From Terriglobales bacterium (GTDB lineage Bacteria > Acidobacteriota > Terriglobia > Terriglobales > Acidobacteriaceae), in the NCBI GenBank assembly GCA_035573675.1, contig DATMAB010000010.1, forward strand, positions 124,001 through 188,000: DNA of 64,000 bases. Reading direction: 5' to 3'. Of this stretch, positions 1-64,000 are shown piece by piece; the stretch's first letter is position 1; every line of letters starts with the position of its first letter. The notes under the pieces were generated by a model, which did no database searches, was not told where the DNA came from, and was given only the letters and a program-made list of their open reading frames with translations. The translations under genes were made by a program, and so were the position numbers.

Positions 1-603
1 GTAGTGATGCATCCCACTTCCATGCAGTTCACGCCCGCGCCCGGTTCCGCCGGCTTTGAGCAGAACATGGAGGACCAGGGTGCGCTCATCCACGTGGCCA
101 CTACGGTTGCGCCCGGAAGCGAACCGGCGTATCGCATCGCGGGCACCGGCACCATGCCGGAGATCGCTTCGAGTGCCGGAGGCTCGGGCGGTGCAGCCTC
201 TGCCGCTGCCGAGGGCCAGCGTCAGGGTCCGGGCGGCGGCCTCGGCCCGCCTTCTGAGGGCCCCAACCCGCTGCAAGGTCAGATGGGGTGGATCCTCGGC
301 GGCTTTGCCGTGTTGCTCACGTTCGGCGCCATCATGATGATGCGCCGCCCGCGCCTCGCTCCCGCCCCGGGCGGCGGTTCTGCCGTCGCCGTCCCGCGAC
401 CGTCGGCAGCGGGCGCTACGGCTGCCTTGCCCTCCGCTCCCACGCGTTCTGCGTTGTTGCTCGACGCCCTGAAAGAAGAGCTCTTCGCCCTCGAAGTCGA
501 CCGCCAGCAGGGCCGTCTCTCCCCCGAGGAGTACGAGAAAACCAAGGCCGCCCTCGACCTCACCCTGGCGCGCGCTCTAAGTCGAACGAAAAAAGCCGGT
601 TAG
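1..603 (+). CDS. C-terminal part of a membrane-anchored hypothetical protein (5' truncated by window)
   Basis: The frame is open from base 1, so the gene begins outside the window and about 200 C-terminal residues are visible. A Gly/Ala/Pro-rich stretch leads into one hydrophobic segment (around residues 95-115, followed by MMRRPR as a positive stop), then a Pro/Ala linker and a charged helix with the pattern LLxxLKEELFALExDRQQGRLSPEEYEKTK. That tail resembles the cytoplasmic helical tails of acidobacterial carboxypeptidase-regulatory-like and cytochrome-maturation-neighbourhood proteins, but the diagnostic N-terminus is missing. No enzyme motif is visible, so function is left open. Confidence 0.6.
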   Translation, partial: VVMHPTSMQFTPAPGSAGFEQNMEDQGALIHVATTVAPGSEPAYRIAGTGTMPEIASSAGGSGGAASAAAEGQRQGPGGGLGPPSEGPNPLQGQMGWILGGFAVLLTFGAIMMMRRPRLAPAPGGGSAVAVPRPSAAGATAALPSAPTRSALLLDALKEELFALEVDRQQGRLSPEEYEKTKAALDLTLARALSRTKKAG

Positions 604-710
604 CTTCCGGAACCACAGCCTCGCAACTTCGTACTTATTAGTGGATTTGTTTGACTCGGAGGAAGGAGGAAATTCCGGTACCGTCCCTGATCCCGGCCCG
701 AGGGGGAAAC

Positions 711-749
711 ACTGGGTACTGGGTACTCGCAACTCGGTACTCGCCACTC
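711..749. repeat. Low-complexity intergenic word repeat (GGTACT/CTCG words)
   Basis: Imperfect tandem words of 7-8 bases (ACTGGGTACT, GGGTACTCGC, AACTCGGTAC) lie just upstream of htpX. This is one of several such runs in the window; others are at about 10008-10090, 30690-30798, 32229-32300, 47272-47335 and 54598-54688. Confidence 0.6.
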
Positions 750-792
750 CTCACCGGCATCTAATGTTGTGATGTGAGGCACGAAAGGAGCT

Positions 793-1647
793 ATGGGAAA
801 CACTTTCAAGACCGCATTCCTTCTCACCGCGATGACCCTTCTGCTGGTGTCGCTCGGGCGCGCCTTCGGCGGCCAGAGCGGCATGGTGCTGGCGCTGGGG
901 CTGGCCGTGGTGATGAACTTTGTCGCCTACTTTTTTTCCGACAAGCTGGCATTGGCAGCCTATCGCGCGCAACCTGTCACGCGCGAGCAGTTGCCGCAGG
1001 TCTATGACATCGTCGAGCGCCTGACGCAGCGCATGGGCATGCCCATGCCTAAGCTGTATGTCATCCCCACAGATTCACCAAATGCGTTTGCCACAGGCCG
1101 CAACCCGCAGCACGCGTCCGTGGCCGTCACCATGGGGATTCTCAAGCTGCTGAGCAACGAGGAACTGGAAGGCGTGCTGGCGCACGAGCTGGGCCATGTG
1201 CGCAACCGCGACATCCTCATCAGCTCGATTGCCGCTACCCTCGCCGGGGCTATCACCTGGCTGGCCGAGATCGGCCGCTTCGGCTTGATCTTCGGCGGCT
1301 ACAGCCGCGACGACCGCGATCGCGGTGGCGGTATCGGGGCGCTGCTCATGCTGCTTCTCGCGCCGCTGGCGGCCATGCTCATCCAGTTCGCCGTCTCGCG
1401 CTCGCGCGAGTACGCCGCCGACGCCACCGGAGCCGAACTGACCGGCAATCCCTATGGCCTGGCCCGCGCCCTGGAAAAGCTGGACGCTTACTCCAAGCGC
1501 CTGCCTATGGCGGCTTCACCCTCCAGCGCGCACCTGTTCATCGTGCAGCCGCTGACCGGCGCCGACTTTGCCAGCCTGTTCTCCACCCACCCGCCCATCC
1601 CCAAGCGCATCGAGCGCCTGATTGGGCGGCCGGGGGGCAGCGTCTGA
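793..1647 (+). CDS. htpX: Zinc metalloprotease HtpX (M48 family)
   Basis: Inner-membrane zinc protease of the HtpX/M48B family, involved in quality control of membrane proteins. The 284-residue length is normal for the family. Two N-terminal hydrophobic segments (about residues 5-50) precede the zinc site HELGH (first His about residue 131). A further hydrophobic pair lies at about 140-205, followed by SREYAADATGAEL, which carries the third zinc ligand Glu. The C-terminal STHPPIPKRIERL motif is typical. The start is supported by an AGGAG ribosome site 785-789, four bases before the ATG. It stands alone, upstream of a palindromic repeat and a tRNA gene. Confidence 0.96.
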   Translation: MGNTFKTAFLLTAMTLLLVSLGRAFGGQSGMVLALGLAVVMNFVAYFFSDKLALAAYRAQPVTREQLPQVYDIVERLTQRMGMPMPKLYVIPTDSPNAFATGRNPQHASVAVTMGILKLLSNEELEGVLAHELGHVRNRDILISSIAATLAGAITWLAEIGRFGLIFGGYSRDDRDRGGGIGALLMLLLAPLAAMLIQFAVSRSREYAADATGAELTGNPYGLARALEKLDAYSKRLPMAASPSSAHLFIVQPLTGADFASLFSTHPPIPKRIERLIGRPGGSV

Positions 1648-1670
1648 TAGATTCTGACTGATGCTGTCTC

Positions 1671-1697
1671 GTAGAGACGCAGCTTGCTGCGTCTCTC
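1671..1697. repeat. GTAGAGACG palindromic repeat, copy 1
   Basis: A perfect 11-bp inverted repeat, AGAGACGCAGC / GCTGCGTCTCT, with a 2-base centre. The same palindrome recurs at 12526-12553 (imperfect), 27525-27550 and 30008-30032, always between genes. It behaves as a REP-like dispersed palindrome; it lies just after htpX and could also fold as a transcript-end hairpin. Confidence 0.8.
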
Positions 1698-1794
1698 TGA
1701 TCGGTTTGACAGCCTCGCTGGCCTCACCGAAAATAGAAGTGTTGTTCCTGCCATGAGACGAGTCCGCCACCGGCGGACGCCCCGTCTCCGATGT

Positions 1795-1881
1795 GCCGAA
1801 GTGGCGGAATTGGCAGACGCGCATGGTTCAGGTCCATGTGCCCGCAAGGGCGTGGGGGTTCGAGTCCCTTCTTCGGCACCA
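1795..1881 (+). tRNA. tRNA-Leu (anticodon CAG)
   Basis: An acceptor stem GCCGAAG (1795-1801) pairs fully with CTTCGGC (1871-1877), followed by discriminator A and an encoded CCA (1879-1881). The anticodon loop TTCAGGT gives anticodon CAG, which reads the Leu codon CUG. The long variable arm (TGCCCGCAAGGGCG) is the class II feature expected for Leu, and the T loop GGGTTCGAGTCCC is canonical. Confidence 0.97.
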
Positions 1882-1937
1882 GCACTCAGCTTCCAGCTTT
1901 CAATCCCCCGCATATGGCCTGGTTAGTGTTGGAGGGC

Positions 1938-3524
1938 TTACCGCCTTCCGCCTTTGGCCCAGCGCTCGGCGCGCTCCAGGGGGATGACGACGGCGAAGCG
2001 CAGCGCCACCATCAGCAGTCCGAGGGCAAAGATCAGCCAGTCCAGGCCGAGGAACCTCCAGCTTCCGGCGACGATGCTGCGCGCCAGCAGCTCCACCGGG
2101 ATGGCGATGTGCTGGATCAGGCCCATCAGCGGCGTACCCGCAATGACCTTCTCCTTGAGCAGGCCGCCGGCCACCACGAAGTGCAGGAAGAAAGCGAAAG
2201 GCACGAGCATGGAGCCGTAGGAGACGAGGACGCGCACGATCTTCAGCGTCCAGTACATCTCCCGCCGGGCCTGGGAGGGAGGCGGAGGCATCTCGACCTC
2301 GCGCAGCGGTGGCGCGGCCCCGGATTCGCGAACGTAGCGCGCCGGCGCCCTGGGCTCAGGAGGGGGCGCGGGCGGAGGCGCTACCGTGCGGCTGGCTGGC
2401 GGTGGCGGCGTGGCTACGGGCGTACCTGCGCCGGAGGGTGTGCGATCGGAGAAGGTGCGGGTTCCCTGCCAGGGTGCAACGGTGCGCCGGGGCGGAGGCG
2501 GCGCCGCTTCCGGGACGTGCATGGCGGTCGGCGCGGGCGGCACGGCCATGGCGGTAGGCGCGGCCGCCGCAACCCCGGCGGCCGGAGCCGGTGCGGCGGG
2601 CCGCATGCCGGAGGGAACTCGGCCGGAGAGCGCTGCCTGGATCTTCTGCAGCCGGGTAACGATCTCGTCGGCGCTGGGCCGCTCCTCGCGCTGCTTGCGG
2701 ATGCACATATGGATGAGCTCGTGCAGTTCCGGCGGCAGCTCGGGATTCACTTCACGCGCGGGGCGCGGCTCTTTCTTCAGGATGTTCAGCAGCGTGGCCC
2801 CAATGGATTCGGACTCGAACGCCTGCTGTCCGGTAGCCATTTCGTACAGCATGACGCCGAAGGAAAAAATGTCGGTGCGCGTGTCCACTTCGGCGCCCAT
2901 GGCCTGCTCCGGCGACATATGGCTGGCGGTGCCCATCACCTGGCCGGCCTGGGTCTTGAACTCCTTCGGGTCGGGCTCGACGGAAAGCGCCGTGGCGTCA
3001 TACACCATGGTCTTGTCCTGGCGCGGGGCGGCGACTCCAGACTTGACCTGCTCCTTGAACTTGGCCAGGCCGAAGTCAAAAATCTTGGCCTGCCCGCGGT
3101 GGGTGACCATGATGTTCTGCGACTTGATATCGCGATGGATGATGCCCTTCTCGTGCGCCGCCGCCAGGCCGCTGGCCACCTGGATGGCGGTCTCACAGAG
3201 CTGCCGGATGGGCATGGGCCGGCCGCCGATGATGGACTTCAGCGTCTGCCCCTCGACGTACTCCATCACGATGTAGGGCGTGTCATTCTCCGTTCCCATC
3301 TGGTAGAGCACCAGGATGGCGGGATGCTGCAGGGCTGAGGACGCCTTGGCTTCGCGCAGAAAGCGGGCCATGGCCTCGCGCTGAAAGCCGGGCGGGATGT
3401 GGGAAAGCATCTTGATGGCCACCGGGCGGTCCAGTTGCAGGTCGGTGGCGCGGTACACCACGCCCATGCCGCCTTCGCCCAGCTTCTGGTCGACGCGGTA
3501 CTGGCCGATGGTCTTGCCGATCAT
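1938..3524 (-). CDS. Membrane-anchored Hanks-type serine/threonine protein kinase
   Basis: A bacterial eukaryotic-like Ser/Thr kinase. The start is set at the ATG at 3524 because GGAGGGGG lies just upstream and the kinase fold begins at once (about 528 residues); the frame is open further upstream but without kinase sequence. Visible motifs: glycine loop GEGGMG (residues 16-21), VAIK with Lys38, HRDIKSQN (130-137) with the catalytic Asp, DFGLAKF (150-156) and a SPEQ motif after an unusually long activation segment. A Pro-rich linker (about 320-425) leads to a C-terminal part with about three hydrophobic segments, so this kinase appears anchored through its C-terminus. The substrate is unknown. 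A minus-strand adenylate cyclase lies immediately upstream. Confidence 0.93.
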   Translation of the reverse strand: MIGKTIGQYRVDQKLGEGGMGVVYRATDLQLDRPVAIKMLSHIPPGFQREAMARFLREAKASSALQHPAILVLYQMGTENDTPYIVMEYVEGQTLKSIIGGRPMPIRQLCETAIQVASGLAAAHEKGIIHRDIKSQNIMVTHRGQAKIFDFGLAKFKEQVKSGVAAPRQDKTMVYDATALSVEPDPKEFKTQAGQVMGTASHMSPEQAMGAEVDTRTDIFSFGVMLYEMATGQQAFESESIGATLLNILKKEPRPAREVNPELPPELHELIHMCIRKQREERPSADEIVTRLQKIQAALSGRVPSGMRPAAPAPAAGVAAAAPTAMAVPPAPTAMHVPEAAPPPPRRTVAPWQGTRTFSDRTPSGAGTPVATPPPPASRTVAPPPAPPPEPRAPARYVRESGAAPPLREVEMPPPPSQARREMYWTLKIVRVLVSYGSMLVPFAFFLHFVVAGGLLKEKVIAGTPLMGLIQHIAIPVELLARSIVAGSWRFLGLDWLIFALGLLMVALRFAVVIPLERAERWAKGGRR

Positions 3525-3581
3525 CGCCCCCTCCGGGAGCGGGAGCGCACCCTTCAACTCAGGCCGCGGAGGTGCGCTCGC

Positions 3582-3623
3582 GCGCGGGCAGGTTGCCCGC
3601 GCGACAGCCGGCGGGACACCGGC
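3582..3623. repeat. GC-rich hairpin repeat between kinase and cyclase genes
   Basis: The 306-bp gap between the kinase start and the cyclase stop has no gene I can support. It contains a 9-bp inverted repeat GCGCGGGCA / TGCCCGCGC (3582-3590, 3594-3602) and then GCCGG / CCGGC with a CGGGACA loop (3607-3623). A related sequence (GACAGCCGGC...GACGCCGGCGC) sits at about 5996-6021 upstream of trpC, so this looks like a dispersed repeat rather than a dedicated terminator. Confidence 0.6.
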
Positions 3624-3830
3624 GCTACTAAGAATGCGGAAATCAGGCGGAGACCTCCCGCGAAAGAGCCAGGAATGGTTTGCTGGGAGCCACTCTGGCA
3701 CACACGGTAACGCGCCGGACAGGGGGTGTCAATTACACAAATTGACAGGGGACGCCGGCGTCCTATTCCGGGAAACTCCTGGCTCCGGCAGGATGCCTGA
3801 TAGATAACTGCGAGACGCGGAGTCACCGCC

Positions 3831-5897
3831 TCAGTCCACGGGGTCTGGGACGCCGTAGATGCGCACACTGCCTTCCTTGCCCTTGACTTGCGCGGAACCC
3901 AGGTCGACGCACTCGATCTCACTCCGGACCGCTTCGTAAATGAGGTCGTTGACCAGGATCTTGCAGGGATAGGCCTTGGTCAGGCCTTCCAGGCGTGAAG
4001 CAACGTTCACGGTGTCGCCGATCACGGTGTAGTCCATGCGCTGCTCGGAGCCGATGTTGCCGCTGACCGCCTCGCCCCAGGTGATGCCGATGCCGGTCTC
4101 GATGGTGGGCAGGCCCCGGGCGGCGCGCTCGCGGTTGTATTCGCGCAGGGCGCGGCGCATCTCGCGGGCGCAGCGCACGGCGCGCAGGCAGTCGTCCTCG
4201 TGGCTGACGGGGGCTCCGAACACCGCCATGATAGCGTCGCCGATGAACTTATCCAGCGTCCCCTCGTAGCGGAAGATGGGGTCGATCATGCGCGTGAAGT
4301 AATCGTTGAGCATCTCGACGACTTCTTCCGCGGTCAGGCGCTCGGAAAGCGTGGTGAAGTTGCGGATGTCGGAGAAGAGCACGGCGACGACCGACCGGTT
4401 GCCGCCCAGCTTCAACCGGTCGCGGTCTTTGAGGAGCTGCTCGGCGATCTGGCGAGTGACGTAGCGGGAGAGGGTGGACATCAGCCGCTGCTCCTGGGTG
4501 ATGTCGTCGGCGACGATCACCACGCCCAGAGATTTTTCCTTGCTGTCGCGGAGAGGCAGGACGTGGAGGTTGATGTTCATGGTGTCCTCCTCTCCCTTGA
4601 GGTACTTCAGGTCGTAGGCGGTGTAGCTTTCGCCGCCCGCGACCACGCGGCCAATGGCGTCGACGATCTCCGGATTCTGGTCGCGGCCGAAAAACTGCGT
4701 GTAGGGCTGGCCGGGCTCGAGTTCGTTGCCGCGCCAGAAGATGTCCAGACCGGCCAGGTTGCAGTAGGCCAGGCCGCCGTCGGGATCGAGCGTGACCACG
4801 CCGGTGGCCATGGTGCGCAGCATGCTCTCGTTGTAGTTCTTCATGTAGCGCACTTCCTCGAACATGCGCGAGTTCTCCAGCGCAATGGCGGTCTGCGAGG
4901 CCAGCGCGCCCATCAGCTCCTCGTCCTCGGCGCTGAAGGGTCCGGTGCGTTTGTTGAGCACCTGCATGACGCCGATGATCTCCTGCTTCTCATCGCGGAC
5001 CGGCATGGTAAGGATGGAGCGGGTGCGGTAGCCGGTGCGCTTGTCTACCTCGGGGTTGAAGCGCGGGTCCTTGTAGGCATCCGGGATGTTGACGGTGTTC
5101 CCGGTGTTGGCCACGTAGCCGACGATGCCCGCGCCCTTGGGCACGCGGATTTCCTTCATCTCCGGGCCCTGCGCCACCTTGGACCACAGTTCGCCGGTGA
5201 CGCGGTCCACCAGGAAGAGGGTGCAGCGCTCGGCGTTCATGGCTGCCGAGGTCTGGGCCACGATGGTCTGCAGCAGGCGGTCGATCTCCAACTCGGCGGA
5301 GACCTCGCGCATGACGCTGAGCAGGATCTCCGAGGTCTTCATGCGCTTCTGCACTTCTTCGTTGAGCAGCGCGTTCTGCACCGCGATGGCGGCCTGCGAG
5401 GCGAAGGCCTCGAGCAGAGTCTCGTCATCCGCGGTGAAGATGCCGTGGCTCTTGTTCAGCACCTGCACGACGCCCAGAATCCTGCCCTCGGGATTGCACA
5501 TGGGCGCGGCCAGGATAGTGCGGGTGCGGTAGCCGGTGCGCTTGTCCACGTCGATGTTGAAGCGCGGGTCCTGATAGGCGTCGGGGATGTTGAGGGTCTT
5601 GCCGGTGCGGCCGACGTAGCCGGCGATGCCGGCAGTAAGCGGGACGCGGATCTCCTTCATGTCGGCGCCCTGCGCCACCTTGGACCAGAGCTCGCCCTTG
5701 TCTTCGTCGATGAGGAAGATGGTGGAGCGGTCGGCGTCGAGCACCTCGGAGGCCTTCTGCGTGATCTTAACCAACAGGTCGTCGAGCTGGCGCTCGACGG
5801 CCAGAGAGCGCATTACGTCCAAAAGTACGGAATAGGTCGAGGCCGGGTCGCGGCGGAGACCTGCCTTGGACTTGCGCTTGGGGGAACGCGTGGGCAT
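3831..5897 (-). CDS. GAF-GAF-PAS class III adenylate cyclase
   Basis: Predicted soluble signalling enzyme making cAMP from ATP. Order: two GAF domains (about residues 20-170 and 190-345, with near-duplicate KVAQGxxMKEIRVP and DKRTGYRTR stretches that show internal duplication), a PAS-like domain (about 355-470) and a C-terminal class III cyclase domain (about 500-685). The cyclase has both metal-binding Asp motifs (LFSDIRNFT and FIGDAIMAVFG), the substrate Lys in TLDKFIGD and the DYTVIGDTVNVASRLEG signature; the Lys with DYT favours ATP over GTP. The start is placed at the ATG at 5897; upstream codons are open but low-quality. Ligands of the GAF domains cannot be told from sequence. Confidence 0.92.
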   Translation of the reverse strand: MPTRSPKRKSKAGLRRDPASTYSVLLDVMRSLAVERQLDDLLVKITQKASEVLDADRSTIFLIDEDKGELWSKVAQGADMKEIRVPLTAGIAGYVGRTGKTLNIPDAYQDPRFNIDVDKRTGYRTRTILAAPMCNPEGRILGVVQVLNKSHGIFTADDETLLEAFASQAAIAVQNALLNEEVQKRMKTSEILLSVMREVSAELEIDRLLQTIVAQTSAAMNAERCTLFLVDRVTGELWSKVAQGPEMKEIRVPKGAGIVGYVANTGNTVNIPDAYKDPRFNPEVDKRTGYRTRSILTMPVRDEKQEIIGVMQVLNKRTGPFSAEDEELMGALASQTAIALENSRMFEEVRYMKNYNESMLRTMATGVVTLDPDGGLAYCNLAGLDIFWRGNELEPGQPYTQFFGRDQNPEIVDAIGRVVAGGESYTAYDLKYLKGEEDTMNINLHVLPLRDSKEKSLGVVIVADDITQEQRLMSTLSRYVTRQIAEQLLKDRDRLKLGGNRSVVAVLFSDIRNFTTLSERLTAEEVVEMLNDYFTRMIDPIFRYEGTLDKFIGDAIMAVFGAPVSHEDDCLRAVRCAREMRRALREYNRERAARGLPTIETGIGITWGEAVSGNIGSEQRMDYTVIGDTVNVASRLEGLTKAYPCKILVNDLIYEAVRSEIECVDLGSAQVKGKEGSVRIYGVPDPVD

Positions 5898-6081
5898 CAG
5901 AAGTGTGTCACGAACGTAGCTGCGGGGAGACCGGGTGTCAAGCAGAGACGGCGCGTTGCGGATAGGATCCGGGAGCCGCGGGCAAGCTGCGCGCAAGACA
6001 GCCGGCAAGGACGCCGGCGCAACCGCATCGCCGCGGTCGGGAATGAAGACCTCCCTGAGGATTTATACTCGGAGGCTTGTC

Positions 6082-6891
6082 ATGGCCGTGACGCTGGACC
6101 AGATCGTGGCGCGCACGCGGGAACGCGTAGCGGACGCCAAACGCACTGCGGACCGCGCCGAGCTGGAGCGCCGCGCGGCGGCGCATACCCCGCGCGGATT
6201 CCGCCAGGCGCTGGAGCGCGACGCCGCCAAGGGTGCGGCCGTCATCGCGGAGATCAAGCGGGCTTCGCCTTCACGTGGGCTCATTCGCGGCAGCTTCCAG
6301 GTGGCGACGCTAGCGTGGCAGCTCACGCACGGCGGCGCTACGGCACTGAGCGTGCTGACCGACGAGGAATTCTTTCAGGGCTCGCTGGCCGATTTGAGCG
6401 AGGCTTCCGCCGCCAGCCCGCTGCCGTGCCTGCGCAAGGACTTCATCGTCGATGAATTCCAGGTAGTGGAGGCGCGGGCGTTCGCCGCGGATGCGGTGCT
6501 GCTCATCGTGGCCGCGCTGAGCGATCGCGACCTGCGGGCCCTGACGGCGAAGAGCCGCGAGATGGGGCTCGACGTTTTGTGCGAAGTGCATGACGAGCGC
6601 GAACTGGAGCGCGCCCTGGCCTCCGGTTGCGACCTGATCGGCGTGAACAGCCGCGATCTGAAAACATTCCAGGTAGACCTGGGTACGGCGCTGCGGTTGG
6701 GGCCGAGCATCCCGGCGAACGTCGTGCGCGTGGCGGAGAGCGGCATTCAGTCGGGCGCGGACATTGCGCGACTGCGGGACGCGGGCTACCGCGCGTTCCT
6801 GATCGGCGAGTCGCTGATGCGGGAAGACGCGCCCGGCGACGCCCTGGCGCGCCTGCTGGCGGAGGCGCGGGCCGGAGCAGTGGCAGGGTAG
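6082..6891 (+). CDS. trpC: Indole-3-glycerol phosphate synthase
   Basis: Converts carboxyphenylaminodeoxyribulose phosphate to indole-3-glycerol phosphate in tryptophan synthesis. The 269-residue length is normal for the monofunctional enzyme. The start ATG is preceded by GGAGG (6071-6075). Family motifs are clear: AEIKRASPSRG (catalytic Lys and phosphate loop), SVLTDEEFFQGS, PCLRKDFIVDEFQ, GVNSRDLKTF, AESGIQSG and FLIGESLM. It is the first gene of a trpC-F-B-orf-A series; trpE, trpG and trpD are not in the window. Confidence 0.97.
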   Translation: MAVTLDQIVARTRERVADAKRTADRAELERRAAAHTPRGFRQALERDAAKGAAVIAEIKRASPSRGLIRGSFQVATLAWQLTHGGATALSVLTDEEFFQGSLADLSEASAASPLPCLRKDFIVDEFQVVEARAFAADAVLLIVAALSDRDLRALTAKSREMGLDVLCEVHDERELERALASGCDLIGVNSRDLKTFQVDLGTALRLGPSIPANVVRVAESGIQSGADIARLRDAGYRAFLIGESLMREDAPGDALARLLAEARAGAVAG

Positions 6892-6898
6892 GGTTTTT

Positions 6899-6965
6899 GC
6901 AGCGGCTAAAGCCCCGGCTTTATCTCGGCTCGTGCGGCACGACTAAAGTCGTGCCCTGATACAAA
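6899..6965. repeat. Dispersed repeat with perfect hairpin between trpC and trpF
   Basis: A stretch reading AGCGGCTAAAGCCCCGG then GGCACGACT-AA-AGTCGTGCC (6936-6955, a perfect 9-bp stem). The wording matches a repeat type common in acidobacterial intergenic DNA (established impression, not searched). It breaks the otherwise tight trp cluster and could slow or end transcription, although no T-run follows. Confidence 0.65.
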
Positions 6966-7010
6966 GCTCCGATTCTTTAGACTGACAACTGAACACCGGC
7001 GACTGCTCTT

Positions 7011-7745
7011 ATGCCTTGGGTGAAAATCTGCGGGACGACGAATCCTGAGGACGCGCGCTTAGCGGTTGACGCAGGCGCGGATGCGCTGGGCTTCGTGTTC
7101 GCAGAGAGTCCGCGACGAGTGACGGCGGAGCGGGCGCGGCAGATCATTGCGGAGCTGCCAGCCGAGGTCGAAAAGGTCGGGGTGTTCGTGAACGAGCCGG
7201 TCCAGCGGATTCTGGAGGTCGCGGACCAAGCCGGACTCACCGCGATTCAGTTGCATGGCGACGAGCCGCCGGAGACGCCTCGTGCGATAAAGCGGGCATC
7301 CTCGGGAGAACGTCCCTTGAGAGTGATTCGCGCCGGACCCCTCATACCATGGTTGGACGATTCTCACGAAGCCGATGCCATTGGCTGGGATCCGGCCCTT
7401 CTGGGGATTGTCGAGCGTGGACCGGGCGGGGAGCCGGTACGCACGGGCAACATTGACGCGTTACTGGTGGATTCCGGCACTCCGCAGAAGCGTGGAGGCA
7501 CGGGAGCACCGTTCGATTGGATCCGCGGAAGCATTCTAATCACGATGATGTCTTCCTTCGTTAAGGTCATCGTCGCGGGAGGGTTGACCCCTGAGAATGT
7601 CGCTGAGGCCCTTCAGAGGCTACGTCCCTGGGGCGTGGACGTGGTTTCAGGCGTCGAGCGAGAAGCAGGCAAGAAGGACCCCGAAAAAGTCCGCGCATTC
7701 ATCGAGGCAGTGCGACAGGCGGACAAGGAGTCCTCACGCCTGTGA
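7011..7745 (+). CDS. trpF: Phosphoribosylanthranilate isomerase
   Basis: Catalyses the Amadori rearrangement of phosphoribosylanthranilate ahead of Trp[16 protein letters not shown] at the N-terminus carries the catalytic Cys of the KICGxT motif; LQLHGDE (here [10 protein letters not shown]), LLVDSG and the phosphate-binding [11 protein letters not shown] and GVDVVSGVE motifs follow. At 244 residues it is about 35 longer than usual, because of an insertion around residues 105-150 (rich in charged residues) and a segment after GTGAPFDW ([14 protein letters not shown]). The stop overlaps the GTG start of trpB by 4 bases (GTGA), implying translational coupling. Confidence 0.95.
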
Positions 7746-8944
7746 GCCGCAAGGGGAGCACGGCCGGGACGCCCGGGCGCTTCGGTCCCTACGGCGGACG
7801 TTACGTTCCCGAGACGCTGATGGCGGCGCTGGAGGAATTGGAGGGCGCCTACAATCGCGCGCGGCGCGACCGTGGTTTCCAGCGGCGTCTCGATGACCTG
7901 CTACACCACTACGCCGGGCGGCCCACGCCGCTGTTCTTCGCCGAACGGCTGACCAAGAAACTCGGCGGCGCGAGGATCTACCTGAAGCGCGAAGACCTGC
8001 TGCACACGGGCGCGCACAAGATCAACAACTGCCTCGGCCAGGCGCTGCTGGTGGAGCGCATGGGCAAGCATCGCGTGGTCGCCGAGACCGGCGCGGGACA
8101 GCACGGCGTAGCCACGGCCACGGTCTGCGCGCTGTTTGGCTTCCAGTGCGTGGTGTACATGGGCACGGAAGACATGCGCCGGCAGGAGCTGAACGTCTTT
8201 CGCATGCGCCTGCTGGGTGCGGAAGTCCGCGGGGTGGATGCGGGCTCGCGCACGCTGAAGGACGCCATCAGCGAAGCCATGCGCGACTGGGTGACGAACG
8301 TGCGCACCACGCACTACCTGCTGGGGAGCGTGCTGGGCGCCCATCCGTATCCCACCATGGTGCGCGATTTTCAGTCGGTCATTGGGCGTGAAGCGCGGCA
8401 GCAGATTCTGGCCGCCGAAGGCCGGCTGCCGAGCGCGGTGATGGCATGCGTGGGCGGCGGCTCGAATGCCATCGGCATCTTCCATCGCTTTCTCAGAGAC
8501 GGGAAGGTGAAGCTGGTCGGAGTGGAAGCCGGCGGCTGCGGCCGCAGGCTCGGCCAGCACGCCGCACGGTTCCGCGGCGGCGCGCCCGGCGTCCTGCAAG
8601 GAACGTACTCCTACCTGCTGCAGGATGCGGCGGGGCAGATCGCGCCGACGCATTCCGTTTCCGCCGGGCTCGATTATCCGGCCATCGGACCGGAGCACGC
8701 CGCGCTGCGCGATGCCGGCCGAGCCGAATATGTGGCAGCATCGGACCGCGAAGCCTTGGCCGCATGCCGCCTGCTGGCGCGAACCGAAGGCATCATTCCG
8801 GCGCTGGAGTCGGCGCACGCTGTGGCGGAAGCGGTGAAGCGCGCACCGCAGATGAAAAAGAGCGACATCATCCTGATCAATCTCTCCGGGCGCGGAGACA
8901 AGGACATGGGGATCCTTGTTGAACACTCTGGCGGACTCCGATGA
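7742..8944 (+). CDS. trpB: Tryptophan synthase beta chain
   Basis: PLP enzyme condensing indole with serine. It is a normal 400 residues with a GTG start overlapping the trpF stop. Visible motifs: GRYVPETLM near the N-terminus, [15 protein letters not shown] with the PLP-binding Lys, [13 protein letters not shown], the phosphate-binding [21 protein letters not shown] and the C-terminal SGRGDKDM. This is the TrpB1 type that partners with TrpA. Its stop overlaps the ATG of the next small gene (ATGA), which is inserted between trpB and trpA. Confidence 0.98.
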
Positions 8945-9225
8945 ATCACGAAATCGCCTACGGCGTGCTCCACGCGGAGATGAAGGCGCTCCGCGTGCAG
9001 CCCTACCAGAACCTGGAAGAGATGGTCGGCAAGAACATGTACAAGGAAGTGATCAGCGGCGAAGATGGAAAGCCGTACCAAGTGGAGATCGACGTGATGT
9101 GGGACGACGAGCGGGGCGGGAACCTCCGTGTCCTGGGATCCGTGGACGACGGGGGATGGCGGACATTCATTCCGCTTACGGATGACTTCATCATGGGTCC
9201 GAACGGCGAGTTCGTAGGAGAGTGA
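8941..9225 (+). CDS. Hypothetical protein encoded between trpB and trpA
   Basis: A 94-residue soluble, acidic protein with no signal peptide or membrane segment. Its start ATG overlaps the trpB stop as ATGA, so it is almost certainly translated with the operon. The sequence is mixed alpha then beta: an N-terminal helix (about residues 1-30), then [21 protein letters not shown] and a conserved-looking [16 protein letters not shown] block. I do not recognise the family. Its position suggests coexpression with tryptophan synthase, but a catalytic role cannot be inferred. Confidence 0.85.
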
Positions 9226-9240
9226 GCTCCTACCTTCTGC

Positions 9241-10014
9241 ATGCCCGTTCGATTCCAAACTCGTCCGGCGCTGATTGCCTACCTGACGTGCGGTTTTCCT
9301 GACCTGGCCACAACGCGCGCCGTAGCGTTGGCGGCCATCGACGCCGGGGCGGCGGTGATCGAGCTGGGTGTTCCGTTCAGCGATCCGCTGGCCGACGGTC
9401 CGGTGATCCAGCGCGCGAGCTGTCGCGCGCTCGAGCGCGGCACCACGCTGGAAGACGTGCTGCAACTTGGGCGTGAGTTGCGCCGCGCGCGGCCCGAGGC
9501 TGGGCTAATCGTCTTTTCGTATTTCAATCCCGTGCTTCGCTTCGGCCTGGAGCGCTTCTGCAACGCGGCTGCACGAGCGGGCGTGGACGGCGCGCTCATC
9601 ACCGACCTGACGGTCGAGGAAGCCGGTGAGTACCGGCGGCAGATGCGTGCGCGGGGTTTGGCGACGGTCTTTTTGGCGGCTCCGACCAGCACCGACGCGC
9701 GGCTGCGCCGCATCGCGCAAGCGTCCACGGGCTTCGTCTACGCTATCTCGCGCACGGGCGTGACGGGCGCGCGGCGTGAGCTTTCGGGCGATGCCCGGAG
9801 GCTGGTCACGCGTCTTCGCCGCTTCACCGACCTGCCCATCGCGGTCGGCTTCGGAATCTCCACGGCGCCGCAGTTCCGGGCCGTGGGCCGCTTCGCGGAT
9901 GCGGTGGTGGTAGGCAGTGCGATTGTGGACGCCGTGGAGCGCAGTGGTTCGCGACCGATGGCGGCGAAGGCCGTGGCAGAATTGATTGCTAGACTGAGAA
10001 GCGGTAAGCAATAA
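9241..10014 (+). CDS. trpA: Tryptophan synthase alpha chain
   Basis: Cleaves indole-3-glycerol phosphate to indole, which is passed to TrpB. The 257-residue length is typical. The catalytic Glu and Asp are in ELGVPFSDPLADGP; other family motifs are FSYFNPVLRFG, DGALITDL, FLAAPTSTDARL, GFVYAISRTGVTG and VGFGISTAPQ. It lies 15 bp after the small gene that separates it from trpB. After it the operon continues, past a short word-repeat run, into chorismate mutase and tyrA. Confidence 0.97.
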   Translation: MPVRFQTRPALIAYLTCGFPDLATTRAVALAAIDAGAAVIELGVPFSDPLADGPVIQRASCRALERGTTLEDVLQLGRELRRARPEAGLIVFSYFNPVLRFGLERFCNAAARAGVDGALITDLTVEEAGEYRRQMRARGLATVFLAAPTSTDARLRRIAQASTGFVYAISRTGVTGARRELSGDARRLVTRLRRFTDLPIAVGFGISTAPQFRAVGRFADAVVVGSAIVDAVERSGSRPMAAKAVAELIARLRSGKQ

Positions 10015-10090
10015 GCCGCAAGCGGTAAGCGAAACGCTTCGAACAATCAGGAATCGTTTACTTATCGCCTATTGCTGATCGCTTATTGCT
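10008..10090. repeat. Heptamer-like intergenic word repeat (CGGTAAGC / CTTATTGCT)
   Basis: The gap between trpA and the chorismate mutase gene is filled with imperfect words of the GCGGTAAGC and GCTTATTGC type in both orientations. The same words recur at about 30750-30795, 44722-44750 and 47272-47335. Confidence 0.65.
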
Positions 10091-10100
10091 CGTTCGTCCC

Positions 10101-10400
10101 ATGGACATCGCACATTTCCGCAAAGAAATCGACAAGCTGGACCGCCACCTGGTGCGGGCGCTCAACCAGCGCGCGCGCGCCGCACAACAGATCGGGCGGC
10201 TGAAGCGTTCGACCGACCTGCCGATCTACGAGCCGCGGCGCGAGCGCGTGATTCTGGGGAACGTCCGCAGCCACAATCGCGGGCCGCTGAGCGATCTGCA
10301 GCTCACACGCATTTACCGGCGCATCATCCAGGCCATGCGCGAGCTGCAACGCGAGGAACTGGTGGAGAAGCAGGGCACAACGCGCAGGCCGCGCCGATGA
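10101..10400 (+). CDS. Chorismate mutase (AroQ type)
   Basis: Small all-helical AroQ-class chorismate mutase, converting chorismate to prephenate. The ATG at 10101 (MDIAHFRKEIDKLD) fits the family start; an upstream TTG in frame is less likely. It has the expected pattern: an N-terminal long helix with the R-K-I-D-x-LD motif and the LVRALNQRARAAQQIG stretch, then the Pro-Ile-YEPRRERVI segment. The stop overlaps the ATG of tyrA (ATGA), so the two steps toward tyrosine are coupled. The gene symbol is left blank because several symbols are used for this class. Confidence 0.9.
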   Translation: MDIAHFRKEIDKLDRHLVRALNQRARAAQQIGRLKRSTDLPIYEPRRERVILGNVRSHNRGPLSDLQLTRIYRRIIQAMRELQREELVEKQGTTRRPRR

Positions 10401-11299
10401 CCATCCGGCAGATCACCGTGGTCGGGACCGGGTTGATCGGAGGGTCGCTCGCCCTGGCCCTACGCCAGCGCCGCCTGGTGGAGCGCGTGGTCGGCTGCGA
10501 TCGGGAGGAAATTCTGGCGGAGGCCTGCGCGCGCAACGCTATCGACGACGGCTTCACTGACGCTGTGCGGGCCGCCGAAGGCAGCCGGATTGTGGTGCTG
10601 GCGGCGCCGGTGGGACAGATTCTGGACCTCATCGATCGGCTTGGTCCCTGCCTTCCACCGGACACGTTGCTGACCGACGTGGGCAGCACCAAGGCGGAGA
10701 TCGCGCGCCGGGCTCGCATAGTCTTCGGCGAAAGGGCGGCTCAGCGGTTCCTGCCCGGACATCCGATGGCGGGCAAGGAACTCTCCGGCATCGAGCAGGC
10801 CGACGGTGAATTGTTTCGCGGGGCCGTCTGGTTCCTGACCCCGCTCGCGGGACAGGAGCTGACGCAGCCTCTCGTCGCGGACTACATCCACCTGCTGGAA
10901 GGGGTCGGCGCGCGGACTGTCGCACTCGGGGCCGAGCAGCACGACCTGCTGTGCGCCTGGACCAGCCACTTGTCGCAGATGCTCTCGACTGCACTGGCGG
11001 CCACACTCGCCGACTTCCGGGAAGACTTCGCCGCCGACTTCGGGGCCGAGGTGGATTTGAGCCAAGTCGGCGGGCGCGCATTGCGTGAGAGCACGCGCCT
11101 GGCCGCCAGCCCGTATCACATCTGGCGCGACATCGCCCTGACCAACACGGAGAACATCGCGCAGGCCATCCAGCGACTGGAGCAGCACCTGGCGCACATC
11201 CGCGAGAACCTCAGGACGCCGGAACTGCGCGAGGAGTTCGAACGCGCCAGGCAATTCAAGAACAGCCACAGAGGCACAGAGACCCAGAGACGGGACTGA
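10397..11299 (+). CDS. tyrA: Prephenate dehydrogenase
   Basis: Oxidative decarboxylation of prephenate to 4-hydroxyphenylpyruvate with NAD(P). The 300-residue protein starts with a Rossmann GxGxxG fingerprint (VVGTGLIGGSLA). Family motifs follow: LAAPVGQI, TDVGSTKAEI, FLPGHPMAGKELSG (catalytic His region), and HDLLCAWTSHLSQM. The C-terminal helical part includes LRESTRLAASPYHIWRDI. The start overlaps the chorismate mutase stop. Downstream, GAGGCACAGAGACCCAGAGAC words begin another intergenic repeat run. Confidence 0.96.
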   Translation: MTIRQITVVGTGLIGGSLALALRQRRLVERVVGCDREEILAEACARNAIDDGFTDAVRAAEGSRIVVLAAPVGQILDLIDRLGPCLPPDTLLTDVGSTKAEIARRARIVFGERAAQRFLPGHPMAGKELSGIEQADGELFRGAVWFLTPLAGQELTQPLVADYIHLLEGVGARTVALGAEQHDLLCAWTSHLSQMLSTALAATLADFREDFAADFGAEVDLSQVGGRALRESTRLAASPYHIWRDIALTNTENIAQAIQRLEQHLAHIRENLRTPELREEFERARQFKNSHRGTETQRRD

Positions 11300-11427
11300 T
11301 TCATGACGCATTCGCTCATGCACCGCGAATCTTGGCTTGAATAAAAGGCGCCGCACTCTCTGCGCCTCAGTGTCTCTGTGGCTGAGATTTGCCCGGCGGC
11401 GTCGCGGTAATTAGAATCGAACGCTCC

Positions 11428-12126
11428 ATGAACAAGGTCTTCCCCAGCGCCGAGGCGGCAATTTTCGACGTCACTGACGGCGCCACCGTCATGGTGGGCG
11501 GATTCGGGCTGTGCGGCATGCCGGAGGACCTGATCGCGGCGCTGGTGCGCAAGAACGTTCGCAACCTCACTACCATCAGCAACAACGCCGGCGTGGACGG
11601 CAAGGGACTCGGACTGCTGCTGGCCAACCGGCAGATCCGCTGCCATATCGGGACCTACGTGGGCGAGAACAAGCTGCTGGAAGAGATGGTGCTCAAGGGC
11701 GAGGTGGAGCTGCAACTGGTTCCGCAGGGCACGTTCGCGGAACGCATCCGCGCAGGAGGCGCCGGCATCCCGGCGTTCTTCACGCCTACCGGCTACGGCA
11801 CGGTCGTGGGCGACGGCAAGGAAGTGCGCGACTTCCATGGCCGCCCGCACATCCTGGAGCACGCGCTGCGCGCCGACTTCGCTTTCGTGAAGGCGTGGAA
11901 AGGCGACCGGTGGGGCAATCTCGTGTATCGCAAGACCGCGCGCAACTTCAATCCCATGATGGCCACAGCGGCACGGGTGACCATCGCCGAAGTGGAGCAT
12001 CTGGTGGAGCCCGGGGACCTCGATCCCGACCTGGTGCATACGCCCAGCGTCTACGTGAAGCGCATCTTCCAGGGAACGGGCGAGGAGAAACCGATAGAGC
12101 GGAGGACGGTGAGGAAAAGAGGCTGA
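11428..12126 (+). CDS. scoA: 3-oxoacid CoA-transferase subunit A
   Basis: Alpha subunit of succinyl-CoA:3-ketoacid (acetoacetate) CoA-transferase, used for ketone body or acetoacetate activation. The ATG at 11428 gives 232 residues, normal for the subunit; earlier codons lack family sequence. MVGGFGLCGMPEDLI is the N-terminal glycine-rich CoA-site motif; NNAGVDGKGLGLLL, SYVGENKLLE-like (here TYVGENKLLEEMVLKGEVEL) and FTPTGYGT are diagnostic. The beta subunit is at 12569-13258, with a small gene between. Confidence 0.95.
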   Translation: MNKVFPSAEAAIFDVTDGATVMVGGFGLCGMPEDLIAALVRKNVRNLTTISNNAGVDGKGLGLLLANRQIRCHIGTYVGENKLLEEMVLKGEVELQLVPQGTFAERIRAGGAGIPAFFTPTGYGTVVGDGKEVRDFHGRPHILEHALRADFAFVKAWKGDRWGNLVYRKTARNFNPMMATAARVTIAEVEHLVEPGDLDPDLVHTPSVYVKRIFQGTGEEKPIERRTVRKRG

Positions 12127-12218
12127 TGGTGAATTGACGGATTGTCGAACTGAAGGGTGACGGCTGAGCTGCTTTCAATTCGGCAATTCGTAAATTCAGC
12201 AATTCGGCAATCCAGTCC

Positions 12219-12500
12219 ATGCCCGCTCCAGACAGCACTATCGAAGAGGTCCGCTCCACCGTATTGCGCTACTTGCGCATGTACGAAGAAGGACACATGA
12301 CGCTGGGCGATCTGGCGGCGGAACTGGCTGCCATGGCTCCGGCGTATGATCATGCCATGGGCGGGCTGGACGATGCGTATCAGCAGTTGCTGGGAGCGGC
12401 CTGCAAGCACCGGATACAAACCGGAAGCGACGGCGGCCTCTCCCCGGCGGAGTGGGAAGAATCCGTAACCCGCTTCCGACGGACCGAAGCGGCGTGGTAA
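12219..12500 (+). CDS. Hypothetical small helical protein between scoA and scoB
   Basis: A 93-residue acidic, mainly helical protein (helices about residues 8-30, 33-42 and 48-66, then a short tail with LSPAEWEESVTRFRR). There are no signal peptide, membrane segment, Cys pairs or enzyme motifs. It sits between two subunits that are usually adjacent, in the same direction, with heptamer-like ATTCGGCAATTCG words before it. I do not recognise it; codon use is like its neighbours, which supports a real gene. Confidence 0.7.
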   Translation: MPAPDSTIEEVRSTVLRYLRMYEEGHMTLGDLAAELAAMAPAYDHAMGGLDDAYQQLLGAACKHRIQTGSDGGLSPAEWEESVTRFRRTEAAW

Positions 12501-12525
12501 GAGGCGGAATGGTAGAGGCGTACCG

Positions 12526-12553
12526 GTAGAAACGTAGCTCGCTACGTCTTCTC
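12526..12553. repeat. GTAGAGACG palindromic repeat, copy 2 (imperfect)
   Basis: GTAGAAACGTAGC-TC-GCTACGTCTTC: the inner 7-bp stem ACGTAGC/GCTACGT is intact and the outer pairs have decayed compared with the copies at 1673 and 27527. It directly precedes the scoB start. Confidence 0.7.
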
Positions 12554-12568
12554 CGGAATCGGAATCCC

Positions 12569-13258
12569 ATGGCGACCGCACCGACCGCGAACAAACAGAA
12601 GGACACTGAGAAGCGCGACCGCATTGTGAAGCGCGTGGCGCGCGAGCTGCGCGACGGATTCTACGTCAATCTCGGCATCGGCATGCCGACGCTGGTCGCA
12701 AGCCACGTCCCGCCGGGGATGGACGTCGTGTTCCAGAGCGAGAACGGCATGCTGGGCGTGGGGCCGTATCCCTTTGAAGGCGATGAAGACCCCGACCTGA
12801 TCAACGCCGGCAAGGAGACCGTGACCGAGATCCCCGGCACGGCATATTTCTCCAGCGCCGATTCCTTCGCCATGATCCGCGGCGGGCACATCGACCTGAG
12901 CGTGCTCGGCGCCATGGAGGTCGACGAGGAAGGCAACCTGGCCAACTGGATGATCCCGGGCAAGATGGTGAAGGGCATGGGCGGCGCCATGGACCTGGTG
13001 GCAGGCGCGCGCCGGGTGATCATCGCCATGGAACACACCACGCGTGACGGCCAGCCCAAGATCCTCAAGAAGTGCACGCTGCCGCTGACAGGCGTAAAGG
13101 TGGTGGACACCATCGTCACCGAGATGGCCTATATCAAGGTGACGCCGCAAGGGCTGGTGCTGGAAGAAGCAGCTCCCGGGCTGACTGCGGAAGACGTCCA
13201 ACGAGCCACCGAGGCGCGCCTGATTGTCAGCCCCAACCTGAAAACGATGGGCGCCTGA
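12569..13258 (+). CDS. scoB: 3-oxoacid CoA-transferase subunit B
   Basis: Beta subunit of the same CoA-transferase; 229 residues. [14 protein letters not shown] and [12 protein letters not shown] (with the catalytic Glu of the SENG motif that forms the glutamyl-CoA thioester) are diagnostic, followed by [25 protein letters not shown] and [11 protein letters not shown]. It ends two bases before the stop of a minus-strand small membrane gene. Confidence 0.95.
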
Positions 13259-13259
13259 A

Positions 13260-13448
13260 TCAGCCGCCCAGCACGCGCGCCGGCAGGAAGATGAGCGCAC
13301 GGAAGAACCGCAGCACGCCTTCCACCGCGATCCCCACCAGCCGGAAGGGCAGCAGCAGCAGCCACACCAGCGGATACAAGACCAGCGCCAGCAGCGCCAG
13401 CGGCCAGCACAGCACCAGGAGGATGCACCACAGTACGAAGGTCAGCAC
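13260..13448 (-). CDS. Small hydrophobic membrane protein
   Basis: A 62-residue, nearly all-hydrophobic protein with two probable membrane segments (about residues 3-34, interrupted by Pro, and 35-55) and Pro breaks. The GTG start is backed by a good AGGAGG site ending 3 bases upstream (GAGAGGAGGCTAA then GTG), which is the main reason to believe it. No family recognised. Confidence 0.65.
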   Translation of the reverse strand: MLTFVLWCILLVLCWPLALLALVLYPLVWLLLLPFRLVGIAVEGVLRFFRALIFLPARVLGG

Positions 13449-13500
13449 TTAGCCTCCTCTCGGTAAGGGATACGCAGGTGGCCCCGGCAGGGTTCCGCGG

Positions 13501-15696
13501 CTAGCGGAAGTTCTCCACCAGCATGATGTCGCTGGTCTCGTGAGTGACCTGAACGTAGAGCAGCGCGCTGCCGTCGGGAGCGACGGTGAGTCCTGGCGCG
13601 CCGTAGTAGGGATCCTTTTCCGGCCGGGCGATTTCGCGGCGCCTGCCACCGGCGAAGCTGCGGAACTCAATCAGCGGACGCAGGCCCTTCCCCAGGTATC
13701 CGTTCCGCGGCCGTCCTGCGGGCCGGATGTAGTAGATGCCGTCCCGGGCGAGCGCCCAGTAGCCCCAGAACCCGGCGGGCGGATCGTCCATTACCGGAAC
13801 TTCTTCTCCGCCCTCGACCGGCACGCGCCATATGCCGGGCAGGTCGAGCCCCTTGGCGTAATACACGAACTTGCCGTCGTAGGACTCGTGGGCCGCAAAC
13901 CCACCCGACTGCGTGAGCTGGCGGGGAGGGCCGCCAGCCGCGGGCATTTTCCACACTTGCCAGCTTCCCGAGCGGTCGGAGGCGAAATAAACCCATTGGC
14001 CATCGCGCGACCAACTGGGCACCACGTGATTGAAGTCTCCGGAAGTCAACTGGCGCGGCGCGCCACCCTCGACTTGAACGGTAAAGATGTGGGCATAGGG
14101 GCCCGGCCGCGAGTCGAAAACCACTTGCCGGCCGTCGGGCGACCAGCGCGGGGTCCCGGTGAGCGGTCCGCGAAACGAGGTCAACGGCAGCGGATTGTTG
14201 CCGTCGGCGTCGCATACCCAGATCTCATAAAACCCGCTGCGCGTGGACTGGAAGGCGATCTTTTTGCCGTCCGGGGAAAACTGTGGCCCTTCGTCCTTGC
14301 GGGTGGACACGATGAGCGGGGTAGCCGACTGCGCGCGGGCACCCACCCTCGCAACGGGGATCCGGACAATGTCTGCGTCCCATTCATGCTGCACGTAGGC
14401 CAGTCGGTTTCCCTGCGGAGCGACCGTCGGGGAGAGCGCGCCTTCGCCGCCCACGCCCAGGCTCTGGGGCTCGCCTCCCGTAACCGGTACACGCCAGAGC
14501 CTGGCGGTAGCACCACCGAAGGAGGCGAAGATGATCTGTCGTCCATCCGGCGTCCAGTCGAGTCCGATGATGAGGGCATTCTGGAAGGTAATGCGCCTGG
14601 GCTCGCCGCCCTCGACCGCGACCGTGTAGATATCGGCGGTCTCGCGGGTTTCGCGCAGAAACGCCACCTGCCGGCCGTCGGGCGAAAAGCGGGCATCGGA
14701 GTCGCCTTCGTGCTGCCGATCGGGGTGGGTGAGCTGCCGCCGCTCCAGCGTGTCGAGGGAAAGCAAGAACAGTGCAAGCGGCTTCTCGGCTCCCGTCTTC
14801 TCCGTGAAAGCGATGTATTTTCCGTCGGGAGACCAGGCCGGCACGCCCGCTCGTTCGCGAGTCCGGTACAGGGTGCGCTCGGCTCCCCCCAGGGCTGGAA
14901 TCACCATGAGCGACGACTCGCCTTCCCGATAGCGCATGAAGGCCAGGTAGCGGCCGTCCGGGGACCAGGTTGGGCTGGCCTCAGCCGCATCTGGAGTCTG
15001 GGTCAAACGCAACTGTGAGCTGGCGCCCACCAGTTGCACGTACAGGTCGGGCTGCTGATCGGCGTCCGCGGCCCCGTAGGCGATGTGTTTGCCGTCGGGG
15101 GAGAACGCGGGCGTGAACTCAGCACCCGGAGCGCTGGTGAATGGGACCACCTGCATGGCGGGCATGGCCGCTTGCGGCATCTCCTGCATAGCCGGTCGCC
15201 AAAGCATGTAGACCGTTCCCGCCGCCAGCAACGCCACCAGAAGGGCCAGGACGATGGCCGGCGAGACCTTCTCGCTCGCCGTCCGCCCGGACGTGACCGG
15301 CACTTGAGCCGCAGTTTCCGGCGCCATTCCTGCTCCGGCGGCTGACCCATTGCCGGCCAACCCACCCACGGGGGCAATGAACCGATAGCCGCGCCGGTGC
15401 AGGGTCTCGACGAAGCGGGGGTTGTCGGCGTCGTCGCCCAGGGCCTCGCGCAGCTTTTTCACTGCTGTGTTCAGGCTGTGATCAAAGTCCACGAACGTAT
15501 CTGCCGGCCACAGGCGCTTGCGCAGTTCCTCCCGCGTGACGACTTCACCGGGCCTCTCCAGAAGCATGGCGAGGATCTGGAACGGCTGCTCCTGAAGCTT
15601 CACTTTGACCCCGCTCTTCCGCAGCTCTCCGGCGCGCAAGTCGGCGGAATAGACGCCGAAGCGGATGACCGTGGGAGATTCAGCAGAGGGATTCAT
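13501..15696 (-). CDS. Winged-helix (CadC/OmpR-type) membrane regulator with TolB-like beta-propeller
   Basis: A one-component membrane regulator architecture common in Acidobacteriota. Residues about 10-105 form a trans_reg_C winged helix (KLQEQPFQILAMLLE, LRKRLWP, DHSLNTAVKKLREALGD, RFVETLHRRGYRF). A Pro/Ala linker and one transmembrane segment (about 150-170, VLALLVALLAAGTVYML) follow, and then a large extracytoplasmic part with repeated FSPDGKxIAF / WSPDGRxLAF PD40 blades to the C-terminus. The DNA target and ligand are unknown. The gene is divergent from the exported protein at 15991, about 290 bp away. Confidence 0.92.
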   Translation of the reverse strand: MNPSAESPTVIRFGVYSADLRAGELRKSGVKVKLQEQPFQILAMLLERPGEVVTREELRKRLWPADTFVDFDHSLNTAVKKLREALGDDADNPRFVETLHRRGYRFIAPVGGLAGNGSAAGAGMAPETAAQVPVTSGRTASEKVSPAIVLALLVALLAAGTVYMLWRPAMQEMPQAAMPAMQVVPFTSAPGAEFTPAFSPDGKHIAYGAADADQQPDLYVQLVGASSQLRLTQTPDAAEASPTWSPDGRYLAFMRYREGESSLMVIPALGGAERTLYRTRERAGVPAWSPDGKYIAFTEKTGAEKPLALFLLSLDTLERRQLTHPDRQHEGDSDARFSPDGRQVAFLRETRETADIYTVAVEGGEPRRITFQNALIIGLDWTPDGRQIIFASFGGATARLWRVPVTGGEPQSLGVGGEGALSPTVAPQGNRLAYVQHEWDADIVRIPVARVGARAQSATPLIVSTRKDEGPQFSPDGKKIAFQSTRSGFYEIWVCDADGNNPLPLTSFRGPLTGTPRWSPDGRQVVFDSRPGPYAHIFTVQVEGGAPRQLTSGDFNHVVPSWSRDGQWVYFASDRSGSWQVWKMPAAGGPPRQLTQSGGFAAHESYDGKFVYYAKGLDLPGIWRVPVEGGEEVPVMDDPPAGFWGYWALARDGIYYIRPAGRPRNGYLGKGLRPLIEFRSFAGGRRREIARPEKDPYYGAPGLTVAPDGSALLYVQVTHETSDIMLVENFR

Positions 15697-15990
15697 GACC
15701 CGGTAGCGAGTTTCAGGCTGAGTCTAGCACTCACCTATGAACAGACGCGCCAAGGCCCCAACCGGTTCACAAAAAACGGCGCGGCGTCCTGTTCACCTGC
15801 GTCCGTAACTGCTTCCCTTTCAGGCGGTTGCCTGTTCACCCAGGTTCTCCTCAGGGTCCATGTGCGTTGCATTGCGAGGCGCAAGCGCTCGCATCAGATT
15901 CGCCGTGTGAGGCCAATGCCCGGAACGGCGGCGGCCCGGCGGAATCGCGTAAGCGGTCCGGAACTCACCAAACCATGGAGGAAAGCTACA

Positions 15991-16422
15991 ATGACGCGCA
16001 ATTACACGATCCTGGCGGTCCTGCTGCTCATGACGGTAGCGGCAACGGTCACCGCCAATGCCCAGAACGACCGGTCGATCACGGTCAATATTCCCTTCGA
16101 TTTCGTGGTCGAGAACCAGAAGCTGCCCGCAGGCGAATACCGTATCCAGCCCGTTCACAGCGACCGGAGCGATCGCCTGCTGCTTCGCAGCGGCGGCAGC
16201 CGCACTCTGACCACCGTGTTCACACTGCCCAAGAGGACGCTGGATCCTGCAAGGGAGAGCAGGTTGGTGTTCAAGCGCTACGGTGACCGGTACTTCCTTT
16301 CCCAGATCTGGGTGCATGGCGCCGACGTCGGCCGCGAACTGCTGGTCGGCCGGGCCGAACAGGAGGCCGCAAAACGGCACGGTTCGAAGAACCTGACGGT
16401 GCTGGCCCAGAAGCAGGATTAA
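15991..16422 (+). CDS. Exported hypothetical protein
   Basis: 143 residues with a clear signal peptide (MTRNYTILAVLLLMTVAATVTANA then Q). The ATG is chosen because GGAGGA lies 8 bases upstream and the signal peptide starts there, although the frame is open for about 200 codons further upstream. The mature part begins with ITVNIPFDFVVENQKLPAGEYRI, a beta-rich opening seen in many small acidobacterial exported proteins, and has no Cys. Function unknown. The 294 bp before it hold no other gene I can support. Confidence 0.8.
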   Translation: MTRNYTILAVLLLMTVAATVTANAQNDRSITVNIPFDFVVENQKLPAGEYRIQPVHSDRSDRLLLRSGGSRTLTTVFTLPKRTLDPARESRLVFKRYGDRYFLSQIWVHGADVGRELLVGRAEQEAAKRHGSKNLTVLAQKQD

Positions 16423-16428
16423 GCACGA

Positions 16429-16500
16429 GCGGGCGCAAGCTCCTCAGAGCGCTGGGACGAGTCGATGGTCTCCCAACGTGATCCGGTAGCTTGCGCCCGC
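16429..16500. terminator. Bidirectional terminator-like inverted repeat
   Basis: A perfect 13-bp inverted repeat, GCGGGCGCAAGCT (16429-16441) and AGCTTGCGCCCGC (16488-16500), separated by a 46-base loop, between two convergent genes and followed on the plus strand by CTTATTCT. The long loop is unusual for an intrinsic terminator. Confidence 0.55.
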
Positions 16501-16501
16501 C

Positions 16502-18127
16502 TTATTCTGTTCGAGGGCTCCGGGCTTCCGCTGTGCTCGTGGCCGGCAGAAACTCCCTCACCTCGTCGTCGAAGCCGGTGATCTCCCAGCGAATGAGCGA
16601 GACCGGAATGGTGCCCGCCGCCAGAAACTGGTCGTGAAACTCTCCCAGCCGGAATGTTTCGCCCAACTGGCGGGCGCGCTCGGCGAGCAGACGCTCGATC
16701 TGCAGCTTGCCCATCTGGTAGCTCATGCCGTAGGTGGGCGTGCGCAGATAGATTTCGCAGTCCACGCGGGCGACGTCCGGGTCCATGAAGGGAACGTTCT
16801 TCACCATGTAATCGATGGCCTGCTCCACGGTCCACTCTCCGGTGTGCATGTGCAGTTCGGCGCGGTTGCGGACGGCGCGCGCCGCAGCGAAGATCCAGAA
16901 CAGCTCACGGGTGCGGGGCAGATCGTCGAGCAACCCGGCATTCATCATGCCTTCCTCGAGATAGAAGCCCCAGCCCTCGATGCGAGCGCTGTCGGTGTAG
17001 CGCCCGCGAATGGGGCGCTTGTCGCGCTCGTGGATCGCGATGTCGAAGCGATGTCCCGGAATGCCGGCGTGCACCTTGTCCGGGCGCGGGTCGCGGAATT
17101 GCACCTGCTCCCAGAAGTTGCGCCCGCCAGGCCGCACGATCCACGGCACGTTGTTATCCATTTCACCGATGTAGTCGGGGATGGTGAGGAACTCCTGCGT
17201 ACGGATAAATTCACGGACGTGGCGGTCGGCGTCAGCAATTTTCATGGCGTACTCGGCTTCGCTGGCCGCCGGAAGTAGTTCAGGAAGATGGCGGTTGCGA
17301 TGCCGTTCCAGCGCCAGCCCTGCAAGCGTGCGTGCAAGTTCACGATCGCCGATGCGGGCGATATCGTCCGCGGTGTAGGTCATCAGCCTCACGTTCTTCA
17401 GCAGCCAGTTGTAGTTCTCCAAGCCGATTCCGGCGCGAGCCGTCATGCGTGGCCGTTCCCGCTTCAACCACTCATGGAACTCAGCCACAGCCTGGCGCGC
17501 TCGCCGGCCGTCCGGAACCAGCTCCGGGTGGTGCTTCTCCAGTCCGTAGACCAGTTCATCGAACCAGCCCAGGATGCCGGGCGGCGGCACGGACCGCAGC
17601 GGCTGCTCGTGGCCCACGCCGTCGTGCTTCTCCAGGTTGCGGAGGGCGAAGTCAGCCAGCTCGCCCGCCCCTTCAGTCAGGTTCTGTCGCGCCTGCTTGA
17701 GCAAGGCCGGAACAGCGGCGAGGCCGGTGCGGAATCCCTCCAGCTTTTCCTGCTCGACGGGCAGTTTGGCGAAGGCTACCGGTCGCAACATGTCCACGTA
17801 GAAGCCGGGATCACGCGCCCATGGGCGCAAGACCCGATGGTGGAAGTCGAGTTCGTCCATCTGCGCGCGGACCACGAGGTAATCGACCTGCTGCGGCACC
17901 GGCCAGACACGCGGATCCATGGCGTCCAGCCTCTTCCGCAGCTCGCCAAGCGCCGCATGCTGCGTCCGCATGGCGGCGGGCGTGTAGTCAGGAACTCCCG
18001 TGGTGACTTTCGGCGCCTTGAGCTTCTGGAATTCCTCGTGCAGCGCGACCAGCGACGGATAGTCATTCTGGGCCGGTGCGGAGACGGTGACACACAGTGC
18101 GAACGACGCGAGCGCGACAGCTCTCAC
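16502..18127 (-). CDS. Exported DUF885 family protein (putative metallohydrolase)
   Basis: 541 residues with a short signal peptide (MRAVALASFALCVTVSAPAQ). The helical N-terminal half and the EGWGFYLEEGMM block near residue 385 are characteristic of DUF885 proteins, which are treated as M32-like metallopeptidase relatives. In typical members the metal site reads HExxPGH; here the matching place is HAGIPGH (residues 353-359), so the Glu is replaced by Ala, followed by a second HER (FDIAIHERDK). It may be an active variant using the second motif or a degenerate enzyme. It is 17 bp downstream of mtnA on the same strand. Confidence 0.85.
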   Translation of the reverse strand: MRAVALASFALCVTVSAPAQNDYPSLVALHEEFQKLKAPKVTTGVPDYTPAAMRTQHAALGELRKRLDAMDPRVWPVPQQVDYLVVRAQMDELDFHHRVLRPWARDPGFYVDMLRPVAFAKLPVEQEKLEGFRTGLAAVPALLKQARQNLTEGAGELADFALRNLEKHDGVGHEQPLRSVPPPGILGWFDELVYGLEKHHPELVPDGRRARQAVAEFHEWLKRERPRMTARAGIGLENYNWLLKNVRLMTYTADDIARIGDRELARTLAGLALERHRNRHLPELLPAASEAEYAMKIADADRHVREFIRTQEFLTIPDYIGEMDNNVPWIVRPGGRNFWEQVQFRDPRPDKVHAGIPGHRFDIAIHERDKRPIRGRYTDSARIEGWGFYLEEGMMNAGLLDDLPRTRELFWIFAAARAVRNRAELHMHTGEWTVEQAIDYMVKNVPFMDPDVARVDCEIYLRTPTYGMSYQMGKLQIERLLAERARQLGETFRLGEFHDQFLAAGTIPVSLIRWEITGFDDEVREFLPATSTAEARSPRTE

Positions 18128-18143
18128 GGCTCCCTCCCTGGAA

Positions 18144-19184
18144 TCAGGCTTGCGACAGTTTCTTCAGCGACTCTTCATACGGCGGCTTGGCCACGCCGCG
18201 CTCGGTGATGATGGCGGTGATGTAACGCGCCGGCGTGACGTCGAACGCCGGGTTCTCGACCTTCACGCCCTCGGGCGTGATGCGGGTCCCGGCCAGATGC
18301 GTGACTTCGCGTAACGGCCTCTGCTCGATAGGAATCTTCGATCCATCCGGCGTCTCCAGGTCGATGGAAGAGAACGGCGCCGCCACGTAGAAGGGGATGT
18401 TGTGCTCCCGGGCGAGCACGGCGACGGTATAGGTGCCGATCTTGTTGGCCGTATCGCCATTGGCGGCGATGCGGTCGGCGCCCACCACCACCGCGCCGAT
18501 CTTGCCTGCGGCCATCATGGCGCCGGCCATGTTGTCGGAGATGACGGTGGTCGGCACGCCGTCCTTGGCCAGCTCCCAGGCGGTGAGCCGCGCGCCCTGC
18601 AGGAAGGGACGCGTCTCATCGGCATAGACTTCGAGCTTCTTGCCCTGCTCGATGGCGGCGCGGATCACTCCCAGCGCCGTGCCGTATCCGCCTGCGGTAG
18701 CCAGCGCGCCCGCGTTACAGTGCGTGAGCACGGCGCCGCTCGCAGGCAGCAGTGTGGCGCCGTGTTTCGCGATGGCTTCGTTCTGCGCCAGGTCTTCCAC
18801 GTAGATGCGCTGCGCTTCGGCGATGAGTTCCTGCCTGATGCGCGCTACCGGCTGCTCCGAGCACGCCGCAAACCGGCCCCGCATGCGCTCGATGGCCCAG
18901 AACAGGTTGACGGCGGTGGGCCGGGTCGCGGCCATGGTCTCGCAGATCTCCTCGAAGCTGCGCCGGAACTCGGCCACGTGGTCGCCGTCGGCGTCGCGCG
19001 CACCCAGTGCGATCCCCATGGCGGCGGCGACGCCGATGGCCGGCGCGCCCCGCACCACCATGCTGCGGATGGCCTCCGCCACCTCTTCATACGTCGAGCA
19101 CACCATGTACTTCTCTTCCGTGGGGAGTTTCGTCTGGTCGAGCAGGCGAACGCCCTCTTCCGTCCATTCCAGGGTCTTGATCAT
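18144..19184 (-). CDS. mtnA: S-methyl-5-thioribose-1-phosphate isomerase
   Basis: Isomerase of the methionine salvage pathway (aldose to ketose). 346 residues, normal. Motifs: [32 protein letters not shown]-type (here [17 protein letters not shown]), [20 protein letters not shown], and [18 protein letters not shown], containing the active-site Cys and Asp regions. The same fold includes eIF2B-like proteins, but the ADETRP and NKIGTY signatures point to MtnA. No other methionine-salvage gene is visible nearby. Confidence 0.95.
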
Positions 19185-19260
19185 GAGATTCAGTGGCCAG
19201 TGGTCAGTGGCTGGTGGTCAGTAAAAACATCGGTTCCCCGAGTCAGTTGCTTGCCCACGT

Positions 19261-19899
19261 CTACAGCGCCGCCCGCAGCGCCTGCCGCTTCAGGTGCTGC
19301 TCCCGGACTTCGCGGGCGGTGAAGATGGAAACGAAGCTGGCCGGCGCGGCAGCGGCCTCCACCGCCGGACGTCCGCCCGCATCCTCGCGCTCCACCAGGC
19401 ACATCACGCCGATCACCTTGAACCCGAAGTCGCGCGCCGCTTCGATGGCCTGGATGGTAGACCCGCCGGTGGTGCAGACGTCATCCACGATCACCACTTC
19501 CGCTCCCGGCTCGCGATACCCTTCGATGCGCTGCCCCGTGCCGTGCCCCTTTTCCTGCTTGCGCACCAGGAAGCCGTGGATCAACGGGAAGACGGGCTCG
19601 TACACCGGCCCGCGCTCGGCCGTGCGCCGCTGTGCGTGCTGCGAGCTGAGTAGCGCCACCGCTACCACAATCGGATCGGCGCCCAGCGTCAATCCCCCGA
19701 TGGCCTTGGGCTTCCATCCCCGCACCCGGATCTCGTCCAGGAAGACGCGACCGGTCAGCCGCGCCCCTTCGGCGTCGAGCGTGGTCGTGCGGCAGTCGAT
19801 GTAATAGTCGCTGGTCGCTCCTGAAGAGAGCTTGAACTCACCCAATCGGAACGACTGCCGGGCCAGCAGCTCCAGCAATTCCTGCCGCGGGGTGCTCAT
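19261..19899 (-). CDS. pyrE: Orotate phosphoribosyltransferase
   Basis: Joins orotate and PRPP to form OMP in pyrimidine synthesis. 212 residues. The PRPP loop VVIVDDVCTTGGSTIQAI is diagnostic, preceded by YYIDCRTTTLD and GLTLGADPIV. Transcribed with mtnA and DUF885 downstream; the 76-bp gap to mtnA holds a CAGTGG/TCAGTGG word repeat. Confidence 0.95.
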   Translation of the reverse strand: MSTPRQELLELLARQSFRLGEFKLSSGATSDYYIDCRTTTLDAEGARLTGRVFLDEIRVRGWKPKAIGGLTLGADPIVVAVALLSSQHAQRRTAERGPVYEPVFPLIHGFLVRKQEKGHGTGQRIEGYREPGAEVVIVDDVCTTGGSTIQAIEAARDFGFKVIGVMCLVEREDAGGRPAVEAAAAPASFVSIFTAREVREQHLKRQALRAAL

Positions 19900-19939
19900 G
19901 GGAAAAATCTACGATATCACGAGCGCTGCGGCTCCATCC

Positions 19940-20758
19940 CTATTGCAGCATGCGCTCCATGTGCCGGAAGCGGTCGGTGGTGATGTAGAGCAGCGTGAAC
20001 AGGGCCCCGTTGTAGCCCAGATGCAGCAGGAAGGGCACGGCCACCGAGCCCGTCCAGGCGCGCGCCAGGGTGAAGGTCAGGCCGACCACGAACAGCACCA
20101 GCAACGGCGCCCAGTGATTGCCCAATTGCGAGGCGTGGATGAGCGCAAATCCAATGGACGTCAGCACCACACCTGCGGCCACCCCTGCCCGGCGGGCCAG
20201 CACCGGATACAGGAAGCCGCGGAAGAACATCTCCTCGACGAAAGGCGCCACCAGCGTGCCGAAGGCGGCCATCAGGTAGGCTGCGGACGTATCCTTGAGG
20301 AATTCGTAGATAGGAAGCTGCTTGGGCACGGGCAGCCATGCGGAGGCCCACTGCACCAGCAGCGCAATCACCGCTCCGGCAATCACCAGAGCGGGCGCGG
20401 CCGTTTTTTCCACCGGCCAGCGCCAGCGCACCGCATCCCAGAATCGCTGGCGATAGCGGACCGCCACCATCAGGTACATCACCGCCACCACCACCAGGTA
20501 GGCCAGCAACTGTGCCATCAGCGCGATGGGCGTCACCTCCCCGGCGCTAGGCGGTTTGTGTCCCGGGGTGGCGACCACCAGCGCCACGATCCCCAGCGTG
20601 CTGAACACCAGGATGCCCAGGATGGCGACGGCCGCCAGCAGCACGACGTCCCAGCCGCTCCAGACGGGATCGCGGCGCGGCGGCGCGGCCGGCGCAGCGG
20701 GTGGAACCGACTCGGCCGTGCCCGGCGGCTTCAGGTAGGGATCAGGACAAGAGACCAA
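19940..20758 (-). CDS. CPBP family intramembrane metalloprotease
   Basis: 272 residues with about seven hydrophobic segments after a Pro-rich N-terminus. The three CPBP (Abi/CAAX-like) motifs are present: EEMFFRGFLYP (the EExxxR pair), FALIHASQLGN (FxxxH) and LLHLGYN (HxxxN). Substrate unknown; members process prenylated-like or signal proteins. It lies between uvrA and pyrE, same strand. Confidence 0.9.
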   Translation of the reverse strand: MVSCPDPYLKPPGTAESVPPAAPAAPPRRDPVWSGWDVVLLAAVAILGILVFSTLGIVALVVATPGHKPPSAGEVTPIALMAQLLAYLVVVAVMYLMVAVRYRQRFWDAVRWRWPVEKTAAPALVIAGAVIALLVQWASAWLPVPKQLPIYEFLKDTSAAYLMAAFGTLVAPFVEEMFFRGFLYPVLARRAGVAAGVVLTSIGFALIHASQLGNHWAPLLVLFVVGLTFTLARAWTGSVAVPFLLHLGYNGALFTLLYITTDRFRHMERMLQ

Positions 20759-20830
20759 GCGGGTATCTCGCGGTCAGGCTTCTTCTCGAATGTACACGAA
20801 GCGGGCCGACTTTTCCCGCTGATGCCCGGC

Positions 20831-23623
20831 TCATGCGGAGTGCACGCGCGCCCCCAGCGCCGCCGCCAGCGCTTGCCCGGTGTGCGATTTCTTCACCCGG
20901 GCCACCTGCTCCGGCGTCCCTTGCGCGACGATGCGGCCGCCCTCCTCGCCTCCTTCCGGGCCGAGGTCGATCACCCAGTCGGCGGCGCGGATGACGTCCA
21001 TGTGGTGCTCGATGATGATGACCGTGTTGCCCAGGTCCACCAGACGGCGCAGCACGTTCAGCAACTTGCTCACGTCGTCGAAATGCAGCCCGGTCGTAGG
21101 CTCATCCAGGAGATAGAGCGTGCGGCCGGTCTGCCGCTTGCTCAGCTCGCGCGCCAGCTTGATGCGCTGCGCCTCGCCGCCGGAGAGCGTCACCGCCGAT
21201 TGTCCCAGCTCGATGTAGCCCAGTCCCACGTCCACCAGCGTCCCAAGCTTCTGCCGGATCTGCGGGATGTTCTCCAGCAAAGGCAGGACGTCGGCCACCG
21301 GCGTCTCCAGAAGGTCGGCGATGGAACACCCTTTGTACTTCACCGCCAGGGTCTCGTGGTTGTAGCGCCGCCCGCCGCAGATTTCGCACTGCACGTAAAC
21401 GTCGGGCAGAAAATGCATCTCGATGCGCCGCTGGCCTTCGCCCTGGCAGGCTTCGCACCGCCCGCCGGCTACGTTGAACGAGAACCGCCCGGCCTTGTAG
21501 CCGCGCTCACGCGATTCCGGCAGCAGGGCGTACAGGTCGCGGATGTGAGTGAACACGCCGGTGTAGGTGGCGGGATTGGAGCGCGGTGTCCGTCCGATGG
21601 GCGACTGGTCGATGCGGATGACCTTGTCGATATGTTCCACGCCGGCGAGCGCCTTGTGCGCGCCCGGCTCTTCGCGCGACCGGTAGAGCTTGCGGGCCAG
21701 CGCCAGATACAGGATGTCGTTCACCAGTGTCGATTTGCCCGAGCCGGAAACGCCCGTAACCACGGTCATGACGTTCAGCGGGAAGCTGACGTCCAGGTTC
21801 TTCAGGTTGTTCTCACGCGCGCCCAGCACGCTGAGCGCCTTTCCGTTCACCGCCTTGCGCTCCGCCGGAACCGGAATGCTCAGTTCCCCGGCGATGTAGC
21901 GGCCGGTGAGCGACTCCGGCGCCCGCATGATCTCCGCCGGCGTCCCCGCCGCCACCAGTTCGCCGCCGTGGCGCCCCGCGCCCGGGCCCAGGTCAATAAC
22001 GTAGTTGGCGCGCCGGATCGTCTCCTCGTCGTGCTCCACCACCAGCACGGTGTTGCCCAGATCGCGCAGGGATTCCAGCGTCCGGAGCAGCCGGTCGTTG
22101 TCGCGCGCGTGCAGCCCGATTGAGGGCTCGTCCAGCACGTAGAGCACGCCGCGCAGGCGGGAGCCGATCTGCGTGGCCAGACGCACCCGCTGCCCTTCGC
22201 CGCCGGAAAGCGTGGCCGCCGAGCGATCGAGCGAAATGTAGCCCAGACCCACGGCTTTCAGGAACTCCAGGCGCTCCACCACCTCGCGCAGCACCCGCCC
22301 GGCGATCAGGGTTTCGCGCTCGTTCAGCCGTATCTTGCGCGCCGCCTCGATGGCCCGCGACACCGGCAGCGCCGTGAACTCGGCGATGGACATCCCGCTT
22401 ACCCGCACCGCCAGGCTTTCCGGCCGCAGGCGCTTGCCGTTGCAGGCCGGACACTTCGACGCCGACATGTACTGCAGCAGCCACTCGCGGTAGCTCTCCG
22501 AGCTCGATTCCTCCAGGTTCTGCCGCAGGAAGTCCAGCACCCCCCGAAAGCCCACCCGCCTGGGCTCTTTGTCGCCGGGCCCGTAGAGAACGAGGTTCTG
22601 AACCTTCGCCGGCAGTTGCTCGAACGGCGTCTTCAGGTCGAACTCGTAGGCCGCGGCCGCCAGCCCCAGCATGCGCTGCAGGTTCACAGACCCGGACCCC
22701 GGTCCCAGCCCTCCTTCGAGCAGGGGCTTGGACCAGTCCACGATGATGCGCGCCGGATCGAAGTCGTAGCGGCTTCCCAGGCCGTCGCATTCCGGGCAGG
22801 CGCCGTACCTGCTGTTGAAGCTGAACAAGCGCGGCTCCAGCGTCGGCACGCTGATGCCGCATACCGTGCACGCCATCTTCGACGAATAGAGGTGCTCTTC
22901 TCCATCCACGACCGCCACCTGCACCAGGCCGTCGGCCAGCTTCATGGCGATGGCCACGGCGTTCTCCAGACGGCGCTCGATGCCGGGCTTGACCAGCAGC
23001 CGGTCCACCACCACCTCGATGGTGTGGTTGCGCCGCTTGTCCAGCCGGATCTCATCATCCAGGCTGCGCAGTTCGCCGTCGATTCGCGCCCGCGTGAACC
23101 CGGTCTGTGCCAGCTTCTCCAGCTCTTTCCTGAATTCGCCCTTGCGGCCGCGCACGAACGGCGCCAGGATCATCACCCGTTCTTCCGGCTTGAGCGCCAT
23201 CACCCGCTCGACGATCTGCTCCGCGGACTGCCGCGAGATGGCCCGCCCGCACTTCGGACAGTGCGGCACTCCCACCGACGAGTACACCAACCGCAGGTAG
23301 TCGTAGATCTCGGTGATGGTGCCCACCGTGGAGCGCGGGCTCCGGCTGGTGGTCTTCTGCTCGATGGAGATGGCCGGGCTGAGACCGTCGATGGCGTCCA
23401 CGTCCGGCCGCTCCATCTGGTCCAGGAACTGCCGGGCGTAGGCGGAAAGCGTCTCCACGTAGCGCCGCTGCCCCTCGGCGTAGATGGTGTCAAAGGCCAG
23501 CGAGGACTTGCCCGACCCGCTCAGACCGGTGATGACCGTGAGGGTACCCCGGGGGATGGTGACGTTGATGTTCTTGAGGTTGTGCTGCCGCGCGCCGCGG
23601 ACCGTGATCTCCCGGATAGGCAT
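20831..23623 (-). CDS. uvrA: Excinuclease ABC subunit A
   Basis: Damage-recognition ATPase of nucleotide excision repair, 930 residues. Two ABC modules: Walker [15 protein letters not shown] near residue 35 and [13 protein letters not shown] near 625, with signatures [12 protein letters not shown] and [12 protein letters not shown]. Zinc fingers CxxC...CxxC occur in the first module (CTVCG...CPECD) and the second (CEACQ...CEICG). UvrA-specific text includes [15 protein letters not shown] and [15 protein letters not shown] promoter is visible upstream. Confidence 0.98.
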
Positions 23624-23682
23624 GAACGAACGTGCGCCGTACAGGCAGCTTCAGAAAGCACTGCGCACAACGCTACGCGTGT

Positions 23683-23712
23683 ATCTTATTTGCTAACATC
23701 GCGGCCGGTCAA
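23683..23712 (-). promoter_or_regulatory. Candidate sigma70-type promoter of uvrA
   Basis: On the minus strand TTGACC (23707-23712) and TAAGAT (23683-23688) are 18 bp apart, about 60 bp upstream of the uvrA ATG. Both hexamers match five of six consensus positions. No clear LexA dyad was found. Confidence 0.55.
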
Positions 23713-23803
23713 TGCGGGTAGAGTAGTGCTGGTTCAGGCGGCTTGCGGGCTTCAGGCTTGATTCCATCACACGCAACTCGGTCCTCGCGACTCGCAACTC
23801 GTC

Positions 23804-24022
23804 ATGGAACATTGCTGCCAGATGCTGCAGGACGCCGTGGAAGGCGAGGCCATCGTCAACGCTCCGCGGTCCCGTATGGAGGGACGCCTGCTGAACGAGG
23901 TCGATTCGGATTACGCCGTGCGCTCCGCCGATCCCCGGCCCAACGTGTATCCTATGAACTTCTGTCCCTTCTGCGGGCGCGCCATCTCGCGCTCCATCTG
24001 GAATGCGGAGAAAAAGAAATGA
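23804..24022 (+). CDS. Small Cys-containing hypothetical protein
   Basis: 72 residues, soluble. An N-terminal MEHCCQML and a C-terminal FCPFCGRAIS, half of a zinc-ribbon (CPxCGR), suggest metal binding by four Cys. Codon use fits a real gene and the CPFCG motif is not expected by chance, but no ribosome site is obvious. Role unknown; it lies divergently upstream of uvrA. Confidence 0.7.
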   Translation: MEHCCQMLQDAVEGEAIVNAPRSRMEGRLLNEVDSDYAVRSADPRPNVYPMNFCPFCGRAISRSIWNAEKKK

Positions 24023-24116
24023 CGGCTCCCGGCCCGGCAACCTTCCGGGTTCGGCCGGGGTCTAAGACTGCAGAAGGATTCGGCCGGCAACTTTCAACCC
24101 GGTACTGGCAACTGAA

Positions 24117-24308
24117 TTGCGCACACTGTTGATTTCCGGCACGGTCGCGGTCACCATCCTGTGGGCGCTGGCGGTGGGTGTGGTGTGCGGATACGCGGCC
24201 GTGCTCGCCGTCTTCCGCGTCCTGATGCCCACCCAGCAGCCACCCCAGTCCCCTCGCCCGGCCGCCCTCAAGAAGATGGTCCAGGCTCCTTCGGGGGGCC
24301 GCACTTGA
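24117..24308 (+). CDS. Small single-span membrane protein
   Basis: 63 residues with one long hydrophobic segment (about residues 5-36) and a Pro-rich basic tail. The only starts in frame are a TTG at 24117 or later codons, with no convincing ribosome site. Hypothetical; supported mainly by its coding-like composition and position between two real genes. Confidence 0.4.
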   Translation: MRTLLISGTVAVTILWALAVGVVCGYAAVLAVFRVLMPTQQPPQSPRPAALKKMVQAPSGGRT

Positions 24309-24333
24309 ACCCTCACCTCACTCGCCTGCCGGC

Positions 24334-24810
24334 ATGAACCGCGCCTATCCGGAGCGTCCCTTGGTCGGCGTCGGCGCCGTCATCGTGGACGCCGCCCGAG
24401 TGGTCGTGGTGCGCCGCGCCGGCGAACCGGCAAAAGGTCAATGGTCCATCCCGGGCGGGCTCATCGAAGCCGGCGAGACCTTACAAGCCGCCGTGGTCCG
24501 CGAAACCAGGGAAGAGACGGGTCTCACCGTTCAGGTAGGCGAACTGCTCGAAGTCTTCGACCGCATCACGCTCGATGCCGAAGGCAAGGTGCAGTACCAC
24601 TTCGTCCTGCTTGACTTCCTGTGCCGCCCGGTCTCCGGGCAACTGCGCGCCAGCGGCGATGCCAGCGAGGCCCGCTGGCTCACGGCGGCCGAGCTGGCAG
24701 ACTTTCCTATCTCACTGGATGCCGCCGAAGTCCTGCGCAAGGGCCTCCGACGCGCCGAGCACGACCGCGGCGACCGCTTCCTGGAAGAAATCAGGAATCC
24801 GCCCCTCTGA
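24334..24810 (+). CDS. NUDIX hydrolase
   Basis: 158 residues. The complete Nudix box is visible: GGLIEAGETLQAAVVRE then TREETGL (pattern Gx5Ex7REUxEExGU, about residues 46-68). A beta strand reading VGVGAVIVD opens the domain. Substrate (nucleotide sugar, ADP-ribose or oxidised nucleotide) cannot be told; the YHFVLLDFLC segment resembles ADP-ribose pyrophosphatase-like members. Confidence 0.92.
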   Translation: MNRAYPERPLVGVGAVIVDAARVVVVRRAGEPAKGQWSIPGGLIEAGETLQAAVVRETREETGLTVQVGELLEVFDRITLDAEGKVQYHFVLLDFLCRPVSGQLRASGDASEARWLTAAELADFPISLDAAEVLRKGLRRAEHDRGDRFLEEIRNPPL

Positions 24811-24836
24811 CCGGTCATCATTATCATTTTCTACTG

Positions 24837-24941
24837 TCATCCCGAGCGAGGGAGGGACCCGCGCGTCTACGCCACAGCCGCACCGCGCGCAGCACGGTGC
24901 GGTTGGTCGTGTGCGGGAAATCCGAGTCGAGGGATCTCGGG
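24837..24941. repeat. About 105-bp dispersed repeat, copy A
   Basis: Starts TCATCCCGAGCGA and ends GGATCTCGGG. It aligns along its length with 32324-32429 (TCATCCTGAGCGA ... GGATCTAGGG), sharing CCCGCGC, TACGCC, GCGCGCAGC, CGGTGC and GGTCGTG words. It lies between the NUDIX gene and the CHASE2 cyclase. Confidence 0.75.
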
Positions 24942-25020
24942 TTTGCTTGCTTGAGGCTTGACCTTGCGAGAAATGGCCCTATGCGTTGCCCTCCCGTGAT
25001 AAAAACTCCCATCATCGCGG

Positions 25021-27372
25021 GTGAACCTCATGCGCCAACTCGCCGCCCTTCTGGCCGCGCTGCCCGCCCGGCATGTCAGCCTGGCCATTTCGTTGGCCGT
25101 GACCCTGGCTGGCTTGTTGGTGTTCACGTTTGCCAACGTCAGCGGCGATCCGCGTCCGGGCTTCGCCTTCGTGCAGCACATCGAACTGCGCTCGCTCGAC
25201 GCGCGCTTCAACCTGCGTGCCCCGCGCCCGCCCGATCCGCGCATCGTCATCGTGGACATCGATGAAAAGACGCTCCAGCGCATGGGCGCATATCCCATCG
25301 CGCGCAGCGCCTACGCCCGGCTCATCGACCGCCTGCACGCGGACGGCGCTCGCCTGGTGGGCTTCGACATCACCTTTCCCACGCCGGAGAAGAACTCGGC
25401 GGTCGAAGCCCTCTCCCGTCTCGAAACCGAGGTCGGGAAGAACGCGCCTCCGCCGGTGCGCCAGAAGATCGCCGCCCTCCGCGAGTCGAGTGACAATGAT
25501 CGTCGGCTGGCGGAGAGCATGCAGCGCGCCGGCAACGTCATCCTGGGACACGTGTTCCTCGACCCCAAGCGCGCCGAGGCCGTCTCCCCGGAAGCCGCCG
25601 AGGCCTACTTCAACGTGGCCTGGGCCAAGGCCTTCCCTCAGGTTCGCCCGGTCGGCCCGCAGGCAGGCAAGTTCAACCTCGGTGAGGCATGGGCCGAAAA
25701 GGGGAGGGGCCAGGTCGCGCAGGCGGTCGAGGCCAACATCGTGCCGCTGGCCGAGGCCGCCCGTTCCTTCGGCTTCATCAACAACAATCCCGACGCCGAC
25801 GGCACCATGCGCGGCGCTATCCTGCTCATCCGCTATCAGGACCTCGACTGGTATCCCTCCCTCGCCTTTCAGGTGGTCCGCGAATACCTTGAGGTGCCGG
25901 ATCAGGATCTCGCCGCCTTCATCAATGAGAACGGCCTCGAGCGCATAGAGTTCGGTCCATACTCGCTCGTCCCGCGGCCCGACAGCACGGTGCTCATCAA
26001 CTACGCCGGACCTTACGGCACCTATCCTCACTATTCGATGTCGGACGTGGTCGAAGGCGCCGTGCCCGCCGCCACCTTTCGCGACAAGATCGTGCTGCTC
26101 GGCCCCACCGCGCTGGGCATCGGCGACATGCGCAACACGCCTTTCCAGCAGCGCACCTACATGGGCGTCGAGATCCACGCCAATATCATCGATAACCTGC
26201 TGCACGTCGAAGACCCCGACCGCACCTTTCTCACCCGCGGCAACCGTCAGGAAATGATCGACCTCGCGGCCATCGTCATCTTCGGAGTCGTGCTCGGCGC
26301 CTGGTTCGGGCGCACGCGTCCCGCCCTGGCCACGGTCTCTGCCATCCTCGTTCTGCTGCTGTTCATGAGCGGCGTGCACCTTGCCTTTGCGCGCTGGGGC
26401 ATGTGGCTGAGCTTTGTGGTGCCCGCCGGCACCCTGCTCGCCAACTACGCCGGCGTCACCAGCTTCCGCATGATCTTCGAGGAGCGCGAGAAGCGCAAAG
26501 TCCGCCGCACCTTTTCGCAGTACGTCTCACCCGGCGTCATTCGCCTGCTGGAGAACGATCCCGGCCGCTATCTGCGGCGTGGCGGCGAACTGAAGGAACT
26601 CACCGTGATGTTCTCCGACATCCGCGGTTTTACCGCCATGTCCGAAGGCATGACGCCCGACGAGCTCGTCAGCCTGTTGAACGAGTACCTGGGCGAGATG
26701 ACCGACATCGTCTTCCGTCGCTGGGGTACGCTCGACAAGTACATCGGCGACGCCATCATGGCCTTCTGGGGCTCGCCCTTCCCCCAGGAAGATCACGCCC
26801 AGCGCGCCTGCTTCGCCGCCCTCGACATGTGCGCGCGCCTGGAGGAACTCAACGCTGAGTGGCGCGCCGCCGGACGCAAGACGCTCGCCATCGGCGTCGG
26901 CCTGAACACCGGTCCGGTCAACGTCGGCAACATGGGTTCGGACAAGCGCCTCGCCTGGACCGTCATGGGCGACAACGTCAACCTCGCCTCCCGACTCGAA
27001 GGACTCACCAAGGAGTACGGGGTGTGCATCGTGCTGAGCGAGGGCACCTGGCAGCAGGTGTCGAAGGATTTCGTCGGCCGCGAACTGGACCGCATCCGCG
27101 TCAAGGGCAAGGCCCAGCCGGTGAGCATCTACGAACTGCTCGACGCCACGGGCAACGGCAACCGCCACGCCCCCCTGCTCTCCGCCTTCGACGACGCTAT
27201 GGCCGCCTACCGCCGCCGCGAGTGGGACGCTGCCGCCCAGAAGTTCCAGTCCTTGCTCGAACTCTACCCCGACGATGGTCCTTCGCGCGTCTTCCTCGCC
27301 CGCTCCTGCGAGTTCACCGTCTCCAGCCCCCCGCCCGACTGGGACGGCGTGTATGTCATGAAGACCAAGTAG
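25021..27372 (+). CDS. CHASE2-domain class III adenylate/guanylate cyclase
   Basis: 783-residue membrane receptor cyclase. After an N-terminal membrane segment (about residues 18-38) comes an extracytoplasmic CHASE2 domain (about 45-400, with IVIVDIDEKTLQRMG and FGFINNNPDADG), a cluster of three transmembrane segments (about 415-490) and then the cyclase domain (about 515-695) with MFSDIRGFTAMSEG, TLDKYIGDAIMAFWG and WTVMGDNVNLASRLEG. The C-terminal 75 residues look like a TPR-type helix pair. The substrate pocket reads K with MGDN, so ATP is likely but less certain than for the cyclase at 3831. Start is GTG 25021 or ATG 25030; no ribosome site decides. Confidence 0.92.
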   Translation: MNLMRQLAALLAALPARHVSLAISLAVTLAGLLVFTFANVSGDPRPGFAFVQHIELRSLDARFNLRAPRPPDPRIVIVDIDEKTLQRMGAYPIARSAYARLIDRLHADGARLVGFDITFPTPEKNSAVEALSRLETEVGKNAPPPVRQKIAALRESSDNDRRLAESMQRAGNVILGHVFLDPKRAEAVSPEAAEAYFNVAWAKAFPQVRPVGPQAGKFNLGEAWAEKGRGQVAQAVEANIVPLAEAARSFGFINNNPDADGTMRGAILLIRYQDLDWYPSLAFQVVREYLEVPDQDLAAFINENGLERIEFGPYSLVPRPDSTVLINYAGPYGTYPHYSMSDVVEGAVPAATFRDKIVLLGPTALGIGDMRNTPFQQRTYMGVEIHANIIDNLLHVEDPDRTFLTRGNRQEMIDLAAIVIFGVVLGAWFGRTRPALATVSAILVLLLFMSGVHLAFARWGMWLSFVVPAGTLLANYAGVTSFRMIFEEREKRKVRRTFSQYVSPGVIRLLENDPGRYLRRGGELKELTVMFSDIRGFTAMSEGMTPDELVSLLNEYLGEMTDIVFRRWGTLDKYIGDAIMAFWGSPFPQEDHAQRACFAALDMCARLEELNAEWRAAGRKTLAIGVGLNTGPVNVGNMGSDKRLAWTVMGDNVNLASRLEGLTKEYGVCIVLSEGTWQQVSKDFVGRELDRIRVKGKAQPVSIYELLDATGNGNRHAPLLSAFDDAMAAYRRREWDAAAQKFQSLLELYPDDGPSRVFLARSCEFTVSSPPPDWDGVYVMKTK

Positions 27373-27524
27373 CCGTTCGCTGCAGCGCCGGCTTCTGTCG
27401 CGCGGCCGCCTTCGGCCGCACGTACCCCGGCGCCTCTTGCGGATTTTCGTTGGGAGAGCTGGGCTTCAGCCCCCACATAGGGTTTGGTTGAGCCAGGCCT
27501 TAGCCCTGGCAGAAGCCCGCAACT

Positions 27525-27550
27525 GTAGAGACGTAGCTTGCTACGTCTCT
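27525..27550. repeat. GTAGAGACG palindromic repeat, copy 3
   Basis: A perfect 11-bp inverted repeat AGAGACGTAGC / GCTACGTCTCT (27527-27537, 27540-27550) with a TT centre. The stem carries compensated changes compared with copy 1 (CGCAGC becomes CGTAGC with the partner changed too), which suggests pairing is kept. Confidence 0.8.
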
Positions 27551-27598
27551 TGCCCCTGCCGCCCGCCCGTGGCACAGTGGCGGCTTCGGAGGCCACCG

Positions 27599-28099
27599 AT
27601 GACGCTCCTACGCGCGCAACTCCTGGTTCTCGCCGCCTTGCTCTCTGCCTTTGGTCAAGGAAGGCCGAAGGCTGAAGGCCCCGATCCGCTCTGCGGTTAT
27701 TTCCAAGCTGTATTGCGCGAGGCGCCCACGAACTTCGTCGGGCTTCGCGGCAAGCCCATGGAGGGGTACAGCATTCCGTTGTGGCAAGGCAAGCTGAAAG
27801 CACCTGGCTCGACGTCGTGTCAGGTTACGGAGAAGAGTTATGTCTGCTCATTGGGATTCCGCCCCGACCAGGCCAAGGGTAAGCGTGAGTTTGAAGCCCT
27901 GGCCCAGCGTGTTCTGGCCTGCTTCCCTGGATGGAGGATCCAGAGCGCCCGCGGCAATGATTCCTGGACGTTCGCGCTCCTCCGCGAAGAGATGCTCATG
28001 GCGGTTGATTTCGAATGCTTGCAGGATTGCAGCTTCAAGAAGGACCCGCGGCCCGAGCTCTTTCTTCGCGTCCAATATCGCCGCTCCGTAGTCCCATAG
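27599..28099 (+). CDS. Exported hypothetical protein, paralogue of the gene at 40009-40497
   Basis: 166 residues with signal peptide MTLLRAQLLVLAALLSAFGQ. The mature part has DPLCGYFQAVLREAPTNFVGLRG, a second Cys (TSCQ), YVCSLGFRPDQAKGKREF and ACFPGW, so five or more Cys that could pair in the periplasm. It shares the signal peptide, Cys spacing and the SLGFRPDxAKGKREF block with the protein at 40009-40497. The ATG is chosen for the signal peptide. No catalytic motif or known family. Confidence 0.8.
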   Translation: MTLLRAQLLVLAALLSAFGQGRPKAEGPDPLCGYFQAVLREAPTNFVGLRGKPMEGYSIPLWQGKLKAPGSTSCQVTEKSYVCSLGFRPDQAKGKREFEALAQRVLACFPGWRIQSARGNDSWTFALLREEMLMAVDFECLQDCSFKKDPRPELFLRVQYRRSVVP

Positions 28100-28109
28100 G
28101 ATAGCCAGC

Positions 28110-28370
28110 CCCGCTCGAAGAGTATCCCAAGCCCGCCAAGCGGGCGGCCAAATGATGGTCGCAAATCCCACCGGGCGAACACATCGCAAACAGCCCGTTG
28201 TCCCAGCGCCGTAGGCGCGGAATGAAGATAGCCCAGGGCGGTGAGTCCGCCGAAGGCGGACGAGCAAGCCCCGGGGAGGCTCGGCTAGGATCTCGCGCCC
28301 GACTGGCGCCGAGCGAGTCCGCCACGGCGGACGGGGCGAGGCGGCAATAGGAGGGCGCCAACCGTAGGCG
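28110..28370. repeat. Intergenic block of short hairpin repeats
   Basis: No gene is supported here. The DNA is made of short palindromic words: AAGCCCGCCAAGCGGGCGG, GCGCCGTAGGCGCGG, GTCCGCCGAAGGCGGAC and GTCCGCCACGGCGGAC. This looks like a mosaic of dispersed repeats similar in wording to those of other Acidobacteriota and Planctomycetes (recall, not searched). Confidence 0.6.
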
Positions 28371-28397
28371 ATCCCGAATACCTCCGCAAATGTAGAA

Positions 28398-28637
28398 CGA
28401 CCCGCCAGCTCATTCCCGAGCCGGCGGGTCGCCGGTAAGCTGTTGGGATTGGCCTGAGGCGGTCACTCTCATGAATCAGTGGCCACTGCCAACTCCTCAA
28501 CGTGCGGAAGTTGCAGAAGGTTAGAGCAAACGCCCTAAGCCTCAGCCACCTCACGATTCCTGCATAAGTCCTGTTCCATGGACCACCTCCTTTCCCGTGT
28601 ACCTCGAACCCTAATACGCTCCCGCGCGCCCCGTCAA
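28398..28637 (-). other. Candidate short transcription unit: promoter, strong ribosome site, 14-residue ORF, hairpin
   Basis: On the minus strand TTGACG (28632-28637) and TATTAG (28611-28616) precede AAAGGAGGTGG (28583-28593), a near-perfect Shine-Dalgarno 6 bases before ATG 28579. The frame encodes only MEQDLCRNREVAEA (stop at 28535). About 100 bases later comes a 14-bp hairpin, CGACCCGCCGGCTC / GAGCTGGCGGGTCG with a 6-base loop (28398-28431) and one G-U pair. It could be a small-peptide gene, a leader, or a small RNA. Promoter spacing (15 bp) is short. Confidence 0.45.
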
Positions 28638-28683
28638 TCTCTTTGAAAGCATCGCATCCGCTCTGCCACTGCGTTCTTGCATT

Positions 28684-29964
28684 TTGCATTCTGCATTGTT
28701 TCTCGTGCTACGCTTCTTCCCCTTGCCTGCCGAACTGGAAAGCATCGCTGGCCTGGTGACGGCGGCGCTGGGCGGCGCCGCGGTCGGCCTGGAGCGCGAA
28801 TGGTCCGGCCACGCCTCCGGACCCGACGCCCGCTTCGCCGGCATCCGCACTTTCACCCTGCTGGGCGGGATGGCCGGCATGGCCGGCTGGCTCTGGTCCC
28901 TCCAGTACACCGCGTTCGCGGCCATCCTCCTGTCCGCGGCTGCGGCCCTGGTGCTGGCCGCTTACATTTCCGCGGCCCGGCGCAGCGTGGAAGCCACCAC
29001 CGAGGTCGCGGCGCTGGTGGTGCTGGGCGCAGGCCTGCTCAGCGGCATCGGACACCTGCGTCTGGCCAGCGCCATCTTTGCTCTTACGGTCCTGTTGCTG
29101 GCGGAAAAATCGCAGCTCCACGCCATGGTGGCCCGCATTGACGACGTCTCGCTCCGCGCCGGCATCCGCTTCGCCGTCATGGCCGTCGTCATCCTGCCGC
29201 TGTTGCCCGAGGGCCCCTACGGACCGCTGGGCGGCATCCGCCCGCGCCTGCTCTGGCTGCTGACCCTGTTCTTCTCCGGCCTGAGCTTCGGCGGATACAT
29301 CGCTCGCCGTCTGGTCGGCGACCGCCTCGGCTACCCGCTGGCCGGATTGCTGGGCGGCATGGTCTCCTCGACCAACGTCACCTTCACATTTGCCCGCCTC
29401 AGCCGCGCGGAGGAACGCATGCGCGGCCCGCTCGCTTTGGGCGTGGTTGGCGCCTGCACGGTTTTGTTTCTTCGCGTGCTCACCGCCACCACCGTGCTCA
29501 AACCTCCGCTCACGCTCGCCCTCATTCCCTATTTTGCTGCGCCGTTCCTGGTGGGCGCGGTGTTCCTGCTGCCGCTTCTGCGCCGCGCGCCGGATCAGGT
29601 TGCAGCTCCGGTGGAGATGAAGAACCCTCTGCAGGTGTGGAGCGCGCTGCAGATGGCCGCACTGTTTCAGGTAGTGCTGTTCGGCGTGCATGCCATGGAA
29701 CAGCGCTTCGGCGACGCCGGGTTGCTGGTCTCGGCCGCCGTCCTCGGGCTCACCGACATGGACGCGCTCACCATCTCGATGTCGCGTGCCGACATGGCCG
29801 TCACCTTGTGCGCCCGGGCCCTTACCGTCGGCGTCCTCTCCAACACCATCCTCAAGATGCTGCTGGCCGTCGTGTTGGGAAGAGGAACGTTCCGTCTCCA
29901 GGCTGGAGCCTTCCTTCTGGCCATGGCAATCGCCCTGGCCGCGTCGCTCTTCTGGCTTCGGTAG
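28684..29964 (+). CDS. MgtC/SapB-DUF4010 family membrane protein
   Basis: 426 residues, about 12 hydrophobic segments. The N-terminal third is MgtC-like (GAAVGLEREWSG, FAGIRTFTLLGGMAG), and the C-terminal two thirds match DUF4010 (IRPRLLWLLTLFFSGLSFGGYI, GLLGGMVSSTNVTF, LGLTDMDALTISMS). Likely an inner-membrane transporter or stress protein of unknown substrate. The start is uncertain: TTG 28684, GTG 28705 and TTG 28723 are all possible and none has a good ribosome site. Confidence 0.85.
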   Translation: MHSALFLVLRFFPLPAELESIAGLVTAALGGAAVGLEREWSGHASGPDARFAGIRTFTLLGGMAGMAGWLWSLQYTAFAAILLSAAAALVLAAYISAARRSVEATTEVAALVVLGAGLLSGIGHLRLASAIFALTVLLLAEKSQLHAMVARIDDVSLRAGIRFAVMAVVILPLLPEGPYGPLGGIRPRLLWLLTLFFSGLSFGGYIARRLVGDRLGYPLAGLLGGMVSSTNVTFTFARLSRAEERMRGPLALGVVGACTVLFLRVLTATTVLKPPLTLALIPYFAAPFLVGAVFLLPLLRRAPDQVAAPVEMKNPLQVWSALQMAALFQVVLFGVHAMEQRFGDAGLLVSAAVLGLTDMDALTISMSRADMAVTLCARALTVGVLSNTILKMLLAVVLGRGTFRLQAGAFLLAMAIALAASLFWLR

Positions 29965-30007
29965 CCGGAAAAGTGGGCCTCGGCAGGTCGCACCTCCAGG
30001 CCCATTC

Positions 30008-30032
30008 GTAGAGACGCAGCCTGCTGCGTCTC
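30008..30032. repeat. GTAGAGACG palindromic repeat, copy 4
   Basis: AGAGACGCAGC / GCTGCGTCTC (30010-30020, 30023-30032), stem 10 bp, between the DUF4010 gene and ubiX. Confidence 0.8.
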
Positions 30033-30070
30033 GGAGACGTTGCAAGCAACCTGGGAAAACGGTGATCCGC

Positions 30071-30670
30071 CTACCCCTCCCAGCGATACATCCCTTTCTG
30101 CTCCAGCCCCACGTGCGCCAGCACGCGGCAGGCGAACTGTTTCGCCATCGCTTCCGCCCCCGACGGCCGGTTGTATAGTGCAGGGATCAGAGGGAAGATG
30201 GTCGCCCCCGCGTCGGCCGCGCGATACATGTTGCGAATGTGGATCTTGTTCAGCGGAGTCTCGCGCACGCACAGCACGAGCGGGCGCTTCTCTTTAAGGC
30301 AGACGTCGGCGGCCCGTTCCACCAGCCGCGTGGCCAGTCCATTGGCGACGCGCGCCAGCGTCCCCATGCTGCACGGGATCACGATCATGGCGTCGGCCGG
30401 ATATGACCCGCTGGCGATGTTCGCGCCGATGTTGGCGTTGTTCTGCTCGCGGATCTTCTTCGACTTGCGCCCCACTACCTGCGCCACCAGGTTGGAGCGC
30501 CCGCGCAGGCCCAGCTCCTCCGCCAGCACGCGCAGAGCGTGCTCGGAGACCACCAGGTTGACGTGCGCCACGCGCTGGTCGCGCTCCAGCAGTCGCAGCA
30601 GCTCGCGCGCGAAGATCGCCCCGCTCGCCCCGGTGATGGCCACGGTGATGTTCTGCGGTGGGATGGACAT
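30071..30670 (-). CDS. ubiX: Flavin prenyltransferase UbiX
   Basis: Makes prenylated FMN, the cofactor of UbiD-type decarboxylases. The ATG at 30670 (MSIPPQNITVAITGASGAIFA) fits the family start and gives 199 residues; 6 further codons are open upstream. Motifs: VAITGASGA (FMN site), MIVIPCSMGTLARVANGL (Ser/Met region) and LVLCVRETPLNKIHIRNM with the conserved Arg and Glu. No ubiD gene is visible in the window. Adjacent and divergent to larB, another enzyme that acts on a carboxylated cofactor precursor. Confidence 0.95.
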   Translation of the reverse strand: MSIPPQNITVAITGASGAIFARELLRLLERDQRVAHVNLVVSEHALRVLAEELGLRGRSNLVAQVVGRKSKKIREQNNANIGANIASGSYPADAMIVIPCSMGTLARVANGLATRLVERAADVCLKEKRPLVLCVRETPLNKIHIRNMYRAADAGATIFPLIPALYNRPSGAEAMAKQFACRVLAHVGLEQKGMYRWEG

Positions 30671-30689
30671 GGGCGTCAATCTTAGCACT

Positions 30690-30798
30690 CAGCATTCAGC
30701 CGTCAGCACTCAGCCTGATGCAGAGAAGGTGTTAAGCTGATTGCTGATTGCTGAGTGCTGAGTGCTAGTCGCTAATCGCTTATTGCTTATCGCTCCCC
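30690..30798. repeat. Heptamer-like intergenic word repeat between ubiX and larB
   Basis: Runs of GCACTCA / GTCAGCA words on the left and GCTGATT, GCTGAGT, CGCTTAT words on the right, filling the divergent ubiX-larB gap. Unit length is about 7 bp. Confidence 0.7.
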
Positions 30799-30799
30799 G

Positions 30800-31546
30800 A
30801 TGAATCCCGAGGCCTTGCGCAAGCTGTTCCATGAAGTTCGCACCGGCCGCCTCTCACCCGACCAGGCCGTCCGCCGCCTGCGCCACATGCCCTTCGAGGA
30901 CCTGGGCTTCGCCAAGGTGGATCATCACCGCCCGCTGCGCGCCGGCATGCCGGAGGTCGTTTTGGCGGAAGGCAAGACGCCCGCTCAGACGGCGCGCATC
31001 TTCGAGCGTCTGGCTCGCCACGGCTCGAACGTCCTCGCCACGCGCGCTTCCCGCGAGCACTACGCTGCGGTCCGCAGGCGCGTACGCCGCGCTCGCTATG
31101 AGGAGCTGGCCCGCGCCATCGTGCTGCATCGCGACCACCGCCGGCACGGCAAAGGACGCATTGTCGTCGTCTCTGCCGGGACCGGCGACATCCCCGTGGC
31201 CGAGGAGGCCGTGGTCACCGCCGAGCTCATGGGCAACACCGTCGAGCACATCTACGACGTCGGCGTCGCCGGCATCCACCGCCTGTTCGCTCACCGCGAC
31301 TCGCTCACCCGCGCCCGCGTCGTCATCGTCTGCGCCGGCATGGAAGGCGCGCTCCCCAGCGTGGTGGGAGGCCTGGTCAGCGTTCCCGTCATCGCTGTGC
31401 CCACCAGCGTCGGCTACGGCGCTTCGTTTGAAGGATTGGCCGCGCTACTCGGCATGCTCAACTCCTGCGCCTCCAGCGTCAGTGTCGTCAATATCGATAA
31501 CGGCTTCGGCGCCGGCTACGTCGCCTCGCTGATCAACCGGCTGTGA
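30800..31546 (+). CDS. larB: Nickel-pincer cofactor biosynthesis carboxylase LarB
   Basis: PurE-like protein that carboxylates and hydrolyses nicotinic acid adenine dinucleotide in nickel-pincer cofactor synthesis. 248 residues. The N-terminal LarB-specific region ([27 protein letters not shown]) precedes the PurE-like core: [61 protein letters not shown] and NIDNGFGAG. LarC and LarE are not in the window, so the pathway must be completed elsewhere or the protein serves another use. Confidence 0.93.
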
Positions 31547-31578
31547 TGTTGCCGATGACAAGATGACCACATGACTGC

Positions 31579-32208
31579 ATGAACCACATGTTCCGTGATC
31601 TGCTCGAAGTCGCCGTCGCCTACGCCCTGATCGAGGCCGCCCTCTGGACTCCGCGCCCGCAGCAGTTCTGGTGGTCTGTGGCGGCCATGGTTTGGGTGCT
31701 GGCCTCGACCATCGTCGGCCGCAAGCGCTTTCGCACTCTCGGCCTGGGTTCGCGCGGCTTCCGGGATACGCTGTGGATGGTGCCCGGCGCCCTTGCCGGG
31801 GCCGGCATCATGCTGCTCGCGGCTTGGCTGGAAGGCACACTGCATCCTCTGTTCGGCAGCCGGCCCGCCCTGGTGCATGCCCTGCTCTACCTGCCCTGGG
31901 CGCTGGCGCAACAGTTCCTCTTGCAGTCGTTCTTCTTCCTGCGGCTGGAGCGCGCCTTCGACAGCGGACGCCGCGGCGTGCTGGCCGCCGCCCTGCTCTA
32001 CTCGCTGGCCCACATCCCCAATGAATCCATGGTGCTGGGCACACTGCTCTTCGGCCTCATCTCGTGCGACGTCTTTCGCCACGCCCGCAACGTCTACCCG
32101 CTCGCCCTGGCCCACTTCATCCTGGGACTGGCCTTCGCTGTCAGCGTCCCGGCCAGCGTGCATCACAACATGCGCGTCGGCCTGGGCTATTTGCGCTATC
32201 CGAACTGA
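31579..32208 (+). CDS. CPBP-like membrane protein with altered catalytic motif
   Basis: 209 residues, about six hydrophobic segments. The layout is that of CPBP intramembrane proteases, with LAHIPN and LAHFILGLAF matching the His motifs 2 and 3, but the first motif reads QQFLLQSFFFLR where active members have EExxxR. It is thus likely a non-protease variant, or a subfamily that uses other residues. It starts 32 bp after larB and may be co-transcribed. Confidence 0.75.
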   Translation: MNHMFRDLLEVAVAYALIEAALWTPRPQQFWWSVAAMVWVLASTIVGRKRFRTLGLGSRGFRDTLWMVPGALAGAGIMLLAAWLEGTLHPLFGSRPALVHALLYLPWALAQQFLLQSFFFLRLERAFDSGRRGVLAAALLYSLAHIPNESMVLGTLLFGLISCDVFRHARNVYPLALAHFILGLAFAVSVPASVHHNMRVGLGYLRYPN

Positions 32209-32228
32209 GGGCGGCCACGAGAACCAGA

Positions 32229-32300
32229 GCAGTCAGCAGTCAGCAGTCAGCAGTCAGCAGTCAGGAATCGGCATCCGCCATCAGCAATCAGGTTGTCGGC
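32229..32300. repeat. AGCAGTC heptamer tandem repeat
   Basis: Four to five near-perfect heptamers (CAGTCAG / AGCAGTC) from about 32229 to 32263, then degenerate CAGCAATCAG words, after the CPBP-like gene. Confidence 0.8.
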
Positions 32301-32323
32301 TGTCGTCCATGACCCTGATGCCA

Positions 32324-32429
32324 TCATCCTGAGCGACGAAGGGGCTCCCGCGCCCATACGCCCCAGCGGCAATGCGCGCAGCGCGGTGCCGCTGGTCGTG
32401 CGCCGGAAACCGGAGCGAAGGATCTAGGG
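32324..32429. repeat. About 105-bp dispersed repeat, copy B
   Basis: Counterpart of 24837-24941: TCATCCTGAGCGA at the left, GGATCTAGGG at the right, with the same internal words. It lies at the 3' end of purB (minus strand). Confidence 0.75.
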
Positions 32430-32436
32430 GTTGCCG

Positions 32437-33777
32437 TTATCTCCCGCTCTTTCTTCGCGTTCTCTGCGTTCTCTGCGGCGAACCCTTCCCGAACACGCGA
32501 ACAAAGATCTTGTCCACGTTCCGCAACTGCCGCTTCAGGTCGAACGCCTGCTCCAGTTTCTTCCGCGGCAGCCGCGCGGTGATCTGCTTGTCCTTCATCA
32601 CCATCTCGCGGAAGTTGCCGCCTTCTTTCCACGCCCGCATGGCGTGGCGCTGCACCATGCGGTAGGCCTTCTCGCGCGACAGACCGCTCTCCGCCAGGTC
32701 CAGCAGCAGTTGCCCGCTGAACACCAGCCCTCCGGTGCTCTCCAGGTTCTGCAGCATGCGCTTGGGATAGACCAGCAGCCGGTCGATCAGGTCAGTGGTC
32801 TTGTGTAGCAGATAGTCCACCAGGATGGTGGAGTCCGGCAGGATGACCCGCTCGACGGACGAATGCGAGATGTCGCGCTCGTGCCACAGCGCCACGTTCT
32901 CCAGCGCCGCCTGCGCGTTGGCCCGCACCACGCGCGCCAGCCCGCTGATCTGTTCGCAGGTCACCGGATTGCGCTTGTGCGGCATGGCCGAGGAGCCCTT
33001 CTGCTTCTCGCTGAAGAACTCTTCCGCTTCGCGCACCTCGGTGCGCTGCAGGTGCCGGACCTCCGTGGCGAACTTGTCCAGCGACGACGCGATGCCCGCC
33101 AGTGTCGCCAGGTACTGCGCGTGACGGTCGCGGCTAATCACCTGCGACGACACCGCCGCCGCCTCGAGGCCCAGCTTCTCGCAGATCCTCTCTTCCAGCT
33201 CCGGATCGAGATGCGCGCAGTTGCCTACCGCGCCCGAGAGCTTGCCCACCCGCATCTCTTCCGCCGCCCGTTCCAGGCGAGCCCGTTGCCGCTCGATCTC
33301 GCTGTACCAGTTGGCCAGCTTCAGCCCGAAGGTGATGGGCTCGGCGTGCACGCCGTGCGTGCGTCCGATCATGGGCGTGCGCTGGAACTCGAGCGCGCGC
33401 CGCTTCAGCACCGCGCTCAGCTTCTCCAGGTCGCGCCGCAGGATTTCCGACGCCGCCTTCACCTGCAGCGCCTGCGCCGTGTCCACCACGTCGTTCGAGG
33501 TCAGCCCGTAGTGCAGCCAGCGTGACTCCGGGCCGATGTGCTCCGCCACCGCCGTGGTGAAGGCGATGACGTCATGCTTCACCTCCGCCTCAATAGCCAG
33601 GATGCGGGCCACGTTGAAGTCGGCCTTGGCGCGGATGGCTTCGGCCGCCTCCCGGGGCACGATCCCGGCCTCGGCCAGCGTCTCGGTGGCCGCCAGTTCC
33701 ACCGCCAGCCACATGCGGAACTTGTTCTCGTCCGTCCAGATGTGCCCCATCTCGGGGCGCGTGTAGCGTGAGATCAC
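32437..33777 (-). CDS. purB: Adenylosuccinate lyase
   Basis: Fumarase/aspartase-superfamily enzyme acting twice in purine synthesis. 446 residues. The superfamily signature SSAMPHKRNPVTCEQI is clear, with TSNDVVDTAQALQV, GRTHGVHAEPITFG (catalytic His) and SHSSVERVILPDSTILVDY. The start MISRYTRPEMGHIWTDENK is the standard PurB N-terminus. Confidence 0.97.
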   Translation of the reverse strand: MISRYTRPEMGHIWTDENKFRMWLAVELAATETLAEAGIVPREAAEAIRAKADFNVARILAIEAEVKHDVIAFTTAVAEHIGPESRWLHYGLTSNDVVDTAQALQVKAASEILRRDLEKLSAVLKRRALEFQRTPMIGRTHGVHAEPITFGLKLANWYSEIERQRARLERAAEEMRVGKLSGAVGNCAHLDPELEERICEKLGLEAAAVSSQVISRDRHAQYLATLAGIASSLDKFATEVRHLQRTEVREAEEFFSEKQKGSSAMPHKRNPVTCEQISGLARVVRANAQAALENVALWHERDISHSSVERVILPDSTILVDYLLHKTTDLIDRLLVYPKRMLQNLESTGGLVFSGQLLLDLAESGLSREKAYRMVQRHAMRAWKEGGNFREMVMKDKQITARLPRKKLEQAFDLKRQLRNVDKIFVRVFGKGSPQRTQRTRRKSGR

Positions 33778-33995
33778 GGCCTCGTCCTCGCCTCCGGCTG
33801 CGAATCGGGAACCGCCATTCTAAATGGCCGCGACGCATCTTTCCCAAAGTGGGCCTTGTCCCGTAAGTGGATGCGCCCTCCTTCCGCCGTGCGTTTTCCC
33901 GGCCGGCCACGCCCGCAGCTCCGCCTAGCATGAAGGTTGCGCCGCCTGCGCGCGCGGTACCCGCGTGGCTGGCGCCGTCCTCGCGGAGGATCAGC

Positions 33996-34166
33996 ATGAA
34001 ACCAGCTGCCAACGGCAGCCCATCCAAGCGTCCCTATCAGAAGCCGGAACTGCGCAAGCTGTCTCCGGCGGAAGCCCAGGCGCGCCTGCGGGAGCATGCG
34101 ATGCGCGGCAGCACGGTGCCTTATCTGCTCCTGCATCGCCCGCCCCAGCGGGGTTGGGTCCGTTAG
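33996..34166 (+). CDS. Small basic protein with YxxPxL motif
   Basis: 56 residues, start ATG preceded by GGAGGA. The N-terminal half is basic with RPYQKPELRKLSPAEAQ, a YxxPxLxxL pattern, then a short helix (ARLREHAMRG) and a tail ending in RPPQRGWVR. The pattern recalls leader peptides of lasso and other RiPP precursors and also small acidobacterial proteins near signalling genes; no RiPP maturation enzymes are in the window. It lies 39 bp before the hybrid kinase gene and may be cotranscribed with it. Confidence 0.65.
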   Translation: MKPAANGSPSKRPYQKPELRKLSPAEAQARLREHAMRGSTVPYLLLHRPPQRGWVR

Positions 34167-34205
34167 GACCCGTCAGCCCTTCCGTCGAGCGCTGCCGGTT
34201 TGGCT

Positions 34206-37200
34206 ATGAACAGCGCGTCCAGTGCGATGGCAGAAGCGGCCCGGGATGAGCCTGCGGTCTCGGCTCTGGTCCGGTCGTTCCGCCGGTTCGCACGCGCCGC
34301 CGCTGTGGTTGCCATGCTGGTCGGCATCGTTGTCCTCGGTGGTTGGTTCTTCGACCTCGCCACGCTCAAAAGCGTCCTTCCCGGCCTGGTCGCCATGAAC
34401 TTCAACACTGCGCTGAGCTTTGCGCTCGCCGGCCTCGCCCTCTGGCTGCTTGCGCCCGACTCGGTCTCAGCCGGCAAGTCTGGCCTTCACTTCACCGGCT
34501 TCGCCTGCGCCGCCCTGGTCACCCTGGCCGGCGCCCTCACGTTGAGTCAATACCTGTTCAACTGGAACGCGGGAATCGACCAACTGCTCTTCCCCGAACC
34601 TGCGCCCGCCGTCGATACCTCTCATCCCGGCCGCATGGCGCCGGTCACCGCCCTGAACTTTTTCCTGCTCGGTGCAGCCCTCCTCCTGCTGGAGACGCCC
34701 CGGCGCGTTCTCCAGTTCTTGCGCTTCTGCCTTGCCGCGGCAGTGTTCCTCTCCTCGTTTCTGGGCCTGATCGGCTACCTCTACGGCGTTCGCCAGTTCT
34801 ACGGACAGGGACCGTTCACCGCCATCGCGCTCCACACCGCAGCCACTTTCTTCTTGCTCAGCCTGGGGATCATCTGTTCCCGGCTCGAGCAGGGGCCGAC
34901 CGTCGCGTTTGCCGGCGACACCACGGGCGGCATGATGGCGCGGCGCCTCTTCCCCGCCGCCCTGCTGACCCCCACCGTCCTGGACTGGCTCCGCCTGCAA
35001 GGCGAAGCTCACAGTCTCTATGGGATGCACTTCGGCGTGGCCCTGTTCACCACCGCCAGCGCCATGGTCTTCGCCGCGCTGGCATGGCTCAACGCCGTTG
35101 CCCTGGACCGGCTCGACCGGCAGCGCCGCCAGGCCGAAGAAGGACTCCGCGAGCAGACCCGCATCCTGCAGTCCATCCTCGACTGCATGGGCGATGGCGT
35201 TGTGGTGGTGGACCAGGACCGGCGCTTCCTGGTTTTCAATCGGGCAGCGGAACAACTGCTCGGCCGCGGACCGGTACCGGCCGACCCGGCCTCCTGGCCC
35301 GAATTCTACGGGCTCTACTACCCCGACCGGATCACTCCTTTTCGCAGCGACGATCTTCCCAGTGCCCGTGCCCTGCGGGGGGAATCCACCGATGGTATCG
35401 AGTTCTTCGTCCGCCACCCGGGCCAGACCGAAGGCCGCTGGGCTCAGGCTTCCGGCCGGCCGCTGCTCGACGATCGCGGCCGCATTCGCGGCGCCGTGGT
35501 CGTCAGCCACGACATCACCCAGCGCAAGCGCTTCGAAGAGGCTCTGCGCCGCAGCGAGGAAAACTACCGCTCCCTGGTCGAGCACATCCCCGACGTGGTC
35601 TGGACCGCCGACTCTGAAGCCCGCGCCACTTTCATCAGCTCCAACATGGAGCGCCTCTCCGGCTTCACCGCAGAGGAGATCGAAGCAGGCGGGCCCGAGG
35701 TCTGGTTCCAGCGCGTCCATCCCGATCACGCCCAACGCGCCCGCGACGCCTACCGCGAGATGTTCGAAACCCGTGCGCCTCTGGATGTCGAATACCCCAT
35801 CCAGCGCAAGGACGGCCGCTGGATCTGGGTACACGTGCACGCCGACCATGTCTACCAGGCCGAGGGTCGCGTCTTTGCCTCCGGCATCGTCTCCGACGTC
35901 ACCCGCAGCAAGCAGCTCGAGGAGGACCTCCGCCGCCTCAACGCCGAGCTCGCCGCCGCCAACCAGGAGCTGGAACAACGCAGCCGCGAAGCCGAGCACG
36001 CCACCCAGCTCAAGAGCCGCTTCCTGGCCAGCATGAGCCACGAGCTGCGCACTCCGCTCACCGCCATCATCGGCTTCTCCGACCTGCTGGGCGAGGAGAT
36101 CGCCGGCGCCCTCAACCCCAAACAGCGCCGCTACGTCGAGCACGCCCGCCAGGCCGCGCGCCACCTCCTCCAGCTCATCAACGACATCCTCGACCTCTCC
36201 AAGATCGAGGCCGGCCAAATCGAGTTCCGTCCGGAAACGTTCTCCGTCGCCGAAGCCCTCCCGGAAGTGCTCACCACCATCCGTCCCTTGTCGCTCGGCC
36301 GCCGCGTCCGCCTGCAGACCCGGATGGACGACCTGCGCGTGTTCGCCGACCGCATCCGCTTCAAGCAGATCCTCTACAACCTCATCTCCAACGCCATCAA
36401 GTTCACTCCCGAAGGCGGCTGCGTCTCGGTCGAATCCGCGCTGTGCGGGGCCTTCGTCGAGGTCTCCGTGATCGACACTGGCGTTGGCATCGCTGCCGAC
36501 GAACTCGAAGTCATCTTCGATGAGTTCCGCCAGGTCGGCGACAGCGCCCGCGGCCTCAAGGAAGGCACCGGCCTCGGCCTGGCCATCACGCGCCGCCTGG
36601 TCGAGCAGCAGGGCGGAACCATCCGCGTCGCCAGCGAGCCCGGCCGGGGGAGCCGGTTCACCTTCGCGCTGCCGGCTGCGCTGCCCACCGAAGTCACCCG
36701 CGAGCCCGCTCCCCAGCGTCCTCGCGCTTCACGCCGCGTCCAGCCCCTTGTGCTCATCGTGGACGACGAGCCCGCCGCACGCGAGCTGCTGGTCGAGTAC
36801 CTCTCGCCTCAGGGATATGAGCTTGCGACCGCCGCCTCCGGCGACGAAGGCTTACAGAAAGCGCGCGACCTGCAGCCCGACGCCATCACCCTCAACATGC
36901 TCATGCCGGGCAAGAACGGCTGGGAGACTCTGCGCCGGCTCAAAGCCGATCGTTCCACCGCCTGGATCCCGGTCATCATCGTCTCCGTCGTCGACCAGCG
37001 GAACGTGGGGTTCGCGCTGGGCGCTGCCGACTACCTGGTCAAGCCCGTGCCCAAGCAGGTGCTTCTGCAGGCGGTCCGCAAGTGGCTCCCGCGCACCGAC
37101 GGCCGGCCCTCCATCCTGGTGGTCGATGACGAACCGCAGGCCCTGCAGATGATGGCGGAAGTGCTGGAGGCTGCCGGCTATCGCATCGCCAAGGCTTCCG

Positions 37201-37493
37201 GCGGTCGCGAAGCCCTGGAAGCCATGCGCCGCCATCCGCCCCACGGCCTTCTGCTCGACCTGCTCATGCCCGAAGTGGACGGCTTCGAGGTCATCCGCCA
37301 GATGAAAGAAGATGGCGCCCTGCGCGACATTCCCGTCTTCGTTCTCACCGCCAAGGACCTCACCGAGGTGGACGTCGAGTTCCTTCGCCAGCAGACCCGA
37401 GCCTTCTTCCGCAAGAACGCGTCCTGGAAGCAGGAATTGCTGGCTCAGGTGCAGGCCGCAGTCTCCCGCACCGCGGAGGGCGCTCGCCCATGA
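34206..37493 (+). CDS. Membrane hybrid sensor histidine kinase with two receiver domains
   Basis: 1095 residues. N-terminal membrane sensor with about eight hydrophobic segments (residues 25-305), coiled region, PAS domain (about 320-440), a second PAS/PAC (about 455-575), coiled coil, HisKA with SMSHELRTPL (His612), HATPase with NAIKFTPEGG, DTGVGI and GTGLGLAI boxes (about 715-825), and two receivers. The first receiver has Asn897 in LNMLMPGKNGW where the phosphoacceptor Asp is expected; the second keeps Asp1018 (LLDLLMPEVDGF). The stop overlaps the next receiver gene by 4 bases (ATGA), so the two proteins probably act in one phosphorelay. Confidence 0.94.
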   Translation: MNSASSAMAEAARDEPAVSALVRSFRRFARAAAVVAMLVGIVVLGGWFFDLATLKSVLPGLVAMNFNTALSFALAGLALWLLAPDSVSAGKSGLHFTGFACAALVTLAGALTLSQYLFNWNAGIDQLLFPEPAPAVDTSHPGRMAPVTALNFFLLGAALLLLETPRRVLQFLRFCLAAAVFLSSFLGLIGYLYGVRQFYGQGPFTAIALHTAATFFLLSLGIICSRLEQGPTVAFAGDTTGGMMARRLFPAALLTPTVLDWLRLQGEAHSLYGMHFGVALFTTASAMVFAALAWLNAVALDRLDRQRRQAEEGLREQTRILQSILDCMGDGVVVVDQDRRFLVFNRAAEQLLGRGPVPADPASWPEFYGLYYPDRITPFRSDDLPSARALRGESTDGIEFFVRHPGQTEGRWAQASGRPLLDDRGRIRGAVVVSHDITQRKRFEEALRRSEENYRSLVEHIPDVVWTADSEARATFISSNMERLSGFTAEEIEAGGPEVWFQRVHPDHAQRARDAYREMFETRAPLDVEYPIQRKDGRWIWVHVHADHVYQAEGRVFASGIVSDVTRSKQLEEDLRRLNAELAAANQELEQRSREAEHATQLKSRFLASMSHELRTPLTAIIGFSDLLGEEIAGALNPKQRRYVEHARQAARHLLQLINDILDLSKIEAGQIEFRPETFSVAEALPEVLTTIRPLSLGRRVRLQTRMDDLRVFADRIRFKQILYNLISNAIKFTPEGGCVSVESALCGAFVEVSVIDTGVGIAADELEVIFDEFRQVGDSARGLKEGTGLGLAITRRLVEQQGGTIRVASEPGRGSRFTFALPAALPTEVTREPAPQRPRASRRVQPLVLIVDDEPAARELLVEYLSPQGYELATAASGDEGLQKARDLQPDAITLNMLMPGKNGWETLRRLKADRSTAWIPVIIVSVVDQRNVGFALGAADYLVKPVPKQVLLQAVRKWLPRTDGRPSILVVDDEPQALQMMAEVLEAAGYRIAKASGGREALEAMRRHPPHGLLLDLLMPEVDGFEVIRQMKEDGALRDIPVFVLTAKDLTEVDVEFLRQQTRAFFRKNASWKQELLAQVQAAVSRTAEGARP

Positions 37494-37867
37494 AGCGCAT
37501 CCTGCTGGCCGAGGATAATCCCATGAACCGGGAGCTGATCCGCGACGTGCTGGAAGCCCTGGGCTGCGAGGTCATCGAGGCCGAAAACGGCGAGGCCGCT
37601 CTGCGCAAGCTGCGCGAGCTGCCGCCCGACCTCGTCCTGCTGGACGTGCAGATGCCCGGACTGGACGGCTACGCGGTGCTCGGCCAGGTGCGCGCGGATG
37701 CCCGTCTGTCCCACCTGCCGGTCATCGCGCTCACCGCCTTTGCCATGCGCGGCGACCGCGAGCGGATGCTGGCGGCCGGCTTCGACGCCTATCTCAGCAA
37801 GCCCATCGACTTCGACCAGCTTCGCGCCGAGATCGAGCGCCTCTGCAACCACCGCTCAGCGCATTGA
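37490..37867 (+). CDS. Single-domain response regulator (CheY-like receiver)
   Basis: 125 residues, receiver only. KRILLAEDNPMNREL carries the acidic pocket, Asp52 in LVLLDVQMPGLDGY is the phosphoacceptor, ALTAFAMRGD and the Lys of AYLSKPID complete the site. Closest in style to DivK/receivers of hybrid kinases. ATGA overlap with the hybrid kinase upstream implies coupled translation. Its 3' end overlaps the convergent protease gene by 12 bases. Confidence 0.95.
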   Translation: MKRILLAEDNPMNRELIRDVLEALGCEVIEAENGEAALRKLRELPPDLVLLDVQMPGLDGYAVLGQVRADARLSHLPVIALTAFAMRGDRERMLAAGFDAYLSKPIDFDQLRAEIERLCNHRSAH

Positions 37868-38851
37868 GTACGCGCGCTCGTCCCCTTGCAGGCCGGAGAG
37901 GGCTTCCTGCATCAGCGGGCGCAGGGCTTCCACACTCACGCCCAGCGTGCTCCCGGAGAAGCCTTCGAGATAGGCCGCGTTGATGCCGATCACTTCCCCG
38001 CGGGCGTTGAACACCGGGCCGCCGGAACCGCCGTGCGCCGTGGCCGCGTCGTAGATCAGGTTGTGGCCGACCACGTCGCCCAGGTGGCCGAACGTGGCCG
38101 AAGGACGGATGAGCAGCAGGCTGGCCAGTTCCCGGGTCACCGCCATCTCGTCCTCGCGATTCACCAGCCGCCGGTAGACCGCGCGCGGGCTCTTGGCCAC
38201 CATGGCCGCGGTGCCCATCGGATATCCCACCACCACGACCGGATCGCCCGGCACGGCGGGCCGCGCGGCCAGCGGCAAGGCCCGCAGATTTGCTGCCGAA
38301 GCCTGCGGCTCGAAGCTCACCACGGCCAGGTCGGCTTCGTCCGAGACCGTGACCTTGGTGACGCGCAGCCCTTCGCCCACTCCGGGGAAGAAGGCTTCCA
38401 GGCGCTCGAGTTTGGGCCGCGCGCCGCGGCGCATCAGCGCTTCCGCTTGTTCGTCTTCGAACCAGGGTTCGGCGACGTGGCGGTTGGTGGCGATCAGCCC
38501 CGCGCCCACCACGAACCCGGTGCCGGAAAAACGCATGCGCAGCTTCCCGCGCCGGCCCACAACCGCGGGCCGCCCGCTGAAGGTGTAGGTCCCGTAGAGG
38601 AAACCGATGGAGTCGCGGTGCCGGTTCAGCACCACCGCAGGCATGGCCTGTTCCTGGCGCACCGCCTCCAGTTCGGCCGAGAGCCGCTCCACCCGCTGGG
38701 CGAATCGTTGCGCGGAGCGTTCCGCCGCCATCTGCGAACCGCCGGCGACCAGCGCGAGCAGGACGGTGACTCCCGTCATCGCCGCCCACGGCGCGTATCC
38801 GCGCGCGGCCTTTCCGGCGTGCTCGCTCGCCCGTTGCACTGCTGGCGTCAT
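37856..38851 (-). CDS. Membrane-anchored trypsin-like serine protease (S1C/HtrA-like)
   Basis: 331 residues with one N-terminal transmembrane segment (about 22-40), a coiled stretch (45-68) and a trypsin-like domain. The triad is visible: His125 in ATNRHVAEPW, Asp174 in DEADLAVVSF and Ser276 in HGGSGGPVFN. No PDZ domain follows, unlike classic HtrA. Probably acts in the periplasm; substrates unknown. Confidence 0.9.
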   Translation of the reverse strand: MTPAVQRASEHAGKAARGYAPWAAMTGVTVLLALVAGGSQMAAERSAQRFAQRVERLSAELEAVRQEQAMPAVVLNRHRDSIGFLYGTYTFSGRPAVVGRRGKLRMRFSGTGFVVGAGLIATNRHVAEPWFEDEQAEALMRRGARPKLERLEAFFPGVGEGLRVTKVTVSDEADLAVVSFEPQASAANLRALPLAARPAVPGDPVVVVGYPMGTAAMVAKSPRAVYRRLVNREDEMAVTRELASLLLIRPSATFGHLGDVVGHNLIYDAATAHGGSGGPVFNARGEVIGINAAYLEGFSGSTLGVSVEALRPLMQEALSGLQGDERAYSMR

Positions 38852-39056
38852 TCCGCCTCACCTTGCTCTCGGATGCAAGCCCTTTGCCGTAACTGACTGG
38901 ATACCGGCGTATCCGCCCCGCGCCGCTGTTTCTCCTTCGCTTGACTGGCAATTCCCGGCCCCGGGGTCTAGAATGTGCCGGTCTTTTCTTCTCCTGTCCC
39001 GGAAGCGTGAGCGCGCTTCCCATCGTTCTGACAGCCAACAATCCGGAGGATTCCCC

Positions 39057-39944
39057 ATGAAGAAACATTTCGCATTGCTCTTGGCGTTCCTGCTCGTCTC
39101 CAGCCTGGTGGCGCTGGCGGGCGATGCCGCGGGCGCGCCCAAGATCCTGCGCATTTTCAAGGCCGAGACCGCGCCCGGCCGCAGCGCCACCTACGATGCC
39201 GCCGTGCGCCAGGTGCGGCAGGCGGTGAACGCCGGCAAGGCCGACTTCCACTGGATCGCGGCCCGGCCCTTCACCGGTGACGCCAACCAGATCATGTTCC
39301 TCACCTTCGCCGATAATTTCGCCGAAGTCGAGCGCTCCGAGGAGAGCTTCAACAAGGCCGCCATGGCCACCTTCCAGAGCGCCGACTTCACCCGCAGCAT
39401 TGCCGAATCCGAACGCAGCGGCAAGAACATCGTGGCCAAGCTGCGCGAGGACCTTTCCTACAACCTGGGCAGGTTCGACGTGGCCAATGCGCGCCACTGG
39501 GAAGTCAGCTTCGTCGAGGTCCGTCCCGGCTACGGCATGGATTTCTCCGAGATGGAGCGCGAAGCCATCGATCTGCACAAGCGCGCCAACATCGATGAGG
39601 TGTGGGCCGCCTACGAAGTCGAGTACGGCGGCACGCCGGGGATCCTGTTCCTCACCCCGCTGCGCTCGCTCGCCGATCTCGACCGCGACCTGAAGAAGGA
39701 GCACGAGGCCGTATTCACTCCCGCCATCCGCCGCCGCTTCTCGGCCGTGGCCCGCGAGGGAATCGCGCAGGAGAAGAGCCAGATCATCTCCGTGCGGCCC
39801 GACCTCAGCCGTCCCACCGAAGCCATCGTGGCCGCCAACCCCGACTTCTGGACCGTGAAAGAAGAAGCTCCGGCCGTTGCCGCCAAGGGCAAGAAGACCG
39901 CCAAGGTGCAGCAGGCGGCGCAGAAGTCCGAAGCCAGGCAGTAG
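39057..39944 (+). CDS. Exported hypothetical protein
   Basis: 295 residues with signal peptide MKKHFALLLAFLLVSSLVALAG. The ATG is preceded by GGAGGA at good distance, although the frame stays open upstream. The mature part shows two similar alpha/beta halves (KILRIFKAETAPG... and HWEVSFVEVRPGYG...), reminiscent of a dimeric ferredoxin-like (ABM/NIPSNAP-type) fold, and a Lys/Ala-rich tail. No enzyme motif. A strong terminator follows. Confidence 0.8.
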   Translation: MKKHFALLLAFLLVSSLVALAGDAAGAPKILRIFKAETAPGRSATYDAAVRQVRQAVNAGKADFHWIAARPFTGDANQIMFLTFADNFAEVERSEESFNKAAMATFQSADFTRSIAESERSGKNIVAKLREDLSYNLGRFDVANARHWEVSFVEVRPGYGMDFSEMEREAIDLHKRANIDEVWAAYEVEYGGTPGILFLTPLRSLADLDRDLKKEHEAVFTPAIRRRFSAVAREGIAQEKSQIISVRPDLSRPTEAIVAANPDFWTVKEEAPAVAAKGKKTAKVQQAAQKSEARQ

Positions 39945-39962
39945 CGTTAGCCGTTTTCTGGG

Positions 39963-39995
39963 AGCCGGCGGCGGAAAGCCGCCGGCTTCCTTCTT
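39963..39995 (+). terminator. Rho-independent terminator
   Basis: Perfect 10-bp stem AGCCGGCGGC / GCCGCCGGCT with GGAAA loop (39963-39987) and a pyrimidine-rich tail TCCTTCTT, 18 bases after the stop of the exported protein. Confidence 0.85.
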
Positions 39996-40008
39996 GTGCG
40001 GCGCTCGC

Positions 40009-40497
40009 TTACTTCTCTGCGAGGTAGACGCTTAGCGTGAGTTCCGGCTGCTCGTCCTCTTCATCGCCGGAGGGAACCAGGCCGCTGAAGTCCACCGAGA
40101 GGCGCGTCTTCTCGTGCGCGAGGATGAAGCGCCATTGCGATTCCTCGCGGGTCTCTTCCGCCTTCCATGCCGGGAAGCACGCCCGTGCGCGTTTGGCCAG
40201 CGCGACGAACTCGCGCTTGCCCTTGGCCGGGTCCGGGCGGAATCCAAGCGAGCAGAAGTAGCCCTGCTCACTGGCCTCGCACGAGGCTGCGCCCGGCGCT
40301 TTCAGCTTGCCTTCCCACATGGCCGTGAATCCTTCCAGGGGCTGGCCGCGCAGCGCCGCGAACCGCGTGGGCGCTTCGCGCAATACAGATTCGAAGTAGC
40401 CGCAAAGCGGGTCGCGGGCCTCAGCTTTCTGCGCATCCTGCCCGGAAGCGGAGAGCAGGACGGCGAGAACCAGGAGTTGCGCGCGCAGAAGTCTCAT
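40009..40497 (-). CDS. Exported hypothetical protein, paralogue of the gene at 27599-28099
   Basis: 162 residues from ATG 40497, chosen for the signal peptide MRLLRAQLLVLAVLLSASGQ, almost identical to that of its paralogue. Shared blocks: DPLCGYF.SVLREAPT.F..LRG, KLKAPG, CSLGFRPD.AKGKREF and CFPxW. The C-terminal thirds diverge (acidic SGDEEDEQPE here, basic in the paralogue). Function unknown. Confidence 0.8.
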   Translation of the reverse strand: MRLLRAQLLVLAVLLSASGQDAQKAEARDPLCGYFESVLREAPTRFAALRGQPLEGFTAMWEGKLKAPGAASCEASEQGYFCSLGFRPDPAKGKREFVALAKRARACFPAWKAEETREESQWRFILAHEKTRLSVDFSGLVPSGDEEDEQPELTLSVYLAEK

Positions 40498-40554
40498 CGG
40501 CAGGCTCCGGAGGGTGTACTGTGCCACGGTCCGGCGCCCGGGAGCAACTTTGTT

Positions 40555-40593
40555 CATGGCTCGGCCATGCATATCGTGATACGATATATATCG
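40555..40593. promoter_or_regulatory. Tandem dyad operator upstream of marR-type gene
   Basis: Three adjacent palindromes: CATGGC-TCG-GCCATG (40555-40569), ATATCGT-GAT-ACGATAT (40571-40587) and CGATATATATCG (40582-40593), the last ending one base before the ATG of the MarR-type regulator. MarR proteins often bind such dyads over their own promoter, so autoregulation is likely (inference). No Shine-Dalgarno is visible between the dyads and the ATG, so the message may be leaderless. Confidence 0.65.
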
Positions 40594-40594
40594 C

Positions 40595-41047
40595 ATGTCC
40601 TTCTACCAGGCCCTGGCTGAGTTCCGCTACCGTATACGCGGTTTCCTGGAGTTCAGCCAGCGGGCGGCGGCCGCCGCCGGCTTGGAGCCTCAGCAGCACC
40701 AGGGTTTGCTGGCTTTGCGTGGCCTCCCTCGCGGGCTTCAGCCCACCATCCGCACGCTGGCGGAGCGCCTGTGCATCCGTCACCACAGTGCGGTAGAACT
40801 GGTGAACCGGCTGGCGCGCGCCGGACTGGTGACCCGCAATCACGCCCCAGGGGACGCACGCGTCGTGCTGCTGCGCCTGACGCCGCGCGGCGAGCGCCTG
40901 CTCGACCGCCTTTCCCGCCAGCATCGCGCCGAGTTGCGGGTGGCTGCTCCAGCCCTGGTCCGCGCCCTTCAGAGCGTCATCGCGAAGCCTCCCGTCCGAG
41001 CCCGCCGGCCGGTTCGGCGTCCAGCCCATGCCAAGGACAAACGATGA
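40595..41047 (+). CDS. MarR family transcriptional regulator
   Basis: 150 residues. Winged-helix core at about residues 35-110: IRTLAERLCIRHHSAVELVNRLARAGLV (helix-turn-helix) and DARVVLLRLTPRGERLLDRL (wing). The C-terminus is a basic tail (KPPVRARRPVRRPAHAKDKR) that may add DNA contacts. The stop overlaps the ClC channel start (ATGA), so it probably controls that gene; the signal it senses is unknown. Confidence 0.9.
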   Translation: MSFYQALAEFRYRIRGFLEFSQRAAAAAGLEPQQHQGLLALRGLPRGLQPTIRTLAERLCIRHHSAVELVNRLARAGLVTRNHAPGDARVVLLRLTPRGERLLDRLSRQHRAELRVAAPALVRALQSVIAKPPVRARRPVRRPAHAKDKR

Positions 41048-42831
41048 GCCCGTCACGTCTCAGCCCCGGGCATCCCCCGGCGCAGTTCCGGCTGCTGATG
41101 GTTTCCCTGCTGGCGGGCGGCATCGGTCTGGCTGCGGGCTTCATCGCCTACGGCCTCTATTCGCTCATCGGCTTCTTCAGCAACCTGGTCTTTTTCCAGC
41201 GGGTGGAGTTCACGCTGCCTTCGCTGCAGGACCACCACTTGGGACTCTGGGTGCTGGTGGTGCCAGCGCTCGGTGGCCTGATAGTCGGACTGATGGCGCG
41301 CTACGGCTCTTCCCGCATTCGCGGGCACGGCATCCCTGAGGCCATGGAGGCGGTGCTGGTGCAGCAGAGTCGCATCGAGCCGCGCGTCGCGTTGCTCAAG
41401 CCGCTTTCCGCCGCCATCGCCATCGGCACCGGCGGCCCCTTCGGCGCCGAGGGTCCCATCATTCAGACCGGCGGCGCCTTCGGATCCCTGGTCGGCCAGC
41501 TCCTGCACACCACGGCGTCGGAGCGCAAAGTCCTGCTGGCGTGCGGCGCCGCCGCCGGCATGGCTGCCACCTTCAGCACGCCTATCGCCGCGGTCATCCT
41601 GGCCATCGAGCTGCTGCTGTTCGAGTTCAAGACGCGTTCCTTCATTCCGCTGGTGATCGCCAGCACGCTGGCTACCAGCGTCCACGTCATGCTGCTCGGC
41701 CCCGGCCCCATGTTCGACGTGGGACGCCTCGATTTCCGCGTCCCTGCAGCCCTCCCCTTCTATCTGCTGCTGGGCCTGGTGTGCGGCCTGGCGGCCGTCG
41801 CTTTCACCAAAGCGCTCTATTGGACCGAGGACCGGTTCGAGCGCCTGCCGCTCGATCCCATGTGGCATCCGGCCATCGCCGGCGTGGCGCTGGGCGTCAT
41901 CAGCTTCTACGTTCCCCGCGTGCTGGGCGTGGGCTATGACACGATTAGCGACATCCTCGCCAGCCGGCTCACTGTCCAGCTCCTGCTGCTCGTTCTGGTG
42001 TTCAAGTCGCTGGCGCTCTTGATCTCGCTGGGCTCGGGAACCTCGGGCGGACTGCTGGCGCCCATGTTCATGGCCAGTGCCGCGCTGGGCGCGGTGGTCG
42101 CGGCCCTGCTGAACCGCATCGTGCCCGGCGCGCACCTGGCACCCGGGGCGTTTGCGCTGGTGGCCATGGGCGCGGTGTTCGGAGCCGCCTCCCGCGCCAC
42201 CTTCACATTCATCATCTTCGCTTTTGAGATCACGCGCGATTACAACGCCGTGCTGCCGCTGATGCTGGTGGCGGTCATCGCCGACGGCATCGGCCTGCTG
42301 CTGATGCCGACCTCCATCATGACGGAGAAGCTGGCCCGCCGCGGCCTGCGCATCCACCAGGACTACGAGGCCGACGTCCTGCAGCAGGTCACCGTGGGCG
42401 AGACCATGATCCGCGACTTCCCCACCCTCTCCGCCGGCATGCGCATGGAAACGCTCGCCGAGCGTCTGGCCGCCGGTGACCCTTACGCGACGCGCCATTA
42501 TGCCTTTCTGCTGCTGGACGACCACGGCGACTTGGCCGGCATCCTCACGCGCGGGGACATCGTGCGCGCCCTCAATCATCCCGATGGCCGCCAGCGCACC
42601 GTGCTCGAAGCCGGCACGGAAGCGCCGATTACCATCCTCCCTGATCAACTGCTCTCCGACGCGGCCAGCCTCATGCTGCGTCACGACATCGGCCGCCTGC
42701 CCGTCGTCAACCCGGAAAACCCGCAGAGGGTCGTCGGTTACCTGGGCCGCTCTGGGATCATGGCTGCCCGTGTCCGCCGCCTGGAGGAAGAGCACATCCG
42801 CGAGCCCGGCTGGCTCGGCCGGGTATTCTGA
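41044..42831 (+). CDS. ClC-type chloride channel/transporter with CBS pair
   Basis: 595 residues from the ATG overlapping the marR stop (longer upstream frames run through that gene). About 10-12 membrane segments with ClC filter motifs: GHGIPEAM (GSGIP type with Ser changed to His), GGPFGAEGPIIQTGG with the gating Glu, GSGTSGGLLAPMF and GAASRATFTFIIF. A pair of CBS domains occupies about residues 435-560. The GHGIP change removes the Ser that coordinates chloride in CLC-ec1, so ion preference may differ. Coupled to a MarR regulator. Confidence 0.93.
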   Translation: MSPSRLSPGHPPAQFRLLMVSLLAGGIGLAAGFIAYGLYSLIGFFSNLVFFQRVEFTLPSLQDHHLGLWVLVVPALGGLIVGLMARYGSSRIRGHGIPEAMEAVLVQQSRIEPRVALLKPLSAAIAIGTGGPFGAEGPIIQTGGAFGSLVGQLLHTTASERKVLLACGAAAGMAATFSTPIAAVILAIELLLFEFKTRSFIPLVIASTLATSVHVMLLGPGPMFDVGRLDFRVPAALPFYLLLGLVCGLAAVAFTKALYWTEDRFERLPLDPMWHPAIAGVALGVISFYVPRVLGVGYDTISDILASRLTVQLLLLVLVFKSLALLISLGSGTSGGLLAPMFMASAALGAVVAALLNRIVPGAHLAPGAFALVAMGAVFGAASRATFTFIIFAFEITRDYNAVLPLMLVAVIADGIGLLLMPTSIMTEKLARRGLRIHQDYEADVLQQVTVGETMIRDFPTLSAGMRMETLAERLAAGDPYATRHYAFLLLDDHGDLAGILTRGDIVRALNHPDGRQRTVLEAGTEAPITILPDQLLSDAASLMLRHDIGRLPVVNPENPQRVVGYLGRSGIMAARVRRLEEEHIREPGWLGRVF

Positions 42832-42960
42832 GCCGAATTCACCCGTCGTCACGATCTGTGCTGCCGGCCCATGGACCTCGGCAGCTCCCAACCAGCGTTG
42901 TAACCCTTCGCCGCTCCGCCACTCTGTACCGGTGAGACCAAAAAACGGACGAGGTGCAAG

Positions 42961-43398
42961 ATGATCCATAGCAACGAAAAAGGCCTGAATTCAGCATGGT
43001 GGGCTTTGCGAATCGGGCTTGGCTTGGGACCATTCCTGGCCGGCCTGGACAAGTTCTTCAACATCCTCACCGACTGGCAGATGTACCTGAGTCCCACGAT
43101 GGAAAAGCTGTTGCCGATCAGCGGTGCCGCGTTCATGCGGACGGTTGGAGTCGTGGAGATGATTGTTGGATTAGCCATTCTGACGCGCTGGACAAGGCTG
43201 GGCAGCTACGTTGCCGCGGTTTGGCTGCTCGCCATCGCCGCCAACCTGGTGACTACCGGGATGTTTTTCGATCTGGCGGTTCGGGATGTGGAAATCGCCA
43301 TCGCTGCCTACACCCTGGCGCGTCTCACCGAAGCGCGTCAGCCGGCGGGCGCAACTTTGCCCCTGTCGCTGCTGGAGCGCCGTCGAACGGCAGCCTGA
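42961..43398 (+). CDS. DoxX-like membrane protein
   Basis: 145 residues with four hydrophobic segments and the DoxX-like pattern WWALRIGLGLGPFLAGLDKFFNI followed by FMRTVGVVEMIVGLAIL. Start ATG at 42961 has a weak GAGG nearby. It heads a three-gene plus-strand set with an exported Cys protein and a ferredoxin-reductase-like enzyme, suggesting a redox-linked membrane role (inference). Confidence 0.8.
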   Translation: MIHSNEKGLNSAWWALRIGLGLGPFLAGLDKFFNILTDWQMYLSPTMEKLLPISGAAFMRTVGVVEMIVGLAILTRWTRLGSYVAAVWLLAIAANLVTTGMFFDLAVRDVEIAIAAYTLARLTEARQPAGATLPLSLLERRRTAA

Positions 43399-43435
43399 GA
43401 TTTTCGACCGACCCTAATTCCAAAAGGAGAACATA

Positions 43436-43774
43436 GTGAAGAACGCAGCGCTTTTCCTGGCCGTACTGGTCCTTGCCCTTCCGGCTTCCGCAGCAGCGGA
43501 AACCTGGGAGAACGTCACCGTGGTGGACACGATGTGCAGTGCGAAGGTCAAGGCGGCCCCCGACGAGCACACCACCAAATGCGCCCTGGCCTGCGCCCAG
43601 AGCGGTTTCGGCATTCTGACCGCGGATGGCTCTTTTCTGAAGCTCGATGCAGCGGGCAATCAGAAGGTCGTAGACGCTCTCAAGAGCACCAAGAAGACCG
43701 ACCACTTGCGTGCCACCATCACCGGCGAGCGTCAAGGCGGCAACCTCAAGGTGCAGTCGCTCAACCTGCAATAG
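43436..43774 (+). CDS. Small exported Cys/His protein
   Basis: 112 residues, GTG start with AAGGAG 7 bases upstream. Signal peptide MKNAALFLAVLVLALPASAAA. The mature part has Cys and His in DTMCSAKVK....DEHTTKCALACAQSGFG, a CxxxC pair next to a His, which could bind metal or form disulfides, then a beta domain ending in LRATITGERQGGNLKVQSLNL. Many acidobacterial genomes have such proteins; function not known to me. Downstream hairpin GGGCGGCTGC / GCAGCCGCCC (43787-43821). Confidence 0.8.
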   Translation: MKNAALFLAVLVLALPASAAAETWENVTVVDTMCSAKVKAAPDEHTTKCALACAQSGFGILTADGSFLKLDAAGNQKVVDALKSTKKTDHLRATITGERQGGNLKVQSLNLQ

Positions 43775-43840
43775 CCGTGCCCCGAAGGGCGGCTGCTTGC
43801 GCAGTCCGCAGGCAGCCGCCCGCAGAACATCGAGGAAGGA

Positions 43841-44557
43841 ATGGCCAAAGTCAGGATCAAAGGAACCAGCGAGGTGGCCGACAGGACGCTGGCTGTCCGC
43901 ATGGAGAAGCCACCCGGCTTCAGTTTCGAGGCAGGGCAGTTCGTCGAACTGACGCTGATGGATCCGCCGGAGACGGACGCCGAAGGCAACAGCCGGGCTT
44001 TCACCCTGGCCTCCGCGCCCCACGAAGCGGAGCTGGTCGTCGCCACTCGATTGCGCGACACCGCCTTCAAGCGGGTCCTGAAGACCTTGAAGGCTGGAGC
44101 GGAGGTCGACCTTGACGGCCCGTTCGGCTCCTTCACCCTGCACCGGGATGGCTCACGCCCGGCTGTCTTTCTGGCGGGAGGAATCGGCATCACGCCGTTC
44201 CGGAGCATGGCGCTCCAGGCAACGAAAGATGCGCTTTCCCAGCGCTTGTTCCTTTTCTATTCCAACCGGCGTCCGGAAAATGCCGCATTTCTTGCGGAGC
44301 TCCAGGCGCTGGAGACACAGAATTCACGGTTTACCTGCATTGCAACCATGACTGACGTGCAGCCTTCCAGTCAGTCATGGCAGGGGCACCGAGGTCGCAT
44401 CGACCAGGCGCTGATCGAACGCTGGGTCGACTCAACAACCTCGCCCATCTACTACATCGCCGGCCCAGCTGGAATGGTGAGGGCCATGCAGGGACTGCTG
44501 AGGAGTTCAGGAGTCGCTACCGAAGACATCCGTGCGGAAGAATTCTCCGGCTACTGA
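43841..44557 (+). CDS. Ferredoxin-NADP reductase-like FAD oxidoreductase
   Basis: 238 residues, one FAD-binding and one NAD(P)-binding domain. RAFTLASAP is the FAD isoalloxazine motif (RxYS type), DGPFGSF the phosphate region, GGIGITPFRSM the NAD(P) motif, and YYIAGPAGMVRAM plus C-terminal EEFSGY complete the FNR pattern. No iron-sulfur domain is fused. It probably passes electrons between NAD(P)H and a partner, perhaps the neighbouring membrane and periplasmic proteins. Confidence 0.92.
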   Translation: MAKVRIKGTSEVADRTLAVRMEKPPGFSFEAGQFVELTLMDPPETDAEGNSRAFTLASAPHEAELVVATRLRDTAFKRVLKTLKAGAEVDLDGPFGSFTLHRDGSRPAVFLAGGIGITPFRSMALQATKDALSQRLFLFYSNRRPENAAFLAELQALETQNSRFTCIATMTDVQPSSQSWQGHRGRIDQALIERWVDSTTSPIYYIAGPAGMVRAMQGLLRSSGVATEDIRAEEFSGY

Positions 44558-44678
44558 ACCCAGACGCTGGACGAGAGAGCAATTGCCACCTGACCGGTCG
44601 GCGGCGACTCTACATCACAAGGCGGTGGCGAATGAAGTTCGCGCCGTCTTTGCTGCGACCTTTGCGGTCTCTGCGTTT

Positions 44679-44715
44679 GAAAAAATCAAAAGCCGCCAGC
44701 TCTCGCTGACGGCTT
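44679..44715 (-). terminator. Rho-independent terminator of clpC
   Basis: On the minus strand AAGCCGTCAGC-GAGA-GCTGGCGGCTT (44690-44715, one mismatch) is followed by TTGATTTTTTC, 30 bases after the clpC stop. Confidence 0.85.
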
Positions 44716-44745
44716 GTCGCTTACCGTTTATTTCTTATCGCTGCT

Positions 44746-47190
44746 CTAACTCTCATACAGCAGCACCGCGTCGGTCTCCTTCGAATCCACGGGGCGGTAG
44801 AACAGCTTGTCGCCTTCCAGGAAGACCTCGATGAACGCCGGCCGCGTCGTAATCGTCCCCTGGATGAGGGCTTCCGAGAGCGGGTCCTCGATGTACTTCT
44901 GCAGGGCGCGGCGCAGCGGGCGGGCGCCGTAGCTGCGGTCGCCGAGCGTCTTGTCGAGGATCCACTTCTTGGCCTCTTCGTTCACCGTGATGGTGATCTG
45001 CCGCTGTGCCAGGTTCTGGTTGAGCTGGCTCACCAAGAGCTCGAGGATTAGGATGAGGTCCTGCTCGGTCAGCGCGTTGAACAGGATGACCTCGTCCAGC
45101 CGGTTCAGAAACTCGGGATTAAAGGTGCGCTTCACCTCGTTGCGCACCAGTTCCTCCACCTTGCTGGCGACCATCTCTTCCTTGTCCGACTGGAAGCCCA
45201 GCCCGGAGCGCTTCTGCAAATGGCGCGCGCCTATGTTCGAGGTCATGATGAGCACCACGTTCTTGAAGTCCACCGTGTTGCCCAGGCCGTCGGTGAGCTG
45301 CCCGTCCTCGAACACCTGCAGCAGGATGTTGAATACATCCGGGTGGGCCTTCTCGATCTCATCCAGCAGGACGACCGAGTAAGGCGCGCGCTTCACGCGC
45401 TCCGTCAGTTGTCCGCCCTCTTCATAGCCCACGTAGCCCGGCGGCGAGCCGATCAGCTTGGAGACTGAGTGCTTCTCCATGAACTCGCTCATGTCGAAAC
45501 GGATGAGCGACTTCTCGCTGCCGAACAGGAACTGGGCCAGCGTCCGCGCCACTTCCGTCTTGCCCACGCCCGTGGGGCCCAGGAACATGAACGAGCCCAC
45601 CGGGCGGTTGGGATTCTTCAGGCCGGCGCGCGAGCGGCGGATGGCCCGCGCCAGCGCGGTGATGGCCTTGTCCTGCGAGATCACCCGCTTGTGCAGCTCT
45701 TCTTCGATGCGCAGCAGCTTCTGCGACTCTTCTTCCTTCACCGCCGTAACCGGCACGCCCGTCCAACGCGACACCACGTCCTCGATGTCCTCGCGGCTCA
45801 CCACGCCGGTGGAAGATTCGTCGAGATGGTATTTCTCGCGCAGGGCGCGCAGGTTTTCGCGCTCTTTCCGTTCCTCGTCGCTGTAGAAGCGCGCCTTCTC
45901 GAACTCGTGGTTGGCGATGGCGTTCTCCATCCGGTGCACGATGAACTTGATGCGCTTCTGCACGTCGGTGATCTCATCGGGCAGCGAGGTCTGCCGCAGC
46001 TTCACCCGCGCGCCCGCCTCGTCGATCAGGTCGATGGCCTTGTCCGGCAGGTAGCGGTCCGGGATGTAGCGGTTGGAGTGCGCCACCGCGAACTGGATGG
46101 AATCCGGCGTGTACGTGACCGCGTGGAACTTCTCGTAGCGGTCCTTGATGCCCTCCAGGATGCGCACCGCATCGCTCTCGTTGGGCGGCGGCACTTTCAC
46201 CGACTGGAAACGCCGCTCCAGCGAGCGGTCGCGCTCGATGGACTTGCGGTATTCACCCGGCGTGGTTGCGCCGATGCACTGGATCTCGCCGCGCGAGAGC
46301 GCCGGCTTCAGGATGTTGGCCGCGTCCAGCGACCCTTCCGCCGAGCCCGCGCCCACCAGCGTGTGCAGCTCATCGATGAAGATGATGGCGTTCTGGTTCT
46401 CCATCAGCTCCTTCATGATGGTCTTCAGGCGTTCCTCGAACTGGCCGCGGTACTTGGTGCCGGCCACGATGAGCGAAAGGTCCAGCGCCAAAATCCGCTT
46501 GTCGGCCAGGAAGGAAGGCACCTCACCGTCAGCGATGCGCTGCGCCAGCCCCTCGACGATGGCCGTCTTGCCCACGCCCGGCTCGCCGATGAGCACAGGA
46601 TTGTTCTTGGTGCGCCGGCACAGGATCTGCACCACGCGCTCCAGCTCCGGCTCGCGTCCGATCAGCGGGTCGAGCTGGTTGTCCAGCGCCGCCTGGGTCA
46701 GGTCGCGGGAAAACTCCGAGAGCAGCGACGATTCCTTCTGCCGCTGCGGCGTGGCCTTCTCCTGCGTGCTGCGCGCGATCTCCTCGCGGATGGCGGAGAG
46801 CCGCAGCCCACGCTCATGCAGGATCTCCGCCGCGAAGCACTTCTCTTCCCGCAGCAGGCCCAGCAGCAGGTGCTCGGTCCCGATGTGCTTGTGCGAAAGG
46901 CGCTCTGCCTCCTCGGCGGCATAGGCCAGCACCCGCTTGCACTCGTTGGAAAGCGGCAGGTCCACGGAGGTCGAGACCTTCTCGCGGATGGTGGTGTGCC
47001 CCTCGATCTGCTTGCGGATGGACTCCACCGAGGCGTGCGAACGCAGGAAGCGGTTGGTCAGCGCCTTGTCTTCGCGCAGCAGGCCCAGCAGCAAGTGCTC
47101 GGTCTCGATGTACGGCGAGCCGAACTGGCTGGCCTCATAGCGCGCGAAGAAGATTACGCGTCTCGCTTTCTCCGTATATCTTTCGAACAA
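44746..47190 (-). CDS. clpC: ATP-dependent Clp protease ATP-binding subunit ClpC
   Basis: AAA+ unfoldase that feeds ClpP, 814 residues. Two Clp N repeats ([13 protein letters not shown] and [13 protein letters not shown], residues 1-145), first ATPase with GEPGVGKT and FIDELHTL, a UVR-containing middle region ([25 protein letters not shown]), and a second ATPase with [23 protein letters not shown] and TSNIGA. C-terminal domain ends normally. The UVR segment marks ClpC rather than ClpA or ClpB. Transcribed downstream of lolD on the same strand. Confidence 0.97.
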
Positions 47191-47271
47191 TGGGGTCTCA
47201 CCCTGGAAGACCTCGCGGCGCGCCTATTCGCGCTTGCGGGCCTTCCCCAACCTTCAAAACCTGCTATCCGC

Positions 47272-47335
47272 CTTCCGCTTACGACTCATCGCTTATCGCT
47301 TATTGCTTACTGCTTATCGCTTATCGCTCGATGCT
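47272..47335. repeat. CGCTTAT heptamer repeat
   Basis: A run of heptamers CGCTTAT, CGCTTAT, TGCTTAC, TGCTTAT, CGCTTAT in the gap between lolD and clpC; next to it, at 47365-47405, GATTCAATGACTCAATGATTCC words. Confidence 0.8.
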
Positions 47336-47368
47336 GCCGCCCTCCCTGCCTCCTGCACTCCTGATGAT

Positions 47369-48079
47369 TCAATGACTCAATGATTCCAACGATTCAATCT
47401 CTTCAATTCGGCCCTGGTGGAGCCGCAGCACGCGGTCACAGCGGCGCGCGAATGCCAGGTTGTGGGTGACGAGGATCGAGGTCAGCCGATGGTCGCGATG
47501 GAGCCGTCGAATCAATTCAAACACCGCCTCCGCCGTGCGCGCATCCAGGTCGCCGGTCGGCTCGTCCGCCATCAGCATCTGCGGACCGGTCACCAGCGCC
47601 CTTGCCAGCGCCACGCGCTGCTGCTCACCACCGCTCAGCTCGCCGGAGCGGTGCTGCGCCCGGTCTTCCAGCCCTACTTCACCGAGCCAGCTCGCGGCTT
47701 CGGCTTCCGCTTCCCGCTTCGGCCGCCCTCTCAGCAACAGCGGCATGGCGACGTTCTCCAGCGCGGTGAACTCCGGCAGCAGGTAATGGAACTGCCACAC
47801 GAACCCCAGCCGCCGGTTGCGAAATTCCGCTGCGCCGTCGTCGGAAAGCGTCCGCAGCGCGATTTTTTCGCAGTATACGTCACCCTCGGAAGGCCTATCA
47901 AGCGCCCCGAGGATGTGCAACAAGGTACTCTTCCCCGCGCCCGATTCGCCCACGATGGCCAGCATCTCTCCCTTCCCCACCTGGAAGGACAGGTTGTCAA
48001 AGATCACCAGTTCCGCCGTACCCGAGCGGAAGCTCTTCTTCAAGCCTTCCACCCGCAGCAGCATCTCTGCCTGACTCAT
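47369..48079 (-). CDS. lolD: Lipoprotein-releasing ABC transporter ATP-binding protein LolD
   Basis: 236-residue ABC ATPase of the LolD/MacB type. Walker A GESGAGKSTLLHILG, Q-loop, signature LSGGEQQRVALARAL, Walker B MLMADEPTGDLD and switch His (VTHNL). Drives release of lipoproteins from the inner membrane with a LolC/E permease. Such a permease is on the same strand at 54685-55962, 6.6 kb upstream rather than adjacent, so the operon seems interrupted. Confidence 0.93.
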   Translation of the reverse strand: MSQAEMLLRVEGLKKSFRSGTAELVIFDNLSFQVGKGEMLAIVGESGAGKSTLLHILGALDRPSEGDVYCEKIALRTLSDDGAAEFRNRRLGFVWQFHYLLPEFTALENVAMPLLLRGRPKREAEAEAASWLGEVGLEDRAQHRSGELSGGEQQRVALARALVTGPQMLMADEPTGDLDARTAEAVFELIRRLHRDHRLTSILVTHNLAFARRCDRVLRLHQGRIEEIESLESLSH

Positions 48080-48236
48080 TGGATGCTCCCGGACGCGCCT
48101 TCGTCACATCCGCGCGCCGCGGCATCGGCGAGCCGGAGCGCAGTCCGCGCTCGTAGAGCTATTAAAGCACTGCTTGGCAAGATTGCATCCCCCATATGAA
48201 TTTCAATAGTTACCAAAGTGTGTTACGGGGGGGAGA

Positions 48237-50525
48237 TCAGGGAAGGGCTCCGGAAATAACAGGTTCAGCTGCAAGCATCGACCGAATCTGTCCCAGAGTA
48301 CCCTTCAATCCCAACGCTTTCTCCAGTGCTTCATCGATCTGCTCTCTAACCATGTCCGTCGCCATATGGGGCAATGGCTGAAGTTCCATGCGCTTCACAG
48401 AATCGAAGGCTCTGCCGAGCGCATCACGGCTTGATACAGCAAGCGCGCGAGGGTCGAGCACCATGATCTCTTCGAGGATCGGCTTCTTCATTTCAACCCA
48501 GGCCCCCTCAGTATCGACGCGCGCGGCCATGAGCGACAGCAGTCCCAAGGAGGAATTAAGCCAAAGAGCCAAGATGCCGTTGAGCGCATCTGCGCTGATT
48601 CCTTCTGCGTAGGTAGAGACGGGCCACCAGGTATTGGAGAGAACAGGCTCGTCAAACGTTATCGCCAACGTGCGGATCGTGTTCAGGCGAACTCTCTCGG
48701 AGATAAGGAGCTTGCCAGCGCGCGACCATAGGAGCGCAGCATCTCGAAGTGGTCGACCTTTCTTTGCCTTCGCCAGCGCCACCAAGTATCGGTTCGGACG
48801 CTGGCGGATTGTCCTGACGGTGTCGGTGTCATGCCCCCAAAAGGCAGCATACTCAGTCTCGCTGCTAGTGTCGTTGAAGCCGTCGGCGATGTCCCTCCTG
48901 TCCGGACCAAGATCGGCAATCGCCTTCAGTCTTACGAGCGGGACTTCCCCAATCACGCCAGCGCCCGGGACATACACGCGGGAACCTGCCAGGAAACACG
49001 CTGCCCGGCATACCTCCGTCTGAGCAAATGCTGCCCCCTGATTCCAGTTACCACTGCTGATCTGATCCGAGCCGCACAGGATGATTTCCCCATATTTGAC
49101 GTCGCCGGATTTGATTTCATCAGTCCCAACGCCATCAAGCGCGGCTCCTTCATGAGAACGAGCCAGAGCGGCAACCGTCAGTGCCTCAACACTATTTCTT
49201 GGCTTGGTCCAAAGGTTGACAACCTTAGTAGGATGGGCATTTCCGCCCGGCATCTGTTCGGCAACGATCAGGCATTCGCTCAGCGAAGTATTCTCCGAAA
49301 AATTCCACGATCCCGGCTGATGGCTGACGACTATGTACTTAACGTGATAGCTGTTTCCCAAGAGCGTACGCGTGGCCTGCCATGCCACGCCCGAAAGCAG
49401 CGCCCTCGGCAATACGAGAGCGAGCTTTCCGTTTGGTTTGAGCTTCTTGTGGGCGATAGCAACAAATGCCGAACCCAGTCCGGCCGTGATATTGGCAGGG
49501 AGACCCTCCTCGGCTACGACCCTCTTGAGGCGTGCCTGCATTCTCTTGCGTTCCTTCTCAGGTGCGTGTCCAAAGAGTAGGTTTCCCCCAACGCTGCGCG
49601 TGAAGGGCGGATTCATGACACACAAGTCCAACTCAGGAACCTCTACTGTGTCTGCGACTTCCCCGGACGCCGCCATTCTCTTCGGAGCGTCGGGCGGTCC
49701 GTACAAGTCTGCTTGCAACGCAACCTTCCGGCCGTGAATGAGGTCTAGGCTACCGAGGTAATCCTTGGGTCCGCCGATTGGTAGAGTCATCAACTTCATG
49801 TCCGAGAACACCACGTCAGGCTCATGCAGGGCGAGAGCCGAACCGGCTAGGTGGATGGCAGTCGGAACCACGTCGAGCCCCCACAAGACGTGCTCAACCA
49901 TCGCCTGGTGAACGGCCGGGATTGAGGGTAACCTCCCGTACTCGGTTCGTGCGCGGACATGATTCTCCAGAATCGTCTGTAGCGCAGCTTTCAAGAGCGT
50001 ACCTGTACCACAGGCCAAATCGGCGATGTGAAGCTTCTTGATAGCCTCTACATCGGACCAGTCAATATCTTCGTCATCGTAATCTAGGGTAAGTTTTAGG
50101 AGGAGAGCCGCGGCCGGAACTGTTGTGTAGAATGCTCCAAAATATTTCGCGTCCGCAAGGAGGCGATGATAAATGCGCCCCATTAGATCGTGGCGCAAAG
50201 CAGCCTTCTGTCCAGTTATACGGAGGGCCGACCGGGCCAGCATCCTGAGCGCCTTATCCGAATCTGGCACTCCAACCAGATCTCTGGCTATCTCTGTTGC
50301 CGTTGTGAAGATCGGTACATAGTCAATCTTGTCCTTGATGTAGGTCCACGCCTCAACCAATGATTCGGCGATATTGTTTCCTTCAGCGATACGGGAAAGC
50401 GCTTTGATCTTGTGATCACGGGTTGCAATGACTTGATGAAAAATCATTGCATTCACAAGGGTTAGAGCGGCAATGCGGCAAACCTTGAGCTCTGCATCAA
50501 CCGGAGGCATTTCTCTATTCTTCAT
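48237..50525 (-). CDS. N6-adenine DNA methyltransferase (large, R-M or defence type)
   Basis: About 762 residues from the ATG at 50525, which overlaps the end of the upstream gene by 11 bases; in-frame ATGs at 50537 and 50510 are alternatives. A helical N-terminus (1-130) leads to a gamma-type methylase core: YFGAFYTT (motif X-like, near 132), ADLACGTGTLL (SAM motif I, about 168-178), NPPF (catalytic motif IV, 305-308) and LVLPRALLSG. The C-terminal 350 residues look like a target-recognition region rather than a helicase or nuclease. The architecture resembles type I/II-G-like or BREX-class adenine methylases, but no specificity (HsdS), HsdR or PglZ gene is nearby. GC content is lower than in flanking genes, which suggests transfer. 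Confidence 0.88.
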   Translation of the reverse strand: MKNREMPPVDAELKVCRIAALTLVNAMIFHQVIATRDHKIKALSRIAEGNNIAESLVEAWTYIKDKIDYVPIFTTATEIARDLVGVPDSDKALRMLARSALRITGQKAALRHDLMGRIYHRLLADAKYFGAFYTTVPAAALLLKLTLDYDDEDIDWSDVEAIKKLHIADLACGTGTLLKAALQTILENHVRARTEYGRLPSIPAVHQAMVEHVLWGLDVVPTAIHLAGSALALHEPDVVFSDMKLMTLPIGGPKDYLGSLDLIHGRKVALQADLYGPPDAPKRMAASGEVADTVEVPELDLCVMNPPFTRSVGGNLLFGHAPEKERKRMQARLKRVVAEEGLPANITAGLGSAFVAIAHKKLKPNGKLALVLPRALLSGVAWQATRTLLGNSYHVKYIVVSHQPGSWNFSENTSLSECLIVAEQMPGGNAHPTKVVNLWTKPRNSVEALTVAALARSHEGAALDGVGTDEIKSGDVKYGEIILCGSDQISSGNWNQGAAFAQTEVCRAACFLAGSRVYVPGAGVIGEVPLVRLKAIADLGPDRRDIADGFNDTSSETEYAAFWGHDTDTVRTIRQRPNRYLVALAKAKKGRPLRDAALLWSRAGKLLISERVRLNTIRTLAITFDEPVLSNTWWPVSTYAEGISADALNGILALWLNSSLGLLSLMAARVDTEGAWVEMKKPILEEIMVLDPRALAVSSRDALGRAFDSVKRMELQPLPHMATDMVREQIDEALEKALGLKGTLGQIRSMLAAEPVISGALP

Positions 50526-51111
50526 CCTCCGCTTCATCTTCTGTCCTACCCCTTGTCTGGGCAGGAATACCAAGCGTTGCTCGGAAGCGTTGTGGCATCG
50601 CCTTTGTATGGACGAACGCGTCACTCGATCCATCAATGGCTCGCTCCAAGTCCTCGACGCATTTGACAACGACATCGTCGCTCACGATCAGCTCATACGC
50701 GCGCCGTAAGGATTCGGCAATATCATCGACGCTGCCATCGCTCCACGCATCACCGTCACCGGCCTCGGATACCACCCGTACTTGCATTCGCGATTGTCCG
50801 AGTCTCACCTTGAGCTCAGAAAACGTCTTTGTTGATCGAAGTTCCTTCGGATAGAGAACCGCCAGGCAGACCGGGGAGATACCATCTTCAACGCGCTGCT
50901 TGGCGTCTTTGAGCAGCGATACCTTTGCTGCTGGGCTGTCGAATCGACCTTCGACAACCAAGCGAATACCCATCAACTCTGCAACGGTGATGTCGGGTAG
51001 TCTCTTACCCTTGACAGACTTTCGGATGGTTTCAGGTACGGATACAAGCCCTCTGGTTTCAAGGAGTTCAGCCAGGGCCACGTTCACAACCTCTTCTCGG
51101 ACTTCGGGCAT
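50515..51111 (-). CDS. Methylase-linked protein, candidate PD-(D/E)XK-like nuclease
   Basis: 198 residues from ATG 51111, which has AAGGA 5 bases upstream; upstream codons lack quality. Residues 38-63 read LPD then ITVAELMGIRLVVEGRFD...K: an acidic pair (Pro39-Asp40), a hydrophobic strand ending in E54-G-R56 and a Lys63. That layout fits a PD-(D/E)XK-type core with Arg in the last place; it is an inference from pattern only. A following helix (SLLKDAKQRVEDGI) and strand (PVCLAVLYP) suit the fold, and an acidic tail ends the protein. It overlaps the methylase start, so the two are produced together, as a modification enzyme and its partner. Confidence 0.65.
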   Translation of the reverse strand: MPEVREEVVNVALAELLETRGLVSVPETIRKSVKGKRLPDITVAELMGIRLVVEGRFDSPAAKVSLLKDAKQRVEDGISPVCLAVLYPKELRSTKTFSELKVRLGQSRMQVRVVSEAGDGDAWSDGSVDDIAESLRRAYELIVSDDVVVKCVEDLERAIDGSSDAFVHTKAMPQRFRATLGIPAQTRGRTEDEAEDEE

Positions 51112-51151
51112 TAGTTCCTTAGGGCACGGACCGCTGCCGGGCGAGAACATA

Positions 51152-51409
51152 TCACATGCGGGGCTCCTGGCCGGACGTTGTAGGGATGTACCAGGAAGGC
51201 CCGTCGTTAGATTTCTTGGTTCCTCTGGTGAATTGACCCTGGATTTCCACAAGCTGTTTCGTGTACGACGACAATAGCAGCGCGCGCCAGGTTAGCTTTT
51301 CGATTTCAGGTACTAGCCTGCCGAAGATGGGGCCATAGGCCCCCGGCACGAACGGATCGGCTACCGGCCGGTGGTTGCTGGTTCGATCCCAGCCGCGCCT
51401 ACTAGGCTT
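51152..51409 (-). pseudogene. 3' fragment of an unrecognised gene upstream of the methylase pair
   Basis: The minus-strand frame ending at TGA 51152 (41 bases before the next gene's start) reads coding-like helical protein: GAYGPIFGRLVPEIEKLTW, then ALLLSSYTKQLVEIQGQFTRG. Going upstream the sensible sequence stops at about 51370, where a tRNA 3' end begins on the opposite strand; the frame closes at 51410. It looks like the C-terminal 70 or so residues of a gene cut by recombination at the tRNA sequence. A GTG at 51349 could still start a short product. Confidence 0.4.
51371..51404 (+). mobile_element. tRNA 3'-end fragment, probable attachment site
   Basis: GCTGG-TTCGATC-CCAGC (51377-51393) is a canonical T stem and loop, followed by a 7-base acceptor strand CGCGCCT, discriminator A and CTA in place of CCA. 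No matching 5' acceptor (AGGCGCG) or D arm precedes it. Isolated tRNA 3' ends are the usual scar of tRNA-targeted integration, so this is read as an att site at one edge of the accessory DNA. Confidence 0.55.
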
Positions 51410-51527
51410 CTAGCTTCTCATTTCACCGCCCATATTCCTGTTGTGCTCGTCCGCCAACCAGAAACGCAATCACTTTATTGTATTCCAAGTAGAAAACGTG
51501 AATTCGTAATTCGTAACAATTTTGCTA

Positions 51528-51557
51528 TTGACGAACAAAAGGCGAATATGCTATCCT
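51528..51557 (+). promoter_or_regulatory. Candidate sigma70-type promoter
   Basis: TTGACG (51528-51533), 18-bp spacer, TATCCT (51552-51557), in an AT-rich patch (51500-51560) that stands out from its surroundings. It precedes the small Cys/His genes at 51734 and 51877. Between 51410 and 51733 no gene is supported. Confidence 0.5.
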
Positions 51558-51733
51558 CCGTGTAAGTCTGCGGAAGGCTGGCAAGCCCGCCCGAGCCAGC
51601 CCGCTAAGGAGGACCGCCAACCCCAAGCTTTTCAATATTTTCCCGCTAAGTCCAGCCGCATCAAAGATTTTCCGGGATTTTGTGTCGCAAACCAATGATT
51701 CCATTGGACCAGGGGGGAGGGGGAGGGTACACC

Positions 51734-51880
51734 GTGACCATACCGATCTGCCAGCACATCAAAACCGACGGAAGGCGCTGTCCCGCAACAGCGGAGCGTT
51801 GTTGCGGACCGAAGAAACGACTCCCCAGGGCCCCCGCAGCGCCGAAATCCCTCGCCAAGGAGCAACAACGAAAGCTATGA
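51734..51880 (+). CDS. Small Cys/His 'KTDGRRC' protein, possibly truncated
   Basis: 48 residues from GTG 51734. It opens ICQHIKTDGRRCPATAERCC, the same C-x9-C start as the next gene (CSYMKTDGKRC), but lacks the final Cys-xx-His and instead runs into a basic Ala/Pro/Lys tail, as if frame-shifted or deleted. Its stop overlaps the next ATG (ATGA). The family is a putative zinc-knuckle type common in Acidobacteriota; role unknown. Confidence 0.55.
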   Translation: MTIPICQHIKTDGRRCPATAERCCGPKKRLPRAPAAPKSLAKEQQRKL

Positions 51881-52308
51881 ACGCGATTCCTCAATGTAGC
51901 TACATGAAGACCGATGGAAAGCGATGCGGGTCCCCCGCAATGCGCGGCAAGCGTCTGTGTTTCTTCCACGGACGCCAGGCGCCCCGCATCCGCAAGCTGG
52001 CTCGCGACGGCCGCTGGCTCCCTGCCTTCCACGCCGACCGGCCAGACCTACACCATCTGCGACCCGCAGAACTCGGGTACCACCAACCTGGTGAGCCGCA
52101 TCGGGGGAATGGTGATCGACGACGACGGCCTGCTGTGGGTGCCGGTAGTGGCCAATGTGACCAACCGCAGCGTCTCCTGCACGCCGCAGGTGGACAACGA
52201 CGGCAATGCGGTGCCGTGGGACGGCAGCGGGACTTCCTACACGTACAGTTCAACGCTGTATCTGTTGTCCGTAGACTCCGGCGGGACCGTATCCACGATC
52301 CAGCTTGA
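51877..52308 (+). pseudogene. Small Cys/His 'KTDGKRC' protein gene, split by insertion (5' part)
   Basis: From ATG 51877 the protein reads C7-x9-C17-x10-C28-xx-H31 (CSYMKTDGKRCG..., CFFHGR), a plausible zinc knuckle, then QAPRIRKLARDGRWLPAFHA to about base 52037. Past that point the frame leaves the family and reads nonsense to a stop at 52308, while another frame becomes coding. The missing C-terminus (PLEVMLAETYRLVSEGRVSL...) is found at 54437-54566, after 2.3 kb of unrelated DNA. Confidence 0.65.
51967..52037 (+). repeat. 71-bp direct repeat, left copy
   Basis: CACGGACG...ACGCCGA; identical to 54366-54436 except for two bases (C/G at position 9 and T/C near position 57). It flanks the 2.3 kb block that interrupts the Cys/His protein gene. 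Confidence 0.9.
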
Positions 52309-53443
52309 CTCCACGGGCGGCAGCGGCACGAACTGGAACGCGGCGATGCCGAAGTTCAGTGTGCGGAATGCGATCATCCCGGACGGCGTGGGCGGAGTGC
52401 TGGTCTCGGTGGTCAGGCCCAACGGGAGCAACCCCATTTACCGTTCGAACGGTGTCCAATACAGTACGCCTCTGAGTTCGGTGGACCAGATGCTCATGGG
52501 TGAGAGCGAGACAGTGTTCGCGGCCGGGGTGTTCGGCGGCGTAACTGCCGTGAATCTTCAGACGGGGTCGACTTTGTGGCGGCCGGACGCCGTAAACCTT
52601 ACGCTCGCGTTGGGTGACGGGACGTTAGTTGCAGAGAATGCATTGTCACTCGTTCGGTACGATACTGTCGGCTCGGCGAGCGACTTCGTCGGTGAGACAT
52701 CGACTTATGCCTCAACTTTCCTGGGTGGAGACCTCTGGAGCGGCGGCGGCTCGGTCGGCGGCCTCGCCCTGATTGCAAGCGAATGTCATCCCCAGGGCGA
52801 CCCAACCATGCCTTGCTGGATAGGTCCTAACTGGGCGGCAATGTCCGGAAATCAGCAAAAGCAGAATGCGCCACCAGCCCGAGTAGAATTGCGAGTTCAT
52901 CGCGTAACGCAAGCACCCGCTCTGGTGGAGCATATCTTGCAGCTTGCAGATACGGCAGTTCGTTATTGGTCGTGGCAGGGAGTCAGACTGGATTGGGACG
53001 GCGTCGTCCGACCCATCGACCAATGTCTGATAAATCCTGGGAACTGTCTCGACACGGATGACGAGAACATTCTCAACCTCTCGACTGATACGGTCTTCCG
53101 TTGGCAGCAGTCGCTGCGCGTGTTCGAGAAATTCACAGATAGAAAGGGTATCGACGCAGTCTTCATCAACAGCGTGCTTGGAAGCAATGATGCTCTCATT
53201 ACGCTGCACTTCCCGACCACGAGTTGCTGCAACTATTCACTTAGGAAGTCGAACGTGGTGGTGGCGTCAAGTGATGCGGACAATGCGCTTGACCATGAAA
53301 TCGGCCATGTGTTTCAGCTCGACCACACTCTCAATCCTTTCAATCTCATGTGCGACCCAAGCGTTCTCGTTTGTGTGGGTAGATTCTTGAACGATGCCCA
53401 ACAGAGTACGGTCCGAGTCGAAGCTCCGAAGCTGGCGAGGTAG
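52109..53443 (+). CDS. 5'-truncated propeller-like protein with C-terminal metzincin-like site
   Basis: Coding sequence in this frame starts at the repeat junction (about 52038), so the true N-terminus was lost; ATG 52109 is the first start inside it, and the open frame also runs back in a shadow frame to 51914. The first 250 residues are beta-rich with VNLQTGSTLWRPD (PQQ/NHL propeller-like). Near the end comes HEIGHVFQLDH, which has the HExxHxxxxxH spacing of metzincin zinc proteases (third His in place, the usual Gly replaced by Gln), followed by NPFNLMC, a possible Met-turn. No signal peptide remains, so the present copy may be inactive. Base composition falls toward the 3' end. Confidence 0.6.
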   Translation: MVIDDDGLLWVPVVANVTNRSVSCTPQVDNDGNAVPWDGSGTSYTYSSTLYLLSVDSGGTVSTIQLDSTGGSGTNWNAAMPKFSVRNAIIPDGVGGVLVSVVRPNGSNPIYRSNGVQYSTPLSSVDQMLMGESETVFAAGVFGGVTAVNLQTGSTLWRPDAVNLTLALGDGTLVAENALSLVRYDTVGSASDFVGETSTYASTFLGGDLWSGGGSVGGLALIASECHPQGDPTMPCWIGPNWAAMSGNQQKQNAPPARVELRVHRVTQAPALVEHILQLADTAVRYWSWQGVRLDWDGVVRPIDQCLINPGNCLDTDDENILNLSTDTVFRWQQSLRVFEKFTDRKGIDAVFINSVLGSNDALITLHFPTTSCCNYSLRKSNVVVASSDADNALDHEIGHVFQLDHTLNPFNLMCDPSVLVCVGRFLNDAQQSTVRVEAPKLAR

Positions 53444-53448
53444 TTCAC

Positions 53449-53772
53449 ATGCGAGACAGAGGCGGATGGCGGAGCGAGGTACTGGCGGGACTCTTGGTCG
53501 GCTTCCTGTTCGCGCTGGCGTTGCGTTTTCTCCTGGTCCTACCGCTTTGGTCATACTACATCGCTAGCCCTACAGCGCAGGAGCAGTGCGATCAGATACC
53601 CGTTGGTGCGTCCCGTTCAGAGGTTCTAAGCACGATTGCGGGTTCCACTCCCCCCGAGGAGCTCTTGACGATTGACGGTCGAATTCAGGTATCCCGTAGA
53701 GATCGGATGTGTGTGATTGAATTCGATGCGTCCAATAGTCGGGTAGCCTCAAAAGTGGTGGGGGGGAGGTAG
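53449..53772 (+). CDS. Small membrane-anchored protein, BamE/SmpA-like core
   Basis: 107 residues, starting 5 bases after the metzincin-like frame. One transmembrane segment (about residues 10-35) precedes IPVGASRSEVLSTIAG, the kind of opening seen in SmpA/OmlA-type (BamE-like) folds, and CVIEFDASNSRVASKVV. Function unknown; its pairing with the next gene, which has the same plan, suggests a duplicated pair. Confidence 0.6.
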   Translation: MRDRGGWRSEVLAGLLVGFLFALALRFLLVLPLWSYYIASPTAQEQCDQIPVGASRSEVLSTIAGSTPPEELLTIDGRIQVSRRDRMCVIEFDASNSRVASKVVGGR

Positions 53773-53781
53773 AAGCGTTCA

Positions 53782-54135
53782 ATGATGAGAAGTCACTCAC
53801 CGCTGGCAGATCGGTCGCGGCTGCTTTCGATTCGAACGGCTGTCACAACAGTCCTCGTTTTCCTAATCCTGAGCCTCGGACCAGTTTTGCAGTGCTGGCG
53901 CGACCTTTCGCGCTTCAGTGTCTTTGCCGCTGTACAAATGGGCATGAGCCAATCCGAAGCCAGAGAGGTTCTTAGCCGGAACGGGATAGTGTGTGATCTA
54001 ACCCGCAAACCGGGTGGCTCTGATTGCTTCTTTTCTGACTTCTGGCGAGAGTATGGAATTAGAGTCGACCCGGACAATAAGACGGTAACTTCCAAGTACT
54101 TCCGGTTCAGAAGAACCCCTCGGGATCTGATTTAG
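53782..54135 (+). CDS. Small membrane-anchored protein, BamE/SmpA-like core
   Basis: 117 residues, 9 bases after the previous gene. One transmembrane segment (about 20-40), then VQMGMSQSEAREVLSRNGI, two Cys and a strand-rich end (YGIRVDPDNKTVTSKYFRF). Same layout as the preceding protein although the sequences are distant. Lower GC than the core genes. Confidence 0.6.
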   Translation: MMRSHSPLADRSRLLSIRTAVTTVLVFLILSLGPVLQCWRDLSRFSVFAAVQMGMSQSEAREVLSRNGIVCDLTRKPGGSDCFFSDFWREYGIRVDPDNKTVTSKYFRFRRTPRDLI

Positions 54136-54299
54136 GGTTCACCACGCTAGCTGAAGTCTATCGTGGCAAGCGGCTGAGTATCCCGAATGGGGCGTCTCGA
54201 CCGCACCTGACTTTTGTCTACCTCCGTCGTTACGTCCTTAACCTGTGCGCTTTCCGCACACAATTGTTTTCCTTCTGAACCTGCCCTACTCTCCGCAAC

Positions 54300-54566
54300 G
54301 TGGCAGGCATCACTCTCACTCAGGCGCAGGCTGAGCTCGACCTGCCGCGCAACCTACGCCAAGCTCACGGACGGCAGGCGCCCCGCATCCGCAAGCTGGC
54401 TCGCGACGGCCGCTGGCTCCCCGCCTTCCACGCCGAGCGCCCCCTCGAGGTGATGCTCGCCGAAACCTACCGCCTGGTCTCCGAAGGCCGGGTCTCGCTG
54501 CGCCAGGCGCAACTGCTCATCTACGCCATGCAGATCACCGCTGCTTGCGAGAAGAGCAGATCCTAG
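54300..54566 (+). pseudogene. 3' part of the split Cys/His protein gene
   Basis: From about 54366 the frame resumes QAPRIRKLARDGRWLPAFHAERPLE..., identical to the 5' part over the repeat, and continues with the family C-terminus LAETYRLVSEGRVSLRQAQLLIYAMQ to the stop. The upstream part from GTG 54300 (MAGITLTQAQAELD) does not belong to it; that opening resembles small phage proteins, so the junction may involve phage DNA (weak). The 54136-54299 gap holds nothing I can identify. Confidence 0.6.
54366..54436 (+). repeat. 71-bp direct repeat, right copy
   Basis: Matches 51967-52037 at 69 of 71 positions; right boundary of the block inserted in the Cys/His gene. Confidence 0.9.
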
Positions 54567-54597
54567 GTCTCGGGTGTCGGAAAGCGGATGTTCACTG

Positions 54598-54688
54598 GTT
54601 CGTAGTTCGCAGTTCATAGTTCATAGATCGCAGTTCAGAGTTCGCAAGTTCAAAGTTCATTATCCGCAGTTCGTAGTTCACAGTTCAC
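54598..54688. repeat. AGTTCAT/AGTTCGC heptamer repeat
   Basis: At least ten imperfect heptamers (GTAGTTC, GCAGTTC, ATAGTTC, AGAGTTC) in a row, ending at the lolC/E stop. Marks the right edge of the accessory region. Confidence 0.85.
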
Positions 54689-55962
54689 TCGTACCTCAGC
54701 GCCTCCGCGGGCAGCACCCGCGCCGCCGACCACGAGGGATAAAGAGTCGCGATGAACGAGATGCCGATGGCGACCAGGGCGACGACCACGCCATCCAGCA
54801 GGCGCGGAGCGAAGGGGACGTAGTCAATGGAATAGATCTCGGGCGAGAGCGAAATCCATCGGTAGTGGCCGCCGGCCCAGGAGAGCGCGTATCCGGCAAT
54901 CAGGCCCAGGGCGGTGCCGACCACGCCGATCATCACGCCCTGGGCGATGAAGATGCGGCGCACCTGGGCCCGCCGCGCGCCCATGGACATCAGCACGGCG
55001 ATGTCGCGGGTCTTTTCCATGACCATCATGATGAGCGAGATGAGGATGTTGAGCGCGGCCACCAGCACGATGAGCCCGATGGTGATGAAGGTCACGACGC
55101 GCTCCAGGCGCAGGGCGCGGAACAGGGCGCGGTTCTGCTCCATCCAGTTGGTGGAGACGTAGCCGGGACCGGCGACGGGCTCGAGCCGGCGGCCAATTTC
55201 GTCGGCGCGATCGAGATCGTCCGAGGCCACGCGGAACTCGATGACGCTGGCCACGTCGCCCAGGCCAAAGAGGCGCTGCGCGTACTCCAGGCCGGTGAAC
55301 GCCCAGGCGTGGTCGTAGTCGTAGAAGCCGGAGTCGAAGATGCCCACCACGCGGAAGCGGACGTACTTGGGCACGATGCCGAACGGCGTCAGCTCGCCCT
55401 GCGGGCTGGTGACCAGCACCACCGAGCCCACGGTGGCGCCCAGTTCGTCGGCCAGACCCTTGCCCAGGACGATGGGCGCGTGGCGGCGATCGAGCGGATC
55501 GGGGAGCTCTTCGCCGGCTTCGCGTCCGGCGGGCCGTGAGCTGAGTTCCTCCGCCGAGCCGAACTTCACCGCCGCCAGCAGGTCGCTGACTTTTCGTTCT
55601 TTCTCCGGAACGACGCCTTTGAGCACCACGCCCTTGGCGCGTGCGCCGCGCGACACCAGCACCTGCTCGTAGATGGCCGGAGCCGCGGCGAGGACGCCGG
55701 GCTGCTTCTCCAGGCGGGCGGCGAGTTCGCGCCAGTCGCGGATGCCGTCGGCTTCGGCGCGCAGCAGGCTCACGTGCGCGGAAGCGCCCAGCAGGCGCTG
55801 TTGCAGGTCCTGGCGGAATCCGTTGTTGATGGCCAGCGCGATGATGAGCGAAGCCACGCCCGCCGCCACTCCCACCACCGAGATGGCGGTGATGACCGAG
55901 ATGACGGCCTGCCTGCGTTTGGCGCGCAGGTATCTCGAAGCGATGAATAGCTCGATTCTCAT
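54685..55962 (-). CDS. Lipoprotein-releasing ABC transporter permease (LolC/E family)
   Basis: 425 residues with the LolC/E topology: one N-terminal membrane segment (MRIELFIASRYLRAKRRQAVISVIT...), a large periplasmic domain (about 50-270), then three membrane segments. ARRAQVRRIFIAQGVMIG and the C-terminal YPSWSAARVLPAEALRYE are family signatures. It should pair with LolD (47369-48079), now 6.6 kb away. LolC and LolE cannot be told apart here; a single permease probably makes a homodimer. Confidence 0.93.
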   Translation of the reverse strand: MRIELFIASRYLRAKRRQAVISVITAISVVGVAAGVASLIIALAINNGFRQDLQQRLLGASAHVSLLRAEADGIRDWRELAARLEKQPGVLAAAPAIYEQVLVSRGARAKGVVLKGVVPEKERKVSDLLAAVKFGSAEELSSRPAGREAGEELPDPLDRRHAPIVLGKGLADELGATVGSVVLVTSPQGELTPFGIVPKYVRFRVVGIFDSGFYDYDHAWAFTGLEYAQRLFGLGDVASVIEFRVASDDLDRADEIGRRLEPVAGPGYVSTNWMEQNRALFRALRLERVVTFITIGLIVLVAALNILISLIMMVMEKTRDIAVLMSMGARRAQVRRIFIAQGVMIGVVGTALGLIAGYALSWAGGHYRWISLSPEIYSIDYVPFAPRLLDGVVVALVAIGISFIATLYPSWSAARVLPAEALRYE

Positions 55963-56093
55963 GTGGCCGTCTCGTCGAAGGTCCCTCGCTGCGCTCGGGA
56001 TTTCGGCGCGCGGCTCCGACGCCGCGCAAACGCCTCAACCTGGCGCCGTTTGGCGCGCAGGTAGCGGGCGGCGATGAGGAGTTCGATGGACAT
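55959..56093 (-). pseudogene. Duplicated 5' fragment of a lolC/E-type gene
   Basis: From ATG 56093 the frame reads MSIELLIAARYLRAKRRQV, matching MRIELFIASRYLRAKRRQA of the complete gene, then loses similarity inside a GAGCGCAGCGAGGGACC repeat-type insert and ends by overlapping the ATG of the intact gene (ATGA). It is the remnant of a second copy or of an older start. Confidence 0.7.
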
Positions 56094-56121
56094 CGGGCTT
56101 CGAGCTTCTAGCTCCTAGCTT

Positions 56122-56706
56122 CTAGCTTGAAGAAGCCTTGGGAATCAGCATGGGCACCTTTTTCTTATACTCGCGATACTGCTCGCCGAAGCGGCGCTCC
56201 AGTTCCTTTTCCTCCAAGGGAATCATGATGGCGCCGGTGAGGAGGGCAAAGGCGGTGAGCGCATAGCAGACGACGAGCCCGGAGCCGGCGCTCCAGCCGA
56301 ACATCATGAGCATGTGGCCGACGTAGAGCGGATGGCGCACCCGGCCGTGCATGCCGGTAGTGACCAGCTTCTGTTCGTGCTTCGCGGCTTCCACCTCCGG
56401 CCGGCCCATCACCTGCGGCCCGCTGATATGCCGGCGCGAGCCGCGGTAGAAAAAGATGGCCGTGGCGGCGAAGGGAACGAACAGCGCCCAGGAATACGGC
56501 GTGTCATACAGATGCACATGGCGCCATGGCCGGGTGGCGAAGGCCGCGGCGGCGATCATCAATAACCAAAGGGGAAGAATGACGCGGTAGGGCGAACGCA
56601 CGCGCCGCCAGAACTCCGGGAAAGGATGGATGATGAGCCAGAAGGAGGGAATGGTCGCGTACCAGGAGACGAGGAGCCAGGCGACGGTGTCGAAGAAACG
56701 GTGCAT
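56122..56706 (-). CDS. Isoprenylcysteine carboxyl methyltransferase (ICMT)-like membrane protein
   Basis: 194 residues from ATG 56706, about five hydrophobic segments. The C-terminal region VRHPLYVGHMLMMFGW and PLEEKELERRFGEQYREYKKKVPM is the typical ICMT/PEMT-like SAM-binding pattern (RHPxY and EE...F...Y..Y). Methyl acceptor unknown in bacteria. Starts upstream lack support. Confidence 0.85.
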   Translation of the reverse strand: MHRFFDTVAWLLVSWYATIPSFWLIIHPFPEFWRRVRSPYRVILPLWLLMIAAAAFATRPWRHVHLYDTPYSWALFVPFAATAIFFYRGSRRHISGPQVMGRPEVEAAKHEQKLVTTGMHGRVRHPLYVGHMLMMFGWSAGSGLVVCYALTAFALLTGAIMIPLEEKELERRFGEQYREYKKKVPMLIPKASSS

Positions 56707-56856
56707 CGGCGGGAGTGTAATGCATTTGGTGATTTGGTCACTGGGTAATTTGGTAATTGGAAAAGCAACCCAAAGGTCCTTCGACTCGTCCGCCGCAGCG
56801 GACGACCGCGCCAACCGCAGGCGGGGCGTTCGCTCAGGATGCCAATCCTCCGGGGG

Positions 56857-59127
56857 CTACCGGACGACGACCCTGGCCGAACCGGCGTTCTCGAACTTGT
56901 CGTAGGCACGGACGACGATGGTGTGCTCTTCCCCGGCACTGACAGGGATACTGACGTCGAAACTTTCGCTGATGGAGTCGGCGATGCCGTCGGCGGGCTC
57001 GATGCGCTTCCAGTCGCCGCCGTCCAGCGAATACTCGGCGCGCAGGATGGGCGAGAAAGTGTCGGTGGCGAGGAAGGTGACGCGGGCGTGGCCGGCTTCG
57101 GGCGCGGACTTGAGGTCCTCGATGCGGGGCGGAGTCGTGTCGAGCTCGAAGCGCGGGCTCTCTTTTTCGCCGCAGAGAGCTTCCTGGGGGGAGTTCGAGG
57201 GACCATCGCAGGCGACGACCTTCAGTTGATAGCCACCGTCGGGAAGCCGCCCCGCCTCCCAGGAGTAGACCTTGTCGGAGAGCTTCTCGTCGAGGAGCTT
57301 CCAGCGGGACTCGCCGTCGCCGCGGTAGTAGAGAGTGAATTCCAGGTCGTCGTCGTTATCATCGGAGGCCTTCCAGCGCGCCGCCACGGAGCCGCGATCG
57401 CGTTGCGCGGGCGGAGGCGGGGGCTCGAAGCGGGGCTGGGCCGGTGCGGGCGGAGGCGCGCCTAACTGTACGGGTTGCGAATCGGCAGGCGGCTTGGGCA
57501 CCGCCTGGAAGCGCGCGCCCGCCTGTACCGCGACCTCTTCCACCTGGGGCGCGACGTTGGTGGGCCGGTAGAAGACGGTGACGCTCTCGACGCGGGCAGG
57601 GGCAGGCGCGGCGTGCAGCACCAGCTTCCATTGCAGGAAGCGGGCGGGCGGAGCGTCCACCAGGCCGGTGACGCTCACTTTCTTCCACGGGCTCCAGTTG
57701 CGGTCGGGATTATCGACGTTGCCGCTGCGCGCCCAGAGCTCGAAGCTGCCGCTGCCGCGGGCTTCGGCGCGTCCCCAGCGCGAGAAGTTGCGGGCATCCA
57801 GGACCTCGCTCTCGAAGGTGGATTCCGCTGCCGGGACCGTGCCCAGGCGGAACAGCTTGCCCAGATTGCTGGTGGCGGCGTAGAGGGTGCCGTCAGGCAG
57901 GGGCGCGAAACCGGTGACCTGGGTGGCGCTGGCCTTGACCAGGTCGGTGTAGGAGCCGTCGCTGGCGATGCCGAAGATGCGGGCTTCGTTCCCGGTGCCG
58001 GCGAGCAGGCGTCCCTGGCGATCGAAGGCCAAAGTGTAAACGACGTGCTGCGGCGAGCTCCAGAGGATGCGGGGCGAGCCGTCGACAGCGATGCGGTAGA
58101 CGTCGGAGCCGCCCTGAACTCCCAGCGCCGGAGGCAAAGCCACGGGTGGCGGCGCCTGCGGTTGCGTGGTGACCTGCACGGTGATGCCGGGCGTGGGCTG
58201 GGCGGGTGACGCCGCCGGCACGACCGGCTGCGGGACCGGCTGCGGCATCATGGGCGTGACCCGCTTTTCGCCCAGCCCGGCGGCATAGATGTTGCCTTCT
58301 GCGTCGACTGCCAACGCGGTGATCTCCTTCTTGCGGGCGCTGAACAGCACAAAGCCTGCGCCGGCGGGCGAGATGCGGTAGATGAGCCCGCTGCCGTCCG
58401 AGCCGGCGATGAGGTTGCCCTTGCGGTCGAAGGCCAGCGCACGGATGTGCGCTTCGTCGCTCTTGAAGAAGACCGAGCCCTGGCCGTCGGGAGAGACGCG
58501 GAAAATCTCGCCGCGGTCGCCGGTGGCCACGTAAAGACGGCCTTCGGCGTCGAAAGCAAGGTCCCAGATGTACTTGGTCTTGGGATCGAAGAACTCGCTG
58601 GAGGAATAGTCAGGGTCGAGCGGAGCCTCGGCGCCGGGCTCAGCGCGAACGGCTTCCGCCGGCTTCGCACCGGACTTGCGCTCGATGCGATAGACCTTGC
58701 CGTCGGGGCTGGTGGCGGCGTAGACACGGCCGGACTTGTCCACGGCCAGCGCCTGCACCTGCAATTCCTGCGGCTTGAAGACGACCGAGAGCTTGCCTTC
58801 GGAGGAAACACAATAGACGCGCGCGGGCGCTCCCGCGGCGGCGTACACGTTGCCTTTGCCGTCGGACGCCACCGCCCACAGATAGGTGGAAGGCGAAGTG
58901 GCCACGGCATCGAACGCAGGCGCGGGCAGCAAGCTGCCGTCGCTGGTGATGGCCACGCCCCGGGCCGTGCCCTTGGCGAACTCTTCGGCGCGGGACTGCT
59001 GCCAGGTACGCGTGCCGCCGGCGAAGGCGACGCCTGCCGAACCCGCCACAAGCAGGAAAGCGGCCGAGAGGCGAAGGGACGTAGCCCAACGAAAGTGAGC
59101 GGATCGTGAACGTGAATGGATGAGCAT
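56857..59127 (-). CDS. Large exported beta-propeller protein
   Basis: 756 residues from ATG 59127 with a twin-basic N-terminus and a hydrophobic signal (LSAAFLLVAGSAGVAFA). Repeated blades of the type ALAVDKSGRVYAATSPDGKVYRI and LAFDAEGRLYVATGDRGEIFRV (about residues 50-430) are NHL/SMP-like. A Pro-rich linker precedes beta-sandwich sequence with FELDTTPPRIEDL and YSLDGGDWKRIEPADG, fibronectin- or Big-like. Likely periplasmic or surface exposed; ligand unknown. Confidence 0.85.
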   Translation of the reverse strand: MLIHSRSRSAHFRWATSLRLSAAFLLVAGSAGVAFAGGTRTWQQSRAEEFAKGTARGVAITSDGSLLPAPAFDAVATSPSTYLWAVASDGKGNVYAAAGAPARVYCVSSEGKLSVVFKPQELQVQALAVDKSGRVYAATSPDGKVYRIERKSGAKPAEAVRAEPGAEAPLDPDYSSSEFFDPKTKYIWDLAFDAEGRLYVATGDRGEIFRVSPDGQGSVFFKSDEAHIRALAFDRKGNLIAGSDGSGLIYRISPAGAGFVLFSARKKEITALAVDAEGNIYAAGLGEKRVTPMMPQPVPQPVVPAASPAQPTPGITVQVTTQPQAPPPVALPPALGVQGGSDVYRIAVDGSPRILWSSPQHVVYTLAFDRQGRLLAGTGNEARIFGIASDGSYTDLVKASATQVTGFAPLPDGTLYAATSNLGKLFRLGTVPAAESTFESEVLDARNFSRWGRAEARGSGSFELWARSGNVDNPDRNWSPWKKVSVTGLVDAPPARFLQWKLVLHAAPAPARVESVTVFYRPTNVAPQVEEVAVQAGARFQAVPKPPADSQPVQLGAPPPAPAQPRFEPPPPPAQRDRGSVAARWKASDDNDDDLEFTLYYRGDGESRWKLLDEKLSDKVYSWEAGRLPDGGYQLKVVACDGPSNSPQEALCGEKESPRFELDTTPPRIEDLKSAPEAGHARVTFLATDTFSPILRAEYSLDGGDWKRIEPADGIADSISESFDVSIPVSAGEEHTIVVRAYDKFENAGSARVVVR

Positions 59128-59198
59128 AAAGGTCAGTCTACCTGACAGCGGATGATCACGGATCCAGCGGTGCACAGCCGATGCGAAGCACGGACTGC

Positions 59199-60986
59199 TT
59201 ACTTGATGTTGATGCTGAGCACCTGCGCGCCGACCACGACGTAGTCGAGTGGAGTGGAGTTTTCATCCACCGCGGATTCGCCCAGCACCACCACTTCGCG
59301 CGTGCCGCGCTGCCCGTCCATCACATTGATGACGGAAAGCGGCAGCGAGGGCATCACCTTGTCCTCCACCAGCGCCTGGGGATTGGCCTGCAGGAGGGCA
59401 ACGTAGAGGCGGTCGTTGACGCGCTCCTTGTTGAGGAGCGCGATGGTGGAGCCCAGTTCGAGCTGGCGCCCGAAGGGCAGGGTCATGCGTCGCATGCCGT
59501 CGAGGGTATCGCCGTCGCTCACCAGGATGCGCAGGGTTCCCCTAGGCGCGGAGGCGGGAATGCGCACCGGCACCTGGCGCAGGATGCGCTCGCCGCGATA
59601 GGGGCGCAGCGCCGCTTCGATGACGATGGTGTCGCCGGGTCGAGCTTCGGTCACATCGGTGCGCGCGCTCTCCAGCCGCGCCCAGCGCCGCTCCGGCAGC
59701 ACGTCGAAGGCGAGATCCACGCCCGCCACCTGAGGCCGCGCGTAGGGATTGCCGAAGATACGCGAGAAACGGCTCCCCAGTGCCAGGGCCACCTGGAAGG
59801 CGGTGGGCACGTTGGCCTCGGGCGGCGCGTACATGTCCTTCAGCACGACGTCGGGATAGCCGTTCACGCGGATAGCGCCGCGCATGCGGAAGGTGACTTC
59901 CTCGCCGTACTGGTTGTCGGCGCGCAAGGCGTTGTAAACCGTCACCATGATGGCCAGGGGCGTGATGCGGGGATTGTTGAGCACCTCGAAATGGAAGTCG
60001 CGGGCGCGGCCGCCGGCATCCAGCTTGACCGAGACGGGGATCATCTCCGGAGCACGGTCGAAGCGTCCCAGGATGCCCGCCTGGCGATCCTGCACGAAGG
60101 CCCCGGCGGGTTCGGTGGCGTTGACGATCTTGAAGGAGTTGAAGGGCGAGGCCAGCGTGGTCAGGACTTCCGCCTTGCTCATGGGCATGTCCACCTGGCC
60201 GAACTGGGAAATGGGATGGCCGCAGGCCAGCAGCCGGTCGGCATCCACGTAGGTCACGGTGCAGGCGGCGGTGATGTTCATGTCGCCGCGCACATAGACG
60301 GCGCCCACCATGGAGCCGGGCTCGAACGGCTCCGGCTGCGCAGCGCCGCTGGCGGCACCTGCGCCCAACACGGGCACGATACCGCTGGAGGCGAACTGCG
60401 GGGCGAAACGCTCCACGGCTTCCTCACTGAAGCCGGCGAACACCAGCGGCGTCTCGATGGGACGCAACTCCTGCCGGTAGGCTTCGAGATGGGGTTCGGA
60501 GCCGGCGTTGGAGGCCTCGCCGGCCGCGCGTTCCACCGCTACGGCAGAGGCCACCGCCGCCGGGGGCTCTCTGCGGTCCAGCTCGTTGATCTCCAGCATG
60601 TCGGCGATGGGAGTGACGCCGGCAATGGGCTCCTTGGCGAATAGACCGATGCGGTAGGCCAGCGCGCCCACCAGCTTGCCCTCGATATACACCGGGCTGC
60701 CGCTCATGCCGGCCACTACGCCGGTATGCTCGGCCTTGGCGCCTCCCAGTCGCACCAGGATCACATCCCGGCGCGGCCCGAGGACGTTCCGCAAGACCCC
60801 GAGCACTTCCACGTCCATGGCTTCGGGCCGGGTGCCCTCAAACACGGTGTAGGCGACGCCGCGCATGCCCGGCTTCACCTGATCGACCGCAAGGGTAGGC
60901 GGCGCGGCGGCCAGAGAGGTGCCGAGGCAAACAATCAGAAGGATGGGAAGGAAGAGAAAGCTGCGTACTGCCACTGCTCGTATCAT
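59199..60986 (-). CDS. Exported SpoIVB-type (S55) peptidase domain protein
   Basis: 595 residues from ATG 60986 with signal peptide MIRAVAVRSFLFLPILLIVCLGTSLAAA. The S55 domain is at about residues 30-200: KPGMRGVAYTVFEGT, then EHTGVVAGMSGSPVYIEGKL with the His and the GMSGSP catalytic Ser motif. A long beta-rich C-terminal half follows. In spore formers SpoIVB is a signalling protease; acidobacteria do not sporulate, so the role here is open. Confidence 0.88.
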   Translation of the reverse strand: MIRAVAVRSFLFLPILLIVCLGTSLAAAPPTLAVDQVKPGMRGVAYTVFEGTRPEAMDVEVLGVLRNVLGPRRDVILVRLGGAKAEHTGVVAGMSGSPVYIEGKLVGALAYRIGLFAKEPIAGVTPIADMLEINELDRREPPAAVASAVAVERAAGEASNAGSEPHLEAYRQELRPIETPLVFAGFSEEAVERFAPQFASSGIVPVLGAGAASGAAQPEPFEPGSMVGAVYVRGDMNITAACTVTYVDADRLLACGHPISQFGQVDMPMSKAEVLTTLASPFNSFKIVNATEPAGAFVQDRQAGILGRFDRAPEMIPVSVKLDAGGRARDFHFEVLNNPRITPLAIMVTVYNALRADNQYGEEVTFRMRGAIRVNGYPDVVLKDMYAPPEANVPTAFQVALALGSRFSRIFGNPYARPQVAGVDLAFDVLPERRWARLESARTDVTEARPGDTIVIEAALRPYRGERILRQVPVRIPASAPRGTLRILVSDGDTLDGMRRMTLPFGRQLELGSTIALLNKERVNDRLYVALLQANPQALVEDKVMPSLPLSVINVMDGQRGTREVVVLGESAVDENSTPLDYVVVGAQVLSINIK

Positions 60987-61088
60987 TGCGTCCTGCGTCC
61001 CCGGCTCTCCCTGCGCCCAGGGGAAGGGGCACAGGCCAAAACCCGCTATCAAAAACGTCCTTACGTGCATCTATACTAGCAGATTGTG

Positions 61089-62291
61089 ATGAGAGGTGAT
61101 GCCCGCTTGAACCGACCTTCCCTTCCGCCGCGGTCCGGTGCTCTGTGGACGGCGCTCCTGCTGATGTTGGTCCTGGTGTTCTCCGCCGCCGGTCTGGTGG
61201 CGGCTGCTCCTCCGCAGGACGAGCCCAAGCCCGCGGAAAAGAAGGCGGAACAGAAACCCGACGAGGCCGGCGGTCCCAACGCCCCGGTGGGTCCCATCGC
61301 AGTGCCCAAGCGCAAGGAGGAAGCCCCGCCGCCCGAGCCGGCGCGGCGGCCCGGTCCCTCCGATATGCCGGATTACTCCCTGCGGGTGGACGTGCCCCTG
61401 GTGAACGTGGACGTGCTGGTGCTCACCAAGGACGGCCAGTTCGTGCCCGGGCTGAAGAAAGAGCACTTCCGCGTGCTGGAGGACGGCGTCCCCCAGAAGA
61501 TCACGAATTTCGGCCAGTCGGAAGCGCCCATCACTGCGGTGCTGGTGGTGGAGTTCGCGTCCACTTACTACGATTTTGTCTATGACGCGCTCAACGCCTC
61601 CTACCAGTTCGCCAGCACGCTCAAGCCGCAGGATTGGGTGGCCGTGGTCGCGTTCGACATGAAGCCCCGCATCATGGTGGACTTCACGCAGAACAAGGGC
61701 GCGATCTACGGGGCGCTGGGCCAGTTGCGCATGCCGGGCTTCAGCGAGACCAACGTCTTTGACGCGCTCTATGACACCCTCGACCGCATCGACGGCATCG
61801 AGGGACGCAAGTACGTCATCCTGGTGAGCCGCGGCATCGATACCTTCAGCAAGATCACGCTCGACCGCACACTGAAGAAGATCCGGGAGACGCGCGACGT
61901 CACCATCTTCACCATCTCGACCGGCGAAGCCCTGCGCCTGTGGGCGGAATCGCACGGCATGATCGGTCCCATCACCAGCCTGGAGTTCCTGCAGGCCGAC
62001 AACCAGATGCGCCACTTCGCCGAAATGACCGGCGGCCGCTGGTACAAGCCGCGCTTCGAGGGCGAGTTCCCCGGTATCTTCCGCGAGATCGCCGCCATCA
62101 CGCGCAACCAGTACACGCTCTCTTACCACCCCACCAACCGGGCGCTGGACGGCAGCTATCGCAAGATCAAGGTGGAGCTGGTGGCGCCCGATGGCAGCGG
62201 CCCGTTGAAGGTGAAGAACGAGAAGAACAAGGACGTTAAAGTCCAGATCATCGCCCGCGAAGGCTACACCGCGCGACACGTGGTGGATTAA
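61089..62291 (+). CDS. Exported VWFA-domain protein (acidobacterial VWFA-related family)
   Basis: 400 residues; start ATG 61089 (GTG 61086 is in frame). Signal-like segment (about 18-40), Pro/Lys-rich linker, then VDVPLVNVDVLVLTKDGQFVPGLKKEHFRVLEDG, the opening of the acidobacterial VWFA-related family, and a von Willebrand A core (about 155-330, with VVEFASTYY instead of the DxSxS MIDAS loop). The metal-binding Asp and Ser are therefore not evident. Probable role in surface adhesion or complex assembly. Confidence 0.88.
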   Translation: MRGDARLNRPSLPPRSGALWTALLLMLVLVFSAAGLVAAAPPQDEPKPAEKKAEQKPDEAGGPNAPVGPIAVPKRKEEAPPPEPARRPGPSDMPDYSLRVDVPLVNVDVLVLTKDGQFVPGLKKEHFRVLEDGVPQKITNFGQSEAPITAVLVVEFASTYYDFVYDALNASYQFASTLKPQDWVAVVAFDMKPRIMVDFTQNKGAIYGALGQLRMPGFSETNVFDALYDTLDRIDGIEGRKYVILVSRGIDTFSKITLDRTLKKIRETRDVTIFTISTGEALRLWAESHGMIGPITSLEFLQADNQMRHFAEMTGGRWYKPRFEGEFPGIFREIAAITRNQYTLSYHPTNRALDGSYRKIKVELVAPDGSGPLKVKNEKNKDVKVQIIAREGYTARHVVD

Positions 62292-62409
62292 CACCAGTTG
62301 TCAGTTGCCGGTTGTCGGTTATCTGTCTCCGGAATCAGGTCCGGGGGCAAAGCCGCTAGGCGTGGCGACGACCAAGCGGACGACTGAGAGCTGACGACGG
62401 AAGACTGCC

Positions 62410-63159
62410 TTACTGCTGCGGCGGCTCTTCTGTGCGCTGGTTCTCCGGCTTGTTTTCCTGCTCTTCGCGCTGTTTCTGGAGCCGTTCCTGCAGTTCCTGC
62501 AGGAGCTGCTGCGGAGACTTGGGTTGCTGGGGCGTGTTCTCGGGCTGTCCGGTCGCGCCGGGCTGGGTTGCCGGCGGCTCGGGTTCCGGCTCCGGCTGTT
62601 CGACAATGGGCTCGATCTGCGGCTCCTGATCCAGATCCTGCGGCTCCACCTGGGTGATGTTCGGGTGCCGGTACTGTGGCGTCGCGGACGGCGGAGTCGG
62701 CGGGCCGCTCCGCACGGTGAGCGTGACCGCGGTGACCGCCTGCACGTTCTCCGGGGAGCCGACGATCACGTAGTTGAAGTTCGACCCGGTCAGCAGGTCG
62801 GCCAGCACCTGACGCGGCGCTCCCGGTCCCAGCCGCACGGAGACGCGCTCGGCGCTCATCGGACCTTCGACGCGCGCGCCGGTCGCCCGACCCACGGCCT
62901 GCAGCACGTCGCTCAAAGTGGAGTTCTCGGCCCGGATGAAGAGCAGCCCGCCGCGGTAGATCACCTGCGGCGGCGCGGGCGGAAGCTCATGCGGCAGCAG
63001 CGGCCGTTGCTCCGGCGCCGGTTCGGTCGCCGCGGCCGGCGGCGACTTCTTCTGCGCCAGCGCGCGCTTCTTCGCGGGCGCAGTCGTGGCTGCCGCAAAC
63101 GGAAGCGCCAGGGTTCCCGCCAGGGTTACTGCAGCGATGGTTGCGCGCATCGTCATCAT
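62410..63159 (-). CDS. Exported STN/secretin-N-like protein with Pro/Gln-rich tail
   Basis: About 249 residues; three close ATGs (63159, 63156, 63150) make the start uncertain. Signal segment (ATIAAVTLAGTLALPFAAA), Ala/Pro linker, then GGLLFIRAENSTLSDVLQAVGRATGARV, the secretin/TonB short N-terminal (STN) pattern, and VLADLLTGSNFNYVIVG. The C-terminal third is low-complexity Pro/Glu/Gln (coiled LLQELQERLQKQREEQE). No secretin barrel is encoded in the visible frame. Confidence 0.8.
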   Translation of the reverse strand: MMTMRATIAAVTLAGTLALPFAAATTAPAKKRALAQKKSPPAAATEPAPEQRPLLPHELPPAPPQVIYRGGLLFIRAENSTLSDVLQAVGRATGARVEGPMSAERVSVRLGPGAPRQVLADLLTGSNFNYVIVGSPENVQAVTAVTLTVRSGPPTPPSATPQYRHPNITQVEPQDLDQEPQIEPIVEQPEPEPEPPATQPGATGQPENTPQQPKSPQQLLQELQERLQKQREEQENKPENQRTEEPPQQ

Positions 63160-63245
63160 GCTACCGCGCCGCACCGGATTCTACACCGCTTGGATGTTGC
63201 CCCGTCCGTCGCAGCTTGGCATATCATGAGCGCATAGGGCCTGCC

Positions 63246-64000
63246 GTGTCGAGACTTCGCTTTCATCTCTTTCTGGCGCTCTGGGCTGCGCTGGCTTCGC
63301 CGGGGGCGCGCGCGCAGACCTGCACGACGCTGGAGGAGATGTTCCCGGCCACCCGCGACGCCATCCAGAACACGGCGCGTCGTTATTGGGAAGCGGCCGC
63401 GCGCGCGGACACGGAAGCGCTTCGCCAGGCCGCCATTCCGGCCGTGGCCGCCGGATTCCAGCCCATCGCCGACGCCGTCCGTGCGCACCGCGAACTGCTG
63501 GCCACAGCGCAGCCCACACTGCGCGCCGCCTACCTGCTGGAAACCGATGGCGACCAGCCGCAGCCACGCGTGAGCTTCTACTGCGGCGTCTATCGCACGC
63601 CGGGCTGGCTGGGCTTCACTTTCACGGACCTCGAGCCCGGGCGTTATGCGGTGGTGCTGTTCGACCTCACGGCTCCCGCGGGCCCGCACACGTTTTCGCT
63701 GGTGCTGCGCCAGGAGCCGCCGCCCGCCATGGCCACACCCGACGTCGCCCTGGCGCAACCCTGGAATCTCGCCGGCCTCTACCTGAAGCCCTCCACGCTG
63801 ATGGGTCACGATGCGCAGTGGTTCCTGGAAAAGGCGCGCGCCTTTCAGCTTTCCGGCCAGCCCCGCAATGCCTGGTTCTACTATCTGCTGGCGCGCGATC
63901 TGCTTGCGCCCGTGCCCTTCATCGGCACCGAATTGCTGGACAACATTTACGACGAGCAGCAGCAGGTGCGTCCCGCCGAGCTTCCCTACGACCAGCCGCT
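63246..64000 (+). CDS. Exported hypothetical protein, 3' end beyond the window
   Basis: The frame is open from GTG 63246 to the last base (251 codons seen). A signal peptide is visible (LRFHLFLALWAALASPGARAQ), cut before TCTTLEEMFPATRDAI. The mature part is alpha-rich (RDAIQNTARRYWEAAARADTEALRQ), then beta (PRVSFYCGVYRTPGWLGFTFTDL) and TPR-like near the end (FQLSGQPRNAWFYYLLARDLL). Family not recognised. Confidence 0.75.
   Translation, partial: MSRLRFHLFLALWAALASPGARAQTCTTLEEMFPATRDAIQNTARRYWEAAARADTEALRQAAIPAVAAGFQPIADAVRAHRELLATAQPTLRAAYLLETDGDQPQPRVSFYCGVYRTPGWLGFTFTDLEPGRYAVVLFDLTAPAGPHTFSLVLRQEPPPAMATPDVALAQPWNLAGLYLKPSTLMGHDAQWFLEKARAFQLSGQPRNAWFYYLLARDLLAPVPFIGTELLDNIYDEQQQVRPAELPYDQP

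What the first reader, a model, noticed from the sequence alone, without database searches (positions are those of the whole stretch)
48237..51111. Methylase coupled to a candidate PD-(D/E)XK-type partner, without HsdR, HsdS or PglZ
Seen: a 762-residue N6-adenine methylase (ADLACGTGTLL, NPPF) whose start overlaps the end of a 198-residue gene with PD(39-40)...E54-G-R56 and Lys63. Known: adenine methylases of this size belong to R-M and BREX/DISARM-like systems, but those have recognisable HsdS/HsdR, BrxC/PglZ or helicase partners, none of which is here. Inference: a compact two-gene modification/restriction or defence unit, possibly with a third gene cut off upstream (51152-51409). Lower GC and the mobile context support horizontal transfer. 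This is the window's best candidate for an under-described system.
Basis: partly seen in the sequence, partly recalled or inferred. Interest (0 to 1): 0.75.

Follow-up and report, generated by a model that had tools for sequence, protein, structure and literature searches.

The report
Type IIG restriction enzyme split in two
Two adjoining bacterial genes encode, as separate proteins, the predicted DNA-cutting and DNA-marking halves of an enzyme that many of its relatives make as one chain, a recurring split that may help show how such one-piece restriction enzymes arise.

Summary
In detail: a 198-aa gene (50515-51111, -) directly precedes an adenine methylase gene (48237 to 50510-50537, -). 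No HsdR, HsdS or PglZ gene was seen among ten neighbouring ORFs scanned. The two proteins are collinear with the halves of one ~950-1000-aa polypeptide in relatives. That chain has the Type IIG layout: N-terminal PD-(D/E)XK-like nuclease, helical linker, gamma-class N6-adenine methylase, C-terminal recognition domain. A fused relative's model has Type IIG BpuSI as top Foldseek hit by E-value.

The split is not a frameshift of this genome. Of 88 loci, 46 carry one chain and 22 (window included) two genes cut at the same linker, often with ATGA or TAATG junctions. Reduced to 66 distinct loci, the tree needs six fused/split changes and rejects one split clade (AU p 4e-6). The small gene is under purifying selection in the split pairs that could be measured. 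P39, D40, E54, R73 are invariant in 66 of 66; the catalytic-lysine position is K in 51, E in 13, R in 2 (window, sister). No third gene is shared.

Best reading: a two-subunit Type IIG-like restriction-modification enzyme, probably brought in by horizontal transfer. Activity is untested. Novelty: new variant of a known kind.

The parts
50515..51111 (-). R subunit: 198-aa PD-(D/E)XK-like nuclease domain plus helices of the connector, encoded as a separate protein
50944..50997 (-). PD(39-40)...E54-G-R56 motif; P, D and E invariant in 66 of 66 distinct relatives, third position K/E/R
48237..50525 (-). M~S subunit: gamma-class N6-adenine methylase with C-terminal recognition domain, 762 aa as read (start alternatives 50510 and 50537)
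49992..50021 (-). methylase motif I DLACGTGTLL
49602..49613 (-). methylase motif IV NPPF, invariant in 66 of 66
50510..50537 (-). gene junction: three candidate methylase starts around the TAG of the small gene; same linker position as the junction of 20 other distinct split loci
48080..54684 (.). 6605-nt segment between the genes I call lolD and lolC (names recalled) that holds the pair; a lolC match lies 10-1211 nt from the lolD match in 13 of 19 family relatives

Best explanation
The pair is a two-subunit (R + M~S) Type IIG-like restriction-modification enzyme. The ~200-aa N-terminal PD-(D/E)XK nuclease domain, which in Type IIG enzymes is fused to the methylase, is here a separate protein whose gene runs into the methylase gene, probably with translational coupling. 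Proposed mechanism: the M~S protein recognises an adenine-containing site through its C-terminal domain and methylates it with SAM. The R protein docks on it through connector helices that it keeps (residues ~147-179). The complex cuts unmethylated DNA with Mg2+ at a fixed distance from the site, without ATP. Shown here: collinearity with a fused chain, conserved motifs, recurrent split at one linker, purifying selection on both genes in measurable split pairs, Type IIG-like fold of a fused relative. Inferred: complex formation, cleavage, recognition site, and that this copy is active despite Arg in place of the usual Lys.
For: Relatives carry both proteins in one ORF; the window proteins are 41% (methylase) and 35% (small) identical to the Sulfuricystis chain. 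Of 88 loci, 46 are single ORFs and 22 are split at the linker (about q181-201) with a small gene of 189-202 aa and a methylase of 746-791 aa; ATGA/GTGA junctions in 10 and TAATG in 3 of the 21 distinct split loci. A Shine-Dalgarno-like core before a candidate methylase start in 14 of 21 split loci, against 6 of 45 fused loci scored at the linker in any frame. Six fused/split changes on the tree, five forced by starred branches, shuffled mean 18; one split clade rejected, p-AU 3.7e-6. dN/dS 0.051-0.105 (small) and 0.052-0.106 (methylase) in six of nine pairs tried. P39, D40, E54, R73 in 66/66, E7 in 65/66. Small-protein model pLDDT 89.9, structural matches headed by Hjc, TT1808 and I-Ssp6803I. 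Fused relative L041: pTM 0.89; BpuSI is the top Foldseek hit, E 1.2e-16; DrdV aligned from model residue 1 to 917, Z 21.9, 650 residues. Of 88 loci, 84 show the nuclease part by tblastn, three others start within 19 nt of a contig end, and L008 shows it in the alignment. No neighbour gene family occurs at more than 7 of 66 loci.
Against: No biochemical data. The small protein's fold matches are modest: best Z 6.5 with CoaBC-like folds tied at 6.0, and no Foldseek hit at E <= 0.001; profile search against PDB sequences gave nothing convincing (best hit a spike-protein segment, E 0.0059; AF1548, E 0.019). The BpuSI match has a TM-score of only 0.32-0.35, in VIA-align 2 it covers 140-938, i.e. 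not the nuclease, and the highest Z there belongs to CamA, which matches the methylase part alone. The window and its sister have Arg where 51 of 66 have Lys. Pfam and PADLOC do not match a Type IIG model over the full length. dN/dS was saturated for the window's own pair, and three of the six measurable pairs share members. Most loci are metagenome bins. No Shine-Dalgarno-like core in 7 of 21 split loci. In genome G050 a distant relative (25-28% identity) has the nuclease part and linker but no detectable methylase core.
Confidence: 0.75

Rival explanations
1. A once-fused Type IIG gene broken by a frameshift in this genome: a decaying, possibly methylation-only relic.
For: 46 of 88 relatives are single ORFs; the two frames meet in a short A/G-rich stretch with near-repeats; Arg replaces the usual Lys; mobile debris lies nearby.
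Against: The sister locus L077 in another Acidobacteria bin (63% methylase identity) is split at the same place, and so are 19 further distinct loci; both frames stay open over 198 and more than 750 codons with the methylase motifs intact; the small gene is under purifying selection in measurable split pairs, though not measurable for the window itself.
Confidence: 0.12
2. A methylase with a nuclease-dead partner: the small protein is a structural or regulatory subunit and the unit only methylates (epigenetic role).
For: Lys replaced by Glu in 13 and Arg in 2 of 66; the recognition domain is only moderately less conserved than the methylase core, which a fixed-target epigenetic methylase would explain; the highest-Z fold matches of the methylase part are CamA.
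Against: D40, E54 and R73 stay invariant in all 66; Glu at the Lys position occurs in active enzymes such as BamHI (recalled, not tested).
Confidence: 0.2
3. A fragment of a larger multi-gene defence system (BREX, DISARM, MADS) whose other parts are lost here.
For: PADLOC mad2 and PglX models give weak hits to the window methylase, DrmMI to a relative; 2 of 77 near neighbours of split loci match mad3 (not located in the follow-up of ten neighbours).
Against: The NCBIfam MAD2 hit scores 21 bits against a cut-off of 720; no neighbour gene family occurs at more than 7 of 66 loci; the ten window neighbours scanned show no such partner.
Confidence: 0.03

Closest known systems
Type IIG restriction enzymes (BpuSI, Eco57I, MmeI/DrdV)
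   Same: Order nuclease (~200 aa, PD-(D/E)XK), helical connector, gamma-class N6-adenine methylase, recognition domain; BpuSI is the top Foldseek hit of the fused relative by E-value
   Different: Here the nuclease domain is a separate protein; [quoted passage not shown]
HVO_A0006 + HVO_A0237 of Haloferax volcanii
   Same: PMC4389544 (abstract and passages seen) proposed a split Type IIG: an N-terminal nuclease fragment and a methylase lacking it
   Different: Those genes lie apart, each next to predicted transposition genes, and a 2018 deletion study (PMC5867850, passages seen) found no change of 6mA methylation without them; here the genes adjoin and the arrangement recurs. Whether they are of the same sequence family was not tested
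Type I R-M (HsdR + HsdM + HsdS)
   Same: Separate restriction and modification subunits; overlapping genes, as reported for hsdM/hsdS (start of the abstract of PMC3510504 seen in listings)
   Different: No ATP motor and no separate S subunit found
Type IIB (BcgI, BsaXI)
   Same: Two-protein gamma-methylase R-M enzymes without motor (PMC3874165, section 36)
   Different: There R and M are fused and S is separate; here R is separate and M and S are fused

Membership tests
Type IIG restriction-modification enzymes | gamma-class amino-methyltransferase core, motif order X - I - IV, NPPF/Y | tested here: met
   YT (motif X region, name recalled), DxACGTG and NPPF in this order; NPPF 66/66; M.TaqI among the structural matches of a fused relative
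Type IIG restriction-modification enzymes | ~200-aa domain with PD-(D/E)XK motif on the N-terminal side of the methylase | tested here: met
   P39, D40, E54 in 66/66, third position K/E/R; collinear with the N-terminus of the fused chain
Type IIG restriction-modification enzymes | PD-(D/E)XK fold of that domain | tested here: inconclusive
   confident model with PD-(D/E)XK proteins at the top, but Z at most 6.5, unrelated folds tied, and no Foldseek hit at E <= 0.001
Type IIG restriction-modification enzymes | nuclease and methylase in one polypeptide | tested here: not met
   window: two genes; 46 of 88 relatives do meet it
Type IIG restriction-modification enzymes | C-terminal target recognition domain | tested here: met
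   fused relative aligns with CamA, M.BseCI and MmeI through residue ~920; the window methylase aligns over that range
Type IIG restriction-modification enzymes | cleavage at fixed distance from a recognition site, without ATP | not testable with these tools
   needs enzymology; no helicase family hit in either protein
Type I restriction-modification | HsdR motor subunit and HsdS subunit | tested here: not met
   none among ten window neighbours scanned; none shared near 66 relatives
BREX / DISARM / MADS | PglZ, BrxC, Drm helicase or MAD partner genes | tested here: not met
   window neighbours; MAD2 model 21.4 bits against cut-off 720; 2 of 77 neighbours of other split loci match mad3

The most novel reading that the evidence does not exclude
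This family is a living intermediate between Type I-style separate nuclease subunits and one-chain Type IIG enzymes. The nuclease has repeatedly been detached from, or attached to, the methylase at one linker, and the split form is fully working: the free methylase protects the genome alone and restriction starts only when the R subunit joins it, so restriction can be delayed during establishment in a new host.
Probability: 0.35. Interest if true: 0.75.

Novelty: new variant of a known kind. Interest (0 to 1): 0.55.

Why it matters
PMC6158711 (passages seen) proposed that Type IIG enzymes arose by fusing a nuclease domain to a methylase-specificity protein; its own nuclease-methylase fusions made from Type I parts were not restriction active. 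This family holds natural split and fused forms of one enzyme with several transitions on the tree, so that step becomes testable: swap R subunits, fuse or separate them, and compare activity. It also suggests that the N-terminal nuclease of Type IIG enzymes need not be covalently attached. Annotation by the libraries used here names only the methylase half.

Tried and rejected
Frameshift in this genome alone: rejected because 20 other distinct loci are split at the same place. Third gene 51152-51409: no family hit, no homologue. Shared neighbour gene: 717 ORFs around 66 loci; the largest cluster joined 7 loci at scattered distances; four related split loci (L063, L074, L075, L086) share a gene 38-152 nt upstream on the other strand, which looks like a common chromosomal site (four of the 77 scanned neighbours carry phosphoribosyltransferase domains). 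Defence-island enrichment: I scanned 77 of 101 listed near neighbours of split loci (none from the window). PADLOC matched 87 families at E <= 1e-10, of which 25 were listed: PsyrT in 4 members, mad3 in 2, and single members for Type II methylase, SspA, DndA, OLD/GajA/AriA, Ppl, DEDDh, PDC-M54A, PDC-S48 and PDC-M72A models; Pfam found phage integrase in 2. A follow-up of ten large neighbours placed the OLD-like protein beside L080 and Ppl beside L066 but not the methylase or mad3 hits. There was no control set, so enrichment is undecided. Match of the small protein to solved structures by sequence: none convincing. Literature for an adjoining split Type IIG pair: in the searches I recognised only the Haloferax hypothesis; most subscription papers and REBASE were out of reach. 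Direction of change (which state is ancestral) is open because the tree is unrooted.

Rows dropped: L046 (in-frame stop at the same linker), L062 (identical second copy on the contig of L061) and L093 (identical to L014) (one search confirms both identities), L008 for the AU test and one distance test. 19 of 88 loci were left out of the counts because they are cut by contig ends or carry other breaks; some of these also break at the linker (L078, L087).

Full report
WHAT IS THERE. On the minus strand a 198-aa ORF (51111-50515) is followed at once by a methylase ORF ending at 48237. The methylase can start at 50537, 50525 or 50510 (766, 762 or 757 aa). The first has a Shine-Dalgarno-like AGGA 6 nt upstream; the last matches the start of the sister locus. 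The pair has 55.4% GC in a 64.8% GC window. Pfam finds N6_Mtase in the large protein and nothing in the small one.

RELATIVES SHOW ONE CHAIN. The small protein was found in 4 of 297 genomes searched in the phylum, the window's own included, and in 2 plasmid records. In plasmids of Aminobacter (947 aa) and Sulfuricystis (971 aa), and in genomes G203 and G065 (975 and 970 aa), small protein and methylase are one ORF. The fourth genome, G050, has a distant nuclease-plus-linker ORF of 300 aa without detectable methylase core. The alignment places the small protein on residues ~1-190 and the methylase on the rest, meeting in the linker.

BUT THE SPLIT IS REAL. One scan of genome contigs with patterns taken only from the methylase part gave 79 relatives; one scan of viral contigs gave 3. 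With the plasmid and phylum relatives and the window, 88 loci were classified: 46 single ORFs of at least 900 aa (L008 runs off its record), 22 split at the linker, one more (L046) with an in-frame stop there, and 19 cut by contig ends or with other breaks. Split small genes have 189-202 aa, methylases 746-791 aa. Of 21 distinct split loci 10 have ATGA/GTGA and 3 TAATG junctions. A Shine-Dalgarno-like core before a candidate start occurs in 14 of 21; a test in any frame at the linker of 45 fused loci gives 6. The last 8 residues of the small proteins are 49% acidic, against 31% at about that place in fused chains; these codons overlap the A/G-rich stretch before the methylase start. Split loci are labelled Acidobacteriota, Chloroflexota, Calditrichota, Bacteroidota, Pseudomonadota, Thermodesulfobacteriota, Myxococcota and others by record title.

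SEVERAL TRANSITIONS. On a tree of the methylase part (66 rows; LG+G4, quick search) the fused/split label needs six changes, five forced by starred branches, against a shuffled mean of 18. Holding the 21 split rows as one clade is rejected (65 rows, p-AU 3.7e-6). The window's nearest row is L077 (split, 63% identity), then L055 (fused). L055 carries DDD-Met at the linker, as if two genes had been joined in frame; this is one case, and the direction of the other changes is open.

THE SMALL GENE IS KEPT. Of nine split pairs tried, six had measurable dS for both genes: dN/dS 0.051-0.105 for the small gene and 0.052-0.106 for the methylase; three of the six share members. The other three, the window with L077 included, were saturated for one or both genes. 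dS exceeds 1 in most pairs, so values are rough. Distances of nuclease and methylase parts agree (Mantel r 0.907 in 21 split, 0.918 in 44 fused; best of 999 shuffles 0.455 and 0.414), so no swapping is evident. By tblastn 84 of 88 loci have the nuclease part; three of the other four begin within 19 nt of a contig end, and L008 shows the motif in the alignment.

NUCLEASE DOMAIN. P39, D40, E54 and R73 are invariant in 66 of 66 and E7 occurs in 65; position 56 is K in 51, E in 13, R in 2 (window, L077). The model of the small protein (61-row alignment, pLDDT 89.9) has helix 6-19, strands 42-46 and 49-57, helix 62-75, strand 81-87, helix 97-106, strand 109-115, then helices 128-144, 147-168 and 172-179. 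VIA-align 2 ranks Holliday-junction resolvases, TT1808 and I-Ssp6803I first (Z 6.3-6.5), which I know as PD-(D/E)XK folds, but CoaBC-like folds are tied at Z 6.0, and Foldseek gave no hit at E <= 0.001. The fold match alone is suggestive only; with the invariant motif and the collinearity it makes a nuclease the best guess. Whether Arg56 still supports cleavage is unknown.

METHYLASE AND RECOGNITION DOMAIN. DxACGTG and NPPF (66 of 66) stand in gamma-class order. The fused relative L041 was folded (pTM 0.89, pLDDT 86.3). Foldseek's best hit by E-value is Type IIG BpuSI (1.2e-16; TM-score only 0.32-0.35), followed by CamA, BrxX, M.BseCI and DrdV. VIA-align 2 puts CamA first (292-921, Z 25.8), BpuSI at Z 22.0 over 140-938, and DrdV at Z 21.9 over 1-917. 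BrxX begins at model residue 145, so the small subunit holds the nuclease plus the first connector helices; this suggests docking by completing the helical bundle (inference). The C-terminal region is moderately less conserved than the methylase core (40-residue block means 0.43-0.62 against 0.56-0.71), so members may share a related target (inference).

CONTEXT. The pair sits between genes I call lolD (an ABC ATPase) and lolC (names recalled), 6605 nt apart here. In 13 of 19 family relatives a lolC match lies 10-1211 nt from the lolD match; the other six, among them the best lolD hit by E-value (L098), showed none in the ~3.6 kb fetched. L077 has neither gene in its locus. A 30-nt exact copy of the 3' end of tRNA-Arg(TCT), whose gene is on another contig, lies at 51373-51402. 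Arrival by horizontal transfer is likely; the agent is unknown. No neighbour gene family occurs at more than 7 of 66 loci.

COMPARISON WITH PRINT. PMC3874165 describes Type IIG as gamma-methylases with N-terminal cleavage domains and lists only forms with R joined to M. A split Type IIG was proposed for Haloferax, then not supported by deletion data on methylation. PMC6158711 proposes nuclease fusion as the last step to Type IIG. In the listings I recognised no paper on adjoining split pairs; I saw passages of only four papers, and most subscription papers and REBASE are outside that library.

VERDICT. A split, two-subunit Type IIG-like unit: new variant of a known kind. It works like a Type IIG enzyme on paper but fails one defining feature, the single chain. 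Activity, recognition site and subunit binding are predictions.

Noticed in passing
window 51373-51402: Exact 30-nt copy of the 3' end of tRNA-Arg(TCT), whose intact gene lies on another contig of the genome: a possible attachment-site remnant.
   Followed up: partly
window 51967-52043 and 54366-54442: A 77-nt direct repeat (95%) brackets most of a metallopeptidase-like ORF (51914-53443), as if a 2.4-kb piece had been inserted into or duplicated within a small Cys-containing ORF.
   Followed up: no
window 48080-54684: Genes I call lolC and lolD, close together in 13 of 19 family relatives, are 6.6 kb apart here.
   Followed up: yes
L055 6992-9823: A fused member inside the split-rich part of the tree keeps an in-frame DDD-Met at the linker, like two genes joined.
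   Followed up: partly
L054, L057, L060, L063, L074, L075, L086 and six fused loci: Glu replaces the PD-(D/E)XK lysine in 13 of 66 members, in both split and fused forms.
   Followed up: partly
L011 3605-4507: Genome G050 has a distant 300-aa ORF with the nuclease part and linker but no detectable methylase core on its contig.
   Followed up: partly
L006, L007: Fused relatives sit on plasmids typed as mobilizable, with type IV secretion genes (L006) or PRTRC genes (L007) in the fetched stretch.
   Followed up: no
L080 10324-12339: An OLD/AriA/GajA-like defence ATPase lies about 1.6 kb downstream of one split pair.
   Followed up: no
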